A stretch of DNA of 37,639 nucleotides from an uncultured Hyphomicrobiaceae bacterium. GTDB taxonomy: Bacteria > Pseudomonadota > Alphaproteobacteria > Rhizobiales > CALHAX01. The translations under genes were made by a program, and so were the position numbers. The DNA is taken from the NCBI GenBank assembly GCA_937931785.1, contig CALHAX010000129.1, positions 1 to 37,639 of the forward strand, given 5' to 3'. The notes below the pieces were generated by a model, which did no database searches, was not told where the DNA came from, and saw nothing but the letters and a program-made list of their open reading frames with translations. This document shows, in pieces, positions 1 to 37,639 of the stretch (its first letter is position 1; the number at the start of each line of letters is the position of its first letter).

Positions 1-686
1 CGCATATCGCGTTCCAGCATGATTGTTTCAGCCGCGGAATGCACGCCCGGCAACCCCAGGCGACTGGCAACGAGACCTGAATTCATGACACCGCTGCTTG
101 CCAGATCAGGGTCTTCCACATGGTGGACCACGATAGAGTCAAAATCCTTCGTGTAGGTCAGCAACCGGCGCATGACCTGTGCATTGGCGATGCTTTGATC
201 GCCGTTGGAGAACGCAACCGCGCCTGCATTCTTCAAAAGGCCGATCTCTGCCATTTCCGTTCCGTCGAGGTTTCTGGTCAACGCGGCCATCGGCAAAACG
301 TTCACGATCGCCGTATCGCGTGCCCGACGTTGGATGAAGTCGACCAGCGACACGTCATCGATCACCGGCTCCGTGTCCGGGGTCACGACAAAGGTTGTGA
401 CGCCCCCCGCGGCGGCGGCCCGGCTCGCTGTGGCGAGCGTTTCGCGGTGCTCGTCGCCAGGTTCCCCGGTCGAGACCAGCATATCAATCAGACCGGGGCA
501 AACAATGTGTCCGCCACAGTCGATGATCTCTGCGCCCTTGGGAGCATTGCGGCGCAGGTGCGGGCCGAAATCCGCGATCACGCCGTCTTCGATCAGCAGA
601 CCGCCGGGTTCATCCCGCTCGCTTGCAGGATCGACAATGCGAGCATTGATGAGAGCGGTGCAGGTGGTGTCGGAAATGTCGGTCAT
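1..686 (-). CDS. pyrC: Dihydroorotase-like protein (PyrC homologue, probably non-catalytic), partial
   Basis: The first 228 or so codons are present and the gene continues past the left edge. The translation has the class I dihydroorotase layout: an N-terminal amidohydrolase segment (CPGLIDMLVSTGEPGDEHRE), AAAAGGVTTF and a later VHHVEDPDL region. The metal-binding HxH that normally follows PGLID is absent: the DLHVHLREPG-type motif reads DMLVSTGEPG, so both His and the Arg are replaced. Pseudomonas carries an inactive dihydroorotase-like protein that assembles with aspartate carbamoyltransferase, and many alphaproteobacterial pyrB-linked copies look the same. I infer a structural partner of PyrB, with catalysis supplied by another dihydroorotase elsewhere. 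The start ATG at 686 lies 7 bp after the pyrB stop, so the two are co-transcribed. Confidence 0.88.
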   Translation of the reverse strand, partial: MTDISDTTCTALINARIVDPASERDEPGGLLIEDGVIADFGPHLRRNAPKGAEIIDCGGHIVCPGLIDMLVSTGEPGDEHRETLATASRAAAAGGVTTFVVTPDTEPVIDDVSLVDFIQRRARDTAIVNVLPMAALTRNLDGTEMAEIGLLKNAGAVAFSNGDQSIANAQVMRRLLTYTKDFDSIVVHHVEDPDLASSGVMNSGLVASRLGLPGVHSAAETIMLERDM

Positions 687-693
687 CGCGCCC

Positions 694-1647
694 TCATGAG
701 TTCGGCAGGTGACGGGAGAGGGCTTCGAGTACGGCCATGCGCACGGCGACCCCCATCTCCACCTGCTCACGGATCACACTGCGAGGATCGTCGGCAACGG
801 CAGAATCGATCTCGACGCCGCGATTCATAGGGCCGGGATGCATGATCAGGGCGTCGGCCCGCGCGTGCGCCAGTTTCTCGTGATCCAGTCCGAAGAAATG
901 GAAGTACTCGCGCGTCGAGGGCACAAATGCCCCTTCCATGCGTTCGCGTTGCAGTCGCAGCATCATCACCACGTCTGCGTCTTTCAATCCCTCCGTCATG
1001 GAATTGAAGACTTCGACCCCCAATTGATCCACCTCGGGAGGCAGCAGTGTCGAAGGAGCAACCACCCGGACCTGGGCACCAAGGGCATTGAGCATCATGA
1101 TGTTGGAACGTGCCACCCGTGAATGCAGGATATCGCCACAGATCGTTACAATCAGGTTTTCAATACGCCCCTTGTTGCGGCGGATGGTCAGGGCGTCCAG
1201 CAGGGCCTGTGTCGGGTGTTGATGCGCGCCATCACCTGCGTTGATCACGGAGCAATCGACCTTCTGGCTCAACAACTCCACCGCACCTGCAGCGTGATGT
1301 CGGACAACCAGGATGTCCGGCCGCATCGCGTTCAGCGTGACCGCCGTGTCGATCAACGTCTCGCCTTTGTTCACGGACGAAGCACTGACCGACATATTCA
1401 TCACGTCGGCCCCGAGCCGCTTGCCCGCCAGCTCGAACGAGCTTTGGGTTCGGGTCGATGCCTCGAAGAACAGATTGACCTGCGTGCGGCCCCTGAGCGT
1501 GTCGGTTTTCTTGTCAATTTGACGGGATTGCTCGGCGGCCTTGTCAGCCAGATCCAGCAGCAACGTGAGGTCGCCCGGGGACAGCCCTTCGATCGAAAGG
1601 AGGTGCCGGTGCGGGAATGAAATTTTGTTTGAGGATCGCTTAGACAT
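694..1647 (-). CDS. pyrB: Aspartate carbamoyltransferase catalytic subunit
   Basis: A 317-residue protein of normal family length that makes N-carbamoyl-aspartate from carbamoyl phosphate and aspartate, the committed step of pyrimidine synthesis in the cytoplasm. The carbamoyl-phosphate loop [20 protein letters not shown] is complete, followed by HHAAGA, the HPTQALLD motif and a C-terminal [13 protein letters not shown]. The chosen start (ATG at 1647) gives a short extension before [13 protein letters not shown], the usual beginning of this family. No Shine-Dalgarno sequence is visible before that ATG, and a promoter-like element lies only a few bases upstream, so the message may be nearly leaderless. 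The dihydroorotase-like gene follows after 7 bp. No pyrI regulatory subunit is seen. Confidence 0.97.
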
Positions 1648-1657
1648 TAAAGCGGAC

Positions 1658-1686
1658 GCTATACGCCGACTCTGGTTTGATCACAA
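1658..1686 (-). promoter_or_regulatory. Candidate sigma-70-type promoter of pyrB
   Basis: Read on the minus strand, TTGTGA (1686-1681) and TATAGC (1663-1658) are separated by 17 bp; each hexamer matches four of six consensus positions. Transcription would begin about 4 bases before the pyrB ATG. A 6-bp inverted repeat (ATCACA at 1680-1685 and TGTGAT at 1698-1703, 12 bp apart) overlaps the -35 box and could be an operator for either divergent gene. This is inference from pattern only. Confidence 0.35.
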
Positions 1687-1743
1687 CCATCTGTTGATGT
1701 GATGCGCTATAAAAGCGGGTGTCATGCAAAGAGAGCACGGATC

Positions 1744-3411
1744 ATGGTAAAGACCGGACCATCTGGCGACGGTGCAAACCAGAGCCCCCCGCTGAAAGAC
1801 ATCAATCTGTTTACCTCGGATCGCGCCTTGCAGACGGCTGTCGAGCGGGAAGGTGCGGGCTTCGCTATGCCCGAGCTCTCACGCTTCGGTGCGATCACCG
1901 GTTCTGCCGAGATGCTGGAGCACGCGCGCCTGGCCCAGGCCCATCCCCCCGCACTCGAAACCCACGACCCGAGGGGCGAACGGGTCGATCAGATCGCATT
2001 CCATCCGTCCTGGCATCGGCTGATGGATGTCAGCATGTCGGTCGGTCTCCATTGCGGATCATGGGCCCATCTCGAATCCGGAGGTGCGGTGGCAACCGGA
2101 GCTAACGTAGCCCGGGCAGGTGGTCTTTATCTTGCGGCGCAAATGGAGCCCGGGCACTGTTGCCCGATCACGATGACGAATGCGGCTGTAGCAACCCTGC
2201 TTCAGGACGCAGGTATGGCGCAAACCATCGTGCCGAAAATCCTTGGACGCTCCTACGATCCGAGTTTCCGCCACATGAGCGAAAAATCATCGCTGACCAT
2301 CGGCATGGGAATGACAGAGCGGCAGGGCGGCACGGACGTACGCGCCAATACAACCCGTGCTGAACCGCTTGGCACGACGGAGAATGGCGCGAGCGAAGGC
2401 TACCGGCTCAATGGCCACAAATGGTTTCTTTCCGCACCGATGTGTGACGCATTTCTCATCCTTGCGCAGGCACCTGGTGGTTTGTCGTGTTTCGTCATGC
2501 CGCGCATCCTTCCGGATGGGGAGACAAATGGCATTCATTTCCAACGTCTCAAGAACAAGCTCGGCAATCGCTCCAATGCGTCGTGCGAGGTTCTGTTTGA
2601 CGACGCACAGGCCTGGTTGATCGGTGAGGAGGGGCGCGGCATCCCCACCATCATGGAGATGGTCAACTATACCCGTCTGGATTGTGCGGTCTCTTCTGCT
2701 GGTCTGATGCGACGCGCCTTGGCAGAGGCCATCCACCATTCACGGCATCGCAAGGTCTTTGGCGGGGTATTGGTCGAGCAGCCGGTCATGACGCAGGTTC
2801 TGGCGGACATGGCGCTTCATGTTGAGGCGGCAACCGCTCTCACCATGCGTCTTGCGCGCGCGTTCGACCAGCCGGACGATGAAGGCGAGCAGGCATGGCG
2901 ACGTTTGATGACACCGATCACGAAGTATTGGGTTTGCAAGACCGCATCACCACTCATTTCCGAGGCCATGGAGTGCCTTGGTGGCAATGGCTATGTCGAG
3001 GACTTTCCTTTGGCAACGCTCTACCGAGAGGCACCTGTGAATGCTATTTGGGAAGGCGCGGGAAACGTCATGTGTCTGGATGTGATGCGTGTTTTGCAAC
3101 GCTATCCGGACGCTGTGGATCTTGTACTGTTCGAGCTGCACGAAATGGCAAGTGGTGCGAGGGCGCTCGACGACCGCCTCCGGGACGTGCGCGATCTGCT
3201 GCATAATCCGCGTGAGATGGATCACAACCTGAGGGCACTGGTGGATCAACTTGCAATGTGTGCTGCGGGTGCACTGATGAATGCGCACGCCGCTCGCACA
3301 CAAGCCGACGCTTACCTCGCATCACGCTTTGAGACAGGCTATCGTCAGACTTACGGCGCGCAGATGCTGAATGATGCTGCCGCCATTGTGGAGAGCGCCG
3401 CCGCAGAGTAA
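1744..3411 (+). CDS. AidB-like acyl-CoA dehydrogenase family protein
   Basis: A 555-residue flavoprotein of the AidB branch of acyl-CoA dehydrogenases; E. coli AidB, a DNA-alkylation-response protein, has similar length. Diagnostic segments are FHPSWHRLM near residue 90, MTERQGGTDVRANTT in the middle, the LKNKLGNRSNASCEVLFDDA strand region, EMVNYTRLDCA and, near the C-terminus, AMECLGGNGYVEDFPLA and IWEGAGNVMCLDVMRVL. These cover the FAD-binding and active-site regions. The ATG at 1744 is chosen over in-frame ATGs from 1699 because GAGAG (1731-1735) lies 8 bp before it and the longer version adds a non-conserved basic leader. The gene stands alone, divergent from pyrB and convergent with the protease gene. 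The substrate is unknown; both an alkylation-damage role and acyl-CoA oxidation are possible. Confidence 0.9.
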   Translation: MVKTGPSGDGANQSPPLKDINLFTSDRALQTAVEREGAGFAMPELSRFGAITGSAEMLEHARLAQAHPPALETHDPRGERVDQIAFHPSWHRLMDVSMSVGLHCGSWAHLESGGAVATGANVARAGGLYLAAQMEPGHCCPITMTNAAVATLLQDAGMAQTIVPKILGRSYDPSFRHMSEKSSLTIGMGMTERQGGTDVRANTTRAEPLGTTENGASEGYRLNGHKWFLSAPMCDAFLILAQAPGGLSCFVMPRILPDGETNGIHFQRLKNKLGNRSNASCEVLFDDAQAWLIGEEGRGIPTIMEMVNYTRLDCAVSSAGLMRRALAEAIHHSRHRKVFGGVLVEQPVMTQVLADMALHVEAATALTMRLARAFDQPDDEGEQAWRRLMTPITKYWVCKTASPLISEAMECLGGNGYVEDFPLATLYREAPVNAIWEGAGNVMCLDVMRVLQRYPDAVDLVLFELHEMASGARALDDRLRDVRDLLHNPREMDHNLRALVDQLAMCAAGALMNAHAARTQADAYLASRFETGYRQTYGAQMLNDAAAIVESAAAE

Positions 3412-3424
3412 CACCAATTTGCCT

Positions 3425-3450
3425 CCGTATCAGCCCGCCGTATCAGCCTG
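3425..3450. repeat. Tandem 13-bp repeat at a convergent 3' junction
   Basis: CCGTATCAGCCCG (3425-3437) is followed directly by CCGTATCAGCCTG (3438-3450), one mismatch in 13. The second unit contains the stop codon of the minus-strand protease gene, and the repeat fills most of the gap between it and the AidB-like gene. It looks like a small slippage duplication. Confidence 0.6.
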
Positions 3451-4564
3451 CTTGTACGGTCTGTTTTGGGCGGCGCGTCGGGAGTGGAATGATCGGGTTG
3501 GCCTTGCGAAGAACATCGCGCAGCGCATCAGCAAGCTCACGCTCCATCATGATGCCGCCCGTCAACCCAACATTCTTGCGCGCATCTCCGGGGCTGCGCA
3601 GGCGCGATACAGTTGCGATAACACCACGGGCCACATAACCCTGATCCACAGAAAGCCCATCCAGCGCGGTGACACGCTGCAGAACAAGGCTTCCAGACGT
3701 GCCCGGTTCTGCAAAGCAATTCGAGAAGAACAGACTGCCCGAGCGGTAACGGTTACGAATGGCGCTGTTCACATTGCACGTTTCGAACCGCTTCAAGGCC
3801 CGCCCGCGACTTGCAAACTTGATGGAAACGGCTGTCACAGGCGCGCTGACTTCTTCCCATGCGCCATCCTCAATCAACTGCAGCAGGCGTTTGCTTCCGA
3901 TTTCCTCGTTGGCTTGTTCCGGGATGAGAAACGGTTTGATGCCATTGACCTGTTTCGTCAGGCGCGCAATCGCCCAGTCCTTGCGCAAAAGTTCAAGAAC
4001 ATCTTCCGATTGAAGCGGTGGAGGAAAATAAACGGATTCTGGATCAATCAGATAGCGTTTGCGTGCAAGTCGACCATTCTTGCGCGGATGCCATAACGTG
4101 AAAGAACAGGCTTGCGGGCGTTTCCGTTTCTTACCTGTGCGGTGATACAAATCACGCCGCCAGCGTTTGACACCCAGTTCGTAACCAATTTCCGCATCCG
4201 CCTGCAACCCGGACTTGATCTGCCCCTTGCATTTGAAGTGTCGAAAGTTTTTGTCGCCACGTTTCTTGCAAATTTGCTTGCGGAGTTCCGTTGCGGAATA
4301 TCGGAACGTATGTGCTGCCGTTACAATAGTACGTTGATCGCCAACGAGGCTTGCCGTGCCAACGTAGCTCCCGCAACGCAACACCCCAACGGCTGCAAAG
4401 TCTTCACTGAGTTGGCGTTCCGAAATGCCTGCACTGTTTGCAAAAGTTTTGGCTGTGCTGCGCGTGTCGGTCTGTTTTGACGATGTCTGGGCATGCCCAA
4501 CAGAACTCACGACCGCAAAGATCATGCACAATACAGCAACGACAATGTGCCTTCGACCTGTCAC
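3443..4564 (-). CDS. Secreted trypsin-like (S1 family) serine protease
   Basis: A 373-residue protein. The N-terminus TGRRHIVVAVLC then a hydrophobic stretch ending GHAQ is a good Sec signal peptide, placing the product in the periplasm or outside. The chymotrypsin-like triad is visible: His in VTAAHTF, Asp in DWAIARL and Ser in AEPGTSGSLVL. The serine motif is GTSGS rather than GDSGG, so the residue before Ser is Thr, as in some HtrA/glutamyl-endopeptidase-like proteases. The GTG start overlaps the OtnC stop by 4 bp (GTGA) and supplies the charged n-region, which an internal ATG at 4525 would lose. It is thus translationally coupled to a sugar-acid operon, an unexpected partnership. The target is unknown. 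Confidence 0.8.
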   Translation of the reverse strand: MTGRRHIVVAVLCMIFAVVSSVGHAQTSSKQTDTRSTAKTFANSAGISERQLSEDFAAVGVLRCGSYVGTASLVGDQRTIVTAAHTFRYSATELRKQICKKRGDKNFRHFKCKGQIKSGLQADAEIGYELGVKRWRRDLYHRTGKKRKRPQACSFTLWHPRKNGRLARKRYLIDPESVYFPPPLQSEDVLELLRKDWAIARLTKQVNGIKPFLIPEQANEEIGSKRLLQLIEDGAWEEVSAPVTAVSIKFASRGRALKRFETCNVNSAIRNRYRSGSLFFSNCFAEPGTSGSLVLQRVTALDGLSVDQGYVARGVIATVSRLRSPGDARKNVGLTGGIMMERELADALRDVLRKANPIIPLPTRRPKQTVQAG

Positions 4565-5193
4565 GTTGGAAACCGCTCTTTCAAGTCTGCAACCTGTGTG
4601 TCCGTCAGGAATCGAGTGGAATGACCACGCAACATTAGGAACAGTTTCGCGGTCTCTTCAAGCTCTTCTGTGGCAGATACCGCGTCCGCCAGCGTTTTTC
4701 CTGCCACAACCGGTCCATGGTTGGCCAACAAAACTGCGTGATGGTTCGAGGCCATTTCTCCGACAGCTCTGGCAAGATCAAGGTCACCCGGCGGGAAATA
4801 CTCAATCAAAGGCAACGTCCCAACCTTCATCACGTGATACGCGGTGATGGGTGGGAGGACATTTTTGGGGTCGATATCCGCCATGCAACTGACCGCCACG
4901 GAATGTGTGGAATGCAGGTGCACGACTGCGCCGGCGGTTCCGCGTTTGTCGTACATGACGCGATGAAGGAACGCTTCCTTGGTTGGCACATCACCGGAAA
5001 CATGCGTGCCGTCCAGTGCGATTTTCGAGAGCCGTACAGGATCGAGTGCGCCCATCGTCGTGCCGGTGGGTGTCATTAACCATCCGTCGTCTATTCGAAC
5101 GGAGATGTTTCCCGACGACCCGAATGTGAGGCCGCGTTCAAACATTGAACGGCCAAGGCGGCATATCTCGTCGCGGGTCTGATTTTCCGTCAT
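4561..5193 (-). CDS. otnC: 3-oxo-tetronate 4-phosphate decarboxylase (class II aldolase/adducin family)
   Basis: A 210-residue cytoplasmic class II aldolase-fold protein. It shows the phosphate-binding GSSGNISVRIDDGWLMTPTG, the metal-ligand motif VHLHSTHSVAVS and LLANHGPVVAGKTLADA. The OtnC family removes CO2 from 3-oxo-tetronate 4-phosphate to give dihydroxyacetone phosphate. The assignment is supported by its partner: the start ATG overlaps the stop of the OtnK kinase gene (ATGA at 5193-5190), and OtnC/OtnK pairing is the known arrangement for four-carbon acid sugar catabolism. Related aldolases such as fuculose-phosphate aldolase have similar motifs, so the name relies partly on context. 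Confidence 0.88.
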   Translation of the reverse strand: MTENQTRDEICRLGRSMFERGLTFGSSGNISVRIDDGWLMTPTGTTMGALDPVRLSKIALDGTHVSGDVPTKEAFLHRVMYDKRGTAGAVVHLHSTHSVAVSCMADIDPKNVLPPITAYHVMKVGTLPLIEYFPPGDLDLARAVGEMASNHHAVLLANHGPVVAGKTLADAVSATEELEETAKLFLMLRGHSTRFLTDTQVADLKERFPT

Positions 5194-6455
5194 GCCAGCA
5201 TCCCAAACGCCTTGGTGAAGAAATCAACCGTTCCGAAGTTACCAGATTTCAGGGCGAGCGTGATCGTGTGCGCACCATGTGTCGTGGTCCACGGAACGCC
5301 GGGGTCGATTTCCGGTCCGATGGTAAGCGCAGTGACGCCAAGCGCCTGAACGACGGCACCGGATGTTTCCCCACCCGCAACGATGAGACGGTGAACACCA
5401 CGCTCCACAAGATGTTTCGCCAGTTGGCCCATGAATGTTTCCACCAGTGCACCAGCTGCGTCGCGACCGAGCTGGTTTTGTATGCTGGCGACCGCTTCAG
5501 GGTTATCGGAGGAATAAAAGAGGGGGGTGGCGTCAGGTGCAAGAGCATCGAACCATGTCACCGCCTCCTCCATAAGACCGTTTCCTTCCGCCAGTTTGAA
5601 TGGATCGATGCGGAATGCGGGACGTTTTTCACACCAATGGTGGACTTGCCCGCGCGTCGCAACCGAGCAACTTCCTGACAGAATGGCTTGTCGACCGTCC
5701 ACATTTGGCAGAACGGGCGCGCTTTGAGTGGCGAGTTTACCGACATTGCGAAAATTACCGGGTAAACCAAGCGCGATCCCGGATCCGCCGGTGATCAATT
5801 TCATTTCAGCACAGGCTGCGCCAATCGTCCGCAGGTGATCATCGGAGATGGCATCCGTGATCGCGTAACGACAGCCGTCCGCAATCTGCGCATCGAATGA
5901 GCGACGAACAACTGCAGGACCATCCCGCACGGAGTTATACGCAACGAGCCCAACTTTGTACGGGGTTTGCCGCCCGAGCACGCGCACCAGGTTGGCATCA
6001 CGCATCGGGGTCAGCGGGTGATCCTTCATCCCGGACTCACTCAGAAGCATGTCTCCTACAAAAAGATGCCCGTTGAAAATCGTCCGGCCCGCCGTCGGGA
6101 AAGCAGGGCATGCGACCGTGAACGGTGCGTCAAGCATGTCGAGCAACGCGTCTCCGACAGGCCCGATATTCCCGTCGTCCGTGGAATCGAATGTGGAGCA
6201 ATATTTCCAGAAGAACTGCTGCGCACCCAGATGTTGCAACCACGCCAGAGCCTGCATGGCCTGCGCCACGGCCTCGTCGGCTGGGATGGTCCGGCATTTC
6301 AACGCAACGACGATGGCGTCGTTCCCCGTTGGATCAAAATCACCGTCCGGGATGCCGATCACTTGCGTAGTGCGCATCCCTTCCTTGACCAGCGTATTGG
6401 CAAGGTCCGTAGCTCCGGTAAAGTCATCGGCAATGCAACCGAGAAGAATGCTCAT
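5190..6455 (-). CDS. otnK: 3-oxo-tetronate kinase (four-carbon acid sugar kinase, DUF1537)
   Basis: A 421-residue protein of the DUF1537 kinase family, which phosphorylates C4 of 3-oxo-tetronates (or threonate/erythronate in sister groups). Family landmarks are the N-terminal LLGCIADDFTGATDLANTL, the FWKYCSTFDSTDDGNIGPV segment, CPAFPTAGRTIFNGHLFVGD, LSESGMKDHPLTPMRDANLV and the C-terminal ATP-binding VAGGETSGAVVQALG and PEIDPGVPW. Length is normal. It overlaps its neighbours on both sides by 4 bp, between an isopropylmalate-dehydrogenase-like gene upstream and otnC downstream, so it is the central step of a small catabolic operon. OtnK and the D-threonate kinase DtnK differ in substrate; the OtnC partner favours OtnK. 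Confidence 0.92.
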   Translation of the reverse strand: MSILLGCIADDFTGATDLANTLVKEGMRTTQVIGIPDGDFDPTGNDAIVVALKCRTIPADEAVAQAMQALAWLQHLGAQQFFWKYCSTFDSTDDGNIGPVGDALLDMLDAPFTVACPAFPTAGRTIFNGHLFVGDMLLSESGMKDHPLTPMRDANLVRVLGRQTPYKVGLVAYNSVRDGPAVVRRSFDAQIADGCRYAITDAISDDHLRTIGAACAEMKLITGGSGIALGLPGNFRNVGKLATQSAPVLPNVDGRQAILSGSCSVATRGQVHHWCEKRPAFRIDPFKLAEGNGLMEEAVTWFDALAPDATPLFYSSDNPEAVASIQNQLGRDAAGALVETFMGQLAKHLVERGVHRLIVAGGETSGAVVQALGVTALTIGPEIDPGVPWTTTHGAHTITLALKSGNFGTVDFFTKAFGMLA

Positions 6456-7558
6456 GCCGCATTGCTCTCCGCGGCCAATTCTTCAAGGCTGGTGATCACG
6501 CCATCCGTCATGGATTGGGTTGTTCCATCTCCGTCAAACTCAACGGGGCGAATGCGTTTGCGCTCGTACCCGCGCCAAACGGCATCATGAATCAATGCAC
6601 CGGCCTGCGTTGCGGCAGGGACGTTATGTCGTTCGCCAAGCCAGTCCAACATCATTGCCGCAGAGAGAATGGTCGCGGTCGGATTGGCAATCCCCTGGCC
6701 CGCAATGTCCGGTGCCGAACCATGAGCCGGTTGGAACAAGCCGTGTTCGAGCCCGATTTCCGCGCACGGTGCCATTCCCATTCCACCGACAAGTCCACCG
6801 CCCAGATCGGAGAGAATATCTCCGAACATGTTCTCCATCACCAGCACATCGAAATCCCATGGACGACGGATCAGATCGAGCGCCTGGGCGTCAACATAGT
6901 TGTAGCCCTTGGCAATCTCGGGATGATGCGCCGCGCGCTCGTCAAAAATCTTGCGAAAGAAGGCCATCGAGCGGAATACGTTGGCCTTGTCCACGCAGAC
7001 AACCTGGCCCTTGTGACCGCGAGCCTTGCGTTGCGCCGCCAGCTTGAAGGCAAAATCAAACAGGTCTTCGGAAACGGCACGTGTAATCAACAATGTGTCG
7101 CGCGCCTCCGTGTCCGTCACCTCGCCCTTGCCGTGCGAATAGAACAGCCCCTCGGTGGACTCGCGCAATATGATCAGATCAATGTCCTTTGCACGTTCGT
7201 CCAGAAGTTTGCGTGGCGTGTTGGGGAACGCCTTGACCGGGCGAACGCCCGCAAAGAGCCGGAAGGCGTCGCGCATCCGCAGGTGCGGAGAAATCTCGGT
7301 ACCGTCCGGGAAGCGGACATCGGGAAGCCCGATCGCGCCCAGAAGAATGGCGTCGGCCTGACGCGCGCGCTCGAACGCCTCGGTGCTCATGTCTTCGCCC
7401 GTGTCGCGATAGCACCCGGCCCCGGCGCGGATATCGGTGTATTGCAGATCGAATCCGCCAACGACGCGAGCGGCAGCACCGAGCACAGCCTGGGCCGCCA
7501 TCACAACGTCAGGACCGATGCCGTCTCCGGCCACGACCGCAATGTCAAAAGATCTCAT
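6452..7558 (-). CDS. Isocitrate/isopropylmalate dehydrogenase family enzyme in the tetronate operon
   Basis: A 368-residue NAD-dependent beta-hydroxyacid dehydrogenase. It starts VVAGDGIGPDVV, has the substrate loop LRESTEGLFYSHGKG, the catalytic Lys region VCVDKANVFRSM, the metal-ligand segment ENMFGDILSDLGGG and the NAD site PAHGSAPDIAGQGIANPTA. The loop differs from LeuB and resembles the tartrate/D-malate branch. Start ATG 7558 (MRSFDIAV) is chosen over an upstream extension to 7669 because conserved sequence begins there. It is first in the operon and overlaps otnK by 4 bp. The usual LtnD dehydrogenase and OtnI isomerase of the threonate route are absent, so I infer that this enzyme makes the 3-oxo acid for OtnK. 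True LeuB is unlikely given the context. Confidence 0.88.
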   Translation of the reverse strand: MRSFDIAVVAGDGIGPDVVMAAQAVLGAAARVVGGFDLQYTDIRAGAGCYRDTGEDMSTEAFERARQADAILLGAIGLPDVRFPDGTEISPHLRMRDAFRLFAGVRPVKAFPNTPRKLLDERAKDIDLIILRESTEGLFYSHGKGEVTDTEARDTLLITRAVSEDLFDFAFKLAAQRKARGHKGQVVCVDKANVFRSMAFFRKIFDERAAHHPEIAKGYNYVDAQALDLIRRPWDFDVLVMENMFGDILSDLGGGLVGGMGMAPCAEIGLEHGLFQPAHGSAPDIAGQGIANPTATILSAAMMLDWLGERHNVPAATQAGALIHDAVWRGYERKRIRPVEFDGDGTTQSMTDGVITSLEELAAESNAA

Positions 7559-7719
7559 TCGGCTCACTGTCTGGTCCAGCCCATGTCCAGCATCCTCATA
7601 GTCGGAACGGCAGTGGCACGGCAATGCCTCGGCACGGGAGAAATCACCGTCTCGTGACTGGTCGCGCAATTTGGAATGTGGTTGCCTGCAAGGCGTCCAT
7701 TCGGTTCCAGGAGGTACAG

Positions 7720-8307
7720 ATGAACCGTGCTGTCTGTCTTTTGATTGCGTTTGTGCTGCTTTCGTTGCCGTTTGCCTCTGCGAATGCAGACTCCCGCTAT
7801 CAACGGGGCCCCTTCAGCGCGGCGGAAGCGAAACCTGCGCCGGAATGGACCATCTCGGAATGGATACGCGGGCCGAAAACGTCAATCGCGGAGCTCAAGG
7901 GGCAGGTTGTCGTCATCGACTTTTTCCAACTCTGGTGTCCGGGCTGCAAGCGGTTTTCAATCCCGCTCATGAGCCACTGGGAAAAGGAGTTCGCCAGGGA
8001 AATTGCGGCCGGAAAGCTCAAGCTTGTCTCCATCCACACCGTCTTTGAAGGCCATTCCTACCAGAGTAACGACCGCCTCAAGGCCTTCGTCTCCGAAAAG
8101 AAGATGGAGCACCCGGTCGGTGTTGATTTGCAGGAGAAGGGCCAACGCTTGCCCAGGACCATGATCGACTACCGCACGCGTGGCACGCCGGAAATGTCGA
8201 TCATCGACAAGAACGGCAACATCCGGTTTCAGAAGCTCGGTGGCTTTGATGTGGAATGGGCCACCGGATTTGTACGCGATCTTCTGAAAGAAGCTGCAAC
8301 GGGTTAA
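7720..8307 (+). CDS. Secreted TlpA/redoxin-family thioredoxin-like protein
   Basis: A 195-residue protein with an N-terminal signal peptide (hydrophobic residues 5-20, Ala-rich cleavage region near 20-24) and a TlpA-like fold beginning PEWTISEWI. The redox motif is FFQLWCPGCKRF with Cys73 and Cys76 (CPGC); a TlpA-type cis-Pro loop is likely at GTPEMSIIDKNGNIRF. It probably acts as a periplasmic thiol oxidoreductase. Start ATG 7720 has a strong AGGAGG (7709-7714) 5 bp upstream; longer in-frame starts back to 7624 would bury the signal peptide. It faces away from the tetronate operon, sharing a 161-bp divergent spacer. Confidence 0.82.
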   Translation: MNRAVCLLIAFVLLSLPFASANADSRYQRGPFSAAEAKPAPEWTISEWIRGPKTSIAELKGQVVVIDFFQLWCPGCKRFSIPLMSHWEKEFAREIAAGKLKLVSIHTVFEGHSYQSNDRLKAFVSEKKMEHPVGVDLQEKGQRLPRTMIDYRTRGTPEMSIIDKNGNIRFQKLGGFDVEWATGFVRDLLKEAATG

Positions 8308-8507
8308 ACGGTTTGAATGGCTATCGTGGTCCACGCAAGTGCGCCATTGTTGCCACACGTGCGCAGTGAGTTCGCAATCCACGCGACTGTCATTTGAAAT
8401 TTCCCTCAGGATTCCACAGGTTGGCGCCAAGAAACGGCGGCAATCCCGCCCAATGTCGGCGTATCCGGATAGCAACCCGAACGGATGCGTCACTGGAGAG
8501 TATGAGT

Positions 8508-9143
8508 ATGATCAAGGCTGCACGTATCGCTGTGTCTGCACTTACGTTTGCTGCGTTTGGATTGGTGGGCACGCCCACGGCTGAAGCGCAATTTCTGTGG
8601 GGTCACGGTGGTAAGAATTCCGTAGACGACAAGGAAATGGTCGCATTTGCGAGCAGCTATAGCCCTGGACAGATCATTGTCAGTTTCGGCGATCGACGCC
8701 TCTATCATATCGTCTCAAAGGGCAAGGCCATGAGCTACCCGATTGCGATACCGCGTGAGAAAAGTCGTTGGGACGGCGTGCTGCGTGTGACGCGAAAGGC
8801 GGAAAATCCAACCTGGACGCCAACACCGATCATGCGGAAGGAAAATCCGAAGCTTCCAGCTTTCGTTCCCGGCGGACACAAGATGAACCCGCTTGGCGTT
8901 CGTGCATTGTATCTCGGCAGCACAATGTACCGGATTCACGGCACCGATGCGCCATGGACCATCGGTAAGAACGTATCCAAAGGGTGCGTACGGATGCACA
9001 ACGCCCACGTTCTGGAGCTGTATCCCAAAATCAGGGTCGGTGCGAAGGTGACGGCCACCTGGAAGAAGTTTGCACCCAAAGTCGTCGCAACCTTTTCGAA
9101 ACCGGCAGGAACACCGATGTTCAGCCTGCGCGCCGAAAACTGA
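8508..9143 (+). CDS. L,D-transpeptidase (YkuD domain), periplasmic
   Basis: A 211-residue protein with a Sec signal peptide ending near TAEA-Q and one YkuD/ErfK domain. The active site is clear: HGTDAPWTIG (His144) followed by SKGCVRMHNAHVLELY with catalytic Cys160 and Arg162. These enzymes form 3-3 cross-links in peptidoglycan or attach lipoproteins to it. The substrate-binding part includes IPREKSRWDGVLRV and WTPTPIM. ATG 8508 is preferred over ATG 8502 because GGAG at 8495-8498 sits 9 bp away instead of 3. About 200 bp separate it from the thioredoxin gene, so it probably has its own promoter, though I recognise none. Confidence 0.92.
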   Translation: MIKAARIAVSALTFAAFGLVGTPTAEAQFLWGHGGKNSVDDKEMVAFASSYSPGQIIVSFGDRRLYHIVSKGKAMSYPIAIPREKSRWDGVLRVTRKAENPTWTPTPIMRKENPKLPAFVPGGHKMNPLGVRALYLGSTMYRIHGTDAPWTIGKNVSKGCVRMHNAHVLELYPKIRVGAKVTATWKKFAPKVVATFSKPAGTPMFSLRAEN

Positions 9144-9185
9144 GACGCAGCAACTCCCTCATCACGGCCTCGCGGGATCAACGTT

Positions 9186-9653
9186 ATGCAAGTCTGGACG
9201 ATTTATCTCTCCGGTGAAATTCACACGGACTGGCGCGAGCAAGTCATCGCCGGGTGCGAGGCCGCCAACCTGCCTGTCGAATTCACAGGTCCGGTGACAA
9301 ATCACGCCTTTTCAGACGACTGCGGTGTTGCCATTCTGGGCGCTGAGGACAAACCGTTCTGGAAGGATCACAAGGGCGCAAAGCTGAACGCGATCCGCAC
9401 GCGAACTCTTATCGAGAATGCAGACATCGTCATCGTGCGATTTGGTAGTGAATACAAACAGTGGAATGCAGCGTTTGACGCCGGCTACGCCGCAGCATTG
9501 CAGACACCGTTGATTGTCATGCACGCTTCAGAGCACACGCACCCTCTCAAGGAAGTCGATGCCGCCGCCTTGGCCGTCGCCGAAACGGCAGAAGAAATTG
9601 TCGCGGTCTTGCGATATGTGACAACGGCTGATTTGAAGCCCGTTTCAAGCTGA
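9186..9653 (+). CDS. ytoQ: YtoQ family protein
   Basis: A 155-residue cytoplasmic protein of the YtoQ family, recognised from its start VWTIYLSGEIHTDWREQVI, the central FWKDHKGAKLNAIRTRTLIE and FGSEYKQWNAAFDAGYAAAL. The fold resembles nucleoside 2-deoxyribosyltransferase-like proteins and the biochemical function is not established. It starts 42 bp after the L,D-transpeptidase gene on the same strand and may be co-transcribed. Its 3' end overlaps the convergent adenylate cyclase gene by 9 bp. Confidence 0.85.
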   Translation: MQVWTIYLSGEIHTDWREQVIAGCEAANLPVEFTGPVTNHAFSDDCGVAILGAEDKPFWKDHKGAKLNAIRTRTLIENADIVIVRFGSEYKQWNAAFDAGYAAALQTPLIVMHASEHTHPLKEVDAAALAVAETAEEIVAVLRYVTTADLKPVSS

Positions 9654-11339
9654 CGGCTGAGTGGCCCTGATGTCGCGTGCCTGCTTGAACCCGAAAATAG
9701 CGACTGGTTTCTGCAAACCTCTGATTTCCGTTTCGGTTTGTGCGTCCGGCGCGAGTGTGATCCCGGACAGCTCTGCCACCCGGTTCGACAAGATCAGTTG
9801 AAGGCCCATTTCGGATGTCAGGGACTCAAGACGGCTCGCTGTGTTCACAGCCTCACCAATGACCGTCAATGTGCCAGCATGCGCATAGCCGATCTTGCCA
9901 AGCACCACATTGCCAGCGTGTAATCCGATACCGACGCGAACAGTCTCGCCAATTTCAGGGGCCAGACGCTCTGCAAGCGCGTCGAGATCCGCGTCGATCC
10001 GGGCTGAGGCACGCAAGGCCTGTCTCGCCGCTTCCTCTGGTGGGCAATCGCGACCAAATACGGCCATCATGCCGTCGCCCATGTATTTATCGATCCACCC
10101 CCCCTCATCACACACAATCCTGGATGCAGTGGCGAAGAATTCATTGAGGATGAAAACCACATCATAGGGTAGTTTGCCTTCGCTCCACCGCGTGAATCCC
10201 CGCACGTCCATGAACATGATCACAAGCTCGCGCTCGACACCCGTTTCCTCTTCCGTCTGCGCGGCGACCATGTGCGCAATCGTGTTTCCGTGCGCATTGG
10301 GCACCAGACGAAAGACCGTGAGCGGTGATTTTGGTTTGATCTGACAGGCAAGACGAACATTCGGCCCGGCGTCGATACTCTTCAGTGTGCGCCTTTCGGC
10401 AGCCTCAGGCGGATGCAAAAGCGCAAGTCCCTGATCGATCCGGACGCGGCACGTGGAACATCTCGCCCGCCCACCACAAACAGATGTATGCGGCACATTG
10501 TTCTGGCGGCTGATCTCCAAAAGTGTCGGTCCGGGAACGGCACGCACATCAGGTCCGTGGACATAGCTTACCGCAAGGCGTTCGCGTGAACGCCTCAGGA
10601 CGCGGCGATATACGTACTGTGCGACAAGCAACCCGAGAAGAACGGCAAAACCGATCTGCATCCATTGGGCGATAGCACCAAGGGTCTCGAAGCCTGCCTG
10701 ATCGGGAAAACGCAATTGTTTCATGATCCGCGCCAGGGCTCCGGGTGCCGCTGCCCTGGTTTCAGCGGCCCGCGCGGCCACCGGAAACCCGGTGTATGAC
10801 AGCAGGGGTATTGCAACGGCGGTTGTGTAGACCACCCCCTGGAACCGTTCGTAAACCGGTGACAGGCGTAGCCAGAAATGCAAGCCGATGCAGGCATGCA
10901 CCCACACAAGCGTCATCAGGATAGCGGTCTTGATCGCCTGGTCCGGCCACATGAGAATGAGCGCATAAAGGTAGTAATCATTCGTATTGAACAGCTCTGC
11001 TGCGAAGCGGTTTGTGACAACATGCGGAATGAGAAACAGCGGGATCAGAAGTCCGGAGCCGATTTGCACACCTTCCCAGGTTGGCATGCGCCAAGTGGTG
11101 CGTTGCGCCAGCTTCACAAAGGCAAGCGCGATGTGGATGAGAATGGCGCTTACCAGGATTATTTTCCCGGGTAATGATCGTGTAACCCCCCAGCGTAAAG
11201 TCTGAAACCAGTCCATGGCTCCGATGCTGATAAGCCCGAGTGCATGATTTGCGAAATGTGTCAGCACGAATGCGAACAAGATCAGCCCGCTGGCCAATCG
11301 AAGCCATTGGTCTGTGCGTCCACGCATGAGAATGTGCAT
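9645..11339 (-). CDS. Membrane adenylate cyclase (class III) with six-helix anchor and [2Fe-2S] domain
   Basis: A 564-residue three-part protein. Residues 10-250 contain about six membrane helices with His at approximately 28, 32, 69, 106, 148 and 154, like the diheme anchor of succinate dehydrogenase. Residues 255-345 are a ferredoxin domain with CX5CX2CX34C (Cys288, 294, 297, 332). Residues 370-560 are a class III cyclase: metal Asp in FMDVRGFTRW (378) and GDGMMAVFG (422), then TVIGEAVNTASRLE with transition-state Asn and Arg. The layout resembles redox-responsive CyaC of Sinorhizobium meliloti, so cAMP synthesis tuned by quinone or redox state is likely. ATG 11339 is chosen because AGAGGG lies just upstream; a GTG at 11360 is the alternative. 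Confidence 0.88.
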   Translation of the reverse strand: MHILMRGRTDQWLRLASGLILFAFVLTHFANHALGLISIGAMDWFQTLRWGVTRSLPGKIILVSAILIHIALAFVKLAQRTTWRMPTWEGVQIGSGLLIPLFLIPHVVTNRFAAELFNTNDYYLYALILMWPDQAIKTAILMTLVWVHACIGLHFWLRLSPVYERFQGVVYTTAVAIPLLSYTGFPVAARAAETRAAAPGALARIMKQLRFPDQAGFETLGAIAQWMQIGFAVLLGLLVAQYVYRRVLRRSRERLAVSYVHGPDVRAVPGPTLLEISRQNNVPHTSVCGGRARCSTCRVRIDQGLALLHPPEAAERRTLKSIDAGPNVRLACQIKPKSPLTVFRLVPNAHGNTIAHMVAAQTEEETGVERELVIMFMDVRGFTRWSEGKLPYDVVFILNEFFATASRIVCDEGGWIDKYMGDGMMAVFGRDCPPEEAARQALRASARIDADLDALAERLAPEIGETVRVGIGLHAGNVVLGKIGYAHAGTLTVIGEAVNTASRLESLTSEMGLQLILSNRVAELSGITLAPDAQTETEIRGLQKPVAIFGFKQARDIRATQPSA

Positions 11340-11457
11340 TGTAGCCCTCTTGATCGACACACACCGGCAAGCTGGCCTTATACACCTTCATCCCCAACCG
11401 CACATCCGCTTCAATTCGGCAATTGCAGATGCCCCTCCTGCAATGGGATAAGGATGT

Positions 11458-13374
11458 ATGTTCAAACGACTCCTGATCGCAAACCGCGGCGAGATCGCCT
11501 GCCGCATCATCCGTACGGCACGAAGACTGGGCATCGAAACTGTTGCCGTCTTCTCAGACGTTGACGCGGAGGCGTTGCACGTCCGACAGGCTGATCATGC
11601 AGTCTGCATAGGTGCTGCGCCAGCGACCGAAAGTTATCTCAATGTGGCAGCGATCATGCAGGCCGCAAAGTCGTTCCAAGCCGATGCACTTCATCCAGGC
11701 TACGGTTTTTTGTCTGAAAGTCCGGCGTTGGTCGAAGCGTGCACGGAACACGGAGTGACGTTTATTGGACCCACCGCGGACGCCATGCGTCAACTTGGCC
11801 TGAAAGACGAGGCCAAACGTATCGCGGTCGCAGCGGGTGTGCCGATCGTGCCGGGCTATTTTGGCGCGGCAACCGATCCGGCAACACTCGTGCGGGAAGC
11901 TAAATCTATCGGCTATCCGTTAATGGTGAAAGCCGTAGCGGGGGGCGGTGGACGTGGCATGCGGGTGGTATCAAAGCCGGGGGAACTGGCCGAGGCGCTC
12001 GAAAGTGCGGGACGGGAAGCTGGTGCTGCATTTGGCGAAGCGCGTTTGATGCTGGAGAAGCTTGTCGAGTCACCACGCCACATCGAGGTTCAGGTGTTCG
12101 GCGATCAGCACGGGAATGCCATCCACCTCTTCGAACGCGATTGTACTCTGCAACGTCGCCATCAAAAGGTGATCGAGGAGGCCCCCGCGCCAGGCATGTC
12201 TACGGACCTGCGGAGAAAGATGACCGCCGCCGCCGTCAAACTCGCCAAGGCTGTCGGATACGCTGGTGCAGGGACCGTCGAGTTTCTGGTCGAAGGCGGT
12301 GAGCTTTCTGCAGACGCTCCGTTCTATTTCATTGAAATGAACACGCGCCTTCAGGTCGAACATCCCGTCACAGAAGCCATAACCGGGCTTGATCTCGTCG
12401 AGTGGCAACTCCGAGTCGCTGCCGGAGAGCCTCTACCGCTCGAACAAGATCAGGTCCGACATTCAGGCCACGCCGTCGAGTTACGGCTTTACGCCGAAGA
12501 CCCTGCTGCAGATTTCCAGCCCTCCGTCGGCACACTTCAACGTTTTACGTTGCCGGATGACGATTGCCTGCGCGTGGACACGGGTTTGCGCCAGGGCGAT
12601 GCGGTCAGCCCTTTCTATGATCCCATGATTGCAAAAGTGATCAGCCACGCTCCGGATCGCCCTGCAGCGTTGCATGCGCTCGATAATGCGCTGGAAGAAC
12701 TCGTAGTCCTTGGCGTTGTGACCAATGCCAGCTTTCTCCGCGCGTTGTTAAGGCACGCAGATGTTCACAGTGGCCATCTGGACACGGGTCTCATCGCCAG
12801 AGATTTTGACAGCCTGACAGAACTGTTGCCCCAATATCGCGCGGAAGCTGTTGAGGCTGGTTTGTGGGCTCTCCTGAAGCAACAGAGTAGCAAAACCGGT
12901 AACAGAAGCTGGGACGCAGACGATAGTTTCCAGTTGGGGCCAGCGCGTCACATCGCAAGGCAAGTTCTCGTGGATGGCGCTTTGCAAGCGGTTGTTCTCG
13001 GTGTGAATGCCGCTACCCTCAGTCAACAATTTGAAATTGCTGTAACAGATCGACGAACAGCCTTTGTGTGGTGCGGTCTGCGGCAAGTCGAGCTCGTACT
13101 CGTCGATCCGGGAGCGAGCGAAGAGGCGCATGTTGCCGGCGATGGTCAAACCCGCGCGCCCATCACTGGGCGGGTTGCGTCCATCGAGGTCACGGAAGGT
13201 GAAACGATTGAGGAAGGCGCAACAGTGTTTGTCGTCGAGGCCATGAAAATGGAGCACGTAGTGCGATCGGATGTTTCAGGAACAGTCGAGCAGGTGCTGG
13301 TCGCCGTGGGCGATCAGGTTTCCAGTGGCGATCTCATTGTTGCAATTCGTTCGGCAGTTGGTGAACGCATATGA
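11458..13374 (+). CDS. Biotin-dependent acyl-CoA carboxylase alpha subunit (methylcrotonyl-CoA carboxylase type)
   Basis: A 638-residue protein combining biotin carboxylase and biotin carrier domains. It begins FKRLLIANRGEIACRIIRTA, carries the ATP-grasp glycine loop VKAVAGGGGRGMRVV, ERDCTLQRRHQKVIEEAP, EMNTRLQVEHPVTE and RLYAEDPAADFQPSVG, and ends with the biotinylation motif VVEAMKMEHV (Lys597). It carboxylates biotin and needs a separate beta carboxyltransferase subunit. Such subunits serve methylcrotonyl-, propionyl- or geranyl-CoA carboxylases; the overall look favours the methylcrotonyl type of leucine breakdown. No beta subunit or other leucine-degradation gene is adjacent. Start ATG 11458 is preceded by AAGGA. 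DUF1489 follows with a 4-bp overlap. Confidence 0.9.
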   Translation: MFKRLLIANRGEIACRIIRTARRLGIETVAVFSDVDAEALHVRQADHAVCIGAAPATESYLNVAAIMQAAKSFQADALHPGYGFLSESPALVEACTEHGVTFIGPTADAMRQLGLKDEAKRIAVAAGVPIVPGYFGAATDPATLVREAKSIGYPLMVKAVAGGGGRGMRVVSKPGELAEALESAGREAGAAFGEARLMLEKLVESPRHIEVQVFGDQHGNAIHLFERDCTLQRRHQKVIEEAPAPGMSTDLRRKMTAAAVKLAKAVGYAGAGTVEFLVEGGELSADAPFYFIEMNTRLQVEHPVTEAITGLDLVEWQLRVAAGEPLPLEQDQVRHSGHAVELRLYAEDPAADFQPSVGTLQRFTLPDDDCLRVDTGLRQGDAVSPFYDPMIAKVISHAPDRPAALHALDNALEELVVLGVVTNASFLRALLRHADVHSGHLDTGLIARDFDSLTELLPQYRAEAVEAGLWALLKQQSSKTGNRSWDADDSFQLGPARHIARQVLVDGALQAVVLGVNAATLSQQFEIAVTDRRTAFVWCGLRQVELVLVDPGASEEAHVAGDGQTRAPITGRVASIEVTEGETIEEGATVFVVEAMKMEHVVRSDVSGTVEQVLVAVGDQVSSGDLIVAIRSAVGERI

Positions 13375-13808
13375 CGGTCAATATCCTGAAATTGAGTGTA
13401 GGTACGGAAAGCATTGATACGCTGGAAGAGTGGCAGTCGGGGCGGATGAAAATCCGTCGTCCGAATGGCAAGACCGGAGAAGTTTGGCACACCACGCGTA
13501 TGTTCCCACGCCGTCGTGAGGACGTGCTTGATGGAGGTTCAATGTACTGGGTCATTCGCGGTGTGATCCAGGTCCGTCAGAAGATCATTGATTTGCGTCC
13601 GGTCACAGGTGAAGACGGTATTGAACGCTGTGAGCTCGTTTTCGATTCAGAACTCATTCCGGTGCGGCCAGTGCCACGTCGTCCGTTCCAGGGGTGGCGC
13701 TACTTGCCCGTCGAGGACGCCCCGCCGGATCTCTCGGAATCCGGTATCAGCGTAAACGACATGCCACCGGTCATGCGTATGCAACTCGCAGAGCTTTGCC
13801 TGCTCTGA
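13371..13808 (+). CDS. DUF1489 family protein
   Basis: A 145-residue protein of the DUF1489 family, recognised from its opening VNILKLSVGTESIDTLEEWQ and RPFQGWRYLPVEDAPPDL near the end. No signal peptide or membrane segment is seen; a basic surface stretch (RRPNGKTGEVWHTTRMFPRR) is notable. The function is unknown. The start ATG overlaps the carboxylase stop by 4 bp (ATGA at 13371-13374), so translation is coupled. It ends 11 bp before the convergent desaturase gene. Confidence 0.88.
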   Translation: MTVNILKLSVGTESIDTLEEWQSGRMKIRRPNGKTGEVWHTTRMFPRRREDVLDGGSMYWVIRGVIQVRQKIIDLRPVTGEDGIERCELVFDSELIPVRPVPRRPFQGWRYLPVEDAPPDLSESGISVNDMPPVMRMQLAELCLL

Positions 13809-13819
13809 TTTCAGTTTTG

Positions 13820-14590
13820 TTACGCTGCGGTGTCCGTATCCGTATCCGAGAGATGTGGATACCGCGTTTCCATTGCGTCGGTTGCCATCACCTTATCCCA
13901 AAACCTGAAGTACAAACCGAAGTTCACATCGTAATCATGATGATGCACGTTATGGTGCGTTGCGGTAATCAGATGTCTGCCAAACAAGCCCCGAATCCAT
14001 TTGTCGGGAAAAACCTCCCAGCCCACGTGGTTCAGTACGCTTGCGAACGTCATGATTGTCAGCAGCGACAGCGCAGCACCGACGTGTAGCGGAACGATAA
14101 CTGCGATGGCAGGGAGCAAGACGGCTCCGCTGAGTGACTCCCATGGACTGAACGAAAAAGCGGCCCACGGTGTTGGGTCGTGCGAAATGTGGTGCGTTCG
14201 ATGGGTGGCCTCGAACAGTTTCGGATGGTGCATCGCCCGATGCGACCAGTAAAACCATGTATCGTGCAGGAACAGACACACTATCATGCTGAGAGGAATG
14301 TACCAGAGATCCGCAAGCTGGAGATCCGTGTAGAGCTGTGTTCCGCCAGATTTCCATCGCTCGATGACTATTGCACCTGCAACCGCATAGATCCCTGACG
14401 CAACCAGTGACCATTTTCTCTCATGACGGATGATTTTGATCGAGGGTTTGCGACGCGCCAGCTTGCGTGCCCACGATGACTGTCCATCACCCACCCACAA
14501 CAACCAGTGAAAGAAGCCCGCAAAAATGAAATACCGTGCTGCGATAATCGCAAACAGGCCGACGGTTGTGACGATAAAAGAAGAGATCAT
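13820..14590 (-). CDS. Sterol desaturase / fatty acid hydroxylase family membrane protein
   Basis: A 256-residue integral membrane di-iron enzyme. After about three hydrophobic segments (residues 5-30, 65-80, 95-115) come the histidine boxes: HDTWFYWSHRAMHH, ATHRTHHISHDPTPW and the C-terminal THHNVHHHDYDVNFG. These ligate the di-iron centre used for O2-dependent hydroxylation or desaturation of lipids, carotenoids or hopanoid/sterol-like substrates. Nothing adjacent fixes the substrate. The gene is alone on its strand, convergent with DUF1489 and divergent from the polysaccharide cassette. Confidence 0.88.
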   Translation of the reverse strand: MISSFIVTTVGLFAIIAARYFIFAGFFHWLLWVGDGQSSWARKLARRKPSIKIIRHERKWSLVASGIYAVAGAIVIERWKSGGTQLYTDLQLADLWYIPLSMIVCLFLHDTWFYWSHRAMHHPKLFEATHRTHHISHDPTPWAAFSFSPWESLSGAVLLPAIAVIVPLHVGAALSLLTIMTFASVLNHVGWEVFPDKWIRGLFGRHLITATHHNVHHHDYDVNFGLYFRFWDKVMATDAMETRYPHLSDTDTDTAA

Positions 14591-14741
14591 CTGGCGAGCA
14601 AGCTCATGAGGTGTTGCGAGAACGCTGGCGGGTGCGATGCAACAATCAGGTTCTCGTCAATTGAGGTTACTACGATATTCATTTTAACGGAATGTCGAAG
14701 GATCCCAGTGTAAGGTTGCGGTCAAAAGGAACAATAATTGA

Positions 14742-16031
14742 GTGTTGTCTATGCCGCTTGTCGAAAAGTGCGGAGTAGCAAACTCTATGCGGAGCAATCT
14801 GGTGCAATCGTCGTTTCAGAAACGCTTCACAACCGAATCCACTGTCCCAAAAACGGGCACTGATGAAGCAACAACACGCCAGATCATAAAAACCGCACTT
14901 ACGATAGAAGACGTGGCGCAGCTCGAAGATGACTGGCGCGACCTTGAGCGCAGGTCAAATGAGTCCTTTTGCTTCTTCCAGACGTATGAGTGGTGCTACA
15001 ACTGGTTGAGAAAAAATGAACACTCCGATGTATGGAGCGTGCAGGGATGCCGTCCTGTCATTGTGACTGTGTTTGAAGATGGTCAGTTGCAACTCGTCTG
15101 TCCCATGATGAAGTGCCGCCTGACCGGAGGCGTGACGATCCTGACGGTCGTGGGAGAGCCACATACGCAATATGGAAACGTTCTTCTTGCTCCCGTTGCG
15201 GACCCTACGCCCTGGTTCAAAGCGCTCTGGCAGGAACTTGGACGTATTCCGGACGTGGATACAATCCGTTTCAACGCAGTTCCGGCGAAAAGCCCGTTCG
15301 CGTCATTCCTGTCAGCGCACGCCACGCGTGTTGAAGTGCCGAACGAAACGGCATTCATGGACTTTTCGTCCTTCCCTGATTGGGCTGCGTTTCAGTCGAC
15401 ACAAGGCACCAGCATGCGCCGTGGGCGGGCCAAGCGTCGCAACAAACTGGCACGCGAAGGGGATGTGACCTTCCACGTGCTTCGTCAAGGGGATGAGGGG
15501 TTTACGGACGCTGTAATCGACGCCGCTCGTATGAAACAGGACTGGTTGCGGGAAACCGGGCGCGTAAGCCTTGGAGTATCGTGGACCCTGCTCGCAGAGT
15601 TTCTGGCAGAATACCCGCGCAACCCCGATCCTTCCTCAGGTATAATTGCACATGCCATACGGCTGGACGGGCGCAACATCGCGATCGAGGTCGGTTTCAT
15701 CAGAAACCAGGAATACTACAGTTTTCTTGGTGGTTTTGACTGGGAGATGAATGCGTTCTCCCCTGGAAAAATCCAGATCGAAATGTCATTCCGCTGGTTT
15801 CTTGAGAACGGTATCCGAAGGTTTGATTTTCTTCCTAATCCCGCTGACTACAAGGCCGGATGGACGAATGAACGCATGGCTGTTTTCGGTTTCGTCTATC
15901 ACAACACATTACGCGGGCGGTTGAACGAAGCTCTTTTCGGCGCCGCGGCTCGTCAAAAAGTCAAACAGATCTATTATCGCATTCCGAAGAACTTTCGCGC
16001 GCTCGCCAGCAGCACGTATCAGGTGCGTTAA
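14742..16031 (+). CDS. CelD/BcsL-type GNAT acyltransferase (polysaccharide modification)
   Basis: A protein of about 429 residues with a C-terminal CelD/BcsL GNAT domain: FHVLRQGDEGF, ARMKQDWLRETGRVSLG, RLDGRNIAIEVGFI, YYSFLGGFDWEMNAFSPG and the FDFLPNPADYKAGWTNE block. The N-terminal half holds the second, degenerate GNAT-like fold typical of this group (FQTYEWCYNWL). Members sit in exopolysaccharide and cellulose loci and are thought to acylate sugars in the cytoplasm. It is first of a same-strand group, ending 5 bp before the flippase gene. The start is uncertain: GTG 14742 has AAGGA (14726-14730) 11 bp upstream; ATGs at 14751 and 14787 are alternatives. Confidence 0.82.
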   Translation: MLSMPLVEKCGVANSMRSNLVQSSFQKRFTTESTVPKTGTDEATTRQIIKTALTIEDVAQLEDDWRDLERRSNESFCFFQTYEWCYNWLRKNEHSDVWSVQGCRPVIVTVFEDGQLQLVCPMMKCRLTGGVTILTVVGEPHTQYGNVLLAPVADPTPWFKALWQELGRIPDVDTIRFNAVPAKSPFASFLSAHATRVEVPNETAFMDFSSFPDWAAFQSTQGTSMRRGRAKRRNKLAREGDVTFHVLRQGDEGFTDAVIDAARMKQDWLRETGRVSLGVSWTLLAEFLAEYPRNPDPSSGIIAHAIRLDGRNIAIEVGFIRNQEYYSFLGGFDWEMNAFSPGKIQIEMSFRWFLENGIRRFDFLPNPADYKAGWTNERMAVFGFVYHNTLRGRLNEALFGAAARQKVKQIYYRIPKNFRALASSTYQVR

Positions 16032-16036
16032 CCAGG

Positions 16037-17431
16037 ATGTCAGCAACCACGGGAACGACGCCTCCGTCAGGTGAACATACGACACATCTCACCAACCTGT
16101 GGCAACGCCATGGGGCGACAGTTGTTGCCTTTGCAATCCGCGTACTGAGCGCCGTTCTGGTCTTTGTACTCCAGGTGTTTCTTGCGCGCAGCATGGCGCT
16201 GGAAAGCTATGGCCTGTTCATCACGGCTTCCACCTGGATTATCGTGATTGCCGGTTTTTCAGTTCTTGGGTTCGGTGAGTCAGCACAGCGCTTTCTACCT
16301 CGCTACATTCTGCGAGAGCGTTGGCAGGAAGCACAAAGGTTTTTTCACTTCGGACTGGCCGCAACGGTCGGGGTCGCACTCTGCATCGCATTCTGTGTTG
16401 CTGTTTTCGCCGTGGCAACATGGCCGGAGGAGAACGTCTACCGCACAGTCGTACTCCTTATTGCGATTGGTCTGCCGTTCGCAGTTGCAGATTTCTTCCT
16501 TGAAGGGGTCGGTCGCGCCATGGGCTGGTTCAAGTTGGCGATTGTTCCGACATACATCATCCAGCCAGTTCTCATGGTCGGGGTCTTGATTGTGGCGGTT
16601 TATGCCGGTGCCGAGATTTCCGTTGTTCTTGCAGGTTCTACGCTCATAGCAGTGACTGCGGTTCTGACCTTCGCGAAAGGTGTGATCATCGCACGCCGGT
16701 TGCGTGTAGCGGCTGGATACCCGGATGTAGCGCGCAGACAATCGACGCCATCTTTGCAACCTTCCGTGTGGAGCCGTCATTGGCTCCGCGCATCCCTCCC
16801 TCTCATGGCCGTATACGGGATGGACGACTTCCTGGTTTACTCAGATGTCTTGCTGCTCGGTCTGTTAGCGACACCTCAGGATGTCGGCATTTATATCGCG
16901 GCGGTGCGGTGTCTCGCCATTGCGAATTTCATCCACTACGCATTCATGCTTGTCACGGCTCGAAAGTTTTCACTGGCCAACAGTGGAACAGACCGGCACG
17001 CTTTGCAGCGTGAAGTGCAGGAGGCGTCGCAGGCAACATTTCTGCTCACAGTCCCCGCCGTCCTCATCACACTCGCTGCAGGATATCCGTTGCTGCGTCT
17101 GTTCGGTGAAGCTTTCACCGCAGCATGGCCTGTGATGATCATACTGGGCGCCGGTTTTATTGTGCGCGCTTCCATCGGCCAGGCCTTCGATCTTCTTGCT
17201 GTTACGGGCCACGCGCGCGCCATTGTCTGGATTTCCATCACGTGTCTGGTAGCGAATGTACTGTTGTCGCTCGCATTGATCCCTCTGTTTGGCCTCATCG
17301 GTGCCGCAGCTGCGACCTCTGCTGTAATGATGTTCCGTGTAATCGGCCTGGCGCTCGCCACAGAACGGTTAACCGGAATTTCCTCCATAGCGTTCATCAC
17401 AGCGCCGAGGTTGGCACGCAACCTGCCTTGA
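16037..17431 (+). CDS. Polysaccharide flippase (MOP superfamily, Wzx-like)
   Basis: A 464-residue integral membrane protein with about 12 hydrophobic helices spread over its length, starting at TVVAFAIRVLSAVLVFVLQV. Segments such as ARSMALESYGLFITASTWI, GFGESAQRFLPRY and MDDFLVYSDVLLLGLLATP are typical of the oligosaccharide-flippase branch that moves undecaprenyl-linked repeat units across the inner membrane. It begins 5 bp after the acyltransferase stop and is clearly in the same operon. No polymerase or glycosyltransferase lies in the window, so the repeat unit must be made elsewhere. A short tail after the last helix is unremarkable. Confidence 0.88.
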   Translation: MSATTGTTPPSGEHTTHLTNLWQRHGATVVAFAIRVLSAVLVFVLQVFLARSMALESYGLFITASTWIIVIAGFSVLGFGESAQRFLPRYILRERWQEAQRFFHFGLAATVGVALCIAFCVAVFAVATWPEENVYRTVVLLIAIGLPFAVADFFLEGVGRAMGWFKLAIVPTYIIQPVLMVGVLIVAVYAGAEISVVLAGSTLIAVTAVLTFAKGVIIARRLRVAAGYPDVARRQSTPSLQPSVWSRHWLRASLPLMAVYGMDDFLVYSDVLLLGLLATPQDVGIYIAAVRCLAIANFIHYAFMLVTARKFSLANSGTDRHALQREVQEASQATFLLTVPAVLITLAAGYPLLRLFGEAFTAAWPVMIILGAGFIVRASIGQAFDLLAVTGHARAIVWISITCLVANVLLSLALIPLFGLIGAAAATSAVMMFRVIGLALATERLTGISSIAFITAPRLARNLP

Positions 17432-17480
17432 GCAGTGCGGATAGTGACGCCGTGGATCGCCTCTACGCATCCCTGTCCGA

Positions 17481-18383
17481 GTGAGCGAACCCGTTTTCCT
17501 GATCAGAATGGACTGCCTCGATATGACAATTGCGTCCTCGCGAAGTGTCGCTGCCGTTTTACGCCCAGAACGGTCCTGCAGCATGGTTTTTACGCTGTTG
17601 CTCGCCACATGGGTTCTAATGTTCACCTGGCAACCGAGCTTGGGCGCTGACGGTGAGGTGCATCCAACCAGTTTCATCGCTCCACTGGAACGTGACCGCC
17701 CGTATCGCCTCGTCGTGATAGGTGATTCCGTTGGCGCCAACCTCGCCGATGGTTTGCGATGGACATTCCGCAGAGGGCGCAATGTCAAGGTTCGCAAGCA
17801 GACAAAAGCTGGCACAGGGTTCGTACGAACGGATGTTTACAACTGGCAGCGCGTTATTCGCCGTCTCGCACGCCGCCGAAAGGCCGATATTATCGTCATG
17901 CTGATCGGTGGAAACGACCGGCAGGATATGCGTGTGCGAGGACGCCGCCACGAGCGGTTCAGCAAATCCTGGCGGATCGAGTATGTGAAACGACTTGAGA
18001 CGGCAGCCCGTATGCTCCGAAAGAGCGGCGCAGCAGTATACTGGGTTGGCTTGCCGAACGTGCGCTCCCGGCGCATGTCACGCGACTACACCCGCTTCAA
18101 CGCGGACTACGAGCGCGTATCGCAGAGGTACGGATTGAAATACATCGATATTCGGCACCTGTTTGTCACGCGAAACGGTGGCTACAGCGATTACGGGAAG
18201 AACCTGGATGGACGCCGCGTGCGATTGCGCGACCGTGACGGGATTCACATGAGTAACTCCGGGTCCAAGCTCCTCGGGCGCTACATTGCAGACCACATTG
18301 AGAACGACATGCCTCGAAAAGGCAATCGAAGTGCAAATGCCGGGAGCACAACACGTTTCGTTCGAAAGCGTATCTCTCAATAG
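17481..18383 (+). CDS. SGNH/GDSL hydrolase family protein (DUF459-like)
   Basis: A protein of about 300 residues with an N-terminal signal peptide or anchor (MVFTLLLATWVLMFTW, residues 35-50) and a periplasmic SGNH domain. Block I is LVVIGDSVGANLADG (Ser83), block III IIVMLIGGNDRQDM (Asn145) and block V DRDGIHMSNSGSKLLG (Asp253/His256), so the catalytic set is complete. Between a flippase and an MBOAT acyltransferase, the likely role is adding or removing O-acyl groups on exported polysaccharide, as in alginate-type systems. The start is uncertain: GTG 17481 has no good ribosome-binding site, and ATGs at 17508, 17523 and 17583 also keep the domain. It is rich in Arg and Lys. Confidence 0.85.
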   Translation: MSEPVFLIRMDCLDMTIASSRSVAAVLRPERSCSMVFTLLLATWVLMFTWQPSLGADGEVHPTSFIAPLERDRPYRLVVIGDSVGANLADGLRWTFRRGRNVKVRKQTKAGTGFVRTDVYNWQRVIRRLARRRKADIIVMLIGGNDRQDMRVRGRRHERFSKSWRIEYVKRLETAARMLRKSGAAVYWVGLPNVRSRRMSRDYTRFNADYERVSQRYGLKYIDIRHLFVTRNGGYSDYGKNLDGRRVRLRDRDGIHMSNSGSKLLGRYIADHIENDMPRKGNRSANAGSTTRFVRKRISQ

Positions 18384-18525
18384 TGCTCCTCGCGCAATGA
18401 CATATGGTTTTCCGAATAATCCGTGGCATGAATGTTGCTCCGCGTTAGGATCTTATTAACGACGGAAGCACGCGGCTTGGTAGCGCCGTAGTTACCGGCG
18501 CATGAAGTCAGGACGATACCGCGAT

Positions 18526-20001
18526 ATGCTTTTCCCAACGCTGGAATTCGGATTGTTCTTCATGTTGGTCTTCGGCATCAGCTGGACGCTGTCCGATCGT
18601 CTTGATCTGCGCAAACTGTTCCTGCTTGGAGTCAGTTACTTTTTCTATGGATTCTGGGACTGGCGGTTCCTGGCACTTCTTTTCGCAAGTTCGTGCATCA
18701 ACTACCTTGCCGGACTGGCCTTGTCATACGAGCGCCGTTCCGCCGGACGGAAATGGATCGTTGCCACTGCCATCGTCGCAAACCTCGCGATACTTGGGTT
18801 CTTCAAATATTTTGGCTTTTTCGTTACGTCGATTTCGGAAGTGCTGGTCGCTGTCGGTTTGGCACGCGACATCCCGCTCTTGAACATCATCCTTCCGATC
18901 GGCATCTCGTTCTTCACATTCCAGGGCATCTCCTATGTTATCGATATCTATCGCGATGATATCAAACCGGTACGCAATCCGCTGGACCTGTTCCTCTATA
19001 TTTCCTTCTTCCCGCAACTGGTAGCTGGTCCGATCGTCCGCGCATCAGATTTTCTTCCGCAGCTGAACGTACGCCCGAAGCTGACCAGCGAAACCGTATC
19101 CTTTGGCTTTCTCCTGATACTGGTCGGCTTGTTCAAAAAAGTTGTGGTGGCGAGTTATCTTGCGACGGAAATCGTCGATGATGTGTTCTCCATGCCGGAC
19201 GCTTATTCCAGTCTCGACCTCTACTTCGCCGCACACGCCTTCGTCGTGCAAATCTATTGCGATTTCTCAGGTTACAGCGATATCGCCATCGGTGTTGCCG
19301 CTCTGCTCGGATACACCTTCAAGAAGAACTTTGATCGCCCCCTCAGCGCCTCATCACTCCAGGAACTCTGGCAACGCTGGCACATCTCATTGACGAGTTG
19401 GCTGCGTGATTACCTTTATCGCCCGTTGAAAGGGGCGAAACGCGGCAAGTCGCATATGTACCGCAACCTCGTCATCACAATGATGGTTGCAGGACTGTGG
19501 CATGGTGCGGCCTGGACGTTCATCATCTGGGGCACGCTTCAGGGCTTGATGCTTATCGGCGAGCGGTGGCTCAAGGGCGAAGTGCGCCAGCAGCAACGCG
19601 ATGCGGACGAGAACGCTGTGCCGATGTCCGAGCGCTCCCCTCTCTTGCGCGCTGCGGCTCAGGTCTCGCGCATTCCGATGTTCGGGTGGATTGTGACGTT
19701 GAACGCGTTCGCGCTCACTTCCGTGTTCTTTCGGGCTGCTGACCTCTCCACAGTCAGTGCATATTTTTACGGCTTGCTGCAGTTCACAATGTCTCCAGAG
19801 GTTTTCACCCCCTTCGTGGCAATCCTGATCTTCGGCAGTATCGCCGCACAGTTCAGATCGCCGGAGACGCTCGTGCAGTACGCAAGAACGCTTCGGAAGC
19901 TTAAACCAATGACTGCCGGCGTGTTTATGGGGCTCGCTTTGCTGACCATTGAAATGATCGGCCCGGACGGCGTTGCTCCCTTCATCTACTTTCAGTTCTG
20001 A
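18526..20001 (+). CDS. MBOAT family O-acyltransferase (AlgI-like)
   Basis: A 491-residue polytopic membrane protein of the AlgI branch of MBOAT. It starts MLFPTLEFGLFFMLVFG, the usual opening of the family, then has NIILPIGISFFTFQGISYVI, YISFFPQLVAGPIVRASDFL, the FSGYSDIAIGVAALLGY segment, LWQRWHISLTSWLRDYLY and the catalytic-His region VAGLWHGAAWTFIIWG (His326). AlgI passes acetyl groups from the cytoplasm to a periplasmic acceptor or acyltransferase. ATG 18526 fits family starts better than ATG 18502, which would add 8 residues. The gap from the SGNH gene (about 140 bp) may hold a promoter, though none is evident. A small membrane-protein gene follows after 8 bp. Confidence 0.92.
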   Translation: MLFPTLEFGLFFMLVFGISWTLSDRLDLRKLFLLGVSYFFYGFWDWRFLALLFASSCINYLAGLALSYERRSAGRKWIVATAIVANLAILGFFKYFGFFVTSISEVLVAVGLARDIPLLNIILPIGISFFTFQGISYVIDIYRDDIKPVRNPLDLFLYISFFPQLVAGPIVRASDFLPQLNVRPKLTSETVSFGFLLILVGLFKKVVVASYLATEIVDDVFSMPDAYSSLDLYFAAHAFVVQIYCDFSGYSDIAIGVAALLGYTFKKNFDRPLSASSLQELWQRWHISLTSWLRDYLYRPLKGAKRGKSHMYRNLVITMMVAGLWHGAAWTFIIWGTLQGLMLIGERWLKGEVRQQQRDADENAVPMSERSPLLRAAAQVSRIPMFGWIVTLNAFALTSVFFRAADLSTVSAYFYGLLQFTMSPEVFTPFVAILIFGSIAAQFRSPETLVQYARTLRKLKPMTAGVFMGLALLTIEMIGPDGVAPFIYFQF

Positions 20002-20009
20002 GGCCTGTC

Positions 20010-20384
20010 ATGATCACCAGCGATCCATTCGAAACTGACGACGTTGCAAGCCTGAAAGAGCGCAAGGAAACCGAGGAAACTCTCGCGTCCGTCCGCCATG
20101 CAGGTATAGCGATGGTTGTCGCAGCTGCAGTGCTCCTGACTTTCAATTCGGCAGGGTTGCAAACATGGACCCGCAATCTTGATGGGAATACCATGACGGA
20201 TCGCTGGGTGACGGAGGCCGACAACTGGCACAACCTGATGGCGCGTCTCGGATTCGCAGGGCCAAAAGATGCAGTTCAAACGGCCATTGCCGAAATTCGT
20301 GAAATCGAATGGCCCGGTGGTGTCGATGCAGCACACGCAGATGAAGTTGATTTGGATGACGAGGTCGATGTTGACGCGCAATAG
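20010..20384 (+). CDS. Small single-pass membrane protein next to MBOAT, unknown function
   Basis: A 124-residue protein that I do not recognise. The N-terminal 30 residues are charged (KERKETEETL), residues 32-48 form one membrane helix (IAMVVAAAVLLTFNSAG), and the remainder is probably periplasmic, ending in a strongly acidic tail (DEVDLDDEVDVDAQ). It starts 8 bp after the MBOAT stop and is followed by a plus-strand terminator, so it is the last gene of the cassette. Topology and position suggest an accessory subunit for periplasmic acyl transfer; that is inference from context only. Confidence 0.7.
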   Translation: MITSDPFETDDVASLKERKETEETLASVRHAGIAMVVAAAVLLTFNSAGLQTWTRNLDGNTMTDRWVTEADNWHNLMARLGFAGPKDAVQTAIAEIREIEWPGGVDAAHADEVDLDDEVDVDAQ

Positions 20385-20425
20385 GCACGACGCCAGTTTT
20401 GTCGGTGTTTGTATCAAAAACAAAA

Positions 20426-20459
20426 AAGCAGCCCGGGACGTTCCCGTCCGGGGCTGCTT
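20426..20459 (-). terminator. Rho-independent terminator of the glnB-glnA unit
   Basis: A 15-bp stem (20426-20440 with 20445-20459, one mismatch) closes a TTCC loop. On the minus strand it is followed by a T-rich run (complement of the A tract 20415-20427), which fits intrinsic termination of transcription coming from glnA. Confidence 0.85.
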
Positions 20460-20479
20460 GTCGTCGTAATATCAGTGAA

Positions 20480-20510
20480 TTACACCGAGTAGTACATATC
20501 GAATTCAACC
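20480..20510 (-). repeat. Second copy of the glnA 3' end (displaced fragment)
   Basis: This 31-bp stretch is 29/31 identical to the true end of glnA (20563-20593), including a 24-bp exact match. Read on the minus strand it encodes VEFDMYYSV and a stop codon, exactly the GlnA C-terminus. Its two differences fall at third codon positions (TCG for TCT, GTG for GTC) and are silent. It has no start or upstream coding sequence of its own. It lies between the real glnA stop and the terminator. Confidence 0.9.
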
Positions 20511-20512
20511 AA

Positions 20513-20541
20513 GGCGTCCCGTTATGGGCGCCCTGGTTTTT
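20513..20541 (+). terminator. Candidate terminator of the polysaccharide cassette
   Basis: GGCGTCC (20513-20519) pairs with GGGCGCC (20526-20532) over 7 bp with one G-T wobble, loop CGTTAT, followed by CTGG and TTTTT (20537-20541). The orientation suits transcription from the 20010-20384 gene. It lies inside the 52 bp between the two glnA-end copies. Confidence 0.6.
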
Positions 20542-20562
20542 CCGTGAGCCGTCACTCTACCG

Positions 20563-20593
20563 TTAGACAGAGTAGTACATATCGAATTCAACC
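20563..20593 (-). repeat. Genuine glnA 3' end, partner copy of the direct repeat
   Basis: These are the last codons and TAA of glnA, repeated in the same orientation at 20480-20510 with two silent differences. See the glnA entry and the displaced copy. Confidence 0.9.
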
Positions 20594-21972
20594 GGATGTG
20601 GAGTCATCTCGAAGCGTTCGACTTCTTCCATTTTCAACTCGATGTAACCGTCGATCTGGTCGTCGGTGAAGACGTTACCTTTCTTGAGGTAATCGCGGTC
20701 CTCATCGAGACACTTCATGGCCTCACGTAGCGAGCCGCAAACCGTTGGGATTGCAGACAGCTCTTCCGGTGGAAGCGCGTAAAGGTCCTTGTCCATCGGC
20801 TCGCCCGGATGGATCTTGTTCTCGATGCCGTCAAGGCCGGCCATAAGCATGGCCGCAAACGCCAGGTACGGGTTCGCGGTTGGATCCGGGAAGCGGACTT
20901 CCATGCGCTTGCCCTTCGGGTTCGACACATAAGGAATACGGCAGGATGCGGATCGGTTGCGTGCCGAGTACGCCAGCAGAACCGGCGCTTCGTAGCCCGG
21001 CACCAGACGCTTGTACGAGTTTGTCGACGGGTTCGTGAAGCCGTTCAGCGATTTGGCGTGTTTCAGGATGCCACCGATGTAGTGCAGGCAAGTCTCTGAC
21101 AAATCGGCATACTGGTTACCTGCAAAAATTGCGTCACCATCCTTGAAGATCGACTGGTGCACGTGCATGCCCGTACCGTTGTCACCAAACACCGGTTTCG
21201 GCATGAACGTTGCGGATTTGCCGTAAGCCTGCGCCACGTTGTGAACCACATACTTGTAGATCTGCAGGTGGTCGGCAATTTTCGTCAGCGAACCGAACTT
21301 GATACCAAGCTCGTGCTGCGCGGCAGCGACTTCGTGGTGATGTTTTTCCACTGTCACGCCCATTTCCGTCATGACGGACAGCATCTCGGAGCGGATGTCC
21401 TGGCAACTGTCCACAGGTGGTACGGGGAAATATCCGCCCTTCGTGCGTGGCCGGTGGCCGAGATTGCCCATCTCGTACTGCGTATCCATGTTGGACGGCA
21501 GTTCGGAGGAGTCGAGGCGGAAAGACGTGTTGTAAGGTTCGGATGAAAACCGAACGTCGTCGAAAATGAAGAATTCAGCTTCTGGTCCAAAAAACGCTGT
21601 GTCGCCAATGCCGGTTTGCTTGAGATAAGCTTCCGCCTTGCGTGCGACACCGCGAGGGTCGCGCTCATACAACTCACCCGTGCCTGGTTCGACGATATCA
21701 CAGAAGATCGCCATCGTTGTCTGGGCGAAGAAAGGGTCGAGGTGTGCTGAATCCGGATCGGGCATCAGAGTCATGTCGGACTGGTCGATGTCCTTCCAGC
21801 CTGCGATCGACGATCCGTCGAACATCATGCCGTCCGAGAACATGTCGTCGTCCACCGTGATGATGTCCTGCGTGACATGCTGAACCTTGCCGCGTGGATC
21901 TGTAAACCGCAGATCAACGAACTTCACATCGTTGTCCTTGATCATCTTCATGACATTGCTTGCGTCAGCCAT
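20563..21972 (-). CDS. glnA: Glutamine synthetase type I
   Basis: A 469-residue enzyme of standard GS-I length that joins ammonia and glutamate using ATP; it acts as a cytoplasmic dodecamer. Landmarks are [30 protein letters not shown] (metal ligands), [32 protein letters not shown] and SASCRIP. The adenylylation site is Tyr398 in [10 protein letters not shown], so activity is likely controlled by GlnE. The ATG at 21972 has GGGGAG 5 bp upstream. PII (glnB) is encoded 175 bp upstream on the same strand, the usual alphaproteobacterial order, with a shared sigma-54 promoter; the gap leaves room for a separate glnA promoter. A second copy of its last codons lies downstream. Confidence 0.98.
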
Positions 21973-22147
21973 TTGAACTCCCCTGTGGATTGGCTTTCAG
22001 TTTTGTATGAGATTGTCCGCATTCGTTCTGCGGGCGCAGTTATTACGACTTTGCGCGATTTGCCGCCGGGTCTATCAGTCTTGTGGAGTCACACCAACTG
22101 TGTTCGGCAACCTGGGCGCGCTTGTTGTGGATTGTCTTGGAACGGCG

Positions 22148-22546
<399 letters not shown>

Positions 22547-22548
22547 TT

Positions 22549-22564
22549 AGCATTGCTTGTGCCA
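22549..22564 (-). promoter_or_regulatory. Sigma-54 promoter of glnB-glnA
   Basis: On the minus strand the site reads TGGCACAAGCAATGCT, with the invariant GG (-24) and GC (-12) exactly 10 bp apart and close agreement with TGGCACGNNNNTTGCW. Transcription would start near 22538, giving a leader of about 50 bases before the glnB ATG. Nitrogen-limited expression through RpoN is the expected behaviour of glnB-glnA. Confidence 0.85.
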
Positions 22565-22669
22565 AGTCGTTAACGGTGAAATAAACACATATATATCAAT
22601 GCCTTATTTCAAGTCTGCGCAATTCAACGCCATCAGAAAGTGGTGTCGATGACTAGAAAGCAATCAAAG

Positions 22670-22686
22670 TGCACAAAAATTATGCA
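22670..22686. promoter_or_regulatory. Possible NtrC enhancer site
   Basis: TGCACAAAAATTATGCA is an imperfect 6-5-6 dyad resembling the NtrC consensus TGCACY-N5-RGTGCA (first half 5/6, second half 4/6). It lies about 130-150 bp upstream of the predicted glnB transcription start, a typical distance for an NtrC enhancer, and overlaps the start of the divergent GNAT gene. It is a single weak match. Confidence 0.4.
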
Positions 22687-23251
22687 ACTCACGATTGAGA
22701 CGCCCCGCCTTCTTCTACGGCCAAATACATTGAATGACTGGGATATCGGAATCCAGGTTCTCTCAGATCCTGAAGTCATGCGTTACGTCGGCGCCCCCCT
22801 GTCTCCCGAAGATGTTCGAAAGCACATGCCGACGTTCATCCGTCGCAGTGCAGGTGGTGCCATCGGGATCTGGATTGCAGAGCACAGGGCGACCGGCGAG
22901 AAGATCGGGGATGGTATTCTGTTGCCGCTTCCCATCGAAGCAGATGACACAGAGTGGGAACTCATGGGGGGCGATGAGATGCCGGATCGGGACATCGAGG
23001 TTGGGTACCTGCTCAAACCATCAGCGTGGGGCCACGGATATGCCTCGGAGATCTGCGCAGCGCTCATCGATTTTGGGTTTGAGAACACGAACCTCGAAGA
23101 GATTGTTGCAGTCACGGACCCGGACAACGGAGCGTCCAGGCGCGTTCTGATCAAGTGCGGCCTGATCAACCACGGTATGCGTCGTGCGTATGGTGGCGAA
23201 ACGACAGACTTCCGCATCAGTCGTGCAGCCTGGGAGCGCAATCAGTCGTGA
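22682..23251 (+). CDS. GNAT family N-acetyltransferase (RimJ/RimL-like)
   Basis: A 189-residue acetyltransferase. It opens QLTIETPRLLLRPNTLNDWD, has EVGYLLKPSAWGHGYASEI (the acetyl-CoA pyrophosphate loop, here WGHGYA) and EEIVAVTDPDNGASRRVLIKCG, all standard for the RimJ/RimL subgroup. ATG 22682 matches the family start; ATG 22649 or GTG 22640 would add a non-conserved leader, and none has a strong ribosome-binding site. Its stop overlaps the start of the NAD(P)HX repair gene by 4 bp (GTGA). The substrate (a protein N-terminus or a small amine) is unknown. Confidence 0.88.
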   Translation: MQLTIETPRLLLRPNTLNDWDIGIQVLSDPEVMRYVGAPLSPEDVRKHMPTFIRRSAGGAIGIWIAEHRATGEKIGDGILLPLPIEADDTEWELMGGDEMPDRDIEVGYLLKPSAWGHGYASEICAALIDFGFENTNLEEIVAVTDPDNGASRRVLIKCGLINHGMRRAYGGETTDFRISRAAWERNQS

Positions 23252-24747
23252 CGTATAGCCATGATGCCTTTCCTATCGAAATTCTTCTGCCGCGTCAGAT
23301 GGCGGAGGCGGATCGTTTGACAATCGAAGCGGGCGCGCCCGGCATCGAGCTCATGGAACGCGCGGGCGCGGCCGTCGCACACGAAGCCGCCGACATGCTG
23401 CCGGACTATGGTCGTGTCCTCGTGGTATGCGGACCCGGTAACAACGGTGGTGATGGATATGTTGCGGCGCGCTTGCTGGAACAAAGCGCGTATCGCGTCA
23501 CGGTAGCAGCACTTGATCCCGACAAGCCCTTGAAGGGGGATGCCGCGCTTGCTGCTGCGCGCTGGAACGGCGCGGTTACTGCGATGATCGAGACCAACGT
23601 CGCGCAATTCAATCTGATCATCGATGCTGTTTTCGGCACAGGGATAACCGGCAAGCTCGTCGGTCCTGCCGCGGACTGCATCAACATGATCAATGGGGCT
23701 GGTATTCCGGTACTCGCAGTGGATGGGCCAAGCGGTTACGACCTCGCGGACGGAACTACAACTGAACCGTTTATCCGGGCAGCACGCACCGTCACGTTTT
23801 TTCGTCTCAAACCTGGACATCTCCTACAGCCTGACAACCCCTGCGGTGAAATCAAACTCCACCAGATCGGTATTTCGCCAGACGTCTTGCGTCATGTCTG
23901 GAACCGGGACGGCACAATATCCCTGAATGATCCGAAAGTCTGGCGCGACGGGTTTCCAATACCGTCCGCGAATGGACACAAATATACCCGCGGCCATGCC
24001 GTTGTTGTGTCTGGAAAAGCGAGTGCGACCGGGGCAGCCCGTCTTGGTGCACGTGGCGCTCTGCGCGTTGGTGCGGGGCTCGTTACTGTCGCAAGTCCAC
24101 CTGATGCTGTCCTCGTGAATGCTGCGCATCTCACGGCGATCATGTTGCAGAAGTTCCGTGGAGCGGAAGGGTTGTCTGACCTCCTCGCAGACAAGAGGAA
24201 AAATGCAGTCCTGATCGGTCCTGGAGCTGGCGTGAACGATGACACGAAAGCCAACGTCCTGATGTGTCTCGGATCATCTGCGCACGTTGTGCTGGATGCG
24301 GACGCATTAATGTCGTTCGTCGATACACAACAGGAACTCTACGACGCCATCTCTGCAAAGATATATGGCGCAGTCGTTCTCACGCCACATGCTGGCGAGT
24401 TCAAACGCTTCTTTGAGGACGACGGTCACGACAGTCCTGCGAAAGTTCGCATGCAAGCTCGGAGCATGAGGTGCGTGGTCGTTGCAAAGGGGCCGAGTAC
24501 AATCATTGGCGCACCGGACGGTCGCATCGCCATAAACACGAACGCCCCACCAACCCTCGCCACTGCTGGCTCGGGGGATGTTCTCGCCGGCTTCATAACG
24601 GGATTACTTGCGCAAGGCATGTCTGCTTTCGAAGCCTCCTGCGCGGCCGTCTGGCTCCACGGCGCATGCGCCAAAGCATTCGGTCCGGGTTTGATCGCGG
24701 AAGATTTGCCGGAAATACTGCCGCAGGTGTTGCGCACGTTCGACTGA
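23248..24747 (+). CDS. nnrE/nnrD: Bifunctional NAD(P)HX epimerase / ADP-dependent NAD(P)HX dehydratase
   Basis: A 499-residue fused repair enzyme. The N-terminal YjeF_N epimerase domain (residues 1-215) contains VVCGPGNNGGDGYVAARLL, DAVFGTGITGKL and AVDGPSGYDL. The C-terminal dehydratase domain (about 225-495) contains RGHAVVVSGKASATGAARLG, ARGALRVGAGLVTVA, IGPGAGV, LTPHAGEFKRFF and TAGSGDVLAGFITGLLAQG. It restores hydrated NADH/NADPH. The GTG at 23248 overlaps the GNAT stop; earlier in-frame codons lie inside that gene and are not conserved. Linkage to glnB-glnA is common in alphaproteobacteria. Confidence 0.95.
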   Translation: MTYSHDAFPIEILLPRQMAEADRLTIEAGAPGIELMERAGAAVAHEAADMLPDYGRVLVVCGPGNNGGDGYVAARLLEQSAYRVTVAALDPDKPLKGDAALAAARWNGAVTAMIETNVAQFNLIIDAVFGTGITGKLVGPAADCINMINGAGIPVLAVDGPSGYDLADGTTTEPFIRAARTVTFFRLKPGHLLQPDNPCGEIKLHQIGISPDVLRHVWNRDGTISLNDPKVWRDGFPIPSANGHKYTRGHAVVVSGKASATGAARLGARGALRVGAGLVTVASPPDAVLVNAAHLTAIMLQKFRGAEGLSDLLADKRKNAVLIGPGAGVNDDTKANVLMCLGSSAHVVLDADALMSFVDTQQELYDAISAKIYGAVVLTPHAGEFKRFFEDDGHDSPAKVRMQARSMRCVVVAKGPSTIIGAPDGRIAINTNAPPTLATAGSGDVLAGFITGLLAQGMSAFEASCAAVWLHGACAKAFGPGLIAEDLPEILPQVLRTFD

Positions 24748-24772
24748 CGGCTTTGAGCGTCGAGCAAGCACG

Positions 24773-25333
24773 TCACCCACGCCCCTTGCTCACCGCGTTC
24801 ATCCGGGACTCAGCTTCGAGAAACGCTGTAATATCGTCCCGCATAGACGGTTGTTCGCCGCCGAGTCCGGTTAACGCGAACAACTCATCTATTGTGATAA
24901 ACCGGCGTCCGGCGTGGTCATAGATTCCAGCCTTGATCAGGGCAACGGCAGCCAACTGACCATCACGCTTCCCACCGTCAAAAACAAAACGATGCTCGAA
25001 GAACAGTTGCGTATCGAGCCAGCCGACAATGCGGCTTTCAAGTCTGAATTTCTGCCAGCACCGCATTTCGCGCACGAAACGAGCGGTCGCGGTGGTCGCA
25101 ACCGGAACCCATTTGTTCTTCAGCACGATCTTCAGCAGACCGCAACGCGCGGTCCAGTCCATGCGTCCGAGATCCATGAGCGTCAGGTAACGCCCGTTGT
25201 TCATATGCAAGCTGGTGTCGAGATCATTTGGCCAGACGCGCAGGTTCAGTTGCGAAACATCTTTCGTGTGCGTGAGCGCCGCGCCGCGCCATGCAGCGAG
25301 CAGCACGCGGATCAGGCGAAACCAGAGGTTCAT
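24773..25333 (-). CDS. Thioesterase-like hot-dog fold protein
   Basis: A 186-residue protein of the 4HBT_2/acyl-CoA thioesterase group. The hot-dog signature is RVWPNDLDTSLHMNNGRYLT with LMDLGRMDW on the following helix, then WVPVATTATARFVREMRCWQ and FEHRFVFDGG. Asp of NDLD and Asn-Asn of HMNNGRY are the usual catalytic and binding positions. A short hydrophobic, basic N-terminus (FRLIRVLLAAWRG) suggests membrane association. It is convergent with the NAD(P)HX gene (25 bp gap) and divergent from the tartrate dehydrogenase gene (96 bp). The substrate is unknown. Confidence 0.82.
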   Translation of the reverse strand: MNLWFRLIRVLLAAWRGAALTHTKDVSQLNLRVWPNDLDTSLHMNNGRYLTLMDLGRMDWTARCGLLKIVLKNKWVPVATTATARFVREMRCWQKFRLESRIVGWLDTQLFFEHRFVFDGGKRDGQLAAVALIKAGIYDHAGRRFITIDELFALTGLGGEQPSMRDDITAFLEAESRMNAVSKGRG

Positions 25334-25429
25334 GGGCGTGGTCCATCAGAGGTCTTGGTTCTTGTGCGCTGATACAGTAAGCACGCGGCACCGGACAGAG
25401 GCCAAACCGCACAGCGAGAAGGATGCCGC

Positions 25430-26494
25430 ATGACCACCTACAGGATTGCAACGATTGCCGGAGATGGCATCGGCAACGAGGTTGTGCCGGAAGGCATCAA
25501 GGTTCTGGAGGCGGTGGGGCGTAAGCACAACATCGAATATCAGTGGGACGCATTCGATTGGTCCTGCGAGCGTTATCACAAGATCGGTGCCATGATGCCG
25601 GACGATGCGCTGGATCAGATCCGTGGTCACGATGCGATCTATCTGGGCGCCGTTGGTTTCCCTGGCGTGCCTGATCACGTTTCACTCTGGGGCCTCCTTA
25701 TCCCGATCCGCCGGGAATTCCGCCAGTACATCAATCTGCGTCCGGTGCGATTGTTCGAGGGACTGAAGTCGCCATTGGTTGACCGCAAACCCGGTGAAAT
25801 CGACTACTGGATCGTACGCGAAAACAACGAGGGGGAATATTCCTCCATCGGCGGCCGTCTCTACGAGGGTACGGATGAGGAAGCGGCCTTCCAGCAATCT
25901 GTGTTCACCCGCAAGGGCACGGATCGTGCGATGAAATATGCGTTCGAGTTGGCCAGATCACTCGGGCGTGACAGCGTGACCTCAGCGACCAAATCCAATG
26001 GCATTTCGATCTCCATGCCGTACTGGGACGAGCGCTTTGCTGCAATGTCGAAAGCCTATCCGGATATCAAGACGCAACAATTCCACATTGATATCCTCGC
26101 CGCACATTTCGTGCAGCATCCGGACTGGTTCGATGTGGTTGTGGGGTCGATTCTCTTCGGTGATATCCTTTCCGATCTGGGTCCGGCAACGACGGGCACG
26201 ATCGCCATTGCACCGGGCGGCAACATCAATCCGGAACGGGACTTCCCATCCATGTTCGAACCGGTGCACGGATCGGCTCCGGATATTGCAGGGCAGGGGA
26301 TTGCGAACCCGATCGGTCAGATCTGGTCAGGCGCAATGATGCTGGATCACCTCGGGGAAGCAAGAGCAGCGGCAGAAATCGTGAGTGCGATTGAAACAGT
26401 CATCCGCGACGGCACGAGCCTGACACGGGATATGGGTGGGACCGCCAACTGCGCAGAACTGGGCGATGCGATTACTTCGATTGTTTCAGGCTGA
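25430..26494 (+). CDS. ttuC: Tartrate dehydrogenase/decarboxylase (D-malate dehydrogenase) family enzyme
   Basis: A 354-residue NAD- and metal-dependent dehydrogenase of the TtuC/YeaU branch. It begins YRIATIAGDGIGNEVVPEGI, carries WIVRENNEGEYSSIGGRLYE, the SATKSNGISISMPYWDE catalytic Lys region, GSILFGDILSDLGPAT and HGSAPDIAGQGIANPIG. These enzymes oxidise tartrate, D-malate or related 2-hydroxy acids. ATG 25430 has AGAAGGA upstream. It is a second member of the same fold as the dehydrogenase at 6452-7558 but of a clearly different subgroup. Its 3' end overlaps the convergent GH3 gene by 23 bp. D-malate activity cannot be separated from tartrate activity by sequence alone. Confidence 0.88.
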   Translation: MTTYRIATIAGDGIGNEVVPEGIKVLEAVGRKHNIEYQWDAFDWSCERYHKIGAMMPDDALDQIRGHDAIYLGAVGFPGVPDHVSLWGLLIPIRREFRQYINLRPVRLFEGLKSPLVDRKPGEIDYWIVRENNEGEYSSIGGRLYEGTDEEAAFQQSVFTRKGTDRAMKYAFELARSLGRDSVTSATKSNGISISMPYWDERFAAMSKAYPDIKTQQFHIDILAAHFVQHPDWFDVVVGSILFGDILSDLGPATTGTIAIAPGGNINPERDFPSMFEPVHGSAPDIAGQGIANPIGQIWSGAMMLDHLGEARAAAEIVSAIETVIRDGTSLTRDMGGTANCAELGDAITSIVSG

Positions 26495-27761
26495 CGAAGT
26501 CACGATCGTTGACAGCTTTCGGGGCCACAGCGCCCGTTGCTTCACGGCGTTCAGGAACGAGCCGCGCTTTTGCCGCCTTGATGCGCGCATAGGCGCTACG
26601 GATGCGCGCCATTGAAATGCGACCTGAAGCAACTGCAGTGCGAATGTGACCATGAATCGCATCAACCGTTGCGGTGCTCCCTTTGGCCGCATCCGAGAAG
26701 AGGATAATATCGTTGCCGGCTTCAACGGCGCGCACAGCGCGTTCCTTGAGAGAGAACCGGCGTTTCACCGCCGCCATCTCCATGTCATCCGTGATCACGA
26801 TCCCACGAAAGCCAAGACGGCCACGCAACTCATGTGTGATCGCAACCTTTGAGAGTGATGCCGGAATGCGGCCGGATTTCCCAGAGAACTGAGGATGATA
26901 AAGATGCCCGACCATCACCATGTCCGGTCCCGTCTTGTCCGAAAGCATCTGGTACGGTGCGAGTTCTACACGGTTCCAGGTCTTGGTCAGATCAACGAAC
27001 TGGCGGTGGCTGTCCGCCCAGCTTGATCCGTGTCCAGGGAAATGTTTCGCCGCCGTCATCACGCCAACACGTCGGTGAGCTGAAATGAATGCGCGCGCAT
27101 AAGGCATGACAGATGCAGGGGTCTTACCATAGGCACGGCGCAAACGCCCGATGATCGGGTTGCGCCGATTGCGGTTGAGATCGACCACGGGTCCGAAGTT
27201 CATGTTGAGTCCGGCACGTTTCAACTCGCTGGCCAGTTGGTCGTAGATCTTCTCGGCCTGGGCCGGTTTGTAACGTGACGCCATGCGTCCCGCGGACGGA
27301 ATGCGTGCAAACCCCTGGCCGCGGCGCAAGCGTTGAACCGAACCACCTTCCTGGTCGACGGAAATGAACGGTGGCAGATCTGCACCGGAGCTATGGAGCG
27401 CGGATGTGAGTTCGAGCAACCGCTTCCGGTTCGATACATTGCGCTGCATCATGATCACACCGCCGATGCGACCGTGTTTCAGCATTGAAATCACACGACG
27501 TGCGCCCGCAGACCGTTTGGTCGTGCCATGAAAGCCAACCATGATCATCTGGCCAATCATGCGGTCCAGTTCACGGGTCTTCCTGGACTGCTTTTTCTGC
27601 GTTTCGAGCAAACGGGCGATTGCATCGACCGGTTTGCCAAATCCAGCCGTAGTGGGAGCTGGCGGATCTGCAAGCGCCGTTGAAGCAAGGCCTGTGGTGA
27701 GGACAACAGACAACGCAGTCGCCAAAGCAACGCCGCGCGTCTCGAACAATTGAACAAACAT
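26472..27761 (-). CDS. Secreted GH3 family beta-N-acetylhexosaminidase-like protein (NagZ type)
   Basis: A 429-residue protein with a signal peptide (cleavage near STALA-D, residue 31) and a GH3 domain. NagZ motifs are present: FISVDQEGGSVQRLR, AAKHFPGHGSSWADSHRQFV including the Asp-Ser-His acid dyad unique to NagZ-like enzymes, and GIVITDDMEMAAV with the nucleophile Asp. It would cleave GlcNAc from muropeptides or chitin-like chains, but in the periplasm rather than the cytoplasm where NagZ normally works. About 60 basic, Ala-rich residues follow the catalytic domain. ATG 27761 is chosen; a GTG at 27773 is possible. Confidence 0.85.
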   Translation of the reverse strand: MFVQLFETRGVALATALSVVLTTGLASTALADPPAPTTAGFGKPVDAIARLLETQKKQSRKTRELDRMIGQMIMVGFHGTTKRSAGARRVISMLKHGRIGGVIMMQRNVSNRKRLLELTSALHSSGADLPPFISVDQEGGSVQRLRRGQGFARIPSAGRMASRYKPAQAEKIYDQLASELKRAGLNMNFGPVVDLNRNRRNPIIGRLRRAYGKTPASVMPYARAFISAHRRVGVMTAAKHFPGHGSSWADSHRQFVDLTKTWNRVELAPYQMLSDKTGPDMVMVGHLYHPQFSGKSGRIPASLSKVAITHELRGRLGFRGIVITDDMEMAAVKRRFSLKERAVRAVEAGNDIILFSDAAKGSTATVDAIHGHIRTAVASGRISMARIRSAYARIKAAKARLVPERREATGAVAPKAVNDRDFVSLKQSK

Positions 27762-27933
27762 AAAAACGCTCACTGAACCCCAAATTCGTGGGCAAGTACC
27801 AAGCATACCTCAGGATCGCCGCCTTTGGCGAGGACATCAGTACGCAAATCATTGATTTCGATGGTACTTGGAACCATCAACAGGGCCAAATCATGCTATT
27901 GAACATGTTGAAGATGTGTTGAGGAACGTCGGA

Positions 27934-29748
27934 ATGTTTCAATATGGAACGCGTTCTCGATGCCGGATTGCGGTTTTCGTAACGCTGATCACCCTGTTTT
28001 CTGTAGTGAGTCCGGCAGGCGCGCAGACGGCGGAGGGTGTTGAACTCGCGCTCGAACCGCAACCAGACTCGGGCGTGGTAACATCTGTAAATCCGGCCAC
28101 CGCGATCGATGACGGTGCCGCCGCACTCATGGCCGGGCAACCGGCGCAGGCCGTCGCGAACTACACGGTGGCGCTGGCGACAGACACTTTGACACGTGAG
28201 AAGCGTGCGATCTTGCTCAATGATCGGGGGGTCGCACTCTGGCGGGACGGGCAGGGGCCACAGTCCATCGCAGACTTCAACAAGGCCGTGAGCCTCTATC
28301 CGGAATATGCAGCCATATACAACAATCGTGGCACCGTGTTGCTGGGTCTGGGGCTCGTCGATGAAGCCATTCGGGATTTCAACCGCGCAATTCTACTCGG
28401 ACCACGCTACGCAACGGCCTATAACAACCGTGCTGCGGCGCACATGCGACGCAAGTCCTATGACCGGGCTCTGGATGACTACAGCAAAGCCGCGGCATTA
28501 CGCCCTGGAGATGCCATCGCATTTCTTGGGCGTGGGCGGACACATCTTAATGCCAATCGTCCCTTTGCGGCAGAGCGGGATTTCACCAAAGGTATCTCGC
28601 TCGCGCCAAAGCTGGTCGAACTCTATGAACAGCGCCGTGTTGCGCGACTTGCCATCGGTCGGCGTGATGGGGCGTTCAGCGACCTTGATCAAACGGTGGC
28701 GCTGCGCAGCGATTCTGCAGATGTCTTCGTGGCGCGCGGAAACGCTTATCTCGATAGAAACCAGAAAAAGCTCGCGTTGCGCGATTTCGACGCTGGTATT
28801 GCGTTGAATCCCAATAGTGTTGATGCCCATGTCGGTCGTGCCCGGGTCATGTTGCTCTATCGAGCTGTCGGCAAGGCGCGTGAGACAATCGATGCGGCGC
28901 TCGTAATCGCGACATCCGCTGCAGATGCACTTGCTGTCCGCGGCGCAGTCATTGCTGCTGAAGGAGATCCGGAGCGCGGCATGGCCGAAATCAAGGCTGT
29001 GTTGCGACGTCATGAGAAGAATGTCGTTGCGTATCTCATGAAGGGGCTGGTTCTGGAGCAAGTTGGAAACACGGACAACGCCATCATCGCGTACCGCTCC
29101 GCACTAATTCACGATCCTGGGAACCTGACTGCGGCACGCGCGTTGAAACGTTTGAAAGTAGAGATCGAGCCTGCCAGGTCACGCATCGTTGCCGGGGCCG
29201 GTCTCGATGGCTGGCGCGTTCATGTTTCCAGTAAGGCACGGTATTTCGCAACACACGAGAAATACGCCGGTTTGGAAGTGCCGCTGGAAGTCTATGGGAA
29301 GGTCAAACCCCGACTTCTGGACTGGGAGCAAAAAACGGGCGTTTTTCGTGGCATAGGCGTGTTGCGCTACACGGCAGGCCACCGGCGCGTAAAAAACAAG
29401 AAGGCGGTTATTGAGCAAGCAGCCATTGTTGATTTGAACGCCCGTGTCGTTCAAGGACTGGAGCCGGTCCGCATCGGCGACAAGGCGGCGCTGTGGAGTT
29501 GGGAAGACGGCACGTTGACGGTGCGTGGGATCGACGGCCTCGTGAATACATTCGGTCTGCGTCGGGCGATTGCGCAACGTAAGAAACCGTCATCCAGACG
29601 ACAGGCGAGACAGTCCGATTGGCTGGCAGACCCATGGGGAATTAACGGGACGCGAACACGTCCGCGAACACAAAAACGTCGAACAAATCGACGGCAGCAG
29701 CGCCGGAGAAAAAAGAAGAAGTCGCTCTTTGATCTAATCTTTCAATAG
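27934..29748 (+). CDS. Secreted tetratricopeptide-repeat protein with a basic C-terminal tail
   Basis: A 604-residue protein with a signal peptide (IAVFVTLITLFSVVSPAGAQ) followed by an array of about nine TPR units from residue 65 to 415, for example PEYAAIYNNRGTVLLGLGLV and ATAYNNRAAAHMRRKSYDRA. Residues about 425-560 form a non-repeat domain with SSKARYFATHEKYAGLEVPL and GIGVLRYTAGHRR, then a tail with over 20 Arg/Lys ending in RRRKKKKSLFDLIFQ. GAGGA (27921-27925) 8 bp before ATG 27934 fixes the start over an upstream in-frame start at 27868. The function is unknown; TPR arrays act as protein scaffolds. The photolyase gene follows after 78 bp. Confidence 0.85.
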   Translation: MFQYGTRSRCRIAVFVTLITLFSVVSPAGAQTAEGVELALEPQPDSGVVTSVNPATAIDDGAAALMAGQPAQAVANYTVALATDTLTREKRAILLNDRGVALWRDGQGPQSIADFNKAVSLYPEYAAIYNNRGTVLLGLGLVDEAIRDFNRAILLGPRYATAYNNRAAAHMRRKSYDRALDDYSKAAALRPGDAIAFLGRGRTHLNANRPFAAERDFTKGISLAPKLVELYEQRRVARLAIGRRDGAFSDLDQTVALRSDSADVFVARGNAYLDRNQKKLALRDFDAGIALNPNSVDAHVGRARVMLLYRAVGKARETIDAALVIATSAADALAVRGAVIAAEGDPERGMAEIKAVLRRHEKNVVAYLMKGLVLEQVGNTDNAIIAYRSALIHDPGNLTAARALKRLKVEIEPARSRIVAGAGLDGWRVHVSSKARYFATHEKYAGLEVPLEVYGKVKPRLLDWEQKTGVFRGIGVLRYTAGHRRVKNKKAVIEQAAIVDLNARVVQGLEPVRIGDKAALWSWEDGTLTVRGIDGLVNTFGLRRAIAQRKKPSSRRQARQSDWLADPWGINGTRTRPRTQKRRTNRRQQRRRKKKKSLFDLIFQ

Positions 29749-29826
29749 TGCCGTATGCATTTGGACAGCTGTCGCCCGTCCATGCCCACTGATATCTTTC
29801 ACAAACGAACACTGCAGGACAACACC

Positions 29827-31278
29827 ATGGCGGACGCGCCTATCATCTGCTGGTTTCGCCAGGACCTCCGTCTCGCGGATCACCCGTCACTGACCGCTGC
29901 GGTGAAAAGCGGTGCGGTGGTTATCCCTGTCTATATTCTGGACGAAGACCCATCAGCGCAATGGAAGCCCGGTGGAGCAAGCCGGTGGTGGTTGCATCAC
30001 AGCCTCGAGAGATTGTCGATTGCGCTCGAAGCTGTAGGATCGCGCCTGATACTTCGCAGCGGTTCACCGCACAGTGTCCTTGCAAAACTTGCAATGGAAA
30101 CAAATGCCACGCAGGTGCAATGGACCCGTTGCTACGAACCCGCAGCTCGCGCACTGGATGATATCGTCAAGGCCACGCTTGAGAAGCAAAACGTGACATG
30201 CAAGCGCTTCGCCGGAACATTGATGTTTGAGCCGGAGGAAATCGCAACGGGATCCGGAACACCTTATAAAGTTTATACTCCATTCTGGCGGGCGTGTCTT
30301 GCTGCATCGGCAGGAATCAAACCGCTCAAGACGCCCAAGGCGTTTGCAGTTCCTGCCAAATGGCCCAAAAGCGACCAATTGAAAGATTGGTCGCTTCTCC
30401 CGACCAAACCAGACTGGTCCGCCGGCTTCGATGCACTCTGGACGCCGGGGGAAAATGGGGCCCAAGCCAAGTTGAAAACCTTTCTCAGTGGCGCTGTGAC
30501 AGATTATGCAGGCGACCGGGATCGCCCTGACCGACCCGGCACATCGCAATTGTCACCGCACCTGCATTTTGGAGAAATAAGCCCACGCCAGGTCTGGACA
30601 GCCACCCAACACGCTGCGGCCCGTTCTGGCGATGACAACGGTACCGCCAAGTTTCTCGCTGAAATCGGATGGCGTGAGTTCACACATCATCTCCTTTATC
30701 ACTGGCCAACATTACCGGAGGAACCGTTTCGTCCCGAGTTTGTGGAATTTCCATGGACACGCAATGCGGGACATCTCAAGGCCTGGCAGAAGGGGCAGAC
30801 CGGCTACCCCGTTGTGGACGCGGGGATGCGTCAACTCTGGCAAACAGGCTGGATGCATAACCGCGTGCGCATGATCGTCGCTTCATTCCTGATCAAGCAC
30901 CTGTTGATCCCGTGGCAGGACGGAGAGGCATGGTTCTGGGATACGCTTGTGGACGCGAACCTCGCGAGCAACGCAGCCGGTTGGCAATGGGTTGCCGGCT
31001 CCGGTGCGGACGCCTCACCCTATTTCAGGATTTTCAATCCCATAACCCAGGGTAAGAAGTTTGACCCGGATGGAAAATATGTCCGAGAGTTTGTGCCCGA
31101 ACTTGCAGAACTTCCGAGCAACTTCATTCATGAACCATGGACAGCTGATCCGGTCACATTGCGCGCATCCGGCGTGGTCCTCGGGGAAACATATCCTGAA
31201 CCGATTGTCGATCATGCGGAAGCCCGCAAGCGTGCTCTCGAAGGCTACGCACAGGTGCGAGGCCCCTCAAAGAGCTAG
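29827..31278 (+). CDS. phrB: Deoxyribodipyrimidine photolyase (class I CPD photolyase)
   Basis: A 483-residue flavoprotein that uses light to split cyclobutane pyrimidine dimers. It opens APIICWFRQDLRLADHPSL (antenna domain) and has TSQLSPHLHFGEISPRQVW, the helical FAD domain YPVVDAGMRQLWQTGWMHNR, RMIVASFLIKHLLIPWQDGE and WQWVAGSGADASPYFRIFNP, including Trp residues of the electron-transfer chain. Start ATG 29827 has AGGA 7 bp upstream (29816-29819). The 3' end overlaps the convergent cNMP-binding gene by 4 bp. Cryptochrome-like relatives share this fold, but the active-site context fits a repair enzyme. Confidence 0.95.
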   Translation: MADAPIICWFRQDLRLADHPSLTAAVKSGAVVIPVYILDEDPSAQWKPGGASRWWLHHSLERLSIALEAVGSRLILRSGSPHSVLAKLAMETNATQVQWTRCYEPAARALDDIVKATLEKQNVTCKRFAGTLMFEPEEIATGSGTPYKVYTPFWRACLAASAGIKPLKTPKAFAVPAKWPKSDQLKDWSLLPTKPDWSAGFDALWTPGENGAQAKLKTFLSGAVTDYAGDRDRPDRPGTSQLSPHLHFGEISPRQVWTATQHAAARSGDDNGTAKFLAEIGWREFTHHLLYHWPTLPEEPFRPEFVEFPWTRNAGHLKAWQKGQTGYPVVDAGMRQLWQTGWMHNRVRMIVASFLIKHLLIPWQDGEAWFWDTLVDANLASNAAGWQWVAGSGADASPYFRIFNPITQGKKFDPDGKYVREFVPELAELPSNFIHEPWTADPVTLRASGVVLGETYPEPIVDHAEARKRALEGYAQVRGPSKS

Positions 31279-31730
31279 TTCTGTTTGCTGCGCGCTTCGG
31301 TTAACTCTGCTGTCGTGTCCGTCAAGCGCGTTGCCAGAACACGCATCATTTCAATCGAGAGGTCGGGGAATTCCCGGATCATGTTCAGCAACTGATCTTT
31401 CATGATCCGCAGTGCAATCAGTTTGGTGGTGGCCCGCACGGTTGCCGTTCGCGGCGTGTCGCAAAGAATGCCGATTTCGCCGACCAGGGCGTTCTTTTTC
31501 AAGCTTGTCACGACGATTTCGCCGCTCTCACCGTTGACGATCACATCAGCTTCCCCGTCAATGATGACGAAAGCATCCTCCCCGTCGTCGCCCTGCTTGA
31601 ACAGGTCCTGATTGGCATCAAAAGCGATGCGTTGCGACGTGAACGCGAGCAACTTCAGTTTGGCTGGATCGACGTTCGCAAACAGCGGAATGCGCCGCAG
31701 CGTTGCAACTTCGTCCTGAATGCTGTTCAT
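31275..31730 (-). CDS. Stand-alone cyclic-nucleotide-binding domain protein
   Basis: A 151-residue protein made of a single cNMP-binding domain with no DNA-binding helix-turn-helix, channel or kinase. The beta-roll begins IPLFANVDPAKLKLLAF, and the phosphate-binding cassette is LVGEIGILCDTPRTATVRA (residues 82-100), keeping the Gly-Glu pair and the Arg that contacts the cyclic phosphate. It ends with a helix rich in Glu/Lys/Arg. AAGGGA precedes ATG 31730. It lies 54 bp downstream of the degenerate ABC gene on the same strand, so it looks like its regulatory partner. The window also encodes an adenylate cyclase that could supply ligand. Confidence 0.9.
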   Translation of the reverse strand: MNSIQDEVATLRRIPLFANVDPAKLKLLAFTSQRIAFDANQDLFKQGDDGEDAFVIIDGEADVIVNGESGEIVVTSLKKNALVGEIGILCDTPRTATVRATTKLIALRIMKDQLLNMIREFPDLSIEMMRVLATRLTDTTAELTEARSKQN

Positions 31731-31784
31731 GTATTTTATCCCTTCACGTCACATTTTCGGTTGCGCTTCACGAGCAATATCTGA

Positions 31785-34499
31785 TCATGAGATCAAATTC
31801 GCGAAACGACTCGTCCGATTCAGAAGGTCCTGAGGCGTGCCATCTTCCACAAGTCGCCCGCTTTCGAACACCAGAACGCGATCGAATACAATTGCATTCT
31901 TTGTGTTCATGAGCACCCAGTATGTTGCGAAGCTGGCGCGATCGCCGTCGCCCGTTCCTTCTTTCAGGACACGCTTCATGATCTTTGTTTGTGAGCGTGC
32001 ACTCAGTGCACTCAGTCCACGGTTCACGACCAGGATGTCAGGGCGCTTGATCAGTGCGCGCGCCAACCCGACTTTCTGGCGTTGTGATCCCGTAAGTCGG
32101 CGCCCGCCTGTACCAACTGTGAATTCCAGCCCCGCATCGAAGACAAGGCTGTTCATGTCTAACTCATTGAGCAGTTCACGAAAAACGATGCGCAGTTTTT
32201 CGGGGCCATCCGCAACGCCATAGGTCAACCGTCCGAAGAGGATATTATCCTGCAGTGTGGCGCCCGGATTATAAGTTTCGGGATTGTAGAACCAGACAGC
32301 GTCCGGATCATGATCTGGAAGGGTTTCGAAAACGGTTTTCCGCGCATCGAGTAAAGCTTGCCTGAAATCGTTGTCGAGGAGGTTCAGGCGATGTTGCGGT
32401 TCAATGTAAGTGAGGGCAAGCCTGAGAAATGCAGCTTTCTCATCGTCATTAGCCGTGTCGAATGATTGACTGGCATCGCGTGCCAGGCGTCCACGATAAG
32501 TTGGTAATTCGTCTGGCGTCATGAACGTCAGTTGTTCGAGGAATGGATTGCTCGGCTCCAGATCCGCAAACAATTCCACCATCGTCTCGGCAATCCGGCG
32601 GCCCATTGCAAACAAACGCTCATCCAGCTTGGTGTCACGCAGCAGCGAGCGCACAAAACTGTTTTCTGGCGCCTGCTGGGATTCGTAGGCCGGGTTACGC
32701 GCACGACCGAAGATCAGGTTCCCGGCGACGGTCATCTGATCGTTGTAAGTCTCGGGATTGAAGGCTTCGATAAGGTGGCCCAGGTCTGGTGAGTCGATCC
32801 GCTTTCTCATCGCCACGCGTGCTTCGAGTATTTTTTCGGACCAGTCGGCATGCCGTTCCAGGTCAAGTCGACTTCTCAAGCCCAGGTCGAACACGTCACT
32901 GTCAAGTTCCACAAGCCGCAGAATATCCTGCAACTTCACCTTGAGTTCCGTGGGGCCTGAAACGCCGGCTGCGTCATAGTCGATCCAATCGGCATCGATG
33001 ATCGGAAGTGGATTGCCGGACGCGCGCGCTTCAAGAATTTCTATAGCGGGAAGTTCGGGTGTGTTTCCGTTCTGGCCAGGAGCCCGTTTGAGTCCATAAA
33101 GAACGCAATCCGTCAGCGTCACGTTCTGGAGCGTTGGCTCGCCACTGACATAGGCAATGCGTTGCCCCGTCAACGCTTCGCTGACTTCACTCAGATCTGT
33201 GTTGTTGATCCGAATGCGGCCTGACGTTGGAGGATGGAGTCGGATAAGGGCTTCTGCAATAGCCTCGGCACCGGAATTGGGCTCCCCCACTGTCGCCACG
33301 TGTTCACCGGGTGACAGCACAAAAGAAGCATCTTCCACCAGCTTGCCACCGGTATCGTCCATCATGGTGACGCTTTCAACCTCCACCGGCCCGTCGATCC
33401 GCCCGACAGGTTTGGTGCCCGGTGCCTGAAGCGCACTGTCCATCATACCTTCAGGCGCAAATTGTTCCACGACCTGCGTATATTTGATTTCAACATCAAG
33501 ACGGCGTTGATCCCAGTCGATCAACTCCTTGATCGGGCTGGGCAGATCCTTGTAGGCGGCAATCACTGCAACCAGTTGCCCGATATCGAGGGAACCGCGA
33601 ATGGCGAAATACCCCCCCACGAGATAGAACAGGAACGGAGTGACCTGCGCGAGAAAGTTATTGAGGAATTTGACGAAGAACTTGCGCTGATAGAACTCAT
33701 AACGGATGAAAAAAATCCGAGAGAGACGGCTTGAGATCCCAGCCCGTTCATAATTCGACGTATCGTTCGTGCGCACGTCGGCGATGCTATCGACAATCTC
33801 GCCAACGCGTCCGGCAAGATCTCGGGCTGTCAATTGCCGTTCCCGGCCAAGTTCCAGCAGGCGGCGGCGTAGTTTCGGGATTAGAACGGCCTGCACAAGG
33901 ACAATACCGCCTGCGATCATTCCTAGCGCGTAGCTTTGCAGCAAGATGAAACCCATCGCTGTGAGCGCTTGCCCGCCGAGGAACACTGGTGAGACATAGG
34001 CGTCGCCAATGAAACCACCAAGTGGCTCCACCTCATCCTTGACCATGGTCGCAATTTCTGGCGCACGAACGCGTCGGAAATGCCCGTAAGGAAAACGTAA
34101 CAAGCGATCAACGAGTTCGTAACGCAACCGGCGGAGCATTCTCTCGCCGAGCCGTCCCTTATAGGTGTTGATATAGAACTTGAAGAGTCCATTCACGCAG
34201 ACCAGCGCAAGGAAGGCAAGACTGAGGGCCACGAGATACGGGAGACGCTCCAGATCGAAACCGGGGAAAGTGTAAGATATGCCACCCAGGACTTCGGGCA
34301 ACGCGAGTGAAAACTTCAAAAAGGGCTGTGTCGCGCCCGGCGTTACGAAACCGTCACCCTGGATCGGGCTGTTGACGATACGTTTCGGCAGATCCAGCGA
34401 GAGGAAATACACCGGCATCGAAAGCAGAACCACGGCGAGAATCCAGAGCTGCTCCTTGCGCGTGTGACGCCAGATATAGCGGAACAGGTTGGTCTCCAT
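31785..34499 (-). CDS. ABC exporter-like protein with degenerate, expanded nucleotide-binding region
   Basis: A 904-residue protein. Residues 18-345 form one type I ABC exporter membrane domain (about six helices, LRRLRYELVDRLLRFPYGHF typical of the first coupling region). From about 370 the nucleotide-binding domain is recognisable (ASFVLSPGEHVATVGEP, GRLVEDGTPQDLLNR) but spans about 535 residues instead of about 230. Walker A is GEPNSGAEA (405-413) without Lys and Ser/Thr; Walker B and its Glu read ILVVNRG (822-828); the H-loop His is missing; the signature survives as LTGSQRQ (802-808). Three Q-loop-like segments occur at about 449, 579 and 737. ATP hydrolysis seems unlikely. The cNMP-binding gene follows in an apparent operon. 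Confidence 0.85.
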   Translation of the reverse strand: METNLFRYIWRHTRKEQLWILAVVLLSMPVYFLSLDLPKRIVNSPIQGDGFVTPGATQPFLKFSLALPEVLGGISYTFPGFDLERLPYLVALSLAFLALVCVNGLFKFYINTYKGRLGERMLRRLRYELVDRLLRFPYGHFRRVRAPEIATMVKDEVEPLGGFIGDAYVSPVFLGGQALTAMGFILLQSYALGMIAGGIVLVQAVLIPKLRRRLLELGRERQLTARDLAGRVGEIVDSIADVRTNDTSNYERAGISSRLSRIFFIRYEFYQRKFFVKFLNNFLAQVTPFLFYLVGGYFAIRGSLDIGQLVAVIAAYKDLPSPIKELIDWDQRRLDVEIKYTQVVEQFAPEGMMDSALQAPGTKPVGRIDGPVEVESVTMMDDTGGKLVEDASFVLSPGEHVATVGEPNSGAEAIAEALIRLHPPTSGRIRINNTDLSEVSEALTGQRIAYVSGEPTLQNVTLTDCVLYGLKRAPGQNGNTPELPAIEILEARASGNPLPIIDADWIDYDAAGVSGPTELKVKLQDILRLVELDSDVFDLGLRSRLDLERHADWSEKILEARVAMRKRIDSPDLGHLIEAFNPETYNDQMTVAGNLIFGRARNPAYESQQAPENSFVRSLLRDTKLDERLFAMGRRIAETMVELFADLEPSNPFLEQLTFMTPDELPTYRGRLARDASQSFDTANDDEKAAFLRLALTYIEPQHRLNLLDNDFRQALLDARKTVFETLPDHDPDAVWFYNPETYNPGATLQDNILFGRLTYGVADGPEKLRIVFRELLNELDMNSLVFDAGLEFTVGTGGRRLTGSQRQKVGLARALIKRPDILVVNRGLSALSARSQTKIMKRVLKEGTGDGDRASFATYWVLMNTKNAIVFDRVLVFESGRLVEDGTPQDLLNRTSRFANLIS

Positions 34500-34704
34500 C
34501 GGGTGGGGTCCGGTGGTTGGAGTGCAGAATTACGGCGACCCTAGCGGGAGTCAGCCCCATTGCAAAGAACGGCGCTTATGAACGCCAAAGGTGTGTCACA
34601 TAGCGTGGATTGGTCAGAACTTGAAGGACCGTCGGATTGACCAGTTGATCCATCGCTATGTCCTGCGTAAACGGGTGAGGCTGATTGCAGAGGGGCGATG
34701 CGTC

Positions 34705-35922
34705 ATGAAGATCACTGATTGCGAAACATTTGTCGTTGCGAACCCACCACCGCATTTCGGCGGGCGTTATTTCATATTCGTGAAGCTCACGACGGATGGG
34801 GGTGTGACCGGCATCGGTGAAGTTTATGCCGCGACCTTCGGCCCGCATACCGTTGCGAAGATGATTGAAGATGTGGCCACGCGTCATGTCATCGGCACCG
34901 ATCCGCACCGGATTGAGCACTTGTGGCGCAGCGTATACGGACGCGGATACTCGCTACGCCCCGATATTTCGCTAATGGGGGTTCTGAGTGGCATCGAGTG
35001 TGCGTGCTGGGACATCATTGGTAAGGAAGCCGACAAGCCCGTCTACGAATTGCTTGGCGGCCGCGTGCACGAAAAGTTACGCACGTACACCTACCTCTAT
35101 CCCGACCCGTCAGATGGTGATGATGCTTACAGCGATCCACCCGTGTATCGTGATCCGGACGTCGCCGCCGAACGTGCGCTACATTGCGTGTCGCAGGGCT
35201 TCACCGCCGTCAAATTCGACCCTGCGGGACCTTATACGGTTTATGATCCCCACCAGCCGTCGCTCGATGATCTGGAGCGATCTGAACAGTTCGTGAAAAA
35301 GATCAGAGAAGCGGTCGGGACACGGGCTGACATGTTGTTTGGAACCCATGGCCAATTCACGACGTCCGGTGCCATTCGCCTTGCGCGACGTTTGGAAAAA
35401 TACGATCCGCTCTGGTTCGAAGAACCGACCCCACCCGAAAATCCCAGTGAAATGGCGCGCGTTGCAAGGCAGACAACCATCCCGATTGCAACCGGCGAAC
35501 GGTTGACGACGAAATATGAGTTCGCACGCGTGTTGGAAGCCCAGGCGGCCTCCATCCTTCAATTTGCGCTGGGCCGGGTCGGCGGTATTCTCGAAGCCAA
35601 GAAGGTCGCAAGCATTGCCGAGACTTATTACGCGCAGGTGGCGCCACATCTTTATTGTGGACCAATCGAAGGAGCAGCCAACGCGCAAGTTGCCGCCTGC
35701 AGTCCAAACTTCCTGATTTTGGAGAGCATTCAGCGATGGGAAGGGTTTCACGCGGAAATTCTCAAAAAACCCATGCAATGGGACGATGGCTACCTCATTC
35801 CATCAACGGACCCGGGGATTGGCGTTGAGCTGAACGAAGAAATCGCGCTGGCACACCCATATACCGATGACGCGTTGCATCTCGAAATGGATGAAAAACC
35901 CTATGTCGGAAACTATTCGTAA
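34705..35922 (+). CDS. Mandelate racemase/muconate lactonizing (enolase superfamily) enzyme, acid-sugar dehydratase-like
   Basis: A 405-residue enolase-superfamily enzyme with N-terminal cap KITDCETFVV and LTTDGGVTGIGEVYAATFG, and the barrel motifs VKFDPAGPYTVYD, LWFEEPTPPEN (Glu metal ligand), IATGERLTTKYEFARVLE (Glu ligand) and QVAPHLYCGPIEGAAN (His). Compared with galactonate-dehydratase relatives, the first metal Asp (DFHGRV) is Gly in FGTHGQFT, and the Asp of the His-Asp dyad (QPDLSHAGG) is replaced in QFALGRVGG. Such proteins dehydrate or epimerise acid sugars; the substrate is unknown. ATG 34705 has an AGAGGGG-type ribosome-binding site; earlier in-frame codons to 34591 are not family-like. 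A zinc dehydrogenase gene follows after 21 bp. Confidence 0.85.
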   Translation: MKITDCETFVVANPPPHFGGRYFIFVKLTTDGGVTGIGEVYAATFGPHTVAKMIEDVATRHVIGTDPHRIEHLWRSVYGRGYSLRPDISLMGVLSGIECACWDIIGKEADKPVYELLGGRVHEKLRTYTYLYPDPSDGDDAYSDPPVYRDPDVAAERALHCVSQGFTAVKFDPAGPYTVYDPHQPSLDDLERSEQFVKKIREAVGTRADMLFGTHGQFTTSGAIRLARRLEKYDPLWFEEPTPPENPSEMARVARQTTIPIATGERLTTKYEFARVLEAQAASILQFALGRVGGILEAKKVASIAETYYAQVAPHLYCGPIEGAANAQVAACSPNFLILESIQRWEGFHAEILKKPMQWDDGYLIPSTDPGIGVELNEEIALAHPYTDDALHLEMDEKPYVGNYS

Positions 35923-35943
35923 TTCGAATCTGGAGATGTTGAT

Positions 35944-37023
35944 ATGAAGGCCGCTGTCCTGCGCGAATACAACACCCCGTTGATAATCGAAGATGTCGAT
36001 CTTGCCGAACCTGCCACGGGGGAAATCAAGGTCAAAACCGCAGCTTGTGCTATCTGCCACAGCGATATTCATTTTTGCGAAGGGGCATGGCCGGAACCAC
36101 TGCCTGCCGTTTACGGGCATGAAGCAGCGGGTATTGTCGAAGCGGTTGGGCCGGGCGTGAAAAATGTCTCAATCGGCGATCATGTCGTTGTGACGCTGAT
36201 CCGGTCGTGCGGCTCGTGCCATTATTGCTCCCGTGGTGCACCGGTTGTTTGCGATACGACATTTCCGTTGGACCAGAAAACCCCACTGACGAACGCAAAC
36301 GGCGACACCTTCACCCATGGTCTACGAACCGGCGCGTTCGCGGAATACATGGTCGTTGATCAGTCGCAGGTCGTGACCATTCCCAAGAATATGCCTTTCG
36401 ACAGTGCGTCATTGCTGGCCTGCGGCGTGATCACCGGTTTTGGTGCAGTCACAAATACGGCCCGGATCGAAGCCGGTTCCAATGTTGTTGTCATCGGCAC
36501 GGGCGGCGTCGGTTTGAACGCCGTACAGGGCGCAAGGCTGGCCGGTGCAAACCGTGTCATCGCCATGGACATCTCCGACAGCAAATTAGAGGCGGCAAAG
36601 GCGTTTGGGGCAACAGACACGATCAACGCCACCGACACGGATGCCTCAAAACAGGTGCGCGCCCTCACTGACGGTCGTAAGGCCGACTATGTGTTCGTGA
36701 GCGTCGGCTCGAAATCCGCGATCGAGCAGTCCTTCCGCTTCCTCGGGCGCGCTGGCACGGTCGTCCTCGTGGGTATTCCGGCGACAGGCGTCACAGCCGA
36801 AATCGATCCCGGCACGATTGGCTTCATCGAACAAAAGATCATCGGATCGAAAATGGGCTCGTCCCGCATTCAGGTCGATATCCCGATGTTGGTCGACCTC
36901 TACCAGCAGAAACGTCTGAAACTCGACGAGCTGGTGACCCGCCGTTACCCGCTCGACCAGATCAACGAAGCCATCGCCGATGTGAAAGCGGGCAACGCGT
37001 TGCGGAACGTCATCGTGTTCTGA
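35944..37023 (+). CDS. Zinc-dependent NAD alcohol dehydrogenase family protein
   Basis: A 359-residue medium-chain dehydrogenase. The catalytic zinc ligands are Cys38 in AICHSDIHF, His59/Glu60 in YGHEAAGIVEAVGPG and a later Cys in LLACGVITGFG; the structural zinc has Cys89, 92, 95 and 103 in CGSCHYCSRGAPVVCD. The Rossmann loop is VIGTGGVGLNAVQGARLAGA followed by MDIS, whose Asp indicates NAD. It resembles class III and related alcohol dehydrogenases. GGAG lies before ATG 35944. It starts 21 bp after the enolase-superfamily gene and probably acts in the same sugar-acid pathway, perhaps on the aldehyde or alcohol end of the product; that is inference. Confidence 0.9.
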   Translation: MKAAVLREYNTPLIIEDVDLAEPATGEIKVKTAACAICHSDIHFCEGAWPEPLPAVYGHEAAGIVEAVGPGVKNVSIGDHVVVTLIRSCGSCHYCSRGAPVVCDTTFPLDQKTPLTNANGDTFTHGLRTGAFAEYMVVDQSQVVTIPKNMPFDSASLLACGVITGFGAVTNTARIEAGSNVVVIGTGGVGLNAVQGARLAGANRVIAMDISDSKLEAAKAFGATDTINATDTDASKQVRALTDGRKADYVFVSVGSKSAIEQSFRFLGRAGTVVLVGIPATGVTAEIDPGTIGFIEQKIIGSKMGSSRIQVDIPMLVDLYQQKRLKLDELVTRRYPLDQINEAIADVKAGNALRNVIVF

Positions 37024-37030
37024 AAACGCA

Positions 37031-37054
37031 CTCCTGACATCACAGTGTCAGGAG
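37031..37054. terminator. Stem-loop after the alcohol dehydrogenase gene
   Basis: CTCCTGACA (37031-37039) pairs perfectly with TGTCAGGAG (37046-37054) across a 6-base loop, 8 bases after the stop codon. No T-run follows, so it may be a 3'-end stabilising hairpin or a Rho-dependent terminator rather than an intrinsic one. Confidence 0.5.
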
Positions 37055-37106
37055 GAGGCGCGTAGCAAGACGTCACCCCTCCAGCTCCTCGTTCACGGGA
37101 ACAGCC

Positions 37107-37639
37107 ATGCCAGACGTCGCTCCATATCTCCCGGGTTTTATTGCGGCCTACGCGATCCTTCTCGTCGCCGCATCGTCTCCGGGGCCCTCCGTCGCGCTGT
37201 TGATTGGCATCGCGACGAGCGAGGGGCGTGCGCCTGCGCTGGTCGCGACGTTGGGCATTGCCCTTGGCAGCGTCACGATCAACATCCTGACAATTCTGGG
37301 TGTTGGCCTGCTGTTGTCCCAGGTGTCATGGGCGATGACTGCACTCAGACTTCTCGGTGCTGCCTATCTGCTATGGCTGGCGTACGGCGCATATCGTAAG
37401 GCTCTGAACCCACCCGAATTCCAACGGGTTGGAACTATGAAGCAAAGCGCACTCAAACACTTTTTGACCGGCTATTTGCTGCAAGTGAGCAATCCCAAGG
37501 CCATCGCCTTCTGGCTGGCCATTGCCTCGGTCGGAGCGACGACGGATGGAAGCATCGGCATTGTGGTGTTGTTCGTTTGCGGAGCGTTTTTGATTTCGTT
37601 CGTCTGTCATGGGGCGTGGGCGGTCGCACTGTCAGCAAA
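37107..37639 (+). CDS. LysE/RhtB family amino acid exporter, partial
   Basis: The first 177 codons are present; the family is about 205 residues and the right edge cuts it. It has hydrophobic helices at about residues 8-30 (GFIAAYAILLVAASSPGPSV), 45-68, 75-90, 115-140 and 150-175, with the family motifs SSPGPSVALLIGIATSEGR and GYLLQVSNPKAIAFWLAI. Members export amino acids such as homoserine, threonine or lysine across the inner membrane. ATG 37107 has GGGA upstream (37097-37100). It lies 83 bp after the alcohol dehydrogenase gene, with a hairpin between, so it is probably a separate transcript. Confidence 0.9.
   Translation, partial: MPDVAPYLPGFIAAYAILLVAASSPGPSVALLIGIATSEGRAPALVATLGIALGSVTINILTILGVGLLLSQVSWAMTALRLLGAAYLLWLAYGAYRKALNPPEFQRVGTMKQSALKHFLTGYLLQVSNPKAIAFWLAIASVGATTDGSIGIVVLFVCGAFLISFVCHGAWAVALSA

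Follow-up and report, generated by a model that had tools for sequence, protein, structure and literature searches.

A displaced copy of the glnA 3′ end behind the complete gene in an uncultured Hyphomicrobiaceae bacterium

A second glnA end in direct orientation

The stretch of DNA analysed here (the window, 37,639 nucleotides) carries the last codons and stop of glnA twice, and the question raised by the locus is how a second end came to lie behind a gene that is complete. Comparison of the sequence with itself bore out the repeat described in the initial annotation, namely two direct copies of 31 bp with 29 identical positions, including an exact run of 24 (20487–20510 and 20570–20593), separated by a gap of 52 bp and with starts 83 bp apart (Table 1). 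The expected number of exact direct pairs of 24-mers in the window is about 4e-6, and this is the sole exact repeat of at least 16 bp found there in either direct or inverted orientation. The local alignment of the copies ends sharply at both edges of the 31 bp.

Read on the minus strand, both copies encode VEFDMYYSV followed by a stop. The copies differ by two silent third-position changes (TCT/TCG and GTC/GTG), as had been claimed; the probability that two random changes in 31 bp are both silent is 0.027, a figure based on two changes only. An in-frame stop lies four codons ahead of the outer copy, which is therefore a remnant and not an alternative end for the enzyme. What is present is thus a remnant of the gene end, in direct orientation, beside a complete glnA. 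The gene is intact, and the outer copy is most likely inert, without a function of its own.

Table 1. Features of the glnA region, in positions of the window
Feature	Position	Strand	Basis
glnA, type I glutamine synthetase, 469 aa, complete	20563–21972	-	Pfam PF00120 and PF03951
Inner copy, true 3′-terminal 31 bp of glnA with the stop	20563–20593	-	Sequence comparison
Outer, displaced copy of the glnA end, 29/31	20480–20510	-	Sequence comparison
Spacer between the copies, 52 bp, 62% GC, single occurrence in the genome	20511–20562	.	Genome search
Terminator-like hairpin, T run on the plus strand, for the convergent plus-strand operon	20507–20541	+	Consensus match and fold
Terminator-like hairpin starting 20 nt past the outer stop, T run on the glnA strand	20422–20459	-	Consensus match and fold
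Convergent neighbour, 124 aa, without Pfam match; follows an MBOAT gene (18502–20001)	20010–20384	+	
glnB (P-II), upstream partner of glnA	22148–22519	-	

Each of the two stops is followed by its own hairpin, and the T runs of the two hairpins are on opposite strands. The initial annotation had placed the glnA terminator beside the outer copy, and a terminator-like hairpin (20426–20459) with its T run on the glnA strand was indeed found there. In view of this hairpin, its further suggestion of the outer copy as the original end is plausible; behind the inner copy, by contrast, the T run of the hairpin is on the strand opposite to glnA. As predicted terminators, the outer hairpin would end the glnA transcript and the spacer hairpin would end that of the plus-strand operon. 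The outer 4 bp of the spacer hairpin (AACC, 20507–20510) belong to the outer copy. The stem thus extends exactly 4 nt into the copy, and GGTT makes up both the first four bases of the copy and the last four pairs of the stem, an overlap for which the chance of the tetramer is about 0.004. This overlap points to a possible junction at a microhomology, with the donor side of the junction suggested only by the symmetry of the stem.

When the 3.66-Mb genome was searched, the spacer hairpin was found once at up to three mismatches and the 317-bp region was also found once, in searches that a short diverged copy might escape. The DNA between the copies is likewise a single occurrence, and at 52 bp it is too short for its composition to be judged. 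With a GC3 of 0.70, glnA ranks high among the 22 window genes measured, one of which exceeds it. As this is within the range of the window genes, glnA does not have a foreign look. Elsewhere in the window, a minus-strand gene (9645–11360) encodes a protein that joins a 2Fe-2S ferredoxin domain to a cyclase catalytic domain.

glnA and rpsI ends in other genomes

The comparison with other genomes reaches the order and the class, and the family of the window is represented by this genome alone. Of the 40 other genomes searched in the order, 38 had a best glnA match of 67–82% identity, and the most similar glnA proteins found were 82% identical in one search and 80% in another. In 106 of 109 other glnA loci glnB is upstream of glnA, often with an nnr gene beyond it. 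The five genes that follow glnA in the window (14742–20384) were matched in none of these 109 loci, 29 of which include a flank of only about 1.5 kb. The second-best site for the last 31 bp of each locus's own gene scored no more than 22/31 in the 109 loci, with downstream flanks of 0.8 to 10 kb, versus 29/31 here. Five loci reach 22/31, and among them is L102, from an alphaproteobacterial MAG, in which the glnA end is duplicated locally at a spacing of 38 bp with DNA past the stop included. A narrower glnA-end pattern matched twice in this genome alone (112 genomes scorable of 397 in the order and nine of 385 in the class). The arrangement seen in the window recurred in no other genome searched, none of which is a near relative.

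The frequency of such pairs was assessed by counting local direct pairs with at least 29/31 identity within 25–300 bp in 1.52 Mb of sequence (80 loci and the window). Of the 109 pairs, 63 were abutting and 42 were removed for low complexity or by layout filters. The four kept comprised the window pair, two rows from L095 and a row from L106 extending into N; the L102 duplication is below the identity limit of this count.

A broader glnA-end pattern was matched in 280 of 397 genomes of the order, six of them with two matches. After leaving out the present genome, which had been chosen for the feature, a displaced direct copy behind glnA was found in three of 279 other scorable genomes (G170, G279 and G789). 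Two further candidates were dropped, G093 with two complete glnA genes and G805 with two near-identical ends at contig edges. glnA is complete in G170 and G789 and truncated by the end of the contig in G279. In G789 (L121, 3059–6340), the repeat is 59/60 bp and the 3,162 bp between the copies include HlyD, MacB-like and ABC transporter genes. In G279 (L122, 2394–4214), the repeat is 95/100 bp and the 1,621 bp between the copies hold a 488-aa reading frame in DNA of 40% GC. No Pfam or PADLOC match was found for this frame, and a defence or other function for the insert was not supported by either. The displaced end in G170 (L126, 1417–2673) is decayed, with 216 identical positions in about 235 columns, a frameshift and a stop. 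It has its own terminator-like tail and is found about 1.0 kb behind the real end, with 792 bp containing a DUF992 gene between the copies.

Sixteen stretches from sister genomes, one of which reaches only 1.3 kb downstream, were searched for empty sites, and no close match to the inserts or to their outer neighbours was found. The only four matches, at 30–32% identity, were to transporter or GGDEF proteins. Insertion in G789, G279 and G170 is consequently deduced from the repeat alone.

As a control we used the end of rpsI, which is usually the last gene of its operon. The rpsI pattern was matched in 323 of 387 genomes, two of them with two matches. The second match in G118 was rejected as a chance match, being 286 kb away and of differing sequence. 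In G299 (L149, 1131–5158), a displaced rpsI end with 201 identical positions in about 212 columns was found 3.8 kb behind a complete rpsI. Two of the frames between the copies were profiled with Pfam; one gave a weak acetyltransferase match and the other none. Stranded ends are thus also found behind another conserved gene. The idea that glnA is a hot spot was discarded, as the difference between three of 279 for glnA and one of 323 for rpsI is too small to support it, and the patterns used were unequal in length and stringency.

Origin of the displaced end

The 31-base copy is most probably a minor scar left by recombination or by miscopying of DNA, real but fairly ordinary. Between these, we favour one-sided recombination, tentatively, in the form of a glnA from a near relative that replaced the resident gene and left the resident's end behind as the outer copy. 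The incoming DNA would have come from a close relative and carried glnA, its 3′ flank and its terminator. One side would have been joined by homology inside or above glnA, and the other at the four bases (GGTT) that the stem of the donor terminator shares with the final codons of the resident glnA. This would yield a complete gene with a new flank of 52 bp, behind which come the old gene's last 31 bp and its terminator. Such a foreign donor, direction of replacement and join at GGTT would fit the silent differences between the two copies, their two different flanks, the spacer with no second occurrence and the extension of its stem into the copy, as well as the larger cases in other genomes. 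Of the two ideas in the initial annotation, recombination that imported a foreign glnA end is the one that agrees best with the silent differences, the sharp repeat edges, the single-occurrence spacer and the four-base junction. Against replacement, neither a donor nor an empty site was found in the genomes searched, none of which is of the same family, glnA does not look foreign by its GC3, and the insert of 52 bp is without a gene, unlike those in G789, G279 and G170. Near-identical copies also demand a near-relative donor, in which case the spacer and the outer flank might be expected to be more alike.

Almost equally likely, and a serious possibility, is a template switch inside this genome. 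Here, replication would have stalled at the spacer hairpin and slipped from the GGTT at the foot of the stem to a GGTT in glnA, copied 27–31 bp to the stop codon and returned to the template, with the two changes arising later. The copy does start exactly at the GGTT common to the stem and the gene, beside a strong hairpin, and once 27 nt of it are deleted the stem is joined again to TTTTC, a tail more like that of a terminator. This account needs no donor and explains the small size. Short tandem or template-switch duplications give small local copies, and the window resembles them in being a small local copy, here adjoining a hairpin. Local duplication of a glnA end at a spacing of 38 bp is exemplified by L102, but there the DNA after the stop was copied too and in the window only the 31 bp. 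Unfavourable to a template switch are the silence of both differences (0.027 if random in the copy), the lack of any microhomology in the sequence at the return point, and the presence of nine GGTT sites in glnA, which leaves the choice of the last one unexplained. The initial annotation had attributed the two differences to two functional alleles and not to a recent slip with random mutations; overall, its interpretation was supported in part.

The remaining readings are less probable. Islands that integrate at the 3′ ends of genes restore the gene end and leave a displaced copy at the far side, and such integration requires an integrase and a constant core. The initial annotation had proposed that an element of this type integrated at the glnA 3′ end and was later lost. 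With all but 52 bp of an element inserted by a site-specific recombinase gone, the shape would fit, as there is a restored end, a displaced end, an exact 24-bp run and two differences that lie distally. Elements are also known to integrate at the 3′ ends of genes, for example SGI1 at trmE (PMC8409611). We nevertheless consider a lost element unlikely, and the proposal was left without support from either recombinases or a constant repeat length. The four cases all differ in repeat length (31, 60, 100 and about 235 bp), a spread not expected from a single recombinase core. No recombinase was found among the 31 window proteins given to Pfam, two of which had no match of any kind, and the two Phage_integrase matches and one Resolvase match in the whole genome are all on contigs other than that of glnA. 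An integrase near glnA in relatives, for which the initial annotation had advised a scan, was not seen either; the glnA contigs of G170, G279 and G789 gave no Phage_integrase or Resolvase match, making four of four displaced-end genomes.

Displaced glnA ends were also sought in viral, phage and plasmid DNA. Among viral contigs, a longer glnA-end pattern had no matches and a shorter one had four, none of them a displaced end (two complete glnA, one glnA truncated by the stretch available and one chance match). Two phage records were matched, both Acinetobacter phage MD-2021a, and the one examined holds a complete glnA. This 90-kb record (L114) carries glnA, ubiC, ubiA and a tRNA gene at one end and is likely host chromosome beside a prophage. 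Ten plasmid records were matched; of the three examined, two from Rhizobium leguminosarum hold a glnA with an internal deletion, and a 33-bp partial match (E 0.3) in a Pseudomonas plasmid (H8) was taken as chance. No glnA integration site was named in the titles and abstract openings listed by the literature searches, and the one listed paper that was checked for its mention of glnA concerns, in the passages available, islands bounded by tRNA genes.

Retention of the double end for a function is very improbable. It could serve as overlapping terminators of the convergent operons, or as a 31-nt antisense tail of the plus-strand operon directed against the glnA message. The T runs of the hairpins serve opposite operons, so the messages would overlap, and the region folds strongly (z −6.3); however, the two terminator-like hairpins account for the strength of the fold. 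The initial annotation had listed a conserved role such as an RNA structure, or the same two copies in all relatives, as contrary evidence. No Rfam match for the region was found at E values up to 1, and the second point was addressed only at a distance, the same two copies being absent from every other genome searched, none of them near. Least probable is that a longer segment with its end at the glnA stop was duplicated in tandem and the second unit then deleted almost entirely. It would yield the same order of parts, and glnA remnants with large internal deletions do exist, as in two Rhizobium leguminosarum plasmids where such a gene is beside trxA (L112, 3434–4033, and the same place in L113). 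However, the spacer should then have a second copy upstream in the genome, and only a single occurrence was found. That the spacer is no recognisable copy of other DNA in the genome speaks against a plain tandem duplication.

Significance and relation to known systems

When the end of a conserved gene is displaced, it preserves a legible record of recombination, in which the old and the new end can be compared base by base. A broader reading, which we regard as doubtful, is that the ends of conserved operon-final genes (glnA, rpsI) are repeatedly used in this order as integrase-free anchors for the uptake of cargo. If true, incoming DNA would pair with the gene, add DNA behind it and strand the old end as a datable marker, and the window would be the smallest case, with a terminator as its sole cargo. 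Should the glnA and rpsI cases prove typical, scanning many genomes for stranded ends would give a measure of gene gain without integrases. On its own, the case in the window changes little.

Several known systems can be set beside the locus. Integration of the SGI1 type involves an integrase and a constant core, and neither is seen here. Displaced gene 3′ ends generated by one-sided recombination have been proposed in Vibrio, for type VI effector arrays, and for Rhs genes (PMC5361080). In the passages available of that source, the effector 3′ ends and orphan immunity genes of Vibrio cholerae and the orphaned 3′ regions of Rhs genes share with the window an old end found behind a new version and the lack of specific integration sites. 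In those systems the gene ends vary and new specificity is gained, unlike in glnA, a conserved housekeeping gene whose product stays the same. Homology-facilitated illegitimate recombination has been described in Streptococcus pneumoniae, Acinetobacter baylyi, Pseudomonas stutzeri and Escherichia coli (PMC3240628). As set out in the passages available, it resembles the process favoured here in having a homologous side and an illegitimate join and in being able to leave a remnant of the resident gene. That work is experimental, in transformable bacteria and E. coli, whereas the event in the window is deduced from one genome and has no known donor. On the favoured reading of replacement by one-sided recombination, the window would hold a small scar of a known kind at an unusual gene.
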